A DNA stretch of 64,000 nucleotides from Pseudomonadota bacterium (lineage in GTDB: Bacteria > Pseudomonadota > Gammaproteobacteria > Competibacterales > Competibacteraceae): assembly GCA_022709365.1 (NCBI GenBank), contig JAKLIY010000007.1, positions 1 through 64,000 of the forward strand, written 5' to 3'. The position numbers and the translations under genes were made by a program. The notes below the pieces were generated by a model. It was not told where the DNA came from. It searched no databases and saw only the letters and a list, made by a program, of their open reading frames with translations. How positions within the stretch are numbered: position 1 is the first letter of the stretch; every line of letters begins with the position of its first letter. This document shows, in pieces, positions 1 through 64,000 of this stretch.

Positions 1-1
1 T

Positions 2-94
2 CTGGAAAAATTGAAGAAAAATATTGAAAGAATTCGCTCATTTTTCAAGCTTCCCACGACTCAGTATGCCAATCTCGAAGAGGCCCCTGTGTAA
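2..94 (+). CDS. 3' end of an unidentified gene, possibly the N-terminal half of the C5 methyltransferase
   Basis: An open frame enters from the left edge and stops with TAA at 92-94. It encodes about 30 residues rich in Lys and Glu. The next gene starts 29 bp later in another frame and carries only the C-terminal motifs of a cytosine-5 methyltransferase. This tail may therefore be the end of the N-terminal half, either as one gene broken by a frameshift or as a genuine two-subunit enzyme. Nothing in the 30 residues is diagnostic, so identity is unknown. The AT-rich composition matches the next two genes. Confidence 0.4.
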   Translation: MEKLKKNIERIRSFFKLPTTQYANLEEAPV

Positions 95-123
95 GGTATG
101 TCTGGATATCTATTGGATAAACT

Positions 124-1263
124 ATGAACGATATTCCACCAGGACTAAATTATAGTTTCTATACAGAAAAGATGGGCCATCCTAAACCAATATTTGCTTG
201 GAGATCAAAATTCTCAGATTATCTTTATAAGGCTGATCCAAATGCGCCAGTCAGAACTATAAAAGCACAAGGCGGGCAATATACAGGTCCTTTTAGCTGG
301 GAAAATAGGCCCTTTACGAATGAAGAATTAAAAAGGTTGCAAACATTTCCTGATGATTACTTTATTGAAGGAAGTAAGCAGACTGTCATTCATCAGCTTG
401 GCAATTCAGTTCCTCCACAGTTAGCGAGAATATTAGCTCTTAGTATTTTGGATCAAGTATTTGGTGTTCGGTCTCCATTTAAAATTTTTTCAATGCCTGA
501 AGATTATGAGTTAGGCTTTCGGAAGCGTAAGAGTGAACTGACTCCCATCTATGCACAAAAGGCTTCTCGAGCATTATTAAATATTCCATCCCGTCAAATT
601 ACATATTCACTAAAGGTAAAAGGAACTGAATTTTTTTCGCTAACTCAGAACTTACAAATACAAACCGGGCTTCCTAAAATTAATTCCGATTATACAGCAT
701 ACTTCAATCTCACTGATGATGAATGGATCATTCAATTGACTAATACCAAATCTTGTTCATCTTTAGAACAATATAAAATCCAAATCATCTATCCTTCAGG
801 AAAAGAAATTGAAAATGGCAGGCGAATAACAACGCTCATCTCTCAATCAACAGAAGTAAGCTCGCTGTTGGCATTATGGAAAATATACGAACTATTTGTT
901 CAGAGATACTTGTTTAAAGACGATTTAGTTCAACTATTTGGCTACTATCAATACAAAAGAGCATATTCAATCACTATGATAGTAGCTAATAATTTCCTTT
1001 TGATGACGCCTTTGTGGAATACAGTACAGAAAGTAACATCAGGTTACGGAGTAGGTACTATCAATCAAGCTTCAGAACTCACTTGTCTTTACCATTTATC
1101 ATCCAACGAAGAACTCCTTTCCTGCCTTAGAGAAATGAAAGATATTGGATACGAAATTAGAAACTATAGAACTAATAAACAAATACGCAACGGAATGGTT
1201 ATTATTCCTTACCCTTTTCCAACTTTAAACCAGCGTAGTCTTCAACGGCTTACAAGGTTATAA
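124..1263 (+). CDS. C-terminal part of a DNA cytosine-5 methyltransferase (motifs IX and X)
   Basis: This 379-residue product begins at an ATG right after an in-frame TAA at 118-120. Residues 1-110 look like the target-recognition and C-terminal part of a DNA cytosine-5 methyltransferase. Motif IX is FTNEELKRLQTFP near residues 65-77. Motif X is QLGNSVPPQLAR near 91-102. The catalytic PCQ loop, the ENV motif and the SAM-binding motif are absent, so alone it cannot methylate. Residues about 120-379 form an extra domain that I do not recognise. It overlaps the next gene by one base (TAATG), which suggests coupled translation. AT-rich composition unlike the rest of the window points to acquisition by transfer. 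It is either the downstream part of a split enzyme or a broken gene; the missing part would lie left of the window. Confidence 0.75.
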   Translation: MNDIPPGLNYSFYTEKMGHPKPIFAWRSKFSDYLYKADPNAPVRTIKAQGGQYTGPFSWENRPFTNEELKRLQTFPDDYFIEGSKQTVIHQLGNSVPPQLARILALSILDQVFGVRSPFKIFSMPEDYELGFRKRKSELTPIYAQKASRALLNIPSRQITYSLKVKGTEFFSLTQNLQIQTGLPKINSDYTAYFNLTDDEWIIQLTNTKSCSSLEQYKIQIIYPSGKEIENGRRITTLISQSTEVSSLLALWKIYELFVQRYLFKDDLVQLFGYYQYKRAYSITMIVANNFLLMTPLWNTVQKVTSGYGVGTINQASELTCLYHLSSNEELLSCLREMKDIGYEIRNYRTNKQIRNGMVIIPYPFPTLNQRSLQRLTRL

Positions 1264-2591
1264 TGATGAAGTACGATTCAAAATATATAGAAAAGCATCT
1301 CCGAGTCTTTGAAAATCGGAGTGAGTACGTTTCGGATAATGGTGAAGTTGCAGTTTTTCCAGAGGGCGTAATTTCAAAAGATGCCAAAAATCGTATCAAA
1401 ATAATTAAAGATGAATTCAGAAATGGTTATTTGGAAAAACTCATTATTGATTTGAAGCATAGTAAAATTACTATCGAACTTGATAAAGTCAGTCGCACAG
1501 CTCAGGAAAATCTTCGACAATTGGTTGAATTAGTAACCAGTGAAGTAGGTCGTGTATTAATTGGACTTAGCGTCATGCAGTTGAGTATCAAAGCAATATC
1601 TCCACAACAATGCATCCGCCTTCACAAAGCGAGTTCTAATAGAGGGTCATTTTCATGGGTCGAAGGCGTATCCATGCGCACGCTGGATAAGAACTATGTT
1701 ACACCTACACTTAGGCGATATGATTTGGTGCGCTTGAATGCAGATGGATTTATGATGACAAGAAGTCTTGCAGAAAACTATCCTTACTCGTCTCTTTACA
1801 AGGCTCAACTAAGGGGCGCACGGGATCAGTGGTTGGCAATTGTTGAAGAACTAGAGACTGGCAAAACAAATCCTCAAGAATCTCTCAAATACCTCATTTC
1901 ACTTTTACTAAATGCAGCAAACAACTTCCATCAGACATCTTCTGAGTTAATCAAATTACTAGATGGCAAAATTGAAAAGTTTAATACACGAAAAGATGTC
2001 ATCAAGATAATGAAGCTTCATGCCGAGTCTTCTGATTACGCCGCTCGTCTTCTAGAAATTAGTATGCACTCACTTTTGCAACCAGCAGTCGATTGCGGTG
2101 CGTTAGGAGATGTATCGCTTGAGCCACTATCTCAAATGCGTTCTGACAACAAGAAACACGGTAATATTGGTGATATAGAACTGCTGGAAGGGTCTGATAT
2201 TATCGAGTCTTGGGATGCAAAGTATGGGAAGTCTTATTTAAGAGAGGAGATTGAAGAAGCAGCAGAAAAGATTCCAAATCATCACAATGTACAGATCGTT
2301 GGCTTCGTAACCAATATGAAAATTCAACGAACAGTAGAGATGGACAAGCGAATAATTGATCTGTCTTCACTGCATAGTGTTACGTTCCAGATTATTGAGT
2401 ATGAAGATTGGGTTGGATTGATGTTTAAACGCTGTATTGATAGTTTTTTGATAGATGAAAAGAGACTATCTCAAGAGTGGAGAAAAGCTTATGCCTTGAC
2501 TCTTTCACAGCGTAAACGTTCCATTGCTCCGATTGATGAACCCTGTATTGAATGGATTCAACTACTAATAAAACAAATGGAAAACGCATAA
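1263..2591 (+). CDS. Candidate restriction endonuclease paired with the C5 methyltransferase
   Basis: The 442-residue product starts at ATG 1263, overlapping the methyltransferase stop by one base; an alternative ATG lies at 1266. I do not recognise a named family. Position directly after a methyltransferase, shared AT-rich composition and translational coupling suggest the cognate nuclease of a type II restriction-modification system. A possible PD-(D/E)XK active site is visible near residues 304-322, with D304, D312, then SWDAKYGK containing D318 and K320. The middle of the protein is helical and Leu-rich. No signal peptide or membrane segment is seen. The nuclease role is inference from context plus one weak motif. 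It could instead be another accessory protein of the system. Confidence 0.5.
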   Translation: MMKYDSKYIEKHLRVFENRSEYVSDNGEVAVFPEGVISKDAKNRIKIIKDEFRNGYLEKLIIDLKHSKITIELDKVSRTAQENLRQLVELVTSEVGRVLIGLSVMQLSIKAISPQQCIRLHKASSNRGSFSWVEGVSMRTLDKNYVTPTLRRYDLVRLNADGFMMTRSLAENYPYSSLYKAQLRGARDQWLAIVEELETGKTNPQESLKYLISLLLNAANNFHQTSSELIKLLDGKIEKFNTRKDVIKIMKLHAESSDYAARLLEISMHSLLQPAVDCGALGDVSLEPLSQMRSDNKKHGNIGDIELLEGSDIIESWDAKYGKSYLREEIEEAAEKIPNHHNVQIVGFVTNMKIQRTVEMDKRIIDLSSLHSVTFQIIEYEDWVGLMFKRCIDSFLIDEKRLSQEWRKAYALTLSQRKRSIAPIDEPCIEWIQLLIKQMENA

Positions 2592-2728
2592 CAAACCGAC
2601 TGCACAGACATAACTCCACTGCAATCTGTTGTTGTCGGTGTAATTCGATAGACAGATTTTCTATCCTACGGCGCGGTTAGTTAGCCAGCCGCACCATCGA
2701 TTTACCACTCCACAAGTAGCAATCCTGA

Positions 2729-4006
<1,278 letters not shown>

Positions 4007-4012
4007 TCGATT

Positions 4013-4645
4013 ATGACCGCTTTGTTGACCATCGCCCTGTCCAAGGGCCGCATTTTTCAGGAAACCCTGCCTCTGCTGGCGGCAGCGGGTATTGTCCCGG
4101 TGGACGATCCCGAAACTAGCCGCAAGCTGATTCTCGACACCAATCAGTCTGAGGTGAAGCTGGTCATCATCCGCGCCACCGACGTGCCGACCTATGTCCA
4201 ATACGGCGCAGCGGATTTAGGCGTTGCGGGTAAGGACGTGCTGCTGGAGCACGGCGGTGAGGGCTTGTATGAACCGCTGGATTTGCAGATCGCCCGCTGC
4301 CGGTTGATGGTGGCGGGCGATCCTCACCATCAACCCCGGTTAAGCCGACCGCGCATCGCTACCAAGTACGTCAACACCACCCGCCGCTGGTTTGCGGATC
4401 AGGGCCGGCAGGTGGAAGTCATCAAGCTATACGGCTCCATGGAACTGGCCCCGCTGGTGGGACTGGCCGATTACATTGTGGATGTGGTGGATACCGGGAA
4501 CACGCTGAGAGCCAATGGTCTCGCGCCGCTGGAGCACATCGCCGACATCAGTTCCCGGTTGATCATCAACAAGGCGGCGATGAAGATGAAACACGCCCGG
4601 ATCAAGGCGATCATGGAGCGCATGGCCGCGGCGGTCGGCGCCTGA
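4013..4645 (+). CDS. hisG: ATP phosphoribosyltransferase, short form (HisG)
   Basis: HisG condenses ATP with phosphoribosyl pyrophosphate to start histidine biosynthesis. At 210 residues this is the short form, which lacks the C-terminal regulatory domain of the roughly 300-residue long form. By family knowledge it needs the HisRS-like partner HisZ, not found in this window. Recognisable parts are the N-terminal ALSKGR and the PRPP-binding stretch [16 protein letters not shown]. It sits 6 bp behind murA and is followed after 57 bp by hisD. The gap to hisD contains a GC-rich palindromic repeat of a type seen elsewhere in the window. Confidence 0.95.
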
Positions 4646-4646
4646 T

Positions 4647-4681
4647 TCTCTCCCTGGCCGCTCTCCGGTGGGGGAGGGGCC
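4647..4681. repeat. GC-rich palindromic repeat between hisG and hisD
   Basis: The short gap carries CTCTCCCTGGCC and its approximate complement GGGGGAGGGG around CTCTCCGG. The same CTCTCCC / GGGAGAGG style of element occurs at 26924, 41399 and 52765. It probably belongs to a dispersed repeat family and may form a hairpin in the murA-his transcript. Confidence 0.4.
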
Positions 4682-4702
4682 TCTTGCTTCCAGGAATGAC
4701 TC

Positions 4703-6034
4703 ATGCTCGATCTCCAACGCCTGAATACCGCTGACGCCGATTTCTGGCCGCGCCTGGAAGCGTTGACGGCCTGGGAAGGCGTCGCCGATGAAGCCATCAA
4801 CGTTATCGTGCGCGAAATTCTCGCCGAGGTGCGCCAGCGCGGCGATGACGCCCTGTTGGAATACACCTACCGTTTCGACCGGTGGGATGCGGCCTGCGCC
4901 GCCGATCTGGAAGTTCCCGCCGACCGGTTGCAGGAAGCACTGGCCGCTCTGCCCTCGGCCCAGCATGTCGCGCTCGTCTCAGCCGCTACCCGTATTCGCG
5001 CCTATGCCGAGCGGCAGAAACAGGAATCCTGGACCTTCACCGAAGCCGACGGCACGGTTCTCGGCCAGCAAGTCACGCCGCTGGATCGAGTCGGGCTGTA
5101 TGTGCCGGGCGGCAAGGCGGCTTATCCCTCGTCGGTGCTGATGAACGCCATTCCCGCCAAGGTCGCGGGGGTGCCGGAAGTGATCATGGTCGCGCCAACT
5201 CCGAAAGGTGAAGTGAATGATCTGGTGTTAGCTGCCGCGGCAGTCGCCGGTGTGGATCGGGTGTTCAGCATTGGCGGGGCGCAGGCGGTGGCAGCGCTGG
5301 CGTATGGCACGTCCACCGTTCCCGGTGTGGACAAGATCGTGGGACCGGGCAATGTTTACGTCGCCGCCGCCAAGCGCCAGGTTTTCGGTACGGTCGGCAT
5401 CGACATGATTGCCGGCCCCTCGGAGATTCTGGTGGTTTGCGATGGCCTGACTGATCCAGACTGGATCGCCATGGATTTGTTTTCCCAGGCGGAGCATGAC
5501 GAGGACGCCCAGCCGATTTTAATTAGCCCGGACCCGGCGTTTCTGGAGCGGGTTCAGGCAGCCATCGACCGTTGGCTGCCGGGCATGGAACGGCGGGACA
5601 TCATCGAAGCGTCGCTGCGGCGGCGGGCGGCGCTGATTCAGGTGCGGGATTTAGGTGAAGCCGCGCAGGTGGTGAATTTTATCGCCCCGGAGCATCTGGA
5701 ATTATCGGTGGAGCGGCCGGAGCAGTTATTGCCGCTGATTCGCCATGCCGGCGCAATTTTTATGGGCCGTTATACGCCGGAGGCGCTGGGCGATTATTGC
5801 GCCGGCCCCAATCATGTCTTACCGACTTCCCGAACCGCCCGGTTTTCCTCGCCGCTCGGCGTCTACGATTTCCAGAAACGCTCCAGCCTGATTTATTGCT
5901 CGCCCGCCGGCGCGGCTGCTCTGGGTCGTACCGCGTCGATTCTGGCGCGGGGTGAAGGGTTAACGGCTCATGCCCGGTCGGCGGAATTCAGGATTTCCGG
6001 CGCATCAATTTTTGCAGCAACGACAAAAGGCTGA
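4703..6034 (+). CDS. hisD: Histidinol dehydrogenase HisD
   Basis: HisD is the zinc-dependent NAD enzyme that oxidises L-histidinol to L-histidine in two steps. The 443-residue product has the usual length. Family signatures are visible in order: [42 protein letters not shown], the zinc/active-site stretch [17 protein letters not shown], and [12 protein letters not shown]. The C-terminus [10 protein letters not shown] is typical and is followed by a short tail, [12 protein letters not shown]. The last 30 bp overlap, on the other strand, the end of a truncated PIN-toxin reading frame. That suggests insertion or deletion right behind hisD. hisC, its usual neighbour, is displaced to 10.8 kb. Confidence 0.97.
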
Positions 6035-6166
6035 AATGATCTCCGGCAGCGCAATGCCGGAAAGCCCAATTTCCGTTGCCCGGTCGCACCATTCCAGAAT
6101 GGCGTCGGTGTCGGCTTCACGAACATAGCGCTTGACGAAGGCCGAGGTATCGAAAAAAACGCGCAT
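6005..6166 (-). pseudogene. Truncated PIN-domain (VapC-like) toxin
   Basis: The reading frame starts at ATG 6166, overlapping the antitoxin stop by one base (TGATG). It encodes 53 residues beginning MRVFFDTSAFVKRYVREADT, a clear PIN-domain N-terminus with its first catalytic Asp (D6) and a second acidic site in LPEIISAF. VapC-family proteins are about 130 residues, so the C-terminal half with the remaining acidic residues is missing. The frame runs into the antisense of the hisD 3' end and stops there. A truncated PIN protein should lack nuclease activity. Confidence 0.75.
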
Positions 6167-6408
6167 CAGTTTTTCCTTACGGCAAGCCCGGCCTCGCGCT
6201 CTTCGAGGATCATGCGACTGAGCGAAACACCATCCAGCATCAGGGGTTGCGCCTTCCGTCGTTTCCAGGATGGCAAATCGGCCATGACCGGAATGATGTC
6301 AGCAATCGGTTTGCCATTGCGGAAGACTCGCACGGCTTCACCCGACTCGACCCTATCGAAATACTGCTTGGCGTGGTTGCGCACTTCGGTGAATGTGGCT
6401 TGTCTCAT
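6166..6408 (-). CDS. Phd/YefM-family antitoxin, partner of the truncated PIN toxin
   Basis: The 80-residue product begins MRQATFTEVRNHAKQYFDRV and continues with GEAVRVFRNGKPIADIIPV, the standard Phd/YefM DNA-binding antitoxin N-terminus. The C-terminus (SRMILEEREAG) resembles the toxin-binding arm seen beside PIN toxins. I chose ATG 6408 because a GGAG ribosome-binding site precedes it. An open frame extends 33 codons further upstream but into AT-rich non-coding-looking DNA. The gene is intact while its toxin is truncated, leaving an orphan antitoxin that may still repress its own promoter in the AT-rich region 6409-6540. Confidence 0.8.
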   Translation of the reverse strand: MRQATFTEVRNHAKQYFDRVESGEAVRVFRNGKPIADIIPVMADLPSWKRRKAQPLMLDGVSLSRMILEEREAGLAVRKN

Positions 6409-6667
6409 GGCGATCTCCAAAGTGTACAGAATAATGTAATTATAGATGTTGTTCAGCAATAAGCCAACTGAATCTCTATTGCATGACTCCAATCCTGCTA
6501 TAGTCAACGTGAATTCTGTTTACTATTCTTCGCAAGTCAAATTTTAAGCTGATTTTTGGACAAATTCAGCAAGGGCTTGCAGAGTTAGTGCGTATATCCG
6601 CAGGACGCAATACTATAAAGCAAAACGGGCGACCCAATGGTCGCCCGTTTCTCATGCCAGCTTCGGA

Positions 6668-8137
6668 TTAACCGATCTTTCGGAACCGACGGAAGCCCAG
6701 CAAGCCAAGCAGACCCATACCGAACAACAGCAACGTTGTGGGTTCTGGCACTGCCGGGGTATTGTTGTGGAATGTTCCACCGGTAATGCTATTTTCATCG
6801 CCGGTAAACCTATTAACCGTCAGTGTAGAGTTATCCGCCAGTCTGATTGTGGCAGTTCCAGGCAAAATCAACTCGCTGATGTTGAAGTTCCCTGTCAGAA
6901 TGAGTTCCACCGCGTCAACAATCAGCTTTCCCAGATTAAGAGTGCCTAAAAAAGCAGAGCCTAAATCGAATTGGAACCCATTACTATCATCATCAAGCAA
7001 ACCTTGCATCGTGATAGTAGTTAGCCCTAAATACGAGGTTCCCGGATCACCAAAGAACAGTAGATCATCGCCGATGAGCAAGGAAGCAAGACCACTGAAC
7101 TCAACGCTACCTCCGTTATTGATGATCAAATCGCTACCGATATTGATTATGGGGTTCGTACCGGTCAATTTCTCATAGATAATGAAATCTCCAGCTTCAT
7201 CATAAGTTCCACCATTCAGAATCATCTGGCTGGTTGCATCAATCGTCGTGGTATTACCCGTGATATTGATGGTGGACAGGGTTGCCTTGAAAAACGCACC
7301 ATTGGTTAGATCGAGCGATTCAGCAGTCAGCGTGGAATGGTCAAAGGTTGCCTTGCTACCCGCACCATCAATGCTTACGTGATTCACATTGACGTTGCTA
7401 TTGTTCGATGCCTGTAAGGAACCTCCATCTACCAGTTCAACGCGCCGCTCTCCTCCTTGGGTTGCGTCGATGCTAGCGTTATCCACCGTCACCGAGGAAC
7501 CAGCGCGCACTCCTAGGTAGCTAGTATTCAGCGAACCGTGGTCTTCTACAGTCAATATGCCGGTTCCATTCAGATAGCCTACGCCTACTCCGCCGCTGGT
7601 CCAGTTGGAACCCGCACCGGAGACAGTGACCTGACCTGTTGAACCGACCCCATAGCCGATGGTGGCAGAACCACCGATGAGGGGGTTTCCGCTGAACACC
7701 TGACCACCGTTCTGGACGTTGAGCTGACCGGAACCGCCCTCGAAACCGACGAGGAACTCACCGTGTTGACCGGAATTGGAGAACTCAGAGCCAAGGCCAG
7801 TAACCAACACGCTACCGACGTTGCCGAGTCCGCGTCCAACAGCGGTAGTTCCACTATCGACAGATATAGAAGCACCGTCCTGAACAGTGACATTGCCGCT
7901 ATACACACTGAAATCGCGGCGTTGCGTGAACTCTGAAAGCCACTGCGTATTGGCGCCCAGTGTGACGGCCCCCCCGCCGTTGACATTTCCACCGTTGCTG
8001 ACGATGAGACCGTCCGCCGTTCCCCCGGCATTCAGCGCGCCCCCCTCAATGTTCAATTCATTCTCCACAATCAACGTCCCCCCAGTCAGTACAAAACTAC
8101 TGCTGCCGGAGTCGATTGTTACTGACTTAGCGTTCAC
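6668..8137 (-). CDS. T5SS/PEP-CTERM repeat protein with PEP-CTERM sorting signal, lacking a signal peptide
   Basis: The product, about 489 residues from a GTG, is built of repeated Gly/Asn/Ser-rich beta-strand units such as LTVEDHGSLNTSYLGV, GQVTVSGAGSNWT and GSGQLNVQNGGQVFSG. These match the T5SS/PEP-CTERM-associated repeat family. It ends with PAVPEPTTLLLFGMGLLGLL and an Arg-rich tail, a textbook PEP-CTERM signal for exosortase processing. No signal peptide is present. The frame stays open upstream to about 8263 without an ATG. DNA and protein closely resemble the gene just upstream, which has a signal peptide but no PEP-CTERM. The two are in the same reading frame, separated by an AT-rich, stop-filled stretch of about 100 bp. 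This may be the second half of one broken gene, or a 5'-truncated duplicate. Confidence 0.75.
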   Translation of the reverse strand: MNAKSVTIDSGSSSFVLTGGTLIVENELNIEGGALNAGGTADGLIVSNGGNVNGGGAVTLGANTQWLSEFTQRRDFSVYSGNVTVQDGASISVDSGTTAVGRGLGNVGSVLVTGLGSEFSNSGQHGEFLVGFEGGSGQLNVQNGGQVFSGNPLIGGSATIGYGVGSTGQVTVSGAGSNWTSGGVGVGYLNGTGILTVEDHGSLNTSYLGVRAGSSVTVDNASIDATQGGERRVELVDGGSLQASNNSNVNVNHVSIDGAGSKATFDHSTLTAESLDLTNGAFFKATLSTINITGNTTTIDATSQMILNGGTYDEAGDFIIYEKLTGTNPIINIGSDLIINNGGSVEFSGLASLLIGDDLLFFGDPGTSYLGLTTITMQGLLDDDSNGFQFDLGSAFLGTLNLGKLIVDAVELILTGNFNISELILPGTATIRLADNSTLTVNRFTGDENSITGGTFHNNTPAVPEPTTLLLFGMGLLGLLGFRRFRKIG

Positions 8138-8365
8138 AACGCTGTCGACGACATTGAACGTGGATCCTCCCTGAATACTAAGAGATCCTTGAGTTCCAGC
8201 AGTCAGGTCTACAGTGGCATTAGCTATAGTCTTCCTAATGGTGATCCCTACATGGCATTTTAATTAACCAATTGATTATTGAGTATTTTTAAAAATTACT
8301 TAAAAATAAACTATGAAAAACAATAGGTTGCTTAATATCCTTAGTCCGGATATTCATTAGCTAGA

Positions 8366-9916
8366 CTATAAGCTAAACGTGCTGCTATCCTTGACGAACA
8401 GGTTACCGTGATTATCAAAGGTACCCAAATCTTGATGCTGTATTAACGCACCATCTTGCAGGGTTACTGTAGCCGGACCATTCGAGCTGGCTCCGAAGCT
8501 AAACTCGTCGCCAAAGCTGAAGCTTCCACCGATCTGGGTATAGCCTCCACCATTGAAAAAGCCGCCATCGGTAAGCTGCCATGCGCTATCCTGAGTATTG
8601 ACCGTGGCATCCAACAACTCGATGCGATCTGTGTTGATCTGGGCATTCTGACTAATCGTGATCGAACCACCGGTACCTTCGATCTCGTCCACAACATTTA
8701 TTGTCGAATTGTCGACGGTTATGGTTCCTTCTGAAAACAAGCGGCCACCGACGTTTACTTGGGCGTTATCGCTAAAGGTCAAGGTGCCAGTGTGGTCATC
8801 CCATTGACCGGCGTGCAGATCAAACACGTTGAGGTTCGCATTATCGATTGAAATTTCACCGCCTGTCCGTGCTTCCGCATTATTGGCGGTCGCCGTGGAA
8901 CCAGTTTTCACGCTCAGAAGGCTACCAGCACCGGTTACAAGCAAACCGGCAGTAACAAACTGACTGTTGTTCTTTAAGGTCAACAGACCACCTTCTACTA
9001 GCTCAGTACGCTGCTCTACTCCTTGAGTTGCGTCGATGCTAGCGTTATCCACAGTCACCGAGGAGTCCTTGCGCACCCCTAGGTAGCTGGTATTCAACGA
9101 ACTCTGGTCTTCTACAGTCAGTGTGCCAGTTCCACTGTTATCACCTATTCCTATACTACTACCCGTCCAATTAGAGCCTATTCCAGAGACAGTGACCTGA
9201 CCTATTGATCCTTCATAACGGCCAATGGTAGCAGAACCACCGCTGAATACTTGACCACCATTCAGAACGTCGAGCTGTCCGGATCCGCCCTCGAAACCGA
9301 CGAGAAAATCGTCTCCAGGGTTATTACCAAAGTTAGAAAATTTAGATCCGGTTCCAGTAACGGTCACAAAGCCGTCATTATCTAGCCCGCGCCCGATAAC
9401 TGTAGTACCACTACTGACGAATACTCCAGCTCCATCCTGTACAGTAAAAACTCCATCATTAACGCTGAGGTCACTACGTTGTATTGTTAGCTGTGAAAAC
9501 CAATTTGTGCCAGCACCTAGTACAACGGTCCCCCCGCTGTTGACATTTCCGCCGTTGCTGAAGATGGAGCCGCCCACCGTTTCCAGTGTACCTCCTTGAA
9601 TATCTAACCGATTCGTCAAGGAGTAGGTATTACCTTGCAGATTGAACGTGGTGGAACCATGCACCTCCGCCTGTAAATTAGTCGGGCTAACGTCAAAGAA
9701 TATAGAGCCATCGCTAAAGTGGACGATGTCTTCAGAACCCGGTACACGGGGTGGTTCTGGGGGGTCGCTGATAGTGCGGTTCAGCCAAATAAAGGGGGTT
9801 GAGTATGAGCCTGACAGAATTTGGTCAAACTCGGCCGCCGTTACGTTCTGGCTGCCTAAAGCCAGTATTATTCCACTGATCGCGATGCTCAAATTATTGC
9901 GCTTAAAGTTAGTCAT
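8366..9916 (-). CDS. T5SS/PEP-CTERM repeat protein with signal peptide, lacking a C-terminal anchor
   Basis: The 516-residue product starts at ATG 9916 behind a GGAG site. It has a signal peptide (NLSIAISGIILALGSQNVTAA). The body consists of beta-strand repeats: GSGQLDVLNGGQVFSG, GQVTVSGIGSNWTG, GTLTVEDQSSLNTSYLGV. These are near-copies of units in the downstream paralogue, with long stretches almost identical at DNA level (for example around 9026-9100 versus 7462-7540). It ends at a TAG without PEP-CTERM or autotransporter barrel. It is predicted to be exported, probably as a beta-helix. It may have lost its C-terminus, or be the first half of a longer protein whose second half is the downstream frame. 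Confidence 0.75.
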   Translation of the reverse strand: MTNFKRNNLSIAISGIILALGSQNVTAAEFDQILSGSYSTPFIWLNRTISDPPEPPRVPGSEDIVHFSDGSIFFDVSPTNLQAEVHGSTTFNLQGNTYSLTNRLDIQGGTLETVGGSIFSNGGNVNSGGTVVLGAGTNWFSQLTIQRSDLSVNDGVFTVQDGAGVFVSSGTTVIGRGLDNDGFVTVTGTGSKFSNFGNNPGDDFLVGFEGGSGQLDVLNGGQVFSGGSATIGRYEGSIGQVTVSGIGSNWTGSSIGIGDNSGTGTLTVEDQSSLNTSYLGVRKDSSVTVDNASIDATQGVEQRTELVEGGLLTLKNNSQFVTAGLLVTGAGSLLSVKTGSTATANNAEARTGGEISIDNANLNVFDLHAGQWDDHTGTLTFSDNAQVNVGGRLFSEGTITVDNSTINVVDEIEGTGGSITISQNAQINTDRIELLDATVNTQDSAWQLTDGGFFNGGGYTQIGGSFSFGDEFSFGASSNGPATVTLQDGALIQHQDLGTFDNHGNLFVKDSSTFSL

Positions 9917-9995
9917 CTTTATCTACTCCAAAAATTTCCAGACGGTATGTGAGTGCGTAGCAGGATAGGATGGTTTTAATCACCATCTATCTGAA

Positions 9996-10403
9996 TCACT
10001 TCTTCGGCTCTTCTGCCAGTGGCGGCGACTGTGATTTCTTCATCTCACCAATTAATTGCGCCACCCGGGAATCTGGGGCCACCGGTTCGATGAACACGAT
10101 ATGCTGGGCGTTAATGTACATGGCCTCCGGCCCATGCCATTCCTTGCCGCGCTTGGTCAGTATGTTGGAAACCTGCTTGGTCTCCGGATCCGCCTTGCTT
10201 TGCACGTAGTACACCTCGTGAAGCACGGGATAGGGCCTGCCAGCGCCTTCCAGCCTGCCGATGAATGCCTGGCCGTTGTCAAGCAATACCGCCTGATACT
10301 CCGACTTGATCTCCGGAGACTTGAGGCGGTCGCACCCTTGCAAGGGCGCGATCAAGATCGAAAAAACCAAGGCGGGCCCGCCAAGGCGCTGTATCGTTCT
10401 CAT
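9996..10403 (-). CDS. Putative lipoprotein of unknown function
   Basis: The 135-residue product has a lipoprotein signal: a short basic N-terminus (MRTIQRLGG), a hydrophobic stretch and the lipobox LQGC at about residues 21-24. The mature part is polar, contains a YQAVLLDNGQAFIGRLEG segment, and ends in a Lys/Glu/Pro tail. I chose ATG 10403 over an ATG six codons upstream because AAGGGAG is well placed before it. The function is not recognised. It is transcribed in the same direction as the PEP-CTERM repeat genes that follow it, about 80 bp before the first of them, so the three may be co-expressed. Confidence 0.7.
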   Translation of the reverse strand: MRTIQRLGGPALVFSILIAPLQGCDRLKSPEIKSEYQAVLLDNGQAFIGRLEGAGRPYPVLHEVYYVQSKADPETKQVSNILTKRGKEWHGPEAMYINAQHIVFIEPVAPDSRVAQLIGEMKKSQSPPLAEEPKK

Positions 10404-10487
10404 AGCCACTCCCTTAATCATCCTCAGAATTCAACGGCTAAAAAAAGCATTTTTTTATACCATTTTGATGCAAAGCAGCAAAAAATG

Positions 10488-10504
10488 ATGTATTTCAAAT
10501 ACAT
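10488..10504. promoter_or_regulatory. Perfect palindrome, possible operator
   Basis: The arms ATGTATTT and AAATACAT are exactly complementary around one C. The site lies 85 bp upstream of the lipoprotein start and 320 bp upstream of hisC. Its size and symmetry suit a dimeric repressor site, but no regulator is encoded nearby, so the function is unknown. Confidence 0.35.
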
Positions 10505-10625
10505 TATGAAAAAAATGGCATTTTTATTGGGACAGACTGTAAAAAATACCAACACTTTACCCTGCTACTTACTATCAAGACCAAGGATAATCTTGCATAA
10601 CGCTATGATTTTAAAAAAATATAGA

Positions 10626-10667
10626 AGTGTAAAATTTTCTGACAAATTAAGTGTAAAATCTTCCGAC
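10626..10667 (+). repeat. Two direct copies of an 18-bp motif (AGTGTAAAATYTTCYGAC)
   Basis: Copies at 10626-10643 and 10650-10667 are spaced 24 bp apart. Three inverted copies of nearly the same motif lie at 49034-49228. Multiple short repeats of this kind are typical of the ends of some insertion sequences (IS21 family), but no transposase is present at either locus. Confidence 0.6.
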
Positions 10668-10745
10668 AATTTAACACTGTAGCTAGTAACACCCGTCTTG
10701 CGGATTTCAATGAACAATCCTCAGTCAACTTTTTGTTTTATAACA

Positions 10746-10751
10746 TATAAT
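10746..10751 (+). promoter_or_regulatory. Candidate -10 box for hisC
   Basis: A consensus TATAAT stands 72 bp upstream of the hisC start. No good -35 hexamer lies 16-18 bp before it. Separation of hisC from hisD by accessory DNA means hisC needs its own promoter, and this is the best candidate. Confidence 0.35.
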
Positions 10752-10757
10752 CTGGAT

Positions 10758-10826
10758 ATGGAAACGATCAGCCCCAAGACCAGTCTGATCATCGATGAAA
10801 GACAACCATTGCGGAGCAACCTGTGA
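10758..10826 (+). CDS. Possible 22-residue upstream reading frame overlapping hisC
   Basis: An ATG at 10758 opens 22 codons ending in a TGA that overlaps the hisC GTG start as GTGA. The arrangement would couple hisC translation to the small frame. It contains no run of histidine codons, so it is not a classical his attenuator peptide. It may be chance. Confidence 0.25.
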
Positions 10827-11890
10827 GTAGCTGTTTCTGGAGTCCCGTAGTAAGCCGCCTCACCCCCTATGTGCCGGGTGAACAGCCGAAGTTAAGCAAT
10901 CTGGTCAAGCTCAACACCAATGAGAATCCCTACGGACCCTCGCCGCGTGTGCTCGCCGCTATCCGTGCGGAACTGTCCGATGCCCTGCGCCTGTACCCGG
11001 ACCCCAACGCCGAGCGCCTTAAACAGGCCATCGCCGACTATTACGGCGTGACCCCGGCGCAGGTCTTCGTCGGCAATGGCTCCGATGAAGTGCTGGCGCA
11101 CGTCTTCCAGGCGCTGTTCCAGCATCCCGCGCCCCTGTTGTTCCCGGACATCACTTACAGCTTCTATCCGGTCTATTGTGGCCTGTACGGCATTGACTTT
11201 GCCTTCATCCCGCTGACCGAAGACTTCACGCTGCGCGTCGCTGACTACCAGCGACCCAATGGCGGCATCATCTTCGCCAATCCGAACGCGCCGACCGGCT
11301 GCCTGCTGCCGCTGGCCGACCTTGAGTGGTTGCTGGAGCGTAACCGGGATTCCGTGGTGGCGGTCGATGAAGCCTATATCGACTTCGGCGGCGATACCGC
11401 CATTGCGCTGGTGAATCGCTACCCGAACCTGTTGGTGACGCAGACCCTTTCCAAATCGCGCTCGCTGGCCGGGCTGCGGGTCGGGCTAGCGGTCGGACAT
11501 CCCGAACTCATCGAAGCGCTGGAGCGGGTCAAAAACAGCTTTAATTCCTACCCGCTGGATCGGCTGGCCATTGCCGGTGCCATTGCCGCGTTTAAAGACT
11601 GTGAACATTTCGAACGCACTCGCCAGGCGGTCATCGCCAGCCGCGTGCAACTGGTTGCGGCCTTGCAGAACCTCGGCTTCGCGGTTCTGCCGTCCGCCGC
11701 CAACTTCATTTTCGCCCGCCATCCGCAGCGGGACGCCGCTGCACTGGCTGCCGCCTTGCGGGAACACAGCATCATCGTCCGCCACTTCCGCCAGCCGCGC
11801 ATCGACCAGTTCCTGCGCATTACCGTCGGCGACCCGGCGCAGAACGCTGCGCTGCTGGCCGCGCTCTCCCAAATTCTGGCGGAACGCTGA
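10823..11890 (+). CDS. hisC: Histidinol-phosphate aminotransferase HisC
   Basis: HisC is the PLP enzyme that transfers an amino group from glutamate to imidazole-acetol phosphate, giving histidinol phosphate. The 355-residue product shows [15 protein letters not shown] at the N-terminus, NPNAPTG in the large domain, the PLP-lysine segment [14 protein letters not shown] and the C-terminal arginine region FLRITVGDP. The start is a GTG preceded by GGAG. In related genomes hisC commonly follows hisD directly; here 4.8 kb of accessory DNA separates them. A nif3-like gene follows after 3 bp. Confidence 0.95.
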
Positions 11891-11893
11891 ACG

Positions 11894-12652
11894 ATGCAAC
11901 TCACTGAACTGGTGGCCTATACCAACCGCCTGCTAGCAGTCGAAAACTTCAACGACTATTGCCCGAATGGCTTACAGGTGCAGGGGCGGCCTGAAGTTCA
12001 CACGCTGATTGGCGGCGTCACGGCCTGCCAGGCGTTGCTGGACGCGGCGATTGCCCAACAAGCCGATGCGGTTCTGGTTCACCACGGCTGGTTCTGGAAA
12101 GGCGAAGACCCGCGCATCGTCGGGATGAAACAACGCCGACTCGCCGCGCTGCTCCGCCACGATATCAGCCTGATTGCCTATCACCTGCCGCTGGACGCTC
12201 ACCCGGAACTGGGCAACAACGCCCAACTGGCCCGGCGACTGGATTTGACGGTGACTGGAACGACGGGCGGCAACGGTCGGACACCGGGGCTGGTCCTGCT
12301 GGGTGAACTGGCGGAACCCGTCAGCGGAGCCGATTTCGCCGCCCGAATCGAAGCCCGGCTCCAGCGGCAACCGCTGCATATCCCTGGCAACGATACGCCG
12401 ATTCACCGGCTGGCCTGGTGCACCGGTGCGGCGCAATCCTCGATTGAAATGGCGCTCCAGGAAGGTGTAGACGCTTTTCTCACCGGCGAGGCTTCGGAAC
12501 CCACTGTGCATTTCGCCCGCGAAAACGGCTTGCACTTCTTTGCTGCCGGTCATCACGCCACCGAACGCGATGGCGTCCAGGCACTGGGTGCGCATCTGGC
12601 GCAACAGTTTGGTTTGCGCTTCATCTTTGTTGATATTGACAACCCGGTTTGA
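11894..12652 (+). CDS. Nif3/YbgI-family dinuclear metal centre protein
   Basis: The 252-residue product belongs to the Nif3-like (YbgI, GTP cyclohydrolase 1 type 2 homologue) family, whose members form toroidal hexamers with a two-metal site. Visible metal-ligand segments are NDYCPNGLQVQG, VHHGWFWKGED, AYHLPLDAH and the C-terminal GHHATERDGVQAL. The true substrate of the family is uncertain. It starts 3 bp after hisC and is probably translated from the same message. Length and motifs are complete. Confidence 0.9.
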   Translation: MQLTELVAYTNRLLAVENFNDYCPNGLQVQGRPEVHTLIGGVTACQALLDAAIAQQADAVLVHHGWFWKGEDPRIVGMKQRRLAALLRHDISLIAYHLPLDAHPELGNNAQLARRLDLTVTGTTGGNGRTPGLVLLGELAEPVSGADFAARIEARLQRQPLHIPGNDTPIHRLAWCTGAAQSSIEMALQEGVDAFLTGEASEPTVHFARENGLHFFAAGHHATERDGVQALGAHLAQQFGLRFIFVDIDNPV

Positions 12653-12854
12653 ATACGCATCATCAGGTAGTGCTCCAGACGTGGACATCTAACGGATTAA
12701 TTAAAATATAATCAAATACTTGTGAATATTTATATCCCGAGCGACATCCAGGTTCCGCGTGGATACGCCAGATTCAGACGGGAAAGGAGTTTGATCGAGT
12801 CGGCGTCAATTCACATTCCATGCTGCTATTGCGGTTTTAGTCAGCCTGTGGAAG

Positions 12855-12873
12855 AATGCGAATCATTCTCATT
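12855..12873 (+). promoter_or_regulatory. Fur box upstream of feoA
   Basis: AATGCGAATCATTCTCATT is a 9-1-9 inverted repeat with a single mismatch and fits the Fur consensus. It lies 14 bp before the feoA start codon, so Fur with Fe(II) would block transcription of feoAB. This is expected for a ferrous iron uptake operon. Confidence 0.8.
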
Positions 12874-12887
12874 TAAGGGCTAATCCT

Positions 12888-13124
12888 ATGAGCATGGTGC
12901 GTCTTTCTGACTTGCCAGTCGGCCAATACGGCATCATCGAAGATTTGGAAGCCGAGGAGCCTTTCCGTCTGCGACTGCAAGCCCTGGGCTTTCGCATCGG
13001 CAAGGAAGTACGCCTGATCCGCCAAGCCTTGTTCGGTGGGCCGCTGCAAATCCGCATTGGCAGCGTCAATGTCATTCTGCGCCGGCGCGACGCCGCATTT
13101 ATTCACGTCTGGGCTGGGGAATGA
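12888..13124 (+). CDS. feoA: Ferrous iron transport accessory protein FeoA
   Basis: FeoA is a small cytosolic SH3-like protein that assists the FeoB iron permease. The 78-residue product shows MVRLSDLPVGQYGIIEDL, then RLQALGFRIGKEVRLIR, then VNVILRRRDAAFIHV, as usual for the family. Its stop overlaps the feoB start (ATGA), so the two are coupled. A Fur box sits immediately upstream. No feoC follows feoB. Confidence 0.95.
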   Translation: MSMVRLSDLPVGQYGIIEDLEAEEPFRLRLQALGFRIGKEVRLIRQALFGGPLQIRIGSVNVILRRRDAAFIHVWAGE

Positions 13125-14908
13125 AACGCATCGCCCTGCTGGGGATGCCCAACACTGGCAAATCCACCTTTTTCAATCGACTGACAGGCGCCAGTGCCCG
13201 CATTGGCAATTGGCCCGGCATCACGGTCGATCTGCTCGGGGCAAAAATCCTGCTTGGTCCCGAGATAATTGAAGTCGTCGACCTGCCGGGCCTGTACGAT
13301 CTGCACGGTTTCGCCGAGGACGAGCAGGTGGTGCGGCGCTTCCTGCGCAATAACCCGGTCGATCTGCTGTGCATCATCGTCAATGCCACCCAAATCGACC
13401 AGCAACTTCCGCTCACTCTCCAACTGTGCCAACTGGGTTTGCCTGCGATCGTCGTTCTGAACATGATCGACGAGGCGGAGCGGCTAGGCATCCGCATTGA
13501 CGCAGCAACGCTGGCGGCAGGACTGGGCTGTCCGGTGTGCTTCGTCAGCGCCAAGTACGGTCGTGGTTTTCCAGAAACCCGCGAGCAATTGCGTCAGATG
13601 CTGAGTCTGAATCCGCCAGTTGACCATGCCGCCCTGCAAGCCGAACTGGCTAAGGATGAGGCGCTGTTGGCCAAAGCGGAAAAACTGATTGCCCGTGCCG
13701 TGACCTTACCCCGGGTATTGGAATACGGCCTGACCGAGCGTATTGACCGCATCGCGCTGCATCCCCTATTCGGCATCCCGCTGTTTTTTCTTGCGCTATT
13801 CGGACTGTTCCAGGCGGTCTACACGATCGGCGGGCCGCTGCAGAATAGTGTCGCCTGGCTATTGGAAGGATTTCGCAGCCTGGCCCTGACACCGTTGCAA
13901 ACCGTTTTGCCTGGCTGGCTGTACGGGCTGTTGGTGGAAGGCGTCTACGACGGGGTCGGGACGGTGGCCTCGTTCGTGCCGGTGATCGTGCTGTTCTTCC
14001 TGGGCATGGCGCTGGTCGAGGACAGCGGCTATCTGTCGCGCATTGCCTTTCTGATGGATGCGCTGATGGCCCGGCTGGGACTCGACGGACGCAGCTTTGT
14101 CATGCTGCTGATGGGCTTTGGCTGTAATGTACCGGCACTGATGGGCACGCGGATCATGCGTTCGCGGGGTCTGCGCCTGCTGACTATGTTGATTATTCCC
14201 TTTTCGCTTTGCTCGGCTCGCCTGCAAGTCTTCGTTTTCCTGACCACCGCGCTGTTTTCACCGGCCCAAGCGCCCCTGGTGCTATTCGCGCTGTACGTCT
14301 TGAGTTTTTTAACCGCTTTTGGTACGGCCTTGTTGTTCAAACGCCGATTGGGCAGCAATGAACCGTTGCTGATTGAGTTGCCGCCTTACCGTTTGCCGAC
14401 GCTGAAACAGGTGGCGCTGCGCGGCTGGCATGAGGTGTATCACTTTCTCAACCGCGCCAGCCGATTCATTATCACCGGCGTCGTCATGATCTGGCTGCTG
14501 ACCCATTTGCCGCCCGGTGCAGCGGTGGGCAGTTCTGAAACGCTGGCCGGGTGGTTCGGCGGCTGGCTGGAGCCGCTGCTTAAGCCGATTGGTATCGACC
14601 AGCACATGGCAATAGTGTTGCTATTCGGCTTTGTCGCCAAGGAAATTGTGCTGGGGGCGATGGCGGTCGTTTACGGTTTGGAAGGCGATGCCCTGGCCCA
14701 TTTGATGACCCAGCAAATGGACGGGGTGCAGGCCTTCAGCTTGATGCTGTTCACGCTGATCTATACGCCCTGCCTGTCCACCATGGCAACCTTGCGCAGC
14801 GAAGCGAAAAGCCTGGCCTTCACCGGCGTCAGCATTGTCTGGTCATTGGGACTGGCCTGGTGGCTCAGTTTCCTGTTCTATCAAGGGGCGCGGTGGTTGG
14901 GGTATTGA
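13121..14908 (+). CDS. feoB: Ferrous iron transporter FeoB
   Basis: FeoB is the inner-membrane Fe(II) transporter with an N-terminal GTPase. The G domain shows GMPNTGKST (G1), a DLPGLYDL G3 and NMID (G4). Transmembrane segments start near residue 210. The two Gate regions are recognisable as GFGCNVPALMGTRI and TPCLSTMATLRSEAK, including the conserved pore cysteines. At 595 residues it is shorter than the roughly 770-residue E. coli protein, mainly in the cytosolic helical linker and the C-terminal tail, but both Gate repeats are kept. It should be functional and repressed by Fur through the site before feoA. Confidence 0.95.
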   Translation: MKRIALLGMPNTGKSTFFNRLTGASARIGNWPGITVDLLGAKILLGPEIIEVVDLPGLYDLHGFAEDEQVVRRFLRNNPVDLLCIIVNATQIDQQLPLTLQLCQLGLPAIVVLNMIDEAERLGIRIDAATLAAGLGCPVCFVSAKYGRGFPETREQLRQMLSLNPPVDHAALQAELAKDEALLAKAEKLIARAVTLPRVLEYGLTERIDRIALHPLFGIPLFFLALFGLFQAVYTIGGPLQNSVAWLLEGFRSLALTPLQTVLPGWLYGLLVEGVYDGVGTVASFVPVIVLFFLGMALVEDSGYLSRIAFLMDALMARLGLDGRSFVMLLMGFGCNVPALMGTRIMRSRGLRLLTMLIIPFSLCSARLQVFVFLTTALFSPAQAPLVLFALYVLSFLTAFGTALLFKRRLGSNEPLLIELPPYRLPTLKQVALRGWHEVYHFLNRASRFIITGVVMIWLLTHLPPGAAVGSSETLAGWFGGWLEPLLKPIGIDQHMAIVLLFGFVAKEIVLGAMAVVYGLEGDALAHLMTQQMDGVQAFSLMLFTLIYTPCLSTMATLRSEAKSLAFTGVSIVWSLGLAWWLSFLFYQGARWLGY

Positions 14909-14954
14909 TCGACATCATCGGTGACCGTTAAACGTATAGCTCCACCATCTGCCG

Positions 14955-15665
14955 CTAGTGTTTGGGACTGTGCGCCCGGCCTTGCCAGACATGCAGGGCA
15001 TGCCAGACCTCTTTCTGCCACAGCAATTCACTGATTTGTCGGTTATTATCCAGGAACGGATCCTGATCCCCGACCGCCAGCACGATGTCCAGCCGCCGCA
15101 ACTGATCGAGAACACAGGGATCGGACAGATTCGGCACGAAATGGCTGGGATTGTTGAAGTACACGTACTCGTCGTAATGCCCGTCGAGCAGGTTACGGAA
15201 ATTCTCAACCGACAGCGTCAGATCGTAGCGACCACTCAGCGCCGCCACTTTGTGAAACGCCTGGGGATGGCGAAACGCCAGGTTGAGCGCGTGGAATGCG
15301 CCAAAACTGCAACCGTGGGAAATGACGCAGGGATGAGAATTCTTGGCCCACATCAGCGGCAGCACCTCGTGCAGCAGGTAGGATTCGTACTGCATATGCC
15401 GATGCACCCGGTCTGCGGGATGATTCCAGCAGCAGTAGAAACTCTCCTCATCAATACTGTCCACACAGTACAACTGCAGAAAACCCTGGTCGATTTTATG
15501 GCGCAGCGCCTCGACCAATCCCATCTCTTCGTATTCGTAAAACCGACCGCATCGGGTGGGGAACACCAGCACCTTAGCTCCCGCATGGCCGAAGACCAGC
15601 AGTTCCATATCCCGGTGGAGTCGATGGCTATACCATTGATGGTATTCTCGGTTCATACGCCTCAT
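14955..15665 (-). CDS. Alpha/beta-hydrolase esterase (COG4947-like) with likely premature stop
   Basis: The 236-residue product is a putative esterase. It has a nucleophile-elbow sequence HGCSFGAFHALN (Ser120), an acidic residue region AVGDQDPFLDN and a C-terminal GRAH histidine. The frame ends at TAG 14957. Reading on in the same frame gives RQMVELYV and a TAA at 14928-14930. That makes a natural family C-terminus if the TAG replaced a Trp codon. The last nine residues are therefore probably lost by a nonsense mutation; the catalytic residues are retained. The start at 15665 or 15656 cannot be decided. A second hydrolase lies upstream on the same strand. Confidence 0.8.
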   Translation of the reverse strand: MRRMNREYHQWYSHRLHRDMELLVFGHAGAKVLVFPTRCGRFYEYEEMGLVEALRHKIDQGFLQLYCVDSIDEESFYCCWNHPADRVHRHMQYESYLLHEVLPLMWAKNSHPCVISHGCSFGAFHALNLAFRHPQAFHKVAALSGRYDLTLSVENFRNLLDGHYDEYVYFNNPSHFVPNLSDPCVLDQLRRLDIVLAVGDQDPFLDNNRQISELLWQKEVWHALHVWQGRAHSPKH

Positions 15666-15744
15666 CCCATTCAGTCAGTATTTTAACTTTCAAATACTTA
15701 ACTGAGTTTGTTGACAGGCTTATGAAGGAATGATGACGATTCAA

Positions 15745-16698
15745 TCAAGCGTGATTGAAGAAATAGGCCAACGCATCCAGCAACCGCGCATTTTCCCCGG
15801 TTGTCCCGGCGTGATCGAAGTGGCCGGCCTGCAAGACGAACAGTTCCTTATGCCCGGCCAGCGCGTTGTAAATGGCGAACTGGCCGGGTGGTGGTACTGC
15901 CGGGTCAAAACGGGCGGCGGCGATATGCAGCGGAATGCGCAGATGCCGGGCCGCCACTGCCGCATCGAAATAGCGCAGGGTCTCCAAGGCCCGCCCGGTG
16001 CGCCGTTGATAAGCCCGCACCGCCTCACCACTGCCGACGCAGCGACAGGCCAGCCGCAAGGGATGATGACCGAAGCTGGGCACATTCAAATGGGCGCGAT
16101 GAAAGCGCTCATCCCAGGGCAAGGCCAGCGCGCCGACCCCACCGCCGAAGCTGATGCCGAGATAGTCCAGCCGTTGCGCCGCCATCGGGAACAGCTCCAG
16201 CAAGGCCGAGGCTGCGCACCAAACCGTATCCGCTGCGCAGCCGCCGAGAATGTAGGTCTCACGCTGGCGAATCCCATGCAGCACATGACGCAGAGGATTG
16301 CTGGAGAGGTCATCACGGGCGCTGCGGGAAATGCCGCGTGCGCAGGGAAAGAGCAGCGCCGTGCGCCAGAAGGGCAGATGAAAATCCGGACCGTCCCGCC
16401 CGCCGTAGCCATGACTGACCACGACACCCCGCTCGACCGGTTCATCGCGAGGACAGGTCAGCCAACCCCCGATTTGCACTCCATCGAGCGAGGTGAATTC
16501 CACCTCAAACACCCGAGTCTGGGGCTGTGGACTAGTGATTTCCCGCAACGTTGGATCAACGGCCACTGTGCGGGCGCGAGCCTGGAGATCGCGCCAAAAT
16601 GGAGCGAAATCCGCCGGCTCCTCCGGCGCTCCAATGCGCAACAGGGCGGCCAGATCGTAACCATAGGTGGGATCAAATGGATAATCGTGGCGGAACAT
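15745..16698 (-). CDS. Acetyl-xylan-esterase-family (AXE1) alpha/beta hydrolase
   Basis: The 317-residue product matches the AXE1 / cephalosporin-C deacetylase family, cytosolic serine esterases acting on acetylated sugars. Visible features are SHGYGGRDGPD for the oxyanion region, YLGISFGGGVGA for the nucleophile elbow, ARFDPAVPPPGQFAIYNAL for the acid and GHFDHAG for the histidine. No signal peptide is present, so it probably deacetylates small imported substrates. It stands 80 bp upstream of the COG4947-like esterase on the same strand. A long open frame on the opposite strand is only its shadow. Confidence 0.88.
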   Translation of the reverse strand: MFRHDYPFDPTYGYDLAALLRIGAPEEPADFAPFWRDLQARARTVAVDPTLREITSPQPQTRVFEVEFTSLDGVQIGGWLTCPRDEPVERGVVVSHGYGGRDGPDFHLPFWRTALLFPCARGISRSARDDLSSNPLRHVLHGIRQRETYILGGCAADTVWCAASALLELFPMAAQRLDYLGISFGGGVGALALPWDERFHRAHLNVPSFGHHPLRLACRCVGSGEAVRAYQRRTGRALETLRYFDAAVAARHLRIPLHIAAARFDPAVPPPGQFAIYNALAGHKELFVLQAGHFDHAGTTGENARLLDALAYFFNHA

Positions 16699-16868
16699 GC
16701 GAATGAATGAGCTAAATTTAGCGATGACGCCGTTATTTTACGATGTTTAAGCCGCTTGTGGCTTGGAGACTGCTTCAAATTTGGGCTAGACTCAATCCGG
16801 TAACAGCGCCAGCAAACTTGCCAGTTGCGCTTTGGAATCCATCGAGCCATTTAAATGAGGAGTCACTC

Positions 16869-17600
16869 ATGTCAAAGAAGAAAGAACCGACCCGAAACCC
16901 GGTCAAGGCCGAACCCGCCAAGGCTGCCAGCAAAACCGAGGTCGTAAAAGCACCGCCAGCCGCTCCCGCCAAGCCGGTGGAAGCAGCGAAACCTGCTCCA
17001 GTCCCGGCCAAGCCAGTGGAAGCAGCGAAACCCGCCGAAGCAGCGAAACCCGCCGAAGCAGCGAAACCCGCTCCAGCCCCGGCCAAGCCAGTGGAAGCAG
17101 CGAAACCTGCCGAAGCAGCGAAACCCGCTCCAGCTCCGGCCAAGCCCGCGGAAACAGCGAAACCTGCCGAAGCAGCGAAACCCGCTCCAGCCCCGGCCAA
17201 GCCAGTGGAAGCAGCGAAACCTGCCGAAGCAGCGAAACCCGCTCCAGCCCCGGCCAAGGGTGCAGAGAAACCTGCGCCTGCCAAGGGGAAAGCGGCTAAA
17301 GCCTCATCCAAAGTCCCCGCTTCTGAAAAGCGCGCTGGTTCTGTGGTTACGGTCGTCGTCGCCAAATACGATGTCGGCTATGGCAACAACCTGTACATTC
17401 GTGGCGATAGCGCTGGCCTGAACTGGGAAACCGGCGTCTTGATGAAAAACGTTGAAAACGACGTGTGGGTCTGGACGACCAACGAGGCCATCGAAGGCAC
17501 CGTCGAATTCAAGTTCCTGATCAACGACGAAGGTTGGTGCGTCGGCGAAAATATGTCCGCGCCTGCCGGAGAAACCACCACGTTGTCCCCCGCCTTTTGA
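16869..17600 (+). CDS. Lys/Ala/Pro-repeat protein with C-terminal starch-binding-like (CBM20-type) domain
   Basis: The 243-residue product starts at ATG 16869 behind GAGGAG. Residues 1-150 are a low-complexity basic region of AAKPAEAAKPAPAPAKP-type repeats, like the histone-H1-like tails of PhaF and AlgP. Residues about 158-243 form a compact domain. It contains VTVVVAKYDVGYGNNLYIRG, GLNWETGV, VWVWTTNEAIEGTVEFKF, LINDEGWCVGEN and AGETTTLSP. These fit the beta-sandwich pattern of CBM20-type starch-binding modules with conserved Trp residues. There is no signal peptide, so it should act in the cytoplasm. Inference: the domain binds glycogen while the lysine-rich arm binds DNA or another polyanion. 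Confidence is good for architecture, low for function. Confidence 0.75.
   Translation: MSKKKEPTRNPVKAEPAKAASKTEVVKAPPAAPAKPVEAAKPAPVPAKPVEAAKPAEAAKPAEAAKPAPAPAKPVEAAKPAEAAKPAPAPAKPAETAKPAEAAKPAPAPAKPVEAAKPAEAAKPAPAPAKGAEKPAPAKGKAAKASSKVPASEKRAGSVVTVVVAKYDVGYGNNLYIRGDSAGLNWETGVLMKNVENDVWVWTTNEAIEGTVEFKFLINDEGWCVGENMSAPAGETTTLSPAF
16976..17260 (+). repeat. Tandem repeats coding the Lys/Ala/Pro arm
   Basis: A unit of about 57 bp (GCAGCGAAACC-GCCGAA-GCAGCGAAACCCGCTCCAG-CCCCGGCCAAG) recurs with few changes, giving about four to five copies plus partial ones. Near-identity at DNA level implies recent expansion and likely length variation between strains. It is coding sequence, with no unique spacers. 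Confidence 0.8.
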
Positions 17601-17655
17601 TCTCACTGTGGACGGGCGGCCATTGATCACCGATGACCGACCCCGTCCGCGCTGT

Positions 17656-18891
17656 TCACCCGATTTCCCGCTGTAACCGGCCCCATTCCTGGCGTGAACG
17701 GATCACGCAATCCTCAATCGCAACCCCAGTAAAATAGTTGCCGGTCAACGCCAACCGCGTTCCCGCCAGCATCCGGTCCACATCCCGGGTTCGTTCGCCG
17801 TGTCCCACCCGCAAGGCCGGTAATTGATTGGTCTTGTTCACCACATTCGCCGTCGTCAGCATTTCGTGCGGCAGATTGAGGGTCTGAGCGATGCAATCCC
17901 ACTGATCGGCTGCATCGAGTACGCCGGGCCGGAAATGGAACGTGAATCCCCGGTAGCGCTCATCGGGAACGACATCGCGCGACACCACCGAATAGAATGC
18001 TTGGTTGCGACCGATCAATCCGGCGACCGGCGGTAACTGCAATACGGACTTTGGAACCGCGATCCCGACCGTTTCCACTTCTGCGGTTGAGATTTCCGCC
18101 AGCCGTTCGGCCAATGCCGGGAACCCGGTCTGGAGCAGGCAGGCAGCGACCGCAACCGGGGTCGCCAGGCACAGCGAACGGGCCAGGACTTCGCCGTTAT
18201 TGGTGCGAACGATGAAATCATGGCCTGCGCGCCGCACCTCTTGAACGGCCTGACCGCATTCGATAGTGACGCCGGGCTGTTGGGCAAAAATCTCCGCGAG
18301 CGTCTGCAAGCCGCCGGGCAGAGTGAAACCACGGGGGACATCCTTGCGCCGGGGACGCGGATTGAACAGGCTGTCAGCGGGAAATTCCCCGGCAGGCTGA
18401 CAAATCACCGCGCTGAAGGCCGGTTCGAATACCGCACGGTAATTGCGCGGGCCGACGATAGGGCCGAAATAGTCGGCGACGCTGCGGCCGATCTTGCTGG
18501 ATCCCAACCACCGGAAGGGTGCCAGCAGCAGCTCCGAAAAATAAAGTTGCGAGGGAATGCTGCGAACTGCACCATCCGCATAAAGGCGAAAACTGACCTT
18601 GGCGCGTCGTTGCAGGCGATTCAGCGCCCCCGCAGATTCCAGCAGGGCCAGCAGGTTGCCGTAAGAGTTGAAAGCACTGTGCGCCCCCAGTTCCAGCCAG
18701 AAACCGTCCAGTTCGCCGGTGAAGCGGTGTGAGTGCAGGCATCCCCCGATTCGGCAATCCTGTTCCAGGATCAGCGTATGCAACCCGGCGCGGGCGGCGT
18801 CCTGGGCGATACTCAGGCCGCTGACGCCGGCGCCGATGATGATTAAATCCCAGATGGGGGCCGGAGAGGCGCTGAGCGTGTCAAGGGTCAT
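17656..18891 (-). CDS. FAD-dependent amine oxidase / protoporphyrinogen oxidase-like protein
   Basis: The 411-residue flavoprotein has the dinucleotide motif IIIGAGVSGLSIAQDAARAG and the following LILEQDCRIGG, as in HemY-type protoporphyrinogen oxidases and related amine oxidases. The C-terminal FAD-contact segment LTGNYFTGVAIEDCVIRSRQEW strongly resembles the HemY ending. It has no signal peptide or obvious membrane anchor. It might oxidise protoporphyrinogen IX in haem synthesis, but no haem gene is adjacent, and phytoene- or amine-type substrates remain possible. It is convergent with the upstream CBM gene and transcribed away from the SDR gene. Confidence 0.75.
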   Translation of the reverse strand: MTLDTLSASPAPIWDLIIIGAGVSGLSIAQDAARAGLHTLILEQDCRIGGCLHSHRFTGELDGFWLELGAHSAFNSYGNLLALLESAGALNRLQRRAKVSFRLYADGAVRSIPSQLYFSELLLAPFRWLGSSKIGRSVADYFGPIVGPRNYRAVFEPAFSAVICQPAGEFPADSLFNPRPRRKDVPRGFTLPGGLQTLAEIFAQQPGVTIECGQAVQEVRRAGHDFIVRTNNGEVLARSLCLATPVAVAACLLQTGFPALAERLAEISTAEVETVGIAVPKSVLQLPPVAGLIGRNQAFYSVVSRDVVPDERYRGFTFHFRPGVLDAADQWDCIAQTLNLPHEMLTTANVVNKTNQLPALRVGHGERTRDVDRMLAGTRLALTGNYFTGVAIEDCVIRSRQEWGRLQREIG

Positions 18892-19025
18892 GGTTCGGGG
18901 CTTCGGGCAATGGTGAGAAAACCAGTAGGGAGAAGAATATTAGCCAAACCGTGCTAGGTTCGCTTGCCCGGTTTTGCTTAGGCTTAAAATGAAAATTGAT
19001 TCCTCCGATACCAAAGGAAACGTCC

Positions 19026-19853
19026 ATGAAGATCACCTCGTATTTCGCCAAAGACCTGTTCCAGGGCAAAACTGTTTTCATCACCGGCGGCAGCAGCGGA
19101 ATTAATCTAGGTATTGCCCGCAATTTCGCGGCAGTGGGAGCTAATCTCGGTATCGTTGGCCGTTCGCAGGAGAAGCTCGATACCGCCGCCGCCGAGTTGC
19201 GGGCGCTCGGCGCACAGGTTTCAACCCATTCCGCCGACGTGCGTGATTACGCGGCGCTGGACAACGCCATGCAAGCGTGTCGTGAGGCGCTGGGGCCGAT
19301 GCATACGCTGGTGTGTGGCGCCGCTGGCAACTTCCCGCTGCCCGCCGAGCAGATCAGCCCTAATGGTTTCAAGTCGGTCATCGACATCGACCTGCTGGGC
19401 AGTTTTCACACCTGCCGCGCGGCATTCGAGCAACTGAAGGAAACCAAGGGCAACATCATCTTTATCTCGGCGGGCCAGGCGTTCATGCCCTACGCCTTCC
19501 AGGCGCATGTTGGCGCGGCCAAGGCCGGCATTGACAACATGATGCGCAATCTGGCGCTGGAATGGGGCCGGTTTGGCATCCGCTGCAACAGCATCGCGCC
19601 GGGACCGATTGAGGGCACTGAGGGGGTGCGCCGACTGGTTCCCGAGGGTAGCGCCGACAGACTGAAGAAGATGGTCCCGATGGGTCGGTTCGGCACGCCG
19701 GACGACATCGGTCAACTTAGCGTCTTTCTGGCCTCACCGCTGGCATCCTACATCACAGGAACGCTGGTGGTGGCGGACGGCGGGCAGAATCTGCCCGGTT
19801 CCGGGGCGTGGACGCAGTTGATCCTGGCCGAGATGGCGAAGGCGGCGCGATAG
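19026..19853 (+). CDS. Short-chain dehydrogenase, 2,4-dienoyl-CoA reductase type
   Basis: The 275-residue SDR starts at ATG 19026 behind AAAGGAAA. It has the cofactor motif TGGSSGINLGIA and GAAGNFP. The usual Tyr of YxxxK is replaced: the segment reads QAHVGAAKAGIDNMMRNLALEWG. This exact replacement, together with NSIAPGPIEGTEG, is characteristic of 2,4-dienoyl-CoA reductases (DECR type), which reduce unsaturated acyl-CoA with NADPH. It would serve beta-oxidation of polyunsaturated fatty acids, consistent with the acyl-CoA synthetase two genes downstream. Ser and Lys of the active site are kept. Confidence 0.85.
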   Translation: MKITSYFAKDLFQGKTVFITGGSSGINLGIARNFAAVGANLGIVGRSQEKLDTAAAELRALGAQVSTHSADVRDYAALDNAMQACREALGPMHTLVCGAAGNFPLPAEQISPNGFKSVIDIDLLGSFHTCRAAFEQLKETKGNIIFISAGQAFMPYAFQAHVGAAKAGIDNMMRNLALEWGRFGIRCNSIAPGPIEGTEGVRRLVPEGSADRLKKMVPMGRFGTPDDIGQLSVFLASPLASYITGTLVVADGGQNLPGSGAWTQLILAEMAKAAR

Positions 19854-19953
19854 GGGTTCGATTCGCGACGCGCGCTCTCCCTTGTGGAAACGGACAGGTA
19901 CAATAGGCCACGGCAACCTTTGCACCTTCCGCGACTTCCGAGGACTCTCCATC

Positions 19954-21363
19954 ATGCGCTACGTCAGCACCCGGGGCGATATGGCCCCTGCCACGTTTTC
20001 CGACATTCTGCTGGGTGGTCTGGCCCCGGATGGCGGGTTGACGCTTCCGGAAGCGTATCCGGTGCTGACGCCCAATGAATTAGCCCGTTGGCGCGGTTTG
20101 TCCTACCCGGAACTGGCGTTCGCCATTTTGCGCCAGTTCGCCGATGACCTTCCGGTGGAGGATTTGCGGGCGCTGATCGACAAAACCTACACAGTCGCAG
20201 CATTCCGCACCGAGGCCATTACCCCGGTCACGCCGCTCAGCGACGGGGTGTGGCTTCTCGGTCTGTCCAACGGCCCGACGCTGGCGTTCAAGGACATCGC
20301 CCTGCAACTGCTGGGCAATCTGTTTGAATATGCTCTGTTGAAAACGGGTGGTCATCTCAACATTCTCGGCGCGACTTCGGGCGATACCGGTTCCAGCGCG
20401 GAATACGCCCTGCGCGGTAAACGCGGCATCCGGGTGTTCATGCTCTCGCCGCATCAGAAAATGAGCCGGTTTCAGACCGCGCAGATGTTCTCGCTGCAAG
20501 ACCCCAACATTTTCAATATCGCGGTGCGCGGCGTGTTCGATGACTGTCAGGACGTGGTCAAGGCGGTCAGCAATGACGCTGAGTTCAAGGCCCGCTACGC
20601 CATTGGCACGGTCAATTCGATCAATTGGGCGCGGGTCGCGGCGCAGATCGTTTATTACTTCAAGGGCTGGCTGGCAGTCACGACCCGCGAAGATCAGGAA
20701 GTGTCCTTTGCCGTGCCGTCCGGCAATTTCGGCAATATCTGCGCCGGCTATATCGCCAAGCGCATGGGGCTACCCATCCGCCGGCTGATTCTGGCTACCA
20801 ACGAAAATAATGTGCTCGACGAATTCTTCCGCACCGGTGTTTATCGAGTCCGGGCGACCGATCAGGTGACGCACACCAGCAGCCCGTCGATGGATATTTC
20901 CAAGGCGTCCAATTTCGAGCGGTTCATCTTCGAAGCGGTCGGGCGCGATCCGGCAGTGGTGCGCGAGTTGTGGCGGCAGGTGGAAGCACAGGGTTCTTTC
21001 GATCTGTCCGGGACGCCGTATTTCCAGACCGTGCGGGAATCGGGCTTTGTCACCGGCTCCAGCACGCACCAGAACCGCATGGCGACGATTCGCCGGGTGT
21101 ACCAAGAATCCGGGATGATCATTGACACGCACACCGCCGATGGCGTGAAAGTGGGGCTGGAATATCGCGAGGAGGGCGTTCCGCTGCTGTGTCTGGAAAC
21201 CGCCTTACCGGTCAAATTCGAGGATTCCATCATCGAAGCACTGGGCCGTTCTCCGGAGCGGCCAGCGGGCTACGAACAGCTTGAAACGCAGCCGCAACGG
21301 TTTGAAGTGATGGACAAGGATGTGGTGGCCATTAAGGCGTCTATCGCCCGGCATGGCGGTTGA
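19954..21363 (+). CDS. thrC: Threonine synthase ThrC
   Basis: ThrC converts O-phosphohomoserine and water to threonine with PLP. The 469-residue product begins MRYVSTRGDMAPATFSDILLGGLAPDGG, a typical start, at ATG 19954 with an upstream AGGA. The PLP lysine lies in TLAFKDIALQLLGNLFEYAL, and the phosphate-binding loop is GATSGDTGSSAEYA. NSINWARVAAQIVYYF and FGNICAGYIAKRMGLP are also family hallmarks. Length fits the long, proteobacterial class. It follows the SDR gene in the same direction after 100 bp. Confidence 0.95.
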   Translation: MRYVSTRGDMAPATFSDILLGGLAPDGGLTLPEAYPVLTPNELARWRGLSYPELAFAILRQFADDLPVEDLRALIDKTYTVAAFRTEAITPVTPLSDGVWLLGLSNGPTLAFKDIALQLLGNLFEYALLKTGGHLNILGATSGDTGSSAEYALRGKRGIRVFMLSPHQKMSRFQTAQMFSLQDPNIFNIAVRGVFDDCQDVVKAVSNDAEFKARYAIGTVNSINWARVAAQIVYYFKGWLAVTTREDQEVSFAVPSGNFGNICAGYIAKRMGLPIRRLILATNENNVLDEFFRTGVYRVRATDQVTHTSSPSMDISKASNFERFIFEAVGRDPAVVRELWRQVEAQGSFDLSGTPYFQTVRESGFVTGSSTHQNRMATIRRVYQESGMIIDTHTADGVKVGLEYREEGVPLLCLETALPVKFEDSIIEALGRSPERPAGYEQLETQPQRFEVMDKDVVAIKASIARHGG

Positions 21364-21443
21364 GCAGCACAACACGATAGATTTTTTCCAACGACCGCCC
21401 CTGCGCGGCGGACCATCAAAACGACAATGAGGAGGCTGTACCC

Positions 21444-23096
21444 GTGTCTGTAAAAAGTATCGAACGCACCCCATCCGCTTATTACAACCCTCTGCTGATC
21501 AAAAATCTGCTCGATAATCCGGTTCGCCAGTTCCCGGATCAGGAGATTGTTTACGGCGATTTCAAGCGCCTGACCTACCGCGAACTGGGCGAGCGGATCG
21601 GTCGGCTGGCCAGCGGTCTGGCAGGTTTGGGCGTCAAGTCCGGCGACACGGTGGCGGTGATGGACTGGGACAGCCATCGTTATTTGGAATGCTTTTTTGC
21701 CGTGCCGATGATGGGCGCGGTACTCCATACGGTGAACATCCGGCTGTCCCCGGAGCAGATTCTCTACACCATCAATCACGCCGAGGATGACGTGATTCTG
21801 GTCAACACTGAATTTCTGCCGATTCTGGAAACCATCCGTGAACGCATCGAGCCGGTCAAGAAGCTCGTATTGTTGAACGATACCGGCGTGACTCCGGCCA
21901 CAACTCTGGAAATCGCCACCGAGTATGAAGCCCTACTGGCTTCGGGCGACCCCGGCCATACATTCCCGGATTTCTCCGAGGACACTCGCGCCACCACGTT
22001 TTACACCACCGGCACGACCGGTCTGCCCAAGGGCGTGTATTTCAGCCATCGGCAATTGGTATTGCACACCCTGGCGACGCGCGCGGCGCTGGCCGGTTCT
22101 GGTCAGGGGCGGCTGAATCAGGATGATGTGTATATGCCGATTACCCCGATGTTCCACGTCCACGCCTGGGGGGTTCCCTACATCGCCACCACCCTGGGCG
22201 TCAAACAGGTTTATCCGGGTCGCTATGTCCCTGAACACCTGTTGAGTCTGATTCAATGTGAAGACGTGACCTTTTCCCACTGTGTGCCGACCATTCTGCA
22301 AATGCTGCTGTCCAGCCCCAAGGTGGAGGAGACCGATCTGTCGCGATGGAAGGTGATCATTGGCGGTGCAGCGTTGCCACAGGCGCTGGCCCGCCAGGCC
22401 CGCAGCCGGGGCGTGGACATTTTCGCCGCCTACGGCATGTCGGAAACCTGTCCGATTCTGACGTTCGCCCAGCTCAAGCCGCACATGCTGGACTGGGACG
22501 AGGAGCGGCAACTGGAGATTCGCTGCAAGACCGGCCTGCCGATTCCCATGGTCGAGCTGCGGATTGTGGACGAGGAGATGAACGATATGCCACACGATGG
22601 CGTCAGTCAGGGTGAAGTGGTGGTGCGCACCCCGTGGCTAACCCAGGGTTATCTCAAGGACCCGCGCAATTCCGAACAGCTTTGGCGCGGCGGCTATCTA
22701 CACACCGGCGATATTGGCGTAATCGACGCTGAGGGCTATCTCAAAATCACTGACCGGCTGAAGGACGTGATCAAGACCGGCGGTGAGTGGATCTCCTCGC
22801 TGGAACTGGAGGATTTGATTCTCAAACATCCGGCGGTTGCCGAAGCAGCGGTCGTCGGTGTCCCCGATCCAAAATGGGGCGAGCGGCCTATGGCGCTGGT
22901 GGTGGCCAAGCCGGGACAGGACTTGGAGGCAGCGGCGATTCGCGCCTGGCTGCAAGACTTCGCCGAGCGGGGCGTCATTTCCAAATGGGGCATTCCTGAC
23001 CGGGTGCTGTTTGTTGACGCCATTCCGAAAACCAGCGTCGGCAAGCTTGACAAGAAGGCCATGCGCCAACAATACATACAGGCTATCCAGGGTTGA
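21444..23096 (+). CDS. Fatty-acyl-CoA synthetase (AMP-forming)
   Basis: The 550-residue enzyme activates a fatty acid with ATP and CoA. The start is GTG behind GAGGAGG. Motifs in order: TTFYTTGTTGLPKGVYFSH (P-loop), AAYGMSETCPI, GYLHTGDIGVIDAEGYLKITDRLKDVIKTGGEWISS, and the C-terminal lysine in KTSVGKLDKKAMR. The sequence resembles medium/long-chain acyl-CoA ligases of the FadD3/AlkK type. It probably feeds beta-oxidation or phospholipid synthesis; chain-length specificity cannot be read. It is downstream of thrC by 80 bp. Confidence 0.9.
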   Translation: MSVKSIERTPSAYYNPLLIKNLLDNPVRQFPDQEIVYGDFKRLTYRELGERIGRLASGLAGLGVKSGDTVAVMDWDSHRYLECFFAVPMMGAVLHTVNIRLSPEQILYTINHAEDDVILVNTEFLPILETIRERIEPVKKLVLLNDTGVTPATTLEIATEYEALLASGDPGHTFPDFSEDTRATTFYTTGTTGLPKGVYFSHRQLVLHTLATRAALAGSGQGRLNQDDVYMPITPMFHVHAWGVPYIATTLGVKQVYPGRYVPEHLLSLIQCEDVTFSHCVPTILQMLLSSPKVEETDLSRWKVIIGGAALPQALARQARSRGVDIFAAYGMSETCPILTFAQLKPHMLDWDEERQLEIRCKTGLPIPMVELRIVDEEMNDMPHDGVSQGEVVVRTPWLTQGYLKDPRNSEQLWRGGYLHTGDIGVIDAEGYLKITDRLKDVIKTGGEWISSLELEDLILKHPAVAEAAVVGVPDPKWGERPMALVVAKPGQDLEAAAIRAWLQDFAERGVISKWGIPDRVLFVDAIPKTSVGKLDKKAMRQQYIQAIQG

Positions 23097-23165
23097 CGGC
23101 GGGAATCAAGTCCGTAACCATGGACTCCAAACAGTCACACGTTAAATAGCCTGAGGAGAGCAAAA

Positions 23166-23744
23166 ATGGCGACGATGCGTATAGTGGGTCTGACCGCCTT
23201 GGTATTGAGCGGGGGGTTGATTTCGTGGGCAGGCGCACAGCCGATGCCGACTGGCGCCCCGGCTTATCAGATGCCGCAGTTGCAGGAACCGCCTCCCCTG
23301 CCCGGTTCATCACGACAGGGGGTATCGCCGGGTAGGGCCGTTCAGTTCTCTCAGCCCGAGGTAGAAGAGGCTATAGACATGGACAGCGGACCGGGCTGGT
23401 CGCCACCGAGCGGGATTCAGATTCGGGAAGACCGGGGGATTCGTTATGTGTCGGGCGGAATCGGCGCAAACGAACGCGATGAACTCAATGCTCTGTTTCA
23501 TCAGTTCAATTTGCGGTTGTTGTTCGCCATGCAGGCCGGCAACTATCTGGCGGATGTCCGGGTGAACATCATCAATGCACGCGGCGAAACCGTCTTCAGC
23601 GCCAAGTCGGAAGGTCCTTGGTTCTTTGTGCAATTACCGCCCGGTGCTTATACCGTGGATGTCGATGCTATGGGCCGGACGCAAGGGCAGTCGGTGCGCA
23701 TTAACAGCGGTCGGCAGTCCCGGTTGAATTTTTTCTGGCGTTAA
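23166..23744 (+). CDS. Exported protein with carboxypeptidase-regulatory-like domain
   Basis: The 192-residue product begins with a signal peptide (MRIVGLTALVLSGGLISWAGA) cleaved before QPMP. A Pro-rich linker follows. The C-terminal half, containing GIRYVSGGIGANERDELNAL and FAMQAGNYLADVRVNIINARGE, ends in a beta-sandwich-like segment (WFFVQLPPGAYTVDVDAMGRTQ) like carboxypeptidase regulatory-like domains. It is predicted periplasmic, with function unknown. Convergent with the FimV-like gene; a series of short hairpins separates them. Confidence 0.75.
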   Translation: MATMRIVGLTALVLSGGLISWAGAQPMPTGAPAYQMPQLQEPPPLPGSSRQGVSPGRAVQFSQPEVEEAIDMDSGPGWSPPSGIQIREDRGIRYVSGGIGANERDELNALFHQFNLRLLFAMQAGNYLADVRVNIINARGETVFSAKSEGPWFFVQLPPGAYTVDVDAMGRTQGQSVRINSGRQSRLNFFWR

Positions 23745-23750
23745 AAACCA

Positions 23751-23884
23751 CCCAGGGCAACGCCCTGGGCTAATATTGAATCGCCCTTTCAGGGCTAAAA
23801 AAACATCTTTAAGCCCCAAAGGGGCGGATCCATTTCAGCCCAGGGCGACGCCTTGGGCTGAAGTTAGCGCGCCCCGTTGGGGCG
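23751..23884. repeat. Cluster of short GC-rich palindromes between convergent genes
   Basis: At least five hairpins follow one another: CCCAGGGCAACGCCCTGGG, GCCCTTTCAGGGC, GCCCCAAAGGGGC, CAGCCCAGGGCG/GCCTTGGGCTG and CGCCCCGTTGGGGCG. The first is repeated at 42661-42680. This looks like a dispersed intergenic repeat family; here it could also act as a bidirectional terminator. Confidence 0.6.
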
Positions 23885-23891
23885 TGACTCG

Positions 23892-25745
23892 TCATTCCCC
23901 CCCGTCCGGCGATGCGGGTTTCGGAACATCGGTTTTCCGGGATTCAGCAGCGTTTTGTTGTTCCAGTAAACTTTTTGCGACCGTGGAATCAGTGTATTTG
24001 ACGATTTCTTGAAGAGTGGGAATGCGTAGCATTGATCCCGTTTTCAAATGATCCATGGTCGGCTTGGAAAACGCTTGTGGATTCGCCAAGAACAGGGCTT
24101 TCATCATAATGTCCCGGCCCAGGTTCGGATCGGGGCGCACTTTGGTGGCGATGTCCCAGAGTCGCTCGTTATTGGAAACTGGGCCGTATTCATCACCGCC
24201 TTTGTAGACCTTATCTGGTAACTCAGCGGGAGAGGGCTGTTCAACGACCAGCAGTTCTTCGGCGACGATAGGGGGTTCAGCCGGTGACTCGGCGACGACG
24301 GGGGGTTCAGCCGGTGGCTCGTCGGCGACGGGCGCGGCGGGCGATTCAACCGGTTTTTCGTCGGGAACGGGGGGTTCAGCCGGTGACTCGGCAACGACCG
24401 GCTTGGGCGGTTCGGCGATAGATGGCTCCGCAGCCGCTGGTTCGGAGATGACCATCGTCGGGAGTCGTGCGGCGTCCGCCAGAATTTCCGAGACGGCTAT
24501 AAACAGCAGTGGCGTCGCTGAAACCGGTTCCAGAATGGGTGAATCTGCTTCTGGCGCGGTGGCGACGGACTCAGCCGGTTGAGGCGGTTGCGGTTCTGGG
24601 GCGGCTGGTTTTTCGGGTTCAGCGGCGACGGGTTCAGCCGCATGGGGAGTTTCCGATTCTGGGGCGGCTGGTTTTTCGGGTTCAGCGGCGACGGGTTCAG
24701 CCGCTTGGGGGGTTTCCGGTGCTGGTTTCGGTTCGGCAACCGCAGCCACCGGTTCAGGAATCGGTGGAGAGGGCGCAGCTTCCGGGGCAGGGGGCGTCGG
24801 TGCGGTGGGTTGGGGCGCTGGCGTTTCCGTGACGGCGACCGGTTCAGGAATAGGCGCCAACACCAGCGGAAAGACTTCGGGCGTACTGGGGGGTGGAGTG
24901 CTATCTACGGCTACTGGTATCGCCGGAGGTTCTTCCACAGTCGCCAGTCGCCGGGCAATCGGGGAACCCGTAGAGTCAGCAATCTCCCGGTAGGTCGGAA
25001 TTCGTAACCGGGCGCCAGTCTTCAGACCCCCGATCCCGGCGCTGGAAAATGCCTGCGGATTAGCCTGAAACAGGGCTTGCATCATTTGTTCGCGGGTAAT
25101 TCCCTCGGGCCGGAGCTTGGTCGCGATGCCCCACAGCCCTTCGCCCGGAGCGACCGGTCCATAAACGTCACCCGGCTTGTAGGCCGGCACAGTCGATGGC
25201 GTTGCCACCGGGAGTGGTGAGGCTGCCGGCTCACGGTTCTCAGGAACGGCGGCAGCGACGGCTGGCGCTGGAATCGGTGCGGGGGCAACTCCAGGCGCTT
25301 CCGGCGCATTCAACACCGTTTTGGTCCGGCTGCTGGGGCGCTGGGCTAGGCGTCGCACGGGATCAAGAAACACCGTGAATTCGCGGAAGGTCTTGCCACG
25401 CGGCCAGCCAAATTCCAGCAGCAACGCCAGCGACGGCTCGCGGATCGGCTGGGTGGAAACGACTTTGACGTAAACCCGCCCTTCCGCGTCGTATTGAATC
25501 GAAAAGACCAGATTTGCCAGGGTCGCCGCCCGGTCAAGACCAAATTCCTCGAACATCGACGGCGAGGCGATTTTGACGGAAACCCGGCCCAGTTCTTCGG
25601 GGGTCAACGTCGGCAAGGGAATCGTCGCGTCGAATAACTGGTTCAACGCGGACTGAACCTGAATTTCACCGACTTCCAGAGCCAGCGCGCAGGTTGACCC
25701 CAGTAGTAACGAAAGCAGCCAGCAGCGAAGTGAGAGGCGGGTCAT
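23892..25745 (-). CDS. FimV-like protein with two LysM-type domains
   Basis: The 617-residue product has a signal peptide (WLLSLLLGSTCALA) and a FimV N-terminal domain (LEVGEIQVQSALNQLFDATIPL). Two related LysM-like units follow. The first has YKPGDVYGPVAPGEGLWGIA near residue 190; the second, close to the C-terminus, has YKGGDEYGPVSNNERLWDIA. They are separated by about 270 residues of Pro/Ala/Glu-rich repeats. FimV proteins bind peptidoglycan and organise type IV pili at the pole. The second LysM unit is unusual; typical FimV proteins have one LysM and a cytoplasmic TPR end, which is absent here. It follows the restriction-modification gene on the same strand by 23 bp. Confidence 0.85.
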   Translation of the reverse strand: MTRLSLRCWLLSLLLGSTCALALEVGEIQVQSALNQLFDATIPLPTLTPEELGRVSVKIASPSMFEEFGLDRAATLANLVFSIQYDAEGRVYVKVVSTQPIREPSLALLLEFGWPRGKTFREFTVFLDPVRRLAQRPSSRTKTVLNAPEAPGVAPAPIPAPAVAAAVPENREPAASPLPVATPSTVPAYKPGDVYGPVAPGEGLWGIATKLRPEGITREQMMQALFQANPQAFSSAGIGGLKTGARLRIPTYREIADSTGSPIARRLATVEEPPAIPVAVDSTPPPSTPEVFPLVLAPIPEPVAVTETPAPQPTAPTPPAPEAAPSPPIPEPVAAVAEPKPAPETPQAAEPVAAEPEKPAAPESETPHAAEPVAAEPEKPAAPEPQPPQPAESVATAPEADSPILEPVSATPLLFIAVSEILADAARLPTMVISEPAAAEPSIAEPPKPVVAESPAEPPVPDEKPVESPAAPVADEPPAEPPVVAESPAEPPIVAEELLVVEQPSPAELPDKVYKGGDEYGPVSNNERLWDIATKVRPDPNLGRDIMMKALFLANPQAFSKPTMDHLKTGSMLRIPTLQEIVKYTDSTVAKSLLEQQNAAESRKTDVPKPASPDGGE

Positions 25746-25768
25746 GGCATGGAATCCTTCATGGTCGA

Positions 25769-28759
25769 TCAGCGGGCAACAGAGTAGCAGGAACGTTCCC
25801 GGTTCAGCGCCAGCAGGCGGCGCAGAATGTCCGCCTCGGTCAAGTCCGCCGGCCAGCCGTAAGCGGCAGCGACGGCTTCATCGAGGGCGCGATGGGCGTG
25901 AACCAGCCAGGCCGGACGCTGATTGTAGAGATTCGTCAGGGTGCGTCGCTTGAGTTCGGCGGCATGTTCGGGTCTGGGGATCAGGCGATCAGGATAGCCG
26001 GGGACAATTTCGGGAACGCGATCTACCCAGTCGGGGGGATTGAGCCAGTTTTCGCGCAGTTCGTTCAGCCGCCGGGCAGCGGCGGCGATTTCGGGAAAGT
26101 GGGTATCCGGGTCTGGATCAGTCAAGACACCTTCCGGGAAGGGGAAGGTCTCGAAGCAGGTGGTCGGTGTGTAGCGGGGATCATTGCCTTTGCCAAGCCA
26201 AGTACAAGTTCCCAGCGCCCAGAGTTCATGAAACCGCGAGTGCAGGATGCCGAAGGTGGCATCGTCGGAACGGGCAAAAATATAAACGCCATCATCTGAA
26301 ATGACTATGGATGGAACCCACACAAATAGGCGATATTTTGAAACACGCGGTGTGGCAATATAGCGTTTTAAGAGCAAAGTAGCTTGGCGCATCTCAGTTG
26401 CAGGGCGACGATGTAACCACCATTTCAATCTGGCGCGTTCTTCCCGATTGACTTGGCGCTCTGTATAGACGGCTCTATAAATATACTCAAAGGGTCTCTC
26501 ATATAATGCTGCATTTTGTTCATCTAGTTCAGCAAAGTAAATAATCCATTTTGGTGGCTCACGACCAGCAATTGATTTTCCATTAACCCAAGGAAATAGC
26601 ACTTCTGAATTAGGTTTATTATGGGGATTAGGAAAACCCAATAACGCTTGTGCCTGTTCACTAGTAATATCAAATGCGCCAGCTTTTTTTGTACCAATGA
26701 AACAAATTTTAGAGTTTTCAAGTAGTAGCTTTGCTTGGGTTAAATCCATCGCGTCAGCAGTGGTTAGCCGGCTGGTCAAATCCGCGTAAATTTCCGCCAC
26801 GGGCTGGCCGTTTAAAACCGCATCACCGGTTGCCGAACCAAATCCCACCAGCGACACCCGCACCGCCGCGCCATTATTGATCCACGGCTCATCTGACCAT
26901 GCATGGAAAATTACCAGTTTCTCACCCCCACCCCAACCCTCCCCCATCAAGGGGGAGGGAGTCGCGAGAATGCGCTCCAACACTTTGCGATTAGCCCCGC
27001 CGCGAATCGAGTTCGTCGCCACCAAGCCGGCGCGTTGCGCCTGACCCGCTGCAATCTGCGCCCGCGCTTTCTCGAACCAATAACAGACCAGATCAGCGCC
27101 GCCCGGAACCCGCCCGGCGTAGACATGGCGCAGTCGAGCGGCGTACTCATCGCCTAATTCCCGCAACAGCTTGGAGCCGCCCAAAAACGGCGGATTACCG
27201 ACAATCGCCTCCGCAACCGGCCAAGTGGCTTCTCTTACCGAATTCCCCTCCTTGGACAAGGAGGGGTGGCGCGCAGCGCCGGGGTGGTTCGACACGTTCG
27301 GCAAGACCCCCCCGTCCCTTTGGGACACCCCCCCTTGGCAGGGGGGGAATTCAGGAGGGATATCCAGCAACGCATCCCGGCACTCGATGTGATGCAGCGG
27401 TTTCAGAATCGGCTGATCGTTCAAGCTGTAGCCATTGCCCAGCATCCATTGAATCTCGCCGATCCACACCGTCAACCGCGCCAGTTCCGCCGCATAAGCA
27501 TTGATCTCGATGCCCAACACCGCCTCCGGCCCGACCGCCGGAAAGCCGCGTTGCAGACCCAGCGCCTCAGCCTCCAGCATCACCTGATGCTCAAGGTCTT
27601 TCAGCGTCCGCAGCGCCAAATAGAGGAAATTGCCCGACCCACAAGCCGGATCAAGTACCCGGAATGTCCGCAACTGTTCCAAAAAGCCGTGTAGCCGATC
27701 CGTCGCCTGCTGACGCGCCTTGGCCCGGTTCTTCGCCAAGCGATCCTCAATATCCGCTTTGGCCGCAGCCCACTCCGCCAACAGCGGGTCACGAATCACC
27801 GGCTCAATCAACCGGCGGATCGAAGCGGCATCGGTGTAATGCGCGCCCAGTTGACTGCGCTTGTCCGGGTCTAGCCCGCGCTCAAACAACGTCCCGAAGA
27901 TCGCCGGTTCAATCGCCGACCAGTCCAGCGCCGTCGCGGAATGCAGCGTATCCAGATCGGCCCGCTCCAACGGCAGGCAGCGGTCGTCATCGAACAGCCC
28001 ACCGTTGAACCAGGGAATCCGCTGGAGACCGAAGCGCCCGCCTTGATGCATGGCGTGGAATAAATCCCCCGCCAGCGCCGGGAAGTCAGCGGGGGTGCGC
28101 CGCGCCTCGGCTAACAGGTTGCTGAATAACTGGTCCGGCAACAGGCCAATGTCCTCGGCGAACAGGCAGAACAGCGACCGGGTCATGAAATGGGCGACCG
28201 CCTGCGGATCATGACCGCGCTGGCGGAGGCGTTGCGCCAACCCGCCCAACAGCGTCGCCGCATCCTGGGTGACCGCCTCCCGCGTCCGGGACGGTTGCAA
28301 CCGTTCAGGGTACAGGAACGCCCAACGCAGCAGATCAAACTTCGCCGGATCGGCCAGATCGTCCAGCGTCAGCCGGTGCGTGACATTAACGGTATTCGGG
28401 AAATTCGTGTGGATCTCAATCGTTAAAAAATCACTGACGATCAACAGCAGGGGATTTTCCAGCGCCAGCGCGTATTGCTGCAATTGCCGCAGCGCCGCGC
28501 CCAAATCCTTGTGCTTGCCCTTGTATTCCCAGGCGAAGCAGCCCTTGCGCCACACATCCGCCCAACCCTGGCTCCCGCCGGTCTTTTTCACACCCTTTTC
28601 AAAAGTGAACCATTCGCCGTGCGGATCGGCCATTGCCGGTTCAGGGATTTCCAGCAGCCGACAGAGTTGATTGAAATGTGACTGCGATCCGCTGCGTTCC
28701 GTGAGCGTGCTATCACTCCAGAACTGGATGAATTCAGCAATCTGTACCGGCGTGGTCAT
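25769..28759 (-). CDS. MmeI-like (type IIL) single-chain restriction-modification enzyme
   Basis: The product is about 996 residues from ATG 28759. An N-terminal nuclease domain shows GWADVWRKGCFAWEYKGKHKDL, a PD-(D/E)XK pattern with E-x-K. A helical region follows, then the N6-adenine methyltransferase with FRVLDPACGSGNFLYLALR (SAM motif I) and AIVGNPPFLGG (catalytic NPPF). The C-terminal third is the target-recognition domain. One protein therefore cuts and methylates. Two dispersed repeats are translated in frame, one of about 38 codons just before the NPPF motif and one of about 15 codons after it. The recognition-domain DNA (about 26290-26750) is strikingly AT-rich, suggesting domain replacement. 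Activity after these insertions is uncertain. Confidence 0.88.
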   Translation of the reverse strand: MTTPVQIAEFIQFWSDSTLTERSGSQSHFNQLCRLLEIPEPAMADPHGEWFTFEKGVKKTGGSQGWADVWRKGCFAWEYKGKHKDLGAALRQLQQYALALENPLLLIVSDFLTIEIHTNFPNTVNVTHRLTLDDLADPAKFDLLRWAFLYPERLQPSRTREAVTQDAATLLGGLAQRLRQRGHDPQAVAHFMTRSLFCLFAEDIGLLPDQLFSNLLAEARRTPADFPALAGDLFHAMHQGGRFGLQRIPWFNGGLFDDDRCLPLERADLDTLHSATALDWSAIEPAIFGTLFERGLDPDKRSQLGAHYTDAASIRRLIEPVIRDPLLAEWAAAKADIEDRLAKNRAKARQQATDRLHGFLEQLRTFRVLDPACGSGNFLYLALRTLKDLEHQVMLEAEALGLQRGFPAVGPEAVLGIEINAYAAELARLTVWIGEIQWMLGNGYSLNDQPILKPLHHIECRDALLDIPPEFPPCQGGVSQRDGGVLPNVSNHPGAARHPSLSKEGNSVREATWPVAEAIVGNPPFLGGSKLLRELGDEYAARLRHVYAGRVPGGADLVCYWFEKARAQIAAGQAQRAGLVATNSIRGGANRKVLERILATPSPLMGEGWGGGEKLVIFHAWSDEPWINNGAAVRVSLVGFGSATGDAVLNGQPVAEIYADLTSRLTTADAMDLTQAKLLLENSKICFIGTKKAGAFDITSEQAQALLGFPNPHNKPNSEVLFPWVNGKSIAGREPPKWIIYFAELDEQNAALYERPFEYIYRAVYTERQVNREERARLKWWLHRRPATEMRQATLLLKRYIATPRVSKYRLFVWVPSIVISDDGVYIFARSDDATFGILHSRFHELWALGTCTWLGKGNDPRYTPTTCFETFPFPEGVLTDPDPDTHFPEIAAAARRLNELRENWLNPPDWVDRVPEIVPGYPDRLIPRPEHAAELKRRTLTNLYNQRPAWLVHAHRALDEAVAAAYGWPADLTEADILRRLLALNRERSCYSVAR
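26924..26966. repeat. Dispersed palindromic repeat inside the MmeI-like gene
   Basis: CTCCCCCATCAAGGGGGAGGG and flanking ACCCTC form a hairpin. Translated in frame as ATPSPLMGEGWGGGEK, it interrupts the methyltransferase domain about 90 residues after the NPPF motif. Related elements lie at 41399 and 52765. Confidence 0.6.
27240..27352. repeat. MITE-like 113-bp repeat inserted in frame in the MmeI-like gene
   Basis: The element is bounded by GAATTCCCCTCCTTGG at the left and CCAAG/GCAGGGGGGGAATTC style sequence at the right, an imperfect terminal inverted repeat beginning with GAATTC at both ends. It contains GGAGGGGTGGCGCGCAGCGC and a CCCCCCCTTGG palindrome. It adds a Pro/Gly/Ser-rich insert in the protein just before the catalytic NPPF motif. 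Confidence 0.6.
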
Positions 28760-28937
28760 CAGCGCTTGTGTGATCGAGCGTCCACGCAACGGTCTGGGTT
28801 GACCCGTCCATAGAGGTCTCTGTGGTAGATTCAGGAAAACGTCAAGTTTAGTATAAACGACGATCTGGATTTGTTGGGTGGCCCTCCCCGTGCCGGCTGC
28901 CCCCGTTTTCCAACCATCACCCCCACGGACTGCCTTT

Positions 28938-31787
<2,850 letters not shown>

Positions 31788-31830
31788 GGGCGCTGGTTCA
31801 GTTTGATTAAAGGTAACCCGGAGTCACGCC

Positions 31831-33405
31831 ATGCGCTTTTTCAACACCGAAGGCCCGGTGCGGCCTGAAGACCACTACAGTCTGCCGCCTCTGCGCCGCT
31901 GGAATCTGGAAGAAGTGTTGGGGCTGATCGACCAGAAAAAATACTTCCTGCTCCACGCCCCGCGCCAGACCGGCAAGACCAGTTGCCTGCTGGCGTTGAT
32001 GGATTATCTGAACCGTGAAGGACGCTACCGGGCCGTTTACGCCAACATCGAGGGAGCGCAGGCCTATCGCGAGCAGGTCGATCAAGGCATGGCCACGGTG
32101 GTGACTGATATTGCCGCCTGGGCGCAGGAGTGGTCCGGCGAGGATAAGGCGCCCGAACTGGCGCGGCAGGTCCTGGCGACCACGCCACCAGGTTCGGCGC
32201 TGGGCGGCTTCCTCAGCCAGTGGTGCGCCAGCACGCCACAACCCCTCGTCTTGATGCTCGACGAAGTGGATGCGCTGATCGGGGATACGCTAATTTCCCT
32301 GCTGCGCCAGTTGCGCGCCGGCTATCTTAAACGCCCACGGCGCTTCCCGCAGACGGTGATCCTGTGCGGGGTTCGCGATCTGCGCGACTATCGAATTCAC
32401 GCCCGCTCCGAACCCAGTCCCATCACCGGCGGCAGCGCCTTCAACATCAAGGCCGAGTCGCTGCGCTTGGGCGATTTTACGGCGGACGAGGTCGCCACCC
32501 TGCTCCGGGAACATACGGCCGAGACCGGACAGGTCTTCACCGCCGAGGCGCTGGCGCGGGTTTGGGACCTGACCCAGGGCCAGCCCTGGCTGGTCAACGC
32601 CCTGGCTTATCACGTCTGTTTTCGCCAGCCGGAAGGACGGGACCGCAGCCGGCCGGTGACCGTCGACCTCATTGACCAGGCTAAAGAGTATCTGATCATC
32701 AACCGGGTCACTCATCTGGATCAATTGGCCGACAAGCTGCGTGAGGAGCGGGTGCGGCGGGTCATTGAGCCGATGCTGGCCGGGACGCTGATGGACGCCG
32801 GGCCGGAAGACGACCGCCAGTATCTAGTCGACTTGGGGTTGCTGCGCCGCGATGGCGCTGGCGGACTGGTGGTCGCTAATCCGATCTACCGCGAAGTCCT
32901 GCCGCGCGCCCTCGCCAGCGGTCCCCAGGATACTCTGCCCCAGATCACCCCGACCTGGTTGAACGCTGACGGCGGTCTCCATCCCGAACGCCTGCTGGAC
33001 GCCTTTCTGGCCTTCTGGCGCCAGCACGGCCAGCCGTTGCTGGGCAGCGCGCCCTATCACGAAATCGCCCCGCATCTGGTGCTGATGGCCTTCCTGCACC
33101 GGGTGGTTAATGGCGAGGGGACGCTGGAGCGGGAATACGCCATCGGGTCGGGACGGATGGATCTCTGTCTGCGCTATCGTGCAGTGACGTTGGGGATGGA
33201 ACTCAAGGTTTGGCGCGACGGCGACCGGGATCCGCTCCAGGCCGGGCTGGCGCAGTTGGACAGCTATCTGGCGGGGCTGGGGCTGGATACGGGCTGGTTG
33301 ATAATCTTCGACCGCCGGACGGGTCAGCCGCCGATTGCCGAGCGCACGATGAGCGCTGAGCAGACCAGTCCCCAGGGCCGACGCATTCAGGTGGTGCGTG
33401 CTTGA
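31831..33405 (+). CDS. AAA-like ATPase with C-terminal PD-(D/E)XK nuclease-like segment
   Basis: The 524-residue protein has a Walker A (HAPRQTGKTS, residues 42-51), a Walker B (LVLMLDEVDAL, near 140) and the arginine-rich and helical parts of AAA_35-type ATPases. A winged-helix-like middle follows (LRLGDFTADEVATLLREHT). Near residues 448-470 the sequence GRMDLCLRYRAV-LGMELKVW matches the D ... E-x-K pattern of PD-(D/E)XK nucleases, as in several ATPase-nuclease families of mobile or defence islands. The biological role is unknown. It lies between the ligase fusion gene and a duplicate of that gene's 3' end, which suggests it arrived with a local rearrangement. Confidence 0.75.
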   Translation: MRFFNTEGPVRPEDHYSLPPLRRWNLEEVLGLIDQKKYFLLHAPRQTGKTSCLLALMDYLNREGRYRAVYANIEGAQAYREQVDQGMATVVTDIAAWAQEWSGEDKAPELARQVLATTPPGSALGGFLSQWCASTPQPLVLMLDEVDALIGDTLISLLRQLRAGYLKRPRRFPQTVILCGVRDLRDYRIHARSEPSPITGGSAFNIKAESLRLGDFTADEVATLLREHTAETGQVFTAEALARVWDLTQGQPWLVNALAYHVCFRQPEGRDRSRPVTVDLIDQAKEYLIINRVTHLDQLADKLREERVRRVIEPMLAGTLMDAGPEDDRQYLVDLGLLRRDGAGGLVVANPIYREVLPRALASGPQDTLPQITPTWLNADGGLHPERLLDAFLAFWRQHGQPLLGSAPYHEIAPHLVLMAFLHRVVNGEGTLEREYAIGSGRMDLCLRYRAVTLGMELKVWRDGDRDPLQAGLAQLDSYLAGLGLDTGWLIIFDRRTGQPPIAERTMSAEQTSPQGRRIQVVRA

Positions 33406-33411
33406 GAAACT

Positions 33412-33440
33412 CACTCCCCCGCCAACGGGCGCGGGGAGTG
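33412..33440 (+). terminator. Hairpin after the AAA ATPase gene
   Basis: CACTCCCCCGCC and GGCGCGGGGAGTG form a strong stem around AACG, 7 bp behind the stop codon. No T-run follows, so it is a weak candidate intrinsic terminator. Confidence 0.5.
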
Positions 33441-33556
33441 AACCGTTCTGGATGCAGGGGGTTCATTCAGGAATTTCGTCGGTCAATTTGTTCCGTCATC
33501 AACCTTTGAAAGTCCTGTGAAGGAATCGATCGGACGATTTCCCCACCAGACCAACC

Positions 33557-33648
33557 GGCGATGACGGGTTAGCGGCAGTGCGGTTGCGGAACGCCGCACG
33601 GGCGGTGATTCTGGACCATTGCAGCGAGCCGGATGCGGGGAAGATTAA
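33557..33648 (+). pseudogene. Degenerate copy of the 3' end of the ACP-ligase-acyltransferase gene
   Basis: About 90 bp align without large gaps to 31697-31787, including GGCGATGAC, AGCGGCAGTGCGG, CGGGCGGTGATTCTG, CCATTGC and CGGATGC. The copy is diverged and frame-broken and has no start. The rest of the intergenic region 33406-33757 holds a hairpin at its left and the VapBC promoter area at its right. Confidence 0.75.
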
Positions 33649-33757
33649 TGTGCACTGATCGGCATGGACTCGTGTAGCCTCGATTCAGCAGAATCCTTGA
33701 TAGAGTCCGCTGTTAGGCATATACTTTGGTATCTATCATTGCTATGAGGGTGCCGCT

Positions 33758-34018
33758 ATGCGCCAAGTCGCTAAACTGTTTACCAATGGTCGCAGCCAAG
33801 CCGTGCGTTTGCCGGCCGCCTATCGGTTCGATACTCAGGAAGTGTTCATCCGCCAAGACCCTGACACGGGTGACGTGATCTTGTCGCGCAAACCCGCCAC
33901 TTGGGAGAGTTTCTTCGCGGTGCTCAAGGACGTTGATGTACCCGCCGATTTCCTGGACCAAAACGAGCGCAACCGGGGAATCTCCGAGCGCGATCCCTTC
34001 ACCGGGTGGAGCGAATGA
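33758..34018 (+). CDS. vapB: VapB-type (AbrB-like) antitoxin
   Basis: The 86-residue product has the swapped-hairpin AbrB/MazE DNA-binding start MRQVAKLFTNGRSQAVRLPAAYRF, typical of VapB antitoxins, and a C-terminal toxin-neutralising part (SFFAVLKDVDVPADFL). It represses its own operon together with VapC. Its stop overlaps the toxin start as ATGA, giving coupled translation with the antitoxin made first. Complete. Confidence 0.92.
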   Translation: MRQVAKLFTNGRSQAVRLPAAYRFDTQEVFIRQDPDTGDVILSRKPATWESFFAVLKDVDVPADFLDQNERNRGISERDPFTGWSE

Positions 34019-34413
34019 AGCGGTATATGCTCGACACCAACACGGTGAGCTACCTGATTAAAAAACATCCGGCAGTCGCGCAGCGCGTGGTCGCCGCCCC
34101 CATGGTCTCCCTGTGCCTGTCAGCGATCACCGCAGGCGAATTGCTTTTTGGCTTGGCACGGCGGCCAGAGGCCAAGCGACTTCACCTGGCCGTGCAGGAA
34201 CTCTTACGGCGCGTCGATGTGCTGCCGTGGGACAGCGCCATTGCCGAGCGTTACGGAACAGTACGGGCCAATCTGGAGGGTCTGGGCAACATATTAGCGC
34301 CGCTGGATTTGCTGATCGCTACGCACGCACTGGGCATCGGTGCGGTACTGGTGACCAGCGACCGGGCTTTCGGTCAGGTTGCCGACTTGCCGATCGAAGA
34401 CTGGACCAACTGA
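34015..34413 (+). CDS. vapC: VapC-type PIN-domain ribonuclease toxin
   Basis: The 132-residue PIN protein begins MKRYMLDTNTVSYLI with the first catalytic Asp (D7). It keeps the other acidic residues in ITAGELLFGL, LAPLDLLIATHAL and VTSDRAFGQV. VapC toxins cut tRNA or rRNA and are held inactive by VapB. I chose ATG 34015, which overlaps the vapB stop by four bases, over GTG 34006. In contrast to the remnant at 6.0 kb this toxin is full length. Confidence 0.92.
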   Translation: MKRYMLDTNTVSYLIKKHPAVAQRVVAAPMVSLCLSAITAGELLFGLARRPEAKRLHLAVQELLRRVDVLPWDSAIAERYGTVRANLEGLGNILAPLDLLIATHALGIGAVLVTSDRAFGQVADLPIEDWTN

Positions 34414-34424
34414 TCCGAATTCTT

Positions 34425-34464
34425 GGAAACCGGGGTCAGTCCCTGGTAGCCCCTCCCGGTTTCC
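34425..34464. terminator. Bidirectional hairpin between vapC and the acetolactate synthase gene
   Basis: GGAAACCGGG and CCCGGTTTCC are perfect 10-bp arms about 20 bp apart, placed exactly between two convergent genes. No T-run is seen, so it may act as a structural barrier or processing signal rather than a classical terminator. Confidence 0.55.
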
Positions 34465-34468
34465 GCGT

Positions 34469-36259
34469 TCACTCCACCGTATGAATCATATCCGCCAGGC
34501 GTCCGCCCGGCGGAATCATCGGCTTCACATCCTCGGCGCGTTCGACCCAGACATCCACCACGCACGGCCCCTCATAGGCCAGCGCCCGTTCGATGCCCTC
34601 GCAGATTTCCCCGGGCCGGGTGATGCGCACGGTTTCAATGCCGGGAAATACCCGCCCCAGGTTCAGATAATTGGGATTCGGCGTCCGGCATTCCTTGCTC
34701 TCGATGCAGGCCGGATCACAATCCACCGTGCGGGCCAGACAGGTCTCGTAATGATGGCCCTGGCTGAACATGTCTTCCCACTGCCGAACCATACCCAGGA
34801 AGCCATTGTTGAGAATGAATACCTTGACCGGAATACGGTGAGCCGCGATGGTCGCCAGCTCCTGCAGGTTCATCTGGAAACTGCCGTCGCCGTCGATGCA
34901 GATCACCGTCTTGTCCGGGCGGGCGAAACAGGCACCCATCGCGGCGGGCAGGCCAAAACCCATCGTCCCCAGTCCCCCGGAACTGATCCACTGGCGCGGC
35001 TCCTGGTAGTTGTAGAACAGCGCCGCCCACATCTGATGCTGGCCGACGCCGGTCACCACAACGCTGCTTTGACAGGTCAACCGGGACAGCTCTTCAATGA
35101 ACTGCTGGGGCTTGATGAAGTTCCCACCCGCACGGTAGCCCGGCGCATGTTCCTGCTTCCAGGCCCGGAGCGTATCCAGCCATGCCGCGTGGGAAAGGCA
35201 GGCCAGATGATCAGGATGGTTGGCGTGAAGCAGGAAATCCCGGGCGCTGGCCCGCAGCGCGTACTGCACCGGAATCGCCTTGTTAATCTCGGTCGCATCG
35301 ATATCGACATGGGCGAGAGTCTTGCCGTGGCCGAACTCCCGCACCGCGACTCGATCATCAAAGCGCGCGCCGATGTTGAGAATGAAATCGGCGTCCCGCA
35401 ACGCCCGATTCGCCGCGACCGTGCCATGCATCCCCGGCATCCCCAGAAACAGCGGGTGGTCGTGAGGCACTGCGCCCAGTCCCATGAAGGTCAGGGTGAT
35501 CGGCAACTGATAGTGATCCACAAACCGCCGTAATTCGGCGCTGGCTTCACCGCTGATGACGCCGCCGCCCGCCAGAATGACCGGACGTTGCGCCTGGGCC
35601 AGCGCCGCCAGCAGGCGATCCGCTGTAGGTCGATGCATCGTTACCTGGGGATGATAGCCCCGCAAGCGCCGGGGTTGGTGGCTGACAACGGACTGGCCGA
35701 TCAGGGCATTCTTGCAAATGTCGATGACCACCGGGCCGGGTCGACCGCTGCCGGCGACGAAGAAAGCTTGGCGCAACACCCCGGCGAGATCATCGCTCTC
35801 CTTGATCAGATAGTTGTGCTTGGTGATGGAACGGGTAATGCCCACCATATCCACTTCCTGGAAAGCGTCCTTACCGAGCATGGAACTGGGCACCTGGCCA
35901 GTGATGAACACACAAGGGATGGAATCCTTGTAGGCATCGGCGATGGGCGTGACCAGGTTGGTGGCCCCCGGCCCGGAGGTGACCAGCGCCACCCCAATCT
36001 GGCCACTGGCCCGAGCGTAACCTTCGGCGGCATGACCCGCTCCACCCTCCTGACGACAGAGGATGAAACGGGGCGTCTTCCGTCCCTGGCGCATTCGCCG
36101 GTTCATCTCGGCATGTAACGGGATGATTGCGCCGCCGGTGTGGCCGAAAAGGTATTCGACGCCCAGTTCGTTGAGGACATCGATGGCGATTTCAGCACCG
36201 GTTTTCTCGGGGGCAGCAGGCGTTGCGTGTTCCGCAACGGACTCGGTCAGATCCAGCAT
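34469..36259 (-). CDS. ilvB: Acetolactate synthase large subunit
   Basis: The 596-residue enzyme uses thiamine diphosphate to form acetolactate or acetohydroxybutyrate in branched-chain amino-acid synthesis. Visible are the catalytic glutamate in ILCRQEGGAGHAAEGYAR (about E71), GPGATNLVTPIADAY, VVIDICKN and the ThDP-binding GDGSFQMNLQELATI ... ILNNGFLGMVRQW. Length and motifs fit the biosynthetic AHAS group. No small regulatory subunit gene (ilvN/ilvH) lies next to it, so either the partner is encoded elsewhere or the enzyme acts without it. The 340-bp leader upstream could hold regulatory structure. Confidence 0.92.
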   Translation of the reverse strand: MLDLTESVAEHATPAAPEKTGAEIAIDVLNELGVEYLFGHTGGAIIPLHAEMNRRMRQGRKTPRFILCRQEGGAGHAAEGYARASGQIGVALVTSGPGATNLVTPIADAYKDSIPCVFITGQVPSSMLGKDAFQEVDMVGITRSITKHNYLIKESDDLAGVLRQAFFVAGSGRPGPVVIDICKNALIGQSVVSHQPRRLRGYHPQVTMHRPTADRLLAALAQAQRPVILAGGGVISGEASAELRRFVDHYQLPITLTFMGLGAVPHDHPLFLGMPGMHGTVAANRALRDADFILNIGARFDDRVAVREFGHGKTLAHVDIDATEINKAIPVQYALRASARDFLLHANHPDHLACLSHAAWLDTLRAWKQEHAPGYRAGGNFIKPQQFIEELSRLTCQSSVVVTGVGQHQMWAALFYNYQEPRQWISSGGLGTMGFGLPAAMGACFARPDKTVICIDGDGSFQMNLQELATIAAHRIPVKVFILNNGFLGMVRQWEDMFSQGHHYETCLARTVDCDPACIESKECRTPNPNYLNLGRVFPGIETVRITRPGEICEGIERALAYEGPCVVDVWVERAEDVKPMIPPGGRLADMIHTVE

Positions 36260-36598
36260 GGGAATACCTTAATTAACAAGGGATCAAGGGAGGGCGAATG
36301 AATCAATACGCCATTTTAACCCTTTTCCCCTATAAATCATGCATCATTTTCGCCTTTCAAAAATCATTTGTTTTATTAATGAGACATATTAGCCAGCGTC
36401 CGCTTCGAACCCTGATAGCTAAATTGACCGGTTCGGAATGAACCGATCAGCCTAAAAGAACCGGTTTTTTCGAAAATGACTGGGTTAAAAGCAAGCCTAA
36501 TCAAAAATAAGGCGCTAATAAATACAGTTATTGATTGGCATAGAATTTGATGCTGTTAAATCACTTATACTTACAGCAAGCGGCGTGGAGAAAGAACG
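36260..36598. other. AT-rich divergent intergenic region with hairpin
   Basis: This lies between the divergent acetolactate synthase and metzincin genes. On either strand, GACCGGTTC and GAACCGATC pair around GGAAT at 36426-36448, followed by a second AACCGGTT palindrome with a T-run at 36458-36469. On the forward strand the latter ends in TTTTTT. A possible promoter for the metzincin gene is TTGATT (36531) with TGTTAA (36554) at 17-bp spacing. No gene is seen. Confidence 0.5.
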
Positions 36599-37699
36599 AT
36601 GGCAACTGCAAATCGCATGATTCAAAAAGGCAGCACTGGACCGGATGTCAAACTGCTACAGGGGCTGTTGAATCAGAAAGTCCCTCTACCCAAACTACCT
36701 CAGGGAAAGAAGTTGGTAGAGGACGGTATTTTCGGGTCAAAAACGGATGCCGCTACCCGCACTTTCCAGCAAATGAAAGTGCTGAAGGTCGATGGCATCG
36801 TTGGGCCGAAAACCTGGGGAGCGCTGGGCGTGACCTATACCGGTCCGGGCGCAACGCCAGCGCCTCCCGCGAGCAAGCCTGTGTTTGAACAAAAGAAACC
36901 CAAGGACGGTTTTGACGGCACGGTCAACCCCCCTTGGCAGATGGTTCCCATGAGCGGGCAGAAAACGGTCATTCTGAAGAATGCCGCTAATCTCACCGTC
37001 GTCAGTCGCAACCTGGGCGTTGCTACGGTGGAGGATGTACCCCAATGTTTCGTGCATGGTGGCCGAGAGCTGATCATCAAGGGCAAGATCAAGGGAACGA
37101 CCTTTATCGATGTCAAGGATGGCGCGACCACGGTGGCCAGTCTCGAAGTCGCAGTCAAGACTAAAAAGACCGTCCGGGCCTCGTTCCACTTGGTTGAAGA
37201 CAGCGCCAGTCATAAAACCACGCGCAGCGTGAGCAGCATTGATGGCTGGGTCAAGACGATGAACGATATTCTCCTGCCGCAGGCGAATGTGGCCGTAACC
37301 AAGCAGCGGGCGATCAGCGTCAAGATTAATAAGGACCTGGGCGCGGTCGTGCGGTTCTCCTCGCACCTGCCCGGCGTACCGGCTAGCGAACACGAATGGG
37401 ATCTAGTTACGGCCAAGGGCGACGCCTCGGCCGATTTCAACGTGTTTTTCGTCTGGGAATACGAACAGGATATCAATCCCAATCATGATGATACCGATGC
37501 GGGCACCTTGGGCAAGAACTGCATCTTCGAAGACCACGCGGGAACCAATGTCGGCGACACGCTGACCCACGAACTCGGCCATACGCTGGGATGCGGCGAT
37601 CTCTACGGCGCGGCTGACAAACCCCTGCTGATGTATGGCATCACTGATCAACGCGGCCAACTGGTACTCAAGACCCACGCCAACATCATGAATCCATGA
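36599..37699 (+). CDS. Peptidoglycan-binding metzincin-like zinc protease
   Basis: The 366-residue product starts at ATG behind GGAGAAAG. Residues 7-80 are a PG_binding_1-type domain (GSTGPDVKLLQGLLNQ ... DGIVGPKTWGAL). A Pro-rich linker and a beta-rich middle domain follow. The C-terminal part has HELGHTLGCGD (H324, E325, H328, D334), the HExxHxxGxxD zinc site of snapalysin-like metzincins with Asp as third ligand. PLLMYG (Met345) is a plausible Met-turn. There is no signal peptide, which is odd for a protein with a peptidoglycan-binding domain; export may use a type VI or other signal-less route, or the enzyme acts after lysis. A HEAT-repeat gene follows after 12 bp. Confidence 0.8.
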   Translation: MATANRMIQKGSTGPDVKLLQGLLNQKVPLPKLPQGKKLVEDGIFGSKTDAATRTFQQMKVLKVDGIVGPKTWGALGVTYTGPGATPAPPASKPVFEQKKPKDGFDGTVNPPWQMVPMSGQKTVILKNAANLTVVSRNLGVATVEDVPQCFVHGGRELIIKGKIKGTTFIDVKDGATTVASLEVAVKTKKTVRASFHLVEDSASHKTTRSVSSIDGWVKTMNDILLPQANVAVTKQRAISVKINKDLGAVVRFSSHLPGVPASEHEWDLVTAKGDASADFNVFFVWEYEQDINPNHDDTDAGTLGKNCIFEDHAGTNVGDTLTHELGHTLGCGDLYGAADKPLLMYGITDQRGQLVLKTHANIMNP

Positions 37700-37711
37700 A
37701 GGTGGATAGCC

Positions 37712-38635
37712 ATGAACGACTGGGCCAGATCCTTCCTGCCCCTGCTGGGTATGACGCTCCTGCTCACCCTTCAACTTTCCAGAGGAATCGCCATGAACGA
37801 TGATATCGCTGCTCAGGTCAACACCGCTTTCGCCGCCGCTCGCCAGGAAAATTACGAGCTGATCTCGCAACTCGCCGAACAGGGCGCCCAGATTATTCCC
37901 TATTTAAAACCCTACCTGCAGGACGACAATGAAATGGTGCGTCAGCAGGCGGCCGCGCTCTTGACGGCATCTAACGATCCCGCCGCTATTCCCTTACTGG
38001 CGCTGGCGTTGCGCGATCCGTTGCAGGATATCCGCGCCCGCGCCGCGCTGGCGCTCTATGAACAGCACGATCCCGTGCAATGGGCGAAGCGTCCTGAAGT
38101 GGGTGAGGCCCTGCGCGCCAGCGTCGATCAAGGTAACGATGCCGCCGCCGCGCTGCTGCTGCTGGGTTACTTTCCGGGTGAACCGACCTTGAAAGCGTTG
38201 AAGGATTTGCGCAAGCGGGCCGGCGATGCGCAAACCGAACTAGCGACTTGGGCGCCGGTCGTGCCGGTCAATCTGGCGATCGCTGTGAGCCTGTCCCGCC
38301 TGGGCGATCAGGCCGGGCGGCTGATGCTGCTGCAAACCAGCGCCGAGGGTTCGTTGGCGGAGCGGGAATTCCTGCTGTCGGTGTTACGGGAGCTGGATTC
38401 GCCGGAAGTGTTGCACGCCCTGGCGGCGGGAACGCTCAGTGATGTGAGCGAAATTGGCGGCGGCGTACCTTCCGGCGTCCAGCCGCAGCGGCGACTGTGC
38501 GATCTGGCGGTAGTCAGCTTCGTCAAGCGACTGAATTTGCCAGTGAACTTTACCGTCAACGACCAGCGCCGGTTCACACCCGCCGAAATCGATGTGGTGC
38601 GGCAGACGATAGCCGGTTCTCTGCCCCGGGGGTGA
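37712..38635 (+). CDS. HEAT-repeat protein
   Basis: The product is up to 307 residues. Helical HEAT-like repeats are visible in YLQDDNEMVRQQAAALLTASNDPAAIPLLALALRD and QDIRARAALALYEQ. Two starts each have a ribosome-binding site. ATG 37712 gives a hydrophobic N-terminus (FLPLLGMTLLLTLQLS) that could act as a signal peptide. ATG 37793, behind AGAGGAA, gives a cytosolic 280-residue form. It follows the metzincin gene closely and could be its immunity or accessory protein, but that is only a guess from position. No enzymatic motif is seen. Confidence 0.7.
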   Translation: MNDWARSFLPLLGMTLLLTLQLSRGIAMNDDIAAQVNTAFAAARQENYELISQLAEQGAQIIPYLKPYLQDDNEMVRQQAAALLTASNDPAAIPLLALALRDPLQDIRARAALALYEQHDPVQWAKRPEVGEALRASVDQGNDAAAALLLLGYFPGEPTLKALKDLRKRAGDAQTELATWAPVVPVNLAIAVSLSRLGDQAGRLMLLQTSAEGSLAEREFLLSVLRELDSPEVLHALAAGTLSDVSEIGGGVPSGVQPQRRLCDLAVVSFVKRLNLPVNFTVNDQRRFTPAEIDVVRQTIAGSLPRG

Positions 38636-38675
38636 ACGTCGATCATCGGTAAAGACGACCGACCGATTGCTCCTG

Positions 38676-39764
38676 TCAGGATGCGGGAACGGGCGGTGCT
38701 TCAACACAACTGACGGCTCGATTCCGCCGAAACATCACCCAATGATCGATGTCCAGGCGGATGCCGATGCGCTGGCCGATGGCGTGGTTATGATGGCTGG
38801 GGGCCAGGCATAACAGCCGCGCCCCGCTGGGCAATTTGAGCGTGTAGAGAAATTCTGCGCCGCGAAACGCCCGTTCTGCGACCTCCACCTGGAGCGGGCT
38901 GGCGTCATCGTGAATCACATCATCCGGGCGCACCAGAATCTCCACATCATCGCCCGCTACACAACCGACGGGCGGCTTTCCGTCAACGTCGCCCAGTTCG
39001 GTGTTGACGCGGCCCTGCTCCCCGACCTGACCCGGCAGCAGAACGCCCTGACCGATGAAATCGGCGACAACGCGATCCGCCGGACGGTGATAAAGGTTGT
39101 AGGCCGTGTCCCATTGCCGCAGCCGGCCTTCTTGCAACACGCCAATTTCGTCCGCAAAGGTGAAAGCCTCGAACTGGTCATGACTGACCAACAGCCCGCC
39201 AGTCCCTTCCCGCAGCAGAATGCAGCGCACCTCTCGCGCTAGATCTTCCCGCAAGGTTACGTCGAGGCTGGAAAATGGCTCGTCCAGCAATAACAATCGC
39301 GGACGCGGAGCCAGCGCCCGGGCCAGCGCGACCCGTTGTTGCTGGCCGCCGGACAGTTGATGCGGATAGCGCTTGGCGAAGTCGGCCAGTTCCACTAATC
39401 GCAACAAATCACTGACCCGCGCTCGTCGTTCCGACCCTTTCCAGCCGCGCAGGCCAAAGGCGATGTTGTCCGCGACGGTCAGGTGCGGAAACAGTGCCAG
39501 GTCCTGAAACATCAGGCCAATGCGCCGTTGCTCCGGCGGCAGCGTCCAACCCGCTCGGCTGAGTTCAACACCCTCCAAGCGGATTAAACCCTGTTGCACC
39601 GGTTCAAATCCGGCAATCGCCCGCAACAGCGTCGTCTTGCCGCAGCCGCTGGGACCCAGCAGGCAGCCGATGCCGGCGCAGTGCATGATCAGTGACACCT
39701 CCCGGATCACCTTGCGGGGCGGGTAGGCGATGTCGAGGTCAGTCAGTTCAAGGAAGGGGGGCAT
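38676..39764 (-). CDS. fbpC: Ferric iron ABC transporter ATPase FbpC
   Basis: The 362-residue ATPase shows Walker A (GPSGCGKTTLLRAIAGFEP), signature LSGGQQQRVALARALA and Walker B LLLLDEPFSSLD, then a C-terminal TOBE-like domain. It energises periplasmic Fe(III) import with the permease and binding protein encoded just upstream. Its start overlaps the end of the permease gene by 17 bp, giving the order fbpA-fbpB-fbpC on the reverse strand. Control should come from the Fur box before fbpA. PotA/ModC-type ATPases are similar; the neighbouring binding protein decides for iron. Confidence 0.9.
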   Translation of the reverse strand: MPPFLELTDLDIAYPPRKVIREVSLIMHCAGIGCLLGPSGCGKTTLLRAIAGFEPVQQGLIRLEGVELSRAGWTLPPEQRRIGLMFQDLALFPHLTVADNIAFGLRGWKGSERRARVSDLLRLVELADFAKRYPHQLSGGQQQRVALARALAPRPRLLLLDEPFSSLDVTLREDLAREVRCILLREGTGGLLVSHDQFEAFTFADEIGVLQEGRLRQWDTAYNLYHRPADRVVADFIGQGVLLPGQVGEQGRVNTELGDVDGKPPVGCVAGDDVEILVRPDDVIHDDASPLQVEVAERAFRGAEFLYTLKLPSGARLLCLAPSHHNHAIGQRIGIRLDIDHWVMFRRNRAVSCVEAPPVPAS

Positions 39765-41466
39765 GGTCGGAGCGGCTGATGGCGCGACTGAGCAAAATCA
39801 CTGGCCCAATGCCGGCCAGCACGATAGCCAAGGCGAAGCTGGCCGAATCGGCCAGCCGTTCGTCCGAGGCTAGTTCAAAGGCGCGCACCGCCAGGGTGTT
39901 GAAATTGAACGGGCGCAAAATCAGGGTCGCCGGCAGTTCCTTCAGCGCATCCACGAACACCAGCAACAGGGCGGTCAACAGGCTGCCGCGCAGGATCGGA
40001 ATGTGAACCCGCCACAAGACGCCGTGCGGTTCAGCGCCTAATGCGCGGGCGGCGTCGTCCATGCTGGGGCGGATGCGGGTCAGTCCGGCCTCGACGCTGT
40101 GCAGCGCCGCCGGCAGGAACCGGGCGCAGTAGGCGAACAGCAGGGTAAACAGCGTTCCGCTGAACAGCAGTCCGGTGGACAGGCCAAGCCATTCCCGCGC
40201 CCAACTATCCACGTTCCGGTCGATGGCGGCGAACGGCAACATGACGCCAATCGCCAGCACCGTGCCGGGGGCGGCGTAACCCAGTCCGGCGCTGCGCACC
40301 GCCAACCGCACCACGGGACGGGGCCGCAGGCGTTGACCGTAGCCGAGCAGCAAGGCTAACAGCAGGATCAACAGGGCCGCGCCACCGGCCAGCCCCAGAC
40401 TGTGGCCGGCCAGTTCCAGAAAGCGATCATCGACGACCTGCGGAGCGGTGCGCCAGGTCCAGACGATCAACTGTCCGGCGGGAATGAGAAACCCCAAGAG
40501 CAGCGGCAGCAGACAGGCTCCGGTCGCCAGCCAGCGCCGCCAGCCCGATAGTCGCAGGCGCGGCGGGCGCTGTGTGCGTTGGCCGGTGTGGTGAAAACGC
40601 GCCTGTCGCCGCGACAGCCGTTCCAGGACCAGCAGCGTCAGGACGAACAGCAGCAGCAACGCCGCCAGTTGCGCGGCGGCAGTGGCGTCATTCATGCCGA
40701 ACCAGACCCGGAAAATGCCGGTGGTGAAGGTGCTAACCCCGAAGTATTGCACTGTCCCGTAATCCGCCAGTGCCTCCATTTGCACCAGCGACATCCCGGC
40801 GATCAATGACGGGCGCGCCAGCGGCAAGGTGATGGTCAGGAAGCGCCGCCAGGATCCCGCGCCCAGACTGCGGCTGACTTCCAGCACCGCCGCTGACTGT
40901 TCCAGAAACGCCGCCTGTGCCAGCAGATAAAGGTAGGGATACAGCACCAGCGCCAGCATGAGGATTGCGCCGGGCAGGGAGCGGATTTCGGGGAATGCGT
41001 AATCTTGCCGGGTCCAACCGAACGTGAGACGCAGGAAGGTTTGCACCGGACCAGCGAAATCCAGCAGGCCGGTATAGGTGTAAGCGATGATGTAGGCGGG
41101 AATGGCCATGGGCAGTAACAGCGCCCACTCGAACCCCCGTCGGCCGGGGAACTCGCAGGTTGCGGTCAACCAGGCAGTGGGGACGCCAATGAGTAGGGTG
41201 CCGACGCCAACCCCGATCATCAGCGTGACCGAGTTCAGCACATAATCAGCGAGTACGGTATCGGCCAGATGCCGCCAGACCTCGCCCGGCGGTTGCAGGG
41301 CGGTGAGGAATACGGTCAACACGGGCAGGGCCAGCAGCATCGCCAGACCGACGACTAATACGGTCCAGCGGTCGATGCCTGCCGCCAGTGACCAAAATCC
41401 CCTCCCCCCTTGCGGGGGAGGGTTAGTGTATGGGGGCATCTGAAAACGGGATCGATCTATTTCCAC
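39748..41466 (-). CDS. fbpB: Ferric iron ABC transporter permease FbpB
   Basis: The product of about 572 residues is a fused double permease. Two sets of about six transmembrane segments each contain an inner-membrane EAA loop: AAVLEVSRSLGAGSWRRFLTITLPLARPSLI in the first half and DDAARALGAEPHGVLWRVHIPILRGSL in the second. This is the usual FbpB/SfuB arrangement. The N-terminus is unusual: translation from GTG 41466 or ATG 41439 runs through a dispersed GC-rich repeat and gives MPPYTNPPPQGGRG before the first membrane segment. The start is therefore uncertain. It overlaps both fbpA and fbpC. Confidence 0.88.
   Translation of the reverse strand: MEIDRSRFQMPPYTNPPPQGGRGFWSLAAGIDRWTVLVVGLAMLLALPVLTVFLTALQPPGEVWRHLADTVLADYVLNSVTLMIGVGVGTLLIGVPTAWLTATCEFPGRRGFEWALLLPMAIPAYIIAYTYTGLLDFAGPVQTFLRLTFGWTRQDYAFPEIRSLPGAILMLALVLYPYLYLLAQAAFLEQSAAVLEVSRSLGAGSWRRFLTITLPLARPSLIAGMSLVQMEALADYGTVQYFGVSTFTTGIFRVWFGMNDATAAAQLAALLLLFVLTLLVLERLSRRQARFHHTGQRTQRPPRLRLSGWRRWLATGACLLPLLLGFLIPAGQLIVWTWRTAPQVVDDRFLELAGHSLGLAGGAALLILLLALLLGYGQRLRPRPVVRLAVRSAGLGYAAPGTVLAIGVMLPFAAIDRNVDSWAREWLGLSTGLLFSGTLFTLLFAYCARFLPAALHSVEAGLTRIRPSMDDAARALGAEPHGVLWRVHIPILRGSLLTALLLVFVDALKELPATLILRPFNFNTLAVRAFELASDERLADSASFALAIVLAGIGPVILLSRAISRSDHAPLP
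41399..41436. repeat. Dispersed GC-rich palindrome at the fbpB 5' end
   Basis: CCCTCCCCCCTTGCGGGGGAGGG forms a hairpin and lies within the first codons of fbpB. The same family of elements occurs inside the MmeI-like gene and at the 5' end of the phosphomannomutase gene. Confidence 0.55.
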
Positions 41467-42491
41467 CCCGCCCGATCCATGAGCTTGACGGCAGCGGCGT
41501 TCAATTCACCCAGTTTCGCGACGTTCAGTGTGTCGGCCTTGAACTCGCCCCAGGATTTGAGCGTGGCGCTGGGCGGAATCGCGGGATTGACCGGATATTC
41601 ACTATTGACCTCAGCGTACCAGCGCTGGGCTTGGTCGCTGGCCAGAAATTCCAGCAATTTAATGGCGTTATCGCGCTGGCGGGCATGGGCAGTTACTCCC
41701 GCCCCGCTGACGTTGACGTGAACGCCGGTAGTCTGGACATCGGGCCAGAAGACGGCGACTTGGGCAGCGGCCTGTTTTTCCGCGTCGTCGCTGGAACTGA
41801 TCATGCCGCCCAGATAGTAGGTATTGGCCAGAGTGACATCGCATTCGCCGGCGGCGACCGCCTTGATTTGGTCACGATCCCCGCCTTTAGGTGGCCGGGC
41901 GAGATTGGCGACCAGACCCCTGGCCCAGGCTTCAGTTTTTGCCTCGCCGTGATGGGCGATCATGCCCGCGACCAGCGACTGGTTATAAACGCTGTCGGAG
42001 GAGCGCAGGCACAGCTTGCCTTTCCACTGCGGATCGGCCAGCGCTTCGTAAGTCGATAGTTGCTTCGGCTTGACCCGATCCCTGGCGTAAATGATGGGCC
42101 GGGCGCGCACTGATAGCCCATACCAGTAGCCGTCAGGATCGCGATAGATCGCAGGAATGTTCTGGTTCAGCGACGCGGATTGGACCGCCTGCAAGACGCC
42201 GGCTTGTTGCGCAGCGGCCAGCCGACCAGCATCGGAGGTGAGCAGTACATCAGCGGGCGAGTTGACGCCCTCGCTTTGCAGGCGCTGTAACAGGGCCTCT
42301 TCCTTGCCGGTGACCAGATTGACCTTGATGCCGGTTTGTTTGCTGAAATCATCCAGCAACGGCTTGATCAGGTCTTCCTTGCGGGCGGAGTAGACATTGA
42401 CTTCACCGCTGGCCAGCGCCGGCGGCGTCAGCAGGCTGGTCAGCAGGCCGAAGATTGACAACAGAATGCGCGGGTTCGACGCTTGGAACAT
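41457..42491 (-). CDS. fbpA: Ferric iron-binding periplasmic protein FbpA
   Basis: The 344-residue product has a signal peptide (ILLSIFGLLTSLLTPPALA) cleaved before SGEVNVYSARKEDLI, the standard FbpA/FutA start. Conserved parts include FSKQTGIKVNLVTGKEEALLQRL, a tyrosine-rich iron-ligand region (ANTYYLGGM) and GVHVNVSGAGVTAHARQRDNAIKLLEFL. It captures Fe(III) in the periplasm for FbpBC. The start at ATG 42491 follows CCCCGGAG. A perfect Fur palindrome overlapping a promoter lies about 55 bp upstream. Confidence 0.93.
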   Translation of the reverse strand: MFQASNPRILLSIFGLLTSLLTPPALASGEVNVYSARKEDLIKPLLDDFSKQTGIKVNLVTGKEEALLQRLQSEGVNSPADVLLTSDAGRLAAAQQAGVLQAVQSASLNQNIPAIYRDPDGYWYGLSVRARPIIYARDRVKPKQLSTYEALADPQWKGKLCLRSSDSVYNQSLVAGMIAHHGEAKTEAWARGLVANLARPPKGGDRDQIKAVAAGECDVTLANTYYLGGMISSSDDAEKQAAAQVAVFWPDVQTTGVHVNVSGAGVTAHARQRDNAIKLLEFLASDQAQRWYAEVNSEYPVNPAIPPSATLKSWGEFKADTLNVAKLGELNAAAVKLMDRAGWK

Positions 42492-42546
42492 GAAGGACTC
42501 CGGGGATGTTGGATGTGGACATTCAACCGGATAGCAGTAATCGGCG

Positions 42547-42570
42547 AATGATTATCAAATGATAATCATT
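42547..42570 (-). promoter_or_regulatory. Fur box upstream of fbpA
   Basis: Two perfectly complementary 10-bp arms, AATGATTATC and GATAATCATT, are separated by AAAT. With the following CTTATT they give several overlapping GATAAT-like hexamers, the arrangement bound by Fur. It covers the -10 region of the fbpA promoter. Confidence 0.85.
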
Positions 42571-42587
42571 CTTATTTATCATGTAAA
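42559..42587 (-). promoter_or_regulatory. Sigma-70 promoter of fbpABC
   Basis: On the reverse strand TTTACA (42582-42587) and TATCAT (42559-42564) are 17 bp apart. The -10 box lies within the Fur palindrome, so iron-bound Fur would exclude RNA polymerase. Confidence 0.65.
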
Positions 42588-42660
42588 ACTTTGTACATAA
42601 AATATTTAATTGAGTAAAGCGTCTGTAGTTTATGATAGACGAGGCAGATTCATTAGATCG

Positions 42661-42680
42661 CCCAGGGCAACGCCCTGGGA
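42661..42680. repeat. Copy of the CCCAGGGCAACGCCCTGGG palindrome
   Basis: Identical to the first hairpin of the cluster at 23751. It lies 20 bp behind the stop of the alcohol dehydrogenase gene and may help end its transcript. Confidence 0.6.
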
Positions 42681-42699
42681 GGGTTATGGAGGGTTGCGA

Positions 42700-43749
42700 T
42701 TATTTCAGCGATGCCATGTCGATCACAAACCGATACTTGACGTCGCTGCGCAGCATCCGCTCGTAGGCTTCGTTGATCTGCTGCATGGAAATCATCTCGA
42801 TGTCCGAAACGATGTGGTGTTCGGCGCAGAAGTCGAGCATCTCCTGGGTTTCCTTGATGCCGCCGATCAGCGATCCCGCCAGCCGACGACGACGGAATAC
42901 CAGATTGAACACGTTCGGTGAGGGATGCGGGTCTTCCGGCGCGCCGACCAGACACATCGTCGCGTCGCGCTTGAGCAATTCCAGATAAGCGTCCAGATTG
43001 TGCGGCGCGGCGACCGTGTTGAGAATGAAATCGAAGCTGTTGAGATGGCACTGCATCTCGTCAGAGTTTTTCGAGATCACTACCTCATCCGCACCCAGCC
43101 GTTTGGCGTCCGCCGCTTTCCCCGGCGAGGTGGTAAACAACACCGTATACGCGCCGAGAGCATGGGCGAATTTCAGCCCCATGTGACCCAAGCCGCCCAG
43201 ACCGACGATGCCGACTTTCTGACCCTTGCCCACTTTCCATTGCCGCAATGGCGAGTAGGTGGTGATGCCCGCGCACAGCAACGGCGCGACCGCCGGCAGA
43301 TGCAGCTTGTCCGACACGCGCAGCACAAAGCGCTCATCGACGACGATCCGCTGGGAATAGCCGCCGTAAGTCATTTTGCCCGTATGCGGATCAGGGCTGT
43401 TGTAGGTGAAGATCGCGCCGGTTGTGCAATACTGTTCCAGGCCTTCGTGACAGTCGGGACAGGTTCCGCAGGAATCGACCATGCAGCCGACGCCGGCTAG
43501 ATCACCGACGTTGAAAGCCGTGACTTCATTGCCGACTTTCGTCACCCGTCCCACGATTTCATGACCCGGCACCACCGGGTAGGTGGTGCCCTTCCACTCG
43601 TTGCGGGCGGTGTGAATGTCCGAATGGCAGACGCCGCAGTAGAGAATTTCAATCTGAACATCGTGCGGCCCCGGTTCACGCCGCTCAAAGCGGAAAGCAT
43701 CCAGGGGCGTCGTCGCGCTTTGTGCAGCATATCCCAGTGTTTTGGTCAT
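42700..43749 (-). CDS. Zinc-dependent NAD(P) alcohol dehydrogenase (cinnamyl-alcohol type)
   Basis: The 349-residue medium-chain dehydrogenase has the catalytic zinc ligands in GVCHSDIH and PGHEIVG, the structural zinc site CGTCPDCHEGLEQYC, and the Rossmann motif VGIVGLGGLGHMGLKFA. This pattern matches the YahK/AdhA aldehyde-reductase group that prefers NADPH. The ATG at 43749 follows AGGAG. Its substrate is probably an aldehyde or alcohol; no pathway neighbour narrows it. Confidence 0.92.
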   Translation of the reverse strand: MTKTLGYAAQSATTPLDAFRFERREPGPHDVQIEILYCGVCHSDIHTARNEWKGTTYPVVPGHEIVGRVTKVGNEVTAFNVGDLAGVGCMVDSCGTCPDCHEGLEQYCTTGAIFTYNSPDPHTGKMTYGGYSQRIVVDERFVLRVSDKLHLPAVAPLLCAGITTYSPLRQWKVGKGQKVGIVGLGGLGHMGLKFAHALGAYTVLFTTSPGKAADAKRLGADEVVISKNSDEMQCHLNSFDFILNTVAAPHNLDAYLELLKRDATMCLVGAPEDPHPSPNVFNLVFRRRRLAGSLIGGIKETQEMLDFCAEHHIVSDIEMISMQQINEAYERMLRSDVKYRFVIDMASLK

Positions 43750-43823
43750 AATTTATGAGTCTCCTCGAACGAATGATTGAACAAGCGGTATCTTAAGCAT
43801 AGTTATTCACTGGTGTCTTTCTC

Positions 43824-44747
43824 ATGACCTCTGAAACCCTCCTGCATGTTAAAGCCAACCCCGTTCGGCTGGCGCCCAATGCGTCCAGCGAAGAGGCGTT
43901 CATCGCCATCATCGGCGGTTGTTTGCGCCATGCCGAAGCCAATCAGCCTGCCGTTCAGCAAGGTCAAATCGAGGGCGTCCATCAGATGCGCGTGGCGTTT
44001 CGACGACTGCGCTCCGGTCTCAAGATTTTCCGTCCACTGATCCCCCGTGAGACCAGCGCCACTCTGGTTGCAGACCTCCGCTGGCTCAATGGGTTCCTAG
44101 GGCCGGCCCGTGACTGGGATGTGTTCCTGGAAGAGGGAATGGCGCCGGTATTCGCTCATTTTCCGCGCAAACGCAGCTTGTCATTGTTTCGGGGCGCGGC
44201 GGAAATTCTTCGCCAGCGTCATCATCAGACGCTGCGGGACGCACTGGAGCAACCCCATTATTCTTTGATGATGCAACGCTTTGCCGACTGGCTGGAGCGC
44301 CGCGCCTGGCGGGAGGATCTGAGCGATGAGCAGCGTCAGCCGTTGGCGGAACCGGTGCTGGAATTCGCAACGCCCCTGCTCGAATGCGACCACCGGCGAG
44401 CCATGAAGCGGGGCGAGGCGTTCGCCGGGTTATCCGCCGAGGAACGTCATGCCCTGCGGATTCGGATCAAGGAACTGCGCTATGCATTGGATTTTTTCGC
44501 CAGTTTATATCCGGTGCCGGCGGTCAGGATGGTGCTGAGCGCGTTGTCCGATGTGCAGGACTGCCTGGGCGTGATGAATGACATCACGGTCGCCCGGCGG
44601 TTGCTGGACGAGGCGGGTCTTAAACCGCTTTCCATCGCCCGGCAGGTCATCGAAGGCTGGTATGGGTGTCGGCTGGATATCCATGAACGCCAGTTCGCCG
44701 AGGTTTGGCGGCGATACCAGGAATGTGAACGGCCCTGGAAAGATTGA
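43824..44747 (+). CDS. CHAD-domain protein
   Basis: The 307-residue helical protein carries a CHAD domain with its typical basic pairs: GVHQMRVAFRRLRSGLKIFRPLI, FLGPARDWDVFLEEGM and LRIRIKELRYALDFFASLY ... LQDCLGVMNDITVARRLL-type sequence. CHAD domains bind inorganic polyphosphate and localise to polyphosphate granules. There is no fused CYTH (triphosphatase) domain. The SWIM operon starts 11 bp after it. Confidence 0.9.
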   Translation: MTSETLLHVKANPVRLAPNASSEEAFIAIIGGCLRHAEANQPAVQQGQIEGVHQMRVAFRRLRSGLKIFRPLIPRETSATLVADLRWLNGFLGPARDWDVFLEEGMAPVFAHFPRKRSLSLFRGAAEILRQRHHQTLRDALEQPHYSLMMQRFADWLERRAWREDLSDEQRQPLAEPVLEFATPLLECDHRRAMKRGEAFAGLSAEERHALRIRIKELRYALDFFASLYPVPAVRMVLSALSDVQDCLGVMNDITVARRLLDEAGLKPLSIARQVIEGWYGCRLDIHERQFAEVWRRYQECERPWKD

Positions 44748-44758
44748 AGGTCAGCGAC

Positions 44759-46093
44759 ATGAACCTCACGATGGAACAAATTACCGCATTGGCGCCGGAC
44801 GCCGCGTCGGTGAAGGCTGGGCGCGGGCTGGTGAATTCAGCGAAATGGCCGACCCTGGGACAATCTGCAAACGCGCTGTGGGGCGAGTGTCAGGGCAGCG
44901 GCAGCAAGCCTTACCAGGTTTCTGTCGATCTCGGCGGCCCGGCGTTCAAATGCACCTGCCCCAGTCGCAAGTTTCCCTGCAAACACGGTCTGGGCCTGCT
45001 GTGGCTGGCGGTGGAAAAACCGGCGACAGTGCAAATCGGCGATCCGCCGCCGTGGGTCGCCGACTGGTTGGCGGTGCGGCATGGGAAAGTTGAAAAGCAG
45101 GCTGCGGTGGCTGCTGGAAAAAAGGACGCTCCCGCAGACGCCGAAGCCGCCGCCAAACGTGCGGCGAAGCGGTTGAACCAGATGGGCGAGGGCGGCGCGG
45201 AACTGGCGCGCTGGTTGTCCGATCAGGTTCGTCAGGGTCTGGCGACGTATCCTCAGCAGTCGGCGACTTATTTTGCAGGTGTGGCGGCGCGGCTGGTGGA
45301 TGCTAAAATCCCCGGCCTGGTCAACGAGATGGTCCGCCTGGAATCCTTCATCCATTCCGGCGACGGCTGGCCGCAACGGGTCCTCGGGCAACTGGGTCGG
45401 ATGTCCTTGATCACCGAGGGTCTGAGCCGCTTTTCGACCTTGCCGGAATCATTGCAAGGCGATCTCCGCGCTGTGCTGGGCTGGGCCATGGATAAAGAGG
45501 AGGTTTTAGCGAACCCGCAGCGCGTGACCGATGACTGGTGCGTGTTGGGTCAAGTCTTTACCGAACGGGATCGACTGTGGGAGCGCCGCACCTGGCTGCT
45601 GGGCCGAACCCAGGCCCAGCCAGCGCTGCTCCTCGATTTCATGCACGGCCAGCGCAGCTTTCCCGTTCCCCTGGTAGTGGGAACGAGTGTTCAGGCAGAG
45701 CTGGCCTTCTATCCTTCGGCTTATCCGTTGCGGGCGTTGCTGGTGAATCCGCCGGAATCCGCCCGGCCCTTGCGCGAACCGGTTCCCGCCCTGCGCGACT
45801 TTGACGCGGCGCTGGCGGCTCGCGCTGCGGCGCTAGCGGTCAATCCCTGGCTGTTGGCCTATCCTTTCGCGGTTGAAAATGTGATTCCCCTGCGTCGGCA
45901 TGGGGCTTGGCGGCTGCGCGACGTTCAGGGCGCAGAGTTGCCGCTGAACATGGCGGATCGGGACGCCTGGGAGTTGCTCGCCATTTCCGGCGGCCATCCC
46001 GTCGCCATCTTCGGTGAATGGAGCGACAACGAGTTCCGGGCGCTGGGTGTCTGGGCTGATGGCTTTCACGGTCTGGGCAGTGCTGAAAGTTAA
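44759..46093 (+). CDS. SWIM zinc-finger protein
   Basis: The 444-residue product starts at ATG 44759 behind GAAGG. The SWIM finger CTCPSRKFPCKH (C65, C67, C74, H76) fits CxC-x6-CxH. The remainder is helical, with a WLSDQVRQGLATYPQ segment, without other known motifs. In many bacteria SWIM proteins of this type are encoded beside DUF5691, MoxR-ATPase and VWA genes of unknown joint function. Here the DUF5691 gene follows after a Uma2 gene, while the ATPase and VWA genes are absent. Confidence 0.88.
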   Translation: MNLTMEQITALAPDAASVKAGRGLVNSAKWPTLGQSANALWGECQGSGSKPYQVSVDLGGPAFKCTCPSRKFPCKHGLGLLWLAVEKPATVQIGDPPPWVADWLAVRHGKVEKQAAVAAGKKDAPADAEAAAKRAAKRLNQMGEGGAELARWLSDQVRQGLATYPQQSATYFAGVAARLVDAKIPGLVNEMVRLESFIHSGDGWPQRVLGQLGRMSLITEGLSRFSTLPESLQGDLRAVLGWAMDKEEVLANPQRVTDDWCVLGQVFTERDRLWERRTWLLGRTQAQPALLLDFMHGQRSFPVPLVVGTSVQAELAFYPSAYPLRALLVNPPESARPLREPVPALRDFDAALAARAAALAVNPWLLAYPFAVENVIPLRRHGAWRLRDVQGAELPLNMADRDAWELLAISGGHPVAIFGEWSDNEFRALGVWADGFHGLGSAES

Positions 46094-46114
46094 GCGATGC
46101 CCATGGAGGTTGAT

Positions 46115-46852
46115 ATGACGGCAACCGCACGAGCGGCTTCGGCGACGAAGCCTCGCGCCTTTCTCACTCAACCCGCTGAAGTGGTTTATCCCGACAGCGA
46201 CGGCAAACCGATGGCGGACAATACCCGGCAGTTTGACTATATCGTAATGATTCAGGGCGGGCTGGCGGCGCTGTTCGCGGATCGACCGGATGTGTTTGTC
46301 GCCGGTGATCTGCTCTGGTATCCGGTCGAGGGCAATATTCAAATCCGTGCTGCGCCCGATGCGATGGTGGCGTTTGGGCGACCGCCGGGCTACCGAGGTT
46401 CCTATATACAATGCCGTGAGGACGGCATCGCCCCGCAAGTCGTGTTTGAGGTGCTGTCGCCGGGTAATACCCGGGCCGAGATGCGCCGCAAATTGCAGTT
46501 CTATGAACAGTATGGCGTCGAGGAATACTACGAATACGATCCGGATCGGGGAACGCTGAAAGGTTGGCTGCGCCAAAACGAGCGGCTGGAGCCGATTGCC
46601 GCTATGGAAGGCTGGGTCAGTCCGCGACTGGGGATTCGATTTAGCCTGGAGGGAACTGATTTAGTGCTGTACCGACCGGATGGGCGGCGCTTTGAGACTT
46701 TCGTCGAATTGGAGCAGCGGGCTGAAGTCGAGCGGCAACGGGCTGATGCTGAACGGCAACGGGCTGATGCTGAACGGCAACGGGCAGAACGACTAGCGGC
46801 GCAATTGCGGGCTTTGGGTATTGATCCTGGTATAGGCGATGGATCCTCATGA
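46115..46852 (+). CDS. Uma2-family putative endonuclease
   Basis: The 245-residue protein belongs to the Uma2 (DUF820) family with a PD-(D/E)XK fold. Core segments are VFVAGDLLWYP, IRAAPDAMVAFG (acidic site), PQVVFEVLSPGNTRAEMRRKLQFYEQYGVEEYYEYDPDRGTL, with E then K in the usual spacing. The C-terminus is a short coiled coil of repeated QRADAER. ATG 46115 is preferred to 46097 because GGAGGT precedes it. It sits inside the SWIM-DUF5691 pair and overlaps the next gene by 4 bp. The biological role of the family is unknown. Confidence 0.88.
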   Translation: MTATARAASATKPRAFLTQPAEVVYPDSDGKPMADNTRQFDYIVMIQGGLAALFADRPDVFVAGDLLWYPVEGNIQIRAAPDAMVAFGRPPGYRGSYIQCREDGIAPQVVFEVLSPGNTRAEMRRKLQFYEQYGVEEYYEYDPDRGTLKGWLRQNERLEPIAAMEGWVSPRLGIRFSLEGTDLVLYRPDGRRFETFVELEQRAEVERQRADAERQRADAERQRAERLAAQLRALGIDPGIGDGSS

Positions 46853-48351
46853 ACCTCTGGACTGACTTGACTGCTGCGGCGCTGTTAGGAACCGGACGAG
46901 GTTTCGTGCCCGTTCCCCTGCCGGGCCGGTTGAACGAATTGCTGGTAGATTCCCCGGCGGAAGAGCGCCTGCTGCGCACGGCGGGCATTCTGGCGACGGT
47001 GCAGATGGCGGCATTGACGGTGAACCCATCGGCAAAACCAGCGCCCGTGTCGGCTTTGCCGGAAACCGCATTGCCGGTCACTGAACCGGAAATGTCCGCG
47101 CTGCTCGCCCGGATTATTGAAAAGGGTCAAACACCATTGCTGGTTGAAGCCTGTCGCTTGCTGGCTGGCGCTGGACGCTGTCTGCCGCCCCGTTTGTTGC
47201 CCCGCGTTTTGGAACTGGGTCGCCAGTCCGCCGCATTGCGGGAGCCGCTGCGTCAGGCGCTTGGTCAGCGGGGCGCGTGGCTGGCAGCGCAAAATCCCGA
47301 CTGGAAATTCGCCGCTCTGTCCAGCGTTGAACTCGATGAGCCGCGTCTGTGGGATGAGGGCGATATTCGCCAGCGAACAGCTTTTCTGCGCCGTTTGCGG
47401 ATGACGGATCCCGCTGAAGCGCGCCGACTGCTTGAAACCGCGTTCGCTGGGGAAACGGCCCGCGACCGGGTGCTGCTCCTGCCGGCGCTGGGCGAAAATC
47501 TGGGGCCAGAGGATGAACCGTTTCTGGCCGCGACCTTGTCCAACGACCGCAGCAGGGAAGTTCGGGCCATCGCCGCTGCTCTGCTGTCGCGACTGCCCGA
47601 CAGCGAGTTTGCCCAGCGCATGGCTGCCCGGCTGGAATCCTGCATTCGCAACGAGCGTAAACGTTTACGCACGGTCACGGTGATCGAACCGCCGCTGGCT
47701 TTTGCGCCGGACTGGAAAGCCGATGCCTTGGAAGAACAGCCGCCTGCTCAGGCGAAACTGGGTGAACGGGCCTGGTGGCTGCTGCAAATGGTCAGTTACA
47801 CACCACTGGATTGGTGGGAAGCAAAACTGGCGCTGGACCCGGACAACATTCTCGTCCTGGCGGCCAAGGGTGAGTGGAAGTCCGCGCTGCTGGCGGGGTT
47901 CCGCATCGCGATCAGCCGCCAGCCGGGGCAAACCGCTTGGACGACGGCCCTGCTGAAACGCGGCGGTTTTTCCCATCAGGAAGCGGTCCAACTGGCGCTT
48001 ACTCTGGCTCCGGCTGATGCGGACGCCGCGTTACAGCACATTTTCGCCGATACCGATGACGCCAACCTTGCGGCGCAGGTCATTGAAACTGCTGATTTTG
48101 CCTGGAGTCTGGCGCTGTGGCGGATAGCGCAACAGAAACTCCCGCGCTGGCTGGCTTCACGCGACTGGCGGTTCCGCACGGCGCTTCCTCAACTGGCTTA
48201 CCGCATTCCGCCTACTGTGCTGGATGATGCTCTGGTTTGGCCAGAAAAGACGCAATTTGCCGATGCTATCGCCGAATTTACTGCGATCCTGGAAGAGCGG
48301 CGGGCTTTGTATCAAAGTTTTCAAGCTCCAGGCGTCAGGCTCCAAGTTTGA
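46849..48351 (+). CDS. DUF5691-family protein
   Basis: The 500-residue helical protein begins MNLWTDLTAAALLGTGRG and has HEAT-like helical pairs (LPALGENLGPEDEPFLAATLSNDRSREVRAIAAALLSRLP), then MVSYTPLDWWE, all typical of DUF5691. It starts in a 4-bp overlap with the Uma2 gene. The last residues (FQAPGVRLQV) look out of character and may come from adjacent rearranged DNA. Function is unknown; family members accompany SWIM proteins. Confidence 0.85.
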   Translation: MNLWTDLTAAALLGTGRGFVPVPLPGRLNELLVDSPAEERLLRTAGILATVQMAALTVNPSAKPAPVSALPETALPVTEPEMSALLARIIEKGQTPLLVEACRLLAGAGRCLPPRLLPRVLELGRQSAALREPLRQALGQRGAWLAAQNPDWKFAALSSVELDEPRLWDEGDIRQRTAFLRRLRMTDPAEARRLLETAFAGETARDRVLLLPALGENLGPEDEPFLAATLSNDRSREVRAIAAALLSRLPDSEFAQRMAARLESCIRNERKRLRTVTVIEPPLAFAPDWKADALEEQPPAQAKLGERAWWLLQMVSYTPLDWWEAKLALDPDNILVLAAKGEWKSALLAGFRIAISRQPGQTAWTTALLKRGGFSHQEAVQLALTLAPADADAALQHIFADTDDANLAAQVIETADFAWSLALWRIAQQKLPRWLASRDWRFRTALPQLAYRIPPTVLDDALVWPEKTQFADAIAEFTAILEERRALYQSFQAPGVRLQV

Positions 48352-48394
48352 CCTTACACCGTTCAGGGCCGAACTTGACCCTGTTAAGACTTCT

Positions 48395-48634
48395 TCAGTG
48401 TATATCCGGCAACCACTTCTTGGCACTGGCCTTTTTCCCCAGATCGGTTTTTCCGCAACGGCTCACCAGCGCCTGGTAAAACCGCTGCGCGCCCTTGGCG
48501 TCGAGGTTCTTGATCCAGTTGCCGGCAGTGGCGAGAACCAACGCAGTTTGATTCGACTGATCGGGCATTAACTGAGCCGCGTTCCAGGCCAAATCAGCGG
48601 CGCGATAGCGGTACCATTTCTCAATAGGTTCTGA
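48395..48634 (-). pseudogene. C-terminal relic of an unidentified protein
   Basis: A reverse-strand frame entering after a stop codon gives EPIEKWYRYRAADLAWNAAQ, then a segment with NWIKNLDAKGAQRFYQALVSRC, and ends WLPDIH. The composition and helical pattern look like the end of a real TPR-type protein, but no start or N-terminus is left. The family is not identified. Confidence 0.5.
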
Positions 48635-48889
48635 ACGATTGGTTTAAGGTCCTGCAGTGGTGTAACTCGCAAAATTATTCAAATTAATGAGAATTGGTAT
48701 GAAACACAAGAACCATCTGGCGGTGGGCCGAACCCGCCGACGGTGGCAACAACCCGCCTTGGCGCTGGGTTGCGGTTGACCGGGTGGCATCAACAGGGAA
48801 ACCTGCCTATTCTCACCCTCCAGCTCGCCCGGCACCCCCTCGGCGAACATCCGAGCCATCGCCTCGCGCCAGTGTTCCAGTTCGGCGCA

Positions 48890-48997
48890 AATCTGACTGA
48901 TGCGCAATGGCGGTACGCCCATCGCCTTGGCCAGTGCGTATTGCGACAGCCCCAGCGGAATCAGAAATTCCTCGCGCAGTACTTCGCCCGGATGGAT
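48890..48997 (-). pseudogene. HigA/VapI-type antitoxin relic
   Basis: The reverse frame reads IHPGEVLREEFLIPLGLSQY, then ALAKAMGVPPLRISQI. This is the N-terminal helix-turn-helix of HigA-family antitoxins, normally preceded by a start codon and followed by a conserved second half. Here a stop precedes it, no ATG is available, and unrelated sequence follows ISQI. The 18-bp motif lies 37 bp before its first residue. Confidence 0.65.
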
Positions 48998-49033
48998 GTT
49001 TGAGGGAGCATTTGCTCAAACAGAATCCCCAGT

Positions 49034-49228
49034 GTCAGAAAATTTTACAGTGGTTTTGGGACTTGTTGCCGTGGATCAACGGGAGATAGCGGTTCGCAGG
49101 CTCTAAAGGCGTCAGAAAATTTTACAGTGATTAAACTTGTTATTTATCAAGTAATTAATAATTTTGAGCGTTTTTAGGCGGGTTCAAACCGGGTTTATGG
49201 CTGTCCGGTTGTCGGAGAATTTTACACT
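49034..49228 (-). repeat. Three copies of the 18-bp motif found also at 10626
   Basis: GTCAGAAAATTTTACAGT occurs at 49034-49051 and 49111-49128, and GTCGGAGAATTTTACACT at 49211-49228. These are the reverse complement of the two copies at 10626-10667. Spacing here is 77 and 100 bp. No transposase frame lies near. Confidence 0.7.
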
Positions 49229-49439
49229 AGTAAATCAGTCAACTTTTCATATTTTATTGATATTTATATAAATTTAATGTTGGTTTTTTTTTTGCATACC
49301 AGTGAGGTGGAAATCAAGCATGTTTGTGTGATTACGCATTCACACTAGTTCTCACGGATTTCAGAGGCTGTACAAAAACGCTTCTGAGCTTCTGAGAGAC
49401 TCCAAACCTAAAGTTCTTCATTCGGAGATAGGTACGCAA

Positions 49440-50285
49440 ATGAATAAAATGAATAAGCTGTTGTTAGCGCTCGCGCCGATCCTTTGTATCGGTACTTTTA
49501 ACACCGCCAACGCTCTTGTCACCATACCCCAGACCGCACTCATTCAGTCTACCGACTCGAACACTGTGCCTGGGACCCATATGTACACCAGCGACTACGG
49601 TGCCGTGGCGGTCATGACGGGGGGTGGTAATGCCGCTAACGTCGGCGTTGCATCGGGACGAAACGATGATGGGTTCCAAGGCCCAATTAGCTTGGGTTTT
49701 ACCTTGAATTTTTTTGAAGTTGACTACACCCAATTCTGGGCTAATAACAATGGCAATATCAGCTTTACGGGGGGTATTTCGAGCTATATCCCAACAGGAC
49801 CCATCGGTGCAACCATACCGGTAATTTCCCCATTTTTTGGTGACGTGGATACTCGCAACACTTCTTCCGGTGTGATGCATGTAAACACGCTCGCTGACGA
49901 GACTATCGTTACATGGGATCAGGTAGGGTATTATAACGCAATTGCCCCCCCAACCAACACTTTTCAATTGGTCGTGCGTGGCCCAGACTATAATATTCCG
50001 GTGGGAGAAGGGACGATCGGTTTCTTCTACGGCGACATGGATTGGGAAGTTACGCAGACAAGTATTACAGCCGCAGTCGGCTTTGGTGATGGCGCAGGCA
50101 CTAATGACGTGGCGCTTGAAGGATCCAACGCATCAGGATTAAACACGGTTCTGGATAACCACCATCTCTGGTTCAATGTAAATCTTGAGCCAGTACCGCC
50201 AGTTCCAACCCCAGAACCCGCCTCGCTCGCTCTGCTCGGCATTGGCTTGGCCGGTCTGGGCTTCATGCGGCGTCGGCGGACCTGA
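49440..50285 (+). CDS. Nidogen-like PEP-CTERM exported protein
   Basis: The 281-residue product has a signal peptide (LLLALAPILCIGTFNTANA). A nidogen-like beta domain follows, with YTQFWANNNGNISFTGG, ISPFFGDVDTRN and TIVTWDQVGYY. The C-terminus is TPEPASLALLGIGLAGLGF plus RRRR, a standard PEP-CTERM exosortase signal. It should be exported and processed for the cell surface or extracellular matrix. The exosortase is not in this window. A good terminator follows. Confidence 0.88.
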   Translation: MNKMNKLLLALAPILCIGTFNTANALVTIPQTALIQSTDSNTVPGTHMYTSDYGAVAVMTGGGNAANVGVASGRNDDGFQGPISLGFTLNFFEVDYTQFWANNNGNISFTGGISSYIPTGPIGATIPVISPFFGDVDTRNTSSGVMHVNTLADETIVTWDQVGYYNAIAPPTNTFQLVVRGPDYNIPVGEGTIGFFYGDMDWEVTQTSITAAVGFGDGAGTNDVALEGSNASGLNTVLDNHHLWFNVNLEPVPPVPTPEPASLALLGIGLAGLGFMRRRRT

Positions 50286-50312
50286 TCGCTGGGATTGTTG
50301 AAGCAACACAAA

Positions 50313-50338
50313 ACGGCGGCCTTCGGGCCGCTGTTTTT
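50313..50338 (+). terminator. Intrinsic terminator of the PEP-CTERM gene
   Basis: ACGGCGGCC and GGCCGCTGT pair around TTCG with one wobble and are followed by TTTTT, 28 bp behind the stop codon. Confidence 0.85.
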
Positions 50339-50445
50339 GTTGGGCGTAGCTCGGCGCCGGGCCAGGATCCAAAGCGCCAGCAACCCCGTAGCCAGAAGAA
50401 TCCAAGGGATGAAGGCAGAGTCGTCAGAGTACTTGAAGCAACGTC

Positions 50446-52744
<2,299 letters not shown>

Positions 52745-52764
52745 GCTGGCGCTGGATTCCAAAG

Positions 52765-52808
52765 CTCCCCTCTCCCCTTGTGGGAGAGGGGTCGGGGGTG
52801 AGGGGGGA
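52765..52808. repeat. Dispersed GC-rich palindrome between dut and algC
   Basis: CTCCCCTCTCCCCTTGTGGG followed by AGAGGGG forms a hairpin, then GTCGGGGGTGAGGGGGG. It fills the 66-bp gap and overlaps the possible extended frame of algC, where it would code PSPPTPLPQGERG. Confidence 0.6.
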
Positions 52809-52809
52809 T

Positions 52810-53271
52810 TCAATGCCGCCCGGAATGACCGAAGCCGCCAGTTCCGCGCTTACTGGGGGTGAATTCAGCGACCACTTCAAACTGCGCCCGCACCACCGGC
52901 ACGATGATCAGTTGTGCGATGCGCTCGCCGACCGCGATAGTGAACGGCGCATGACCCCGGTTCCAGCACGACACCAGCAATTCGCCCTGATAATCGCTGT
53001 CGATCAGCCCGACCAGATTGCCCAGCACGATGCCGTGTTTGTGGCCGAGGCCGGAGCGTGGCAGCACCATCGCTGCCAAACCGGGATCAGCAATGTGAAT
53101 CGCCATGCCGGTAGGAATCAGGTGCGTTTCGCCGGGATGCACGGTCAGCGGTTCCGCCAGACAGGCACGCAAATCGAGACCTGCTGAACCGGCAGTCGCA
53201 TATTCCGGCAAAGGGAGTTCCTGACCGAGGCGGGGATCAAGGATTTTCAGTTCAATCGGTTGGGGATTCAT
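52810..53271 (-). CDS. dut: dUTP diphosphatase Dut
   Basis: Dut hydrolyses dUTP to dUMP, keeping uracil out of DNA and supplying thymidylate synthesis. The 153-residue trimeric enzyme shows its five motifs: [38 protein letters not shown] and the glycine-rich [10 protein letters not shown] at the C-terminus. Its start overlaps the coaBC stop by one base. Length is normal. Confidence 0.96.
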
Positions 53272-54545
53272 CAGGATTTCCAGAGTCGATAGCGTTCGGC
53301 GATCAGCGCGATCAGTTGTTGCCCCAGCAGGGTTTTATCGGCCAGCGGCAAGATGCGCTCCCCGCCTTCCCACAGCACATGCAACTCGTTCTGTGCGCTT
53401 TCAAAACCGCTGCCGGGAATGCCAACCTGGTTCGCGGCGATCAAGTCCAGATTCTTGCGGCGGCGTTTGTCCTCAGCGTAGCGCAGCACGTCATGTGTTT
53501 CCGCCGCGAAGCCGACGGTGAAGGGCCGATGCGAACGCAGGGCAGCGACCTCGGCCAGAATGTCCGGGTTGCGGATCAATTCCAGCGTCAGCGTATCCTG
53601 AGTTTTCTTGATTTTCTGCTCGGCGGATTGAGCCGCGCGGTAGTCGGCAACGGCGGCGGTCGCAATGAACATATCCGCTTCCTGGACTCGGCTCATCACC
53701 GCCTCGTGCATTTCCAGCGCGCTTTCCACATCGATCCGCTCGACGCCGGACGGCGTTTTCAAATTCACCGGGCCGCTGATCAGAACCACCCGCGCCCCAG
53801 CCATTGCTGCGGCTTCCGCAACGGCGAAACCCATCCGCCCGGTGCTGCGATTGCTGATAAAGCGCACGGGATCGAGCGGTTCGCGGGTCGGGCCGGCAGT
53901 TAGCAGCACAGTCAACCCTTGCAGATCATGCGGCGCCAGCGGCCAGGCGGACGAAGTAGCGAGTTCCGTGCGCAGTTCCGCGCCGCCCCCTTTCGCGCCC
54001 AGTAACTCGACGACAAGATTGCGCAATTCCACCGGCTCCAGCATTCGCCCGGCACCGATTTCGCCACAGGCTTGCTCACCCGTGCCGGGTCCCCAGATGT
54101 TCACCCCGCGCCGCGCCAGCAACCGGCAATTATCCTGAGTCGCGGCATTTTGCCACATCAGCCGGTTCATCGCCGGCGCGACGGCAATCGGCTGATCAGT
54201 GGCCAGACAAAGGGTGCTGAGTAAGTCGTTCGCCATACCATGCGCCAGCCGGGCCAGGAAATCGGCAGTGGCCGGGGCGATCAGGATCAAATTCGCCCAG
54301 CGAGCCAGTTCAATATGCCCCATGCCCGCCTCGGCGCTGGCATCCAGCAGTTCGGTGCGCACCGGATAGCCAGACACCGCTTGAAAGGTTAGCGGCGCAA
54401 CGAAAGCGGTAGCGGCGGGCGTCATGGCGACTTGGACGGCAGCGCCGGATTCGCGCAATCGGCGGACCAGATCGGCGCTTTTGTAGGCAGCAATACCGCC
54501 CGTAACGCCTAACAGAATACGGATATGGGCCAGAGGTTGCAGCAT
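53271..54545 (-). CDS. coaBC: Bifunctional phosphopantothenoylcysteine synthetase/decarboxylase CoaBC (Dfp)
   Basis: This 424-residue fusion makes 4'-phosphopantetheine for coenzyme A. The CoaC flavoprotein half has [35 protein letters not shown] and the active-site cysteine in [13 protein letters not shown]. The CoaB half has [34 protein letters not shown] and [11 protein letters not shown]. It heads the reverse-strand coaBC-dut-algC-argB group. All motifs are complete. Confidence 0.96.
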
Positions 54546-54793
54546 GGTAGAAGTTCCGGCGAGGTAGGGGGTAGGCGCAAGCTTAGCGAATATAGGGCCA
54601 CTTTCAAACTGACCTGAGTGGCTGATAAGTGCTCAGCCTCCTCCCCTAACAGCTATTAACGTAAGTCCTTTAGGCATCCCAGGGCGTTGTTCGGGTGATC
54701 CATGGAGTCCGCCTGGGGATGGTCGGATTTCCCGGCTTTTGGCCTCAAGCCTTCAGCCTTTAGCCTTAGCGCCTATGCTACAGTATTCACCCC

Positions 54794-56767
54794 ATGAAAT
54801 TCGAAGCCCTGTTCAATCTTCCCACCGCTGTGCGCCGGGTATTGTTAGTCGTTGGCGATACCTTTGCTGTGCTGATCGCGGTTTGGGCGGCGTTTGCGAT
54901 TCGCCGTGGCGAGATGTGGCCGGAGTTACTGCCGGAGGTGGCCTGGCTGTTTCCCCTCGCCGTTGTCATTGTGATCCCCACCTTTACCGTAGTGGGCGTA
55001 TACCGGCCCATCCTGCGCTACGCTGACGAAAGCCTGCTGTACACCATTATTTTGGCCGTGAGCGCCAGCATCTTGCTGCTGATGGCGGTCTGGGTGCTGC
55101 TGGGTGATGGTTTGTGGCTGCGCTCGTTCTGGTTGCTCTGCTGGCTGGTGCTGACGGCCCTGGCGGGCGGCGGCCGCCTGCTCATGCGGCGCTGGTTACG
55201 CCGTCGGTTTCGTCCGGGCGCAGTCCGCACGTCAGTCATCCTGTATGGCGCTGGTGAGGCCGGTGTGCAACTGGCGCTGGCTTTGCGCTACAGCGCTGAA
55301 TTCGAGCCGGTGGCGTTCGTAGATGATAATCCGCAACTGTGGGGGAGTATTGTGCGGGGTCTTAAGGTCTGGGCGCCGGTCAAATTACCGCGCCTGATTG
55401 CCAAACATGAGGCATCCCTGATCCTGCTGGCCTTGCCCTCGACGCCACACCGCCGCCGCCAGGAGATTCTGGAATCGCTGGCTGGATTGCCAGTGCGGGT
55501 CATGGATTTACCCACCCTGGCGGAATTGACCAGTGGCGCACGGCGTATTGATGAATTTCGTGAGATCGACGTGGCTGACATTCTCGGTCGCGATTCGGTG
55601 CAACCGAACCCGGCGTTGCTGCAGGCACCGATCCGGGGACAGACGGTGATGGTCACTGGCGCTGGCGGTTCGATTGGCGCGGAGCTGTGTCGGCAAATCC
55701 TGGCGCTGCACCCGCGTCGGCTGGTGCTCTTCGAACGCTCGGAATACGCTTTGTATTGCATTGAACAGGAACTACGGACGATGCTAGCCAATATGGACCA
55801 TTCCCTCACCCCCGACCCGGCCCAATACGAAGGCCGCATCGAGTTGATTCCCTTACTGGGTTCTGTAGCGCATCGCCGGCGCCTGCAGGTGGCTATGGAG
55901 CAATTTCAGGTAGAAACCGTCTATCACGCTGCCGCCTACAAGCATGTACCGATCGTCGAGTGCAACTTGATTGAAGGCGTGCAGAACAATGTATTTGGCA
56001 CCTGGCGCGCTGTCGAAGCTGCCCAGGCCGCCGGGGTCAAAACCTTCGTGCTGGTGTCGACCGACAAAGCAGTGCGGCCCACCAATGTGATGGGCGCTAC
56101 CAAGCGGCTAGCGGAATTGATTCTGCAGGGACTGGCTGCGGAAGGCAGCGCGACCCGGCTGTGTATGGTGCGGTTTGGCAACGTGCTGGACTCCTCCGGT
56201 TCGGTCGTGCCGCTGTTCCGCGAGCAAATTCGCAAGGGCGGGCCGGTGACGGTGACTGATCCTGAAGTGGAGCGCTACTTCATGACGATCCCGGAAGCGG
56301 CGCAACTGGTGATCCAGGCCAGCGCCCTGGCCCAGGGCGGGGAAGTGTTCTTGCTGGACATGGGTGAACCCGTGCTGATTTTGGAACTGGCCCGGCGGAT
56401 GATCCGCCTGTCTGGGCGGACAGTGCGGGATGAAGAACATCCCGATGGCGATATCGACATCCAGTTCACTGGCCTGCGCAGCGGCGAGAAACTGCGCGAG
56501 GAGTTGTTGATCGGGGTCGATGATGAGCCTACTACCCATCCGATGATCCGCCACGCCCGCGAGCAGTCCTTGCCGTGGCCGGTCGTGCGCGAGAGCCTGG
56601 CGCGGCTGGAAGCTGCTTCACACGCTTTCGATTATCCTGCCGTGCGAGCGATCCTGCGGGAAACGGTGGCGGAGTATCAGCCAGATAACGGCATTGAGGA
56701 TTGGGTATGGCGTGAGCGGCTCAAGAGGACAGGGGATTCTGGCGACACGCCCGGATGCCGGGCATAA
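54794..56767 (+). CDS. Membrane nucleotide-sugar 4,6-dehydratase (CapD/WbpM-type)
   Basis: The 657-residue product has four N-terminal transmembrane segments (about residues 15-130). A first Rossmann-like domain follows (SVILYGAGEAGVQLALAL), then the SDR catalytic domain with VMVTGAGGSIGAELCRQIL near residue 290. As in WbpM and PglF, the active-site Tyr is replaced by Met in NVMGATKRLAEL. It would make a 4-keto-6-deoxy UDP-HexNAc precursor for surface glycans. It ends 3 bp before a hairpin that is part of the tRNA-Pro-derived direct repeat. Confidence 0.93.
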   Translation: MKFEALFNLPTAVRRVLLVVGDTFAVLIAVWAAFAIRRGEMWPELLPEVAWLFPLAVVIVIPTFTVVGVYRPILRYADESLLYTIILAVSASILLLMAVWVLLGDGLWLRSFWLLCWLVLTALAGGGRLLMRRWLRRRFRPGAVRTSVILYGAGEAGVQLALALRYSAEFEPVAFVDDNPQLWGSIVRGLKVWAPVKLPRLIAKHEASLILLALPSTPHRRRQEILESLAGLPVRVMDLPTLAELTSGARRIDEFREIDVADILGRDSVQPNPALLQAPIRGQTVMVTGAGGSIGAELCRQILALHPRRLVLFERSEYALYCIEQELRTMLANMDHSLTPDPAQYEGRIELIPLLGSVAHRRRLQVAMEQFQVETVYHAAAYKHVPIVECNLIEGVQNNVFGTWRAVEAAQAAGVKTFVLVSTDKAVRPTNVMGATKRLAELILQGLAAEGSATRLCMVRFGNVLDSSGSVVPLFREQIRKGGPVTVTDPEVERYFMTIPEAAQLVIQASALAQGGEVFLLDMGEPVLILELARRMIRLSGRTVRDEEHPDGDIDIQFTGLRSGEKLREELLIGVDDEPTTHPMIRHAREQSLPWPVVRESLARLEAASHAFDYPAVRAILRETVAEYQPDNGIEDWVWRERLKRTGDSGDTPGCRA

Positions 56768-56770
56768 AAA

Positions 56771-56804
56771 AACCGCGCTAAGCGGTTGATTGATTTGGTC
56801 GGGG
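56771..56804 (+). repeat. Left copy of a 34-bp direct repeat containing the tRNA-Pro 3' end (att-like)
   Basis: Thirty-two of 34 positions match 58690-58723. The repeat includes a hairpin (AACCGCGCTAAGCGGTT) and TGGTCGGGG, the complement of the tRNA-Pro 3' CCCCGACCA. It lies exactly where the far attachment site of an element integrated into the tRNA gene would be. The hairpin also serves as terminator for the preceding gene. Confidence 0.7.
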
Positions 56805-56980
56805 GTAAGCAGCCGGTGGGTTCTTGGGGGCTGGAGCGACGGCCCTCGCTCCGGCTATCGTGGGCAAATTGCTAACAAACAAGAGCTTCGTTTCTTAGCT
56901 CACCCAGATTCCGAAAACCCCAGGTCAACTCTCAAGGCATGTGGGACGGTTGGCGACGATGAGTCAGGGACCGGAGATTG

Positions 56981-57126
56981 AGAGGCTGTCTAAAAACTAA
57001 CTATTTGATTTGTATAGTGTATAGCCAACGTCCACCTAGCCTGATAGGCCGAAAAGCCGACCGAAAGCTGGGGTCACAAAAAAAATTTTCTGAAAAATCA
57101 ATGTGTGGTTTTTCGACAGCTTCTGA
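56981..57126. mobile_element. MITE-like element
   Basis: AGAGGCTGTCTAAAAAC at the left and GTTTTTCGACAGCTTCTG at the right are imperfect terminal inverted repeats about 145 bp apart, with no coding capacity between them. A similar end, AGAGGCTGTACAAAAACG, occurs alone at 49363. Confidence 0.4.
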
Positions 57127-57457
57127 GGCATTTGTGGAGGCGCTGGGTGTGCAGTGATGCCGGGCCGCTTTGGATATCTACTCACATTTCTCCTTCAATG
57201 GTTCGGACAGTTTTGGTTTTTCAAAAACCTAGTCGGATCATGTAGAAGAGAGCATCAGAGCATCCCGTTCCAGAGAGGATTGCTAAACTCCTTGAAAAGC
57301 CACAGGTTGGGGGTCAAATATAGCAGTCCTTTCCATGTTGTAGATTTCGTATTTTTGTCATCTATAATACCTAAAAATACTTTTATAAATATTTTCAATA
57401 AGTTATAATAATTAGCAAAATTTTAAGAATTCCACAACCTGCAAAGGAGCGCTATAT

Positions 57458-57482
57458 CCCTCAAGCGGCTCCCGCTTGAGGG
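57458..57482 (-). terminator. Hairpin behind the Cys/Gly-rich secreted protein gene
   Basis: CCCTCAAGCGG and CCGCTTGAGGG are perfect 11-bp arms around CTC, 21 bp past the stop codon of the reverse-strand gene. There is no clear T-run. Confidence 0.6.
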
Positions 57483-57503
57483 GCGGTTACACCACAGCAA
57501 TCA

Positions 57504-58082
57504 CTAATCTTTCCAACTTGCACACTTCCCATTAGGCAGTCGATAACCAGGACCGCCCCGACTTCCGCAGCCCTTACCTCCGCCGCCACTTTGGGGACTG
57601 CTATAACTTCTGCTCGTAACTGGAGGATTTGGCTGATAGGTAGATGTATCAGATGCTGGCGGTGGTGAAGTCTGAGGAAGCCTTGGAAAAGGGGGTGCGG
57701 GATTCTGGCGGCGGTACTCGTTGTATTCCTCAACAGTCATAGAGCGCACGGGAGAGGGGTTTGACTGATGAGGAGTACTGGGTGCAAACGACGTTCTTGG
57801 CGCTACGTTAGGCGTAATGGGGCTTTTAACGGTTTCAACTGGAGTTACTCTTAGATTTTCTGGCATCGAACACTTGTCGCTTGGTGAGATGACAATGTAC
57901 TCACCTCTATCCCTTGCGGCTTGATATGCTGAACTAAACGGAGGGCCACTCATATCAAACGGTGGTTTTCGACCGATGTTAATGGGTTGACTGTTTTTGT
58001 CGTAATGCTGATAGCAAAGCTCAGATGAGTCAGCCGCCAAAGGGAAAAGCGCTATAGCAACGGCAAACGCATACGGGTTCAT
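57504..58082 (-). CDS. Exported Pro/Ser-rich protein with C-terminal Gly/Cys motif
   Basis: The 192-residue product starts at ATG 58082 (preceded by GCAGGAA) with a signal peptide (MNPYAFAVAIALFPLAADS). A short folded part follows (YEYIV-like GEYIVISPSDKC), then a long Pro/Ser/Thr-rich linker. The C-terminal motif is GKGCGSRGGPGYRLPNGKC. That ending occurs in other small exported proteins of unknown function. A domain name cannot be given. It lies in the small tRNA-Pro island together with another small exported protein. Confidence 0.65.
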   Translation of the reverse strand: MNPYAFAVAIALFPLAADSSELCYQHYDKNSQPINIGRKPPFDMSGPPFSSAYQAARDRGEYIVISPSDKCSMPENLRVTPVETVKSPITPNVAPRTSFAPSTPHQSNPSPVRSMTVEEYNEYRRQNPAPPFPRLPQTSPPPASDTSTYQPNPPVTSRSYSSPQSGGGGKGCGSRGGPGYRLPNGKCASWKD

Positions 58083-58094
58083 TTCCTGCATCCT

Positions 58095-58166
58095 TCAATG
58101 ATGTCTCCCCCGCACCTTGCGGCGCAGGATGTCCAGGTTATCGCCGTAGTACAGGCTGTTGGGCAT
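58095..58166 (-). pseudogene. N-terminal relic of an N6/N4 DNA methyltransferase
   Basis: Twenty-three codons read MPNSLYYGDNLDILRRKVRG. YYGDNLDILRR is the characteristic start of beta-class site-specific DNA methyltransferases, normally followed by an acidic residue pair and the DPP(F/Y) catalytic motif. Here the frame stops after RHH. The rest of the gene is absent. It starts one base after the stop of the 90-residue exported protein. Confidence 0.6.
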
Positions 58167-58167
58167 C

Positions 58168-58440
58168 TCACTCCCCATACATCGACTGACACTCGCTACG
58201 GCTTGGCATCCCCGGCCAGTCGGTTTTACGCAGACACTCATCCAGCTTGCGGGATTGTTCTCGTAAACGCCTCGTCTCTGCTCGTTGAACACGGGCAGCT
58301 TCATCTTGCCCTGAGAATGCGCCGCCACAGTCCATAGTATTCCCTACGGTGAAACAGGGTTTACCATCGATGTAAACAGTGCCTGCTACAGCAGCGGAAC
58401 TCAGCGCGAACAACCCTACCGCGATTATCAGGCGTTTCAT
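58168..58440 (-). CDS. Small exported Cys-containing protein
   Basis: The 90-residue product begins with a clear signal peptide (MKRLIIAVGLFALSSAAVAG) behind a strong AGGGGAAA site. The mature part of about 70 residues has four cysteines (GKPCF, MDCGG, DECLR, SECQS) that could form two disulfides, and a helical, Arg/Glu-rich centre. No family is recognised. It is upstream of the methyltransferase relic and the other exported protein on the same strand. Confidence 0.7.
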   Translation of the reverse strand: MKRLIIAVGLFALSSAAVAGTVYIDGKPCFTVGNTMDCGGAFSGQDEAARVQRAETRRLREQSRKLDECLRKTDWPGMPSRSECQSMYGE

Positions 58441-58689
58441 CGTCTTTCCCCTTCTACATTGACTCTTTTAGTATACTCGACTTCCCCGGTATGGCCGCAA
58501 TACGACACGCTTTTTCCCAAAAGCGATACACAAAGAAGACAGCGATCAATTTTTTACTATGGATAAACAGGGAGAGATTGAAAGAAACAAAGGAGGTTTG
58601 CAGCGAAGGGTTGAAATTGACAGCACTAGCAGACTGGCTATGCTTGAAACTCGCTGATTGCACCCGGAGCCTGAAAAGGAAGAGGAAGA
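58441..58689. other. Region between the small exported protein and the right repeat
   Basis: No gene is supported. A forward frame at 58491 and a reverse frame at 58454 overlap each other and have no ribosome-binding site or family features. The promoter of the reverse-strand exported-protein gene should be here. Confidence 0.5.
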
Positions 58690-58791
<102 letters not shown>

Positions 58792-58806
58792 ATGAATCGG
58801 AACAGA

Positions 58807-59775
58807 TCAATAACGACGGTCAACTGCAAACTGGGCTAAGCTGATCAACGATTCCCTGGCGGGTGAACCCGGCAATAAACCTAAGCAGGCTATAGCCTGA
58901 TCAGCCTCTTTCGCAGCAAGACGCGCAGTATAGTCCAGCGCGCCGGTGGACTCAATAGTCTGGATGACCACGGCGATCTGCTCCAGCCCGCCCTGTTCGA
59001 TGGCCTCACGGATGATTCTCGCCTCATCAGGATTGCCATAGCGCAGGGCGTGGATCAACGGCAAGGTCGGCTTGCCCTCAGCCAGGTCATCGCCGATGTT
59101 CTTGCCCAGTTCCCCGCTGGAGGCGCGGTAGTCCAGTACATCGTCAATGAGCTGGAACGCGGTGCCCAGATGCATCCCGTAGCGGCCCAGCGCCTGTTCC
59201 TCTTCCTGCGTTCGACCCGCTAACACCGCTCCGATCTGCGCTGCGGCTTCGAACAGCTTGGCAGTTTTGCAATGGATCACCGCCATATAACGTTCTTCGG
59301 TGGTGTCGGGATCATGGCAGTTGAGCAATTGCATCACCTCGCCCTCGGCGATGGTATTGGTCGTATCCGCCAGAATTTCCATGACCCGCATACTGCCGAT
59401 GCCGACCATCATCTGGAACGACCGGGAATAGAGGAAATCACCGACCAGGACGCTGGCCTGATTGCCCCAGATGGCGTTGGCGGTCTCCCGGCCACGGCGC
59501 AGGCTGGATTCATCGACGACGTCATCGTGCAGGAGGGTGGCGGTGTGAATAAATTCGATGATGGCAGCGGCAGCGATGTGCTGGTCACCCAGGTAACCGC
59601 AGGCGCACGATGCCAATAGTGTGGTCACCGGACGCAGGCGCTTGCCGCCACCGTCAATGATGTAGCTGGCTAGTTGGTTGATCAGCGCCACGTCGGAATG
59701 CAGCTCCCGGCGAATCAGAGCGTTGACCGCCTGTAGATCGTCCGCAATCGGTGCGCGGATGGGTTCGATATCCAT
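58807..59775 (-). CDS. ispB: Octaprenyl diphosphate synthase IspB
   Basis: IspB builds the long isoprenoid side chain of quinones. From ATG 59775 the product has 322 residues. It contains GGGKRLRP, the first aspartate-rich motif in LLHDDVVDESSLRRG, and the second in FQLIDDVLDYRASSGELGKNIGDDL. The open frame continues 40 codons upstream, but that part overlaps the rplU promoter, so I prefer the inner start. The order ispB (divergent), rplU, rpmA, obgE is conserved in gammaproteobacteria. Confidence 0.95.
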   Translation of the reverse strand: MDIEPIRAPIADDLQAVNALIRRELHSDVALINQLASYIIDGGGKRLRPVTTLLASCACGYLGDQHIAAAAIIEFIHTATLLHDDVVDESSLRRGRETANAIWGNQASVLVGDFLYSRSFQMMVGIGSMRVMEILADTTNTIAEGEVMQLLNCHDPDTTEERYMAVIHCKTAKLFEAAAQIGAVLAGRTQEEEQALGRYGMHLGTAFQLIDDVLDYRASSGELGKNIGDDLAEGKPTLPLIHALRYGNPDEARIIREAIEQGGLEQIAVVIQTIESTGALDYTARLAAKEADQAIACLGLLPGSPARESLISLAQFAVDRRY

Positions 59776-59875
59776 GGAAACAGACAATTTGGCGAAAATG
59801 AGGTTGACCATGCTACGGATTGACCGCGGCAGGGTCAAGGCGGGCGATTCAACATCACGATAAACTGGAATAGGT

Positions 59876-59904
59876 TTGACCTTCGCCGGGCGCACCGTTA
59901 GAAT
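59876..59904 (+). promoter_or_regulatory. Sigma-70 promoter of rplU-rpmA
   Basis: TTGACC (59876-59881) and TAGAAT (59899-59904) stand 17 bp apart, about 50 bp before the rplU start. The match to consensus and spacing is very good for a ribosomal-protein operon. Confidence 0.75.
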
Positions 59905-59954
59905 TCCCGATTCTTTTCAGTCGGGCCGGATCAGTCGTTTGGAGACTCTATAAT

Positions 59955-60308
59955 ATGTACGCTGTCATCAAAACCGGGGGCAAACAATACCGGGTAGCTG
60001 AGGGGCAAACCCTCAAGGTCGAAAAGCTCGACATCGAGGAAGGCGCTTCCGTAGACTTCGATACGGTGCTAATGATCGCCGACGGCGACCGGATCGAAAT
60101 CGGCGCGCCGTATGTCGAAGGTGGTCGAGTGACCGCTACCGTCGAATCCCAGGGGCGCGGGCCAAAAATCCGCATCATCAAGTTCCGGCGTCGCAAGCAT
60201 TACTTCAAAACTCAGGGCCACCGGCAGAGTTATACCGAGCTGCGCATCAACGGCATCAGCAGCCTCGCTGCTCCCATGGCCTTTGCGCCAGCGCCGAATC
60301 AGGAGTAA
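59955..60308 (+). CDS. rplU: Large-subunit ribosomal protein bL21
   Basis: The 117-residue protein starts [20 protein letters not shown] and contains [21 protein letters not shown] followed by YTELRI, the standard L21 sequence. It is about 14 residues longer than the E. coli protein, with a short C-terminal tail ([12 protein letters not shown]). A TTTGGAGA site precedes the ATG. It is followed after 5 bp by rpmA. Confidence 0.97.
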
Positions 60309-60313
60309 TCAGC

Positions 60314-60592
60314 ATGGCACACAAAAAAGCCGGTGGCAGTAGCCGCAACGGTCGTGATTCTCAATCCAAGCGCCTCGGCGTCAAGCTGTTTGGCGGTCAG
60401 TTGGCGCTACCCGGCAATATCATCATCCGGCAATGCGGCACCAAGTACCATCCTGGCCAAAATGTCGGCTGCGGCAAGGACTATACCTTGTTCGCCAAAG
60501 CCGAGGGTCATGTGGTGTTTGAGATCAAGGGACCGTTCAACCGCCAGTATGTGAGCGTCCGTCCGGCGGCGAGCGCCCAGCCGACGGCATGA
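60314..60592 (+). CDS. rpmA: Large-subunit ribosomal protein bL27
   Basis: The 92-residue protein starts [20 protein letters not shown], whose basic N-terminal tail reaches the peptidyl-transferase centre, and continues LGVKLFGGQ and [20 protein letters not shown]. There is no cleavable N-terminal extension as in Firmicutes. It is co-transcribed with rplU and followed by a terminator. Confidence 0.97.
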
Positions 60593-60614
60593 ATACGGCA
60601 GTCCGGGCCGGTCG

Positions 60615-60640
60615 AAAGCCCCGTTTGGGGCTTTTCTTTT
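60615..60640 (+). terminator. Intrinsic terminator after rpmA
   Basis: AAAGCCCC and GGGGCTTT pair around GTTT and are followed by TCTTTT. It separates rplU-rpmA from obgE, though obgE may also be reached by read-through. Confidence 0.85.
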
Positions 60641-60648
60641 GCCCATGA

Positions 60649-62842
<2,194 letters not shown>

Positions 62843-62865
62843 ACGGTATGACGGATAAGAAAAAC

Positions 62866-62942
62866 TGGCGCGCCCGGCGGGACTCGAACCCACGACCTTT
62901 GGCTTCGGAGGCCAACACTCTATCCAACTGAGCTACGGGCGC
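62866..62942 (-). tRNA. tRNA-Arg (anticodon CCG)
   Basis: The 77-nt cloverleaf begins GCGCCCGTAGCTCAGTTGG, has the anticodon arm TTGGC-CTCCGAA-GCCAA with anticodon CCG, the T arm GTGGGTTCGAGTCCCGC and an encoded CCA. The acceptor stem GCGCCCG/CGGGCGC is perfect. Confidence 0.95.
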
Positions 62943-63257
62943 TTGGGGAAAGGATGTTAAGGATACCGGTAATTGTCTATTGCCGTCCAGCACCTCGATG
63001 ATATTTTTATCCGCCGTCCACGAGGCTTTCAGTAAACCGGCATCAGCGTACCTGTTTCAGGCACGGCCAAATAACGTTATCATTAGTGATGTTTAGTTTG
63101 ACCCAAACCACAAGATAACAAGCCCAAATCCAGACCTTCCCACCAACGGCGCTCCCGCCAGGACTCGCGCTCGATCCATGGAACACCAATCGAGTCAGGT
63201 TCGCCGCCACGCCGCCGGGGATGTGCAGGTTGAGAATGCGCTCAGTGAGGTGAGAGT
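62943..63257. other. Intergenic region between tRNA-Arg and cytochrome c5
   Basis: No complete gene is seen. A reverse-strand stretch near 63070-63200 could code a Trp/Arg-rich segment (RESWRERRWWEGLDLGL) but has no start and ends at once, so it may be a relic or chance. The cytochrome promoter should lie here. Confidence 0.4.
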
Positions 63258-63776
63258 GTGAGTTCGCAAGTCGATAAATCTGTTGTCACCACGTCCGTCA
63301 CCCTGCTCTCGGCGTTGGTGCTGCTGGCGACCGTGTTATTCCTGGTTGCCGCCCTCATCGGCGTCGTCAACAGCGTCGCCCCCGATGACGGCTCGCGCAA
63401 GCAAACTGCGGTACTCGACCGCATCCAGCCGGTGGCGCGGGTATCGACCGCCCTGCCCAAGCCGGCCGGCGAGGTGAAAATGACCGGCCAGGAGGTCTAC
63501 AACAAGGTCTGCACCGCCTGTCATGCCGCTGGCGTGTTAGGCGCGCCCAAGGTCGGCGACAAGGCGCTGTGGGAACCCCGATTCGCCCAAGGTCTGGATA
63601 CGCTGGTCACTCACGCCGTGACCGGCATTCGCGCCATGCCCGCCAAGGGTGGCGATCCATCGCTGACCGAGACCCATATCAAGAATGCGGTTGTCTACAT
63701 GCTCAGCGAAACAGGCATTAAGACCGACGCGGCACCGGCCCCCACTGCCGAAGCGGTGCCTGCTGCCCCGCAATAA
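63258..63776 (+). CDS. Membrane-anchored cytochrome c5 family protein
   Basis: The 172-residue product starts at a GTG. It has one transmembrane segment (residues about 12-38, VTLLSALVLLATVLFLVAAL) and a periplasmic c-type haem domain. The single haem motif is CTACH, in MTGQEVYNKVCTACHAAGVLGAPKVGD, with the axial methionine probably in GIRAMPAKGG. This matches cytochrome c5 (CycB), an electron carrier to terminal oxidases. An Ala/Pro-rich tail ends it. A terminator follows. Confidence 0.92.
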   Translation: MSSQVDKSVVTTSVTLLSALVLLATVLFLVAALIGVVNSVAPDDGSRKQTAVLDRIQPVARVSTALPKPAGEVKMTGQEVYNKVCTACHAAGVLGAPKVGDKALWEPRFAQGLDTLVTHAVTGIRAMPAKGGDPSLTETHIKNAVVYMLSETGIKTDAAPAPTAEAVPAAPQ

Positions 63777-63802
63777 CTCATCGCTTTTCATGATGTCCAC
63801 TG

Positions 63803-63835
63803 AAGGGCCATCCTCCGGGATGGCCTTTCGTTTTT
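63803..63835 (+). terminator. Intrinsic terminator after cytochrome c5
   Basis: AAGGGCCATCC and GGATGGCCTTT pair and are followed by CGTTTTT, 27 bp behind the stop codon. Confidence 0.85.
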
Positions 63836-63848
63836 CAGGCGAACCGCC

Positions 63849-64000
63849 ATGCGTCCCGATCTTCGCTATACCGAATCCCCGCATCATGAACGTCGCGACT
63901 GGGCGAACCTGCGCGCTTTATTGCCCTATCTCTGGGAATATCGTGGCCGAGTGTTGCTGGCGCTTGGCTGCCTGGTGTTCGCCAAGGTCGCCAATATCGG
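63849..64000 (+). CDS. Start of an ATM1-type ABC exporter (partial)
   Basis: The frame opens at ATG 63849 and runs off the window. The 50 visible residues include LRALLPYLWEYRGRVLLALG and CLVFAKVANIG, the N-terminal cytosolic part and first membrane segment typical of ATM1/HMT1-like ABC exporters, which handle glutathione- or sulfur-linked metals. No nucleotide-binding domain is visible yet, so the assignment rests on this start only. Confidence 0.7.
   Translation, partial: MRPDLRYTESPHHERRDWANLRALLPYLWEYRGRVLLALGCLVFAKVANI

Follow-up and report, generated by a model that had tools for sequence, protein, structure and literature searches.

PHA granules are organised by phasins, and the glycogen and starch of eukaryotes by STBD1 and PTST; in the open-access literature that we searched, we came across no bacterial protein described as doing the same for glycogen. 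A gene within the 64,000-nucleotide stretch of DNA analysed here (referred to as the window) raises the question of whether such a protein might exist in the Competibacteraceae, which are known as glycogen-accumulating organisms of wastewater and store PHA as well. An earlier note had proposed that the gene encodes a tether for glycogen granules, in which a starch-binding domain is carried on a basic arm that attaches to DNA in the manner of the phasin PhaF. Here we consider how far the gene, its relatives and their genomes bear out the two halves of this proposal.

A complete two-part gene under purifying selection

The gene (16869..17600, forward strand) is complete, with an ATG at 16869 that is preceded by GAGGAG and a stop codon at 17598-17600, and codes for a 243-residue, predicted two-part glycogen-binding protein. 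Composition, charge, tandem repeats and an AlphaFold 2 (AF2) model together delimit a disordered arm rich in Lys, Ala, Pro and Glu (residues 1-157; 16869..17339, forward strand), whose basic N-terminus, MSKKKEPT, is conserved, and this is followed by a CBM20-like starch/glycogen-binding domain (residues 158-243; 17340..17597, forward strand). Since the C-terminal domain shares 54-87% identity among 16 relatives, has a dN/dS of about 0.07-0.30 in pairs of relatives and is joined to an arm that begins with MxKKKEPT in nearly all copies, the open reading frame is not a product of chance; it is a gene under purifying selection. The protein had been described as lacking a signal peptide, and a hydropathy scan agrees: the arm has no hydrophobic segment (the highest 19-residue Kyte-Doolittle mean being 0.1), so that no signal peptide is apparent.

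The C-terminal domain has a predicted CBM20 fold

The motifs from which a starch-binding domain had been proposed (GNNLYIRG, GLNWETG, VWVWTT and FKFLINDEGW) were all located, where they had been placed, within residues 158-243, a compact and acidic region with a pI of 4.1. When the C-terminal piece was compared with Pfam, CBM_20 (PF00686) scored 26.6 bits, above its cut-off of 23.3, and the whole 243-residue protein scored 23.5 bits against the same cut-off. The profile matched 7 of 12 close copies at E <= 0.1, and in a six-frame search of 29 orthologues the window copy alone passed; because the other orthologues failed in this search, we regard the profile match as marginal. An AMPK1_CBM/CBM48-type profile (PF16561) reached 17.6 bits, below its cut-off of 26.8.

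The predicted structure gives a clearer assignment. An AF2 model of the domain, generated from 12 aligned copies, has seven strands and a pLDDT of 83.4, and a Foldseek search returned 26 PDB matches at E <= 0.001; those listed are CBM20-bearing chains, at the top of which stand the B. cereus beta-amylase, STBD1 with maltotetraose (8x8k), glucoamylases and CGTases. Structural superimposition with VIA-align gave Z scores of 10-12 across the CBM20 structures compared, including 11.6 for STBD1 (8x8k; rmsd 2.4 over 88 residues) and 10.7 for the CBM20 of a maltotetraose-forming amylase (rmsd 2.0 over 83). A starch-binding fold was found in this way both by profile and by structure prediction, as the earlier note had anticipated. 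When the sequence of the domain by itself was compared with PDB chains, no match was returned; a profile search against the same chains returned chance matches only, and hhalign comparisons with four canonical CBM20s from the same bacterial family, in which the alignments were very shallow, were not significant. A further profile, A2, did reach CGTases, and was set aside as independent support because canonical CBM20s are among its own sequences.

Among 17 diverse copies of the domain, four tryptophans and a lysine are invariant (W39, W53, W55, W76 and Lys68 when numbered along a 96-residue piece, 17310-17597; W27, W41, W43, W64 and K56 in A4 numbering), together with several Asn and Gly residues. 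Judged by sequence, the invariant Trp, Lys and Asn positions appear typical of alpha-glucan sites. Pairs of tryptophans bind glucan in AMPK-beta (Trp100/Trp133) and in PTST (Trp217/Trp255) (PMC4339375), and W39 and W76 are spaced in a similar way to these pairs, to which we infer that they may correspond. On the basis of the predicted model, the 243-residue protein can be considered a marginal yet fold-supported member of CBM20.

A separate resemblance was noted in a GMC-type oxidoreductase reading frame (L087; G169:C54:7218-7391), whose N-terminal domain resembles the CBM of the window (FKFVLNGEYWMTGANLSV versus FKFLINDEIWSAGDNLSA). This is the nearest resemblance outside the Competibacteraceae and, at E 0.0015 per genome, a hint only.

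The arm is disordered, mildly basic and conserved in kind

The repeat arm, which had been put at about 150 residues, is real. Its 157 residues comprise 35% Ala, 22% Pro, 18% Lys and 10% Glu, and are encoded by tandem DNA repeats of 18, 39, 57 and 75 bases. When the full protein was modelled with AF2, residues 1-157 had no secondary structure (block pLDDT 41-58), and no coiled coil, leucine zipper or oligomerisation helix was predicted in them. The comparison of the arm with histone H1 needs one correction, as K and E alternate in the repeats, leaving these nearly neutral, and most of the net charge sits at the two ends: the central 97 residues carry a net charge of +5, as against +5 in the first 30 residues and +6 in the last 30.

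Across 24 complete copies the arm is 72-181 residues long (median 132), and in 23 of them it is basic (pI 9.6-10.6), with a median net charge of +14, or about +1 per 10 residues. A single copy has an acidic arm (L027, in genome G031; net -4), and another, L038, in the 1.2-Mb genome G012, has an arm of 78 residues that is not Ala/Lys/Pro-like. The best conserved stretch is MxKKKEPT, and no second protein with the same arm was found in the genome at E <= 1. What is conserved is therefore the kind of arm, its disorder and its length, and neither its sequence nor a strong positive charge. The G012 genome (L064) is estimated to be 100% complete at its 1.2 Mb and has 42% GC in the stretch examined; it looks like a reduced-genome lineage within the family.

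The gene is provisionally restricted to the Competibacteraceae

A search for relatives yielded 11 loci, most of them labelled Competibacteraceae, with Candidatus Competibacter phosphatis among them. One record, labelled Phycisphaerales GAO1 (L010), was rejected as a carrier outside the family, as its gene order is that of the Competibacteraceae and it appears to be genome G003. Exactly one copy of the gene is present in 29 of the 40 genomes of the window's order, all of them Competibacteraceae; this corresponds to 29 of the 39 genomes of the family and to 21 of its 25 high-quality ones. At E <= 0.001, the gene was found in none of the genomes sampled outside the family (274 of the class, 398 of the phylum and, with a broader profile, 369 of the class, in samples that overlap); the broader profile matched three family members and, weakly, two sequences outside the family. 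Because the sampled genomes are a small fraction of each group, this restriction to the Competibacteraceae is provisional. Classical CBM20s also occur in three of the relatives, in other, longer reading frames.

Genes for glycogen synthesis are present in every carrier: those of GlgC type (ADP-glucose pyrophosphorylase) occur in 40 of 40 genomes of the order, as do GlgA-type matches, which are weak only in two high-quality carriers (G002 and G038) and in a few incomplete genomes. The survey of homologues suggested by the earlier note places them near-exclusively in a glycogen-storing family, and the distribution that it had regarded as fatal to its proposal, with homologues widespread in organisms that lack glycogen synthase, was looked for and not found. 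However, the co-occurrence with GlgA and GlgC is not specific, since non-carriers have both, and we discarded it as evidence. Glycogen phosphorylase is present in 36 of the 40 genomes, including all 21 high-quality carriers, and is absent from two of the four high-quality non-carriers (G023 and G024), a co-occurrence with P = 0.02 when kinship is ignored. Phasins of the PF05597 type (26 of 40 genomes) fit the presence of the gene less well than the phosphorylase does. G012 keeps the CBM gene, GlgA and phosphorylase, without a PF05597 phasin.

A promoter-like element precedes the gene, and its neighbours vary

An alignment and a motif scan revealed a conserved element upstream of the gene (16763..16795, forward strand), TTGGAG-18 nt-TAGACT(CAA), which in the window is separated from the start codon by 73 nt. 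Written as TTGGAGACT-TTC-TT-GG-TAGACTCAA, with 25 fixed positions, the motif was recovered with at most four mismatches over these positions, 61-83 nt before the ATG, in 22 of the 23 orthologues whose start could be read; it is unique in the window, where none would be expected by chance. A scan for the sigma-70 consensus did not flag the element; TAGACT may fit a -10 consensus of the stationary-phase type. The element is probably the gene's own promoter. The gene is probably transcribed alone, since the genes that flank it in the window are encoded on the other strand.

The convergent neighbour, which encodes a flavin amine-oxidase-type protein (17656-18891, reverse strand), is found in nearly all of the family genomes examined, G001 being an exception. 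Other usual neighbours are an SDR, an AXE1-type esterase, FeoB, thrC and a CoA ligase, which have no obvious role in glycogen metabolism, and no conserved neighbourhood of glycogen genes was found in these genomes. Two exceptional arrangements are suggestive, each in one genome. In G018, a glycogen debranching enzyme (GDE_N/GDE_C; L059:10783-12879) lies 2.5 kb downstream of the CBM gene, with two genes between. In G001, the most divergent carrier, the CBM gene, a phasin gene and a convergent TetR-type regulator follow in a row (L058:9478-11622), the PF05597 phasin gene sharing the strand of the CBM gene and following it after 318 bp, and the regulator (PF13972) lying beyond.

During this analysis, we also noted two phasin-domain proteins (L079 and L080; G000:C46 and G027:C53), in reading frames of 222-233 residues, that have an extra C-terminal region, DDLKLISGIGPVLEGKLHAAGI. 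By its sequence, this region looks like a DNA-binding segment of the helix-hairpin-helix type, making these phasins a possible link between PHA granules and DNA in the Competibacteraceae.

Comparison with known systems and alternative explanations

CGTases, glucoamylases and maltotetraose-forming amylases are secreted enzymes. Their CBM20 appendages have the same fold as the domain in the window, but differ from it in being joined to catalytic domains. Mammalian STBD1 is closer in that it is non-enzymatic and tethers glycogen through a C-terminal CBM20, and 8x8k is the best-placed single-domain structural match; however, STBD1 is anchored in the membrane by its hydrophobic N-terminus (PMC5358331), in place of which the window protein has an arm that is long, soluble and disordered. 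Plant PTST1 likewise combines an N-terminal interaction region with a C-terminal CBM in a non-enzymatic granule protein (PMC4339375), although here the parts are a coiled coil and a CBM48 rather than a disordered arm and a CBM20-like domain. PhaF of Pseudomonas also joins a part that binds a storage polymer to a disordered part rich in Ala, Lys and Pro, but PHA is bound through an amphipathic helix and not a CBM, and the strongly basic tail is C-terminal, whereas the arm of the window protein is N-terminal, about threefold less charged and contains Glu. The window protein belongs to none of the three. By analogy, STBD1 and PTST (as CBM-based tethers) and PhaF (as a granule protein with an arm) would be its closest functional parallels.

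These parallels bear directly on what the arm might do. If the protein worked as PhaF does, the CBM would sit on glycogen and the Lys-rich arm would attach to the nucleoid by non-specific DNA binding, so that glycogen would be distributed along the chromosome and shared out to the daughter cells. The overall layout is that of PhaF, whose positively charged tail of AAKP repeats binds DNA (PMC5658603), almost all of the arms are basic, and most of the charge in the window copy sits at the two ends of its arm. Yet a PhaF-type phasin from the same class (L068) has 12 K/R and no D/E in its final 42 residues, about +3 per 10 residues, and so roughly three times the charge density of the arms studied here, through which Glu is scattered and among which one is acidic (L027) and one departs from the Ala/Lys/Pro composition altogether (L038). 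Moreover, Pfam finds no PF05597 phasin domain in the window protein, and AF2 predicts no helices, the oligomerisation helix and leucine zipper included. The DNA-binding arm of the earlier note is thus not borne out; given that the charge is weak and variable, we think a DNA tether improbable. A somewhat better case, though still an unlikely one, can be made for a scaffold in which the arm or its basic N-terminus brings a glycogen enzyme to the particle, as PTST, with its N-terminal interaction region and C-terminal CBM, localises starch synthase to granules (PMC4339375). The conservation of MxKKKEPT above the rest of the arm would fit such a role; the want of a coiled coil or any other predicted fold in the arm, and of any glycogen-pathway gene as a consistent neighbour, argues against it.

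The phasin gene next to the CBM gene in G001, with its TetR-type regulator, and the PF05597 phasins of most carriers invite the idea that the protein cooperates with phasins to bridge glycogen and PHA in a family that stores both. As this adjacency is confined to one genome, 4 of the 21 high-quality carriers lack PF05597 and G028 has four phasins and no CBM gene, we hold a bridge to be very unlikely. It is also doubtful that this beta-sandwich of CBM20/CBM48 type binds a protein or a sugar other than glycogen: the marginal profile scores and the hint of kinship with the GMC-type oxidoreductase would allow it, but the Trp/Lys/Asn set is invariant, the top structural matches are almost all alpha-glucan binders and the hosts store glycogen.

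A candidate glycogen-surface protein

Because a CBM20 fold with invariant residues is combined with a disordered arm, no hydrophobic segment and co-occurrence with glycogen phosphorylase, we favour the reading that this is a cytoplasmic, non-enzymatic protein of the glycogen surface in the Competibacteraceae, whose arm is more probably a brush or spacer than a specific tether to DNA, and we judge this reading reasonably probable. We infer glycogen as the ligand and the granule as the location from these features. The CBM20-type domain would dock onto alpha-glucan chains at the surface of the glycogen particle, with the long, mildly basic arm pointing outward; many copies might then form a polyelectrolyte brush, so that particles stay separate and accessible, and the arm could hold close such partners as enzymes or PHA granules or, with lower probability, DNA. 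Among the roles for the arm, we would place this phasin-like brush or spacer first, a PTST-like scaffold next and a DNA tether lower. Of the tether by PhaF logic that was originally proposed, we retain a starch-binding fold, in a protein with no apparent export signal and in hosts that store glycogen, and do not retain the attachment to DNA.

More broadly, we see about an even chance that the protein is a bacterial "glycogen phasin", a lineage-specific, non-enzymatic coat that binds through its CBM20 and whose arm organises the particles, by spacing, by partitioning or by attachment to the nucleoid or to PHA. Such a coat may be behind the large glycogen stores of the Competibacteraceae. If this is true, it would offer a first way into the question of how glycogen-filled bacteria arrange and partition their glycogen, and the gene would serve wastewater biologists as a marker for glycogen-accumulating organisms of the Competibacter type.
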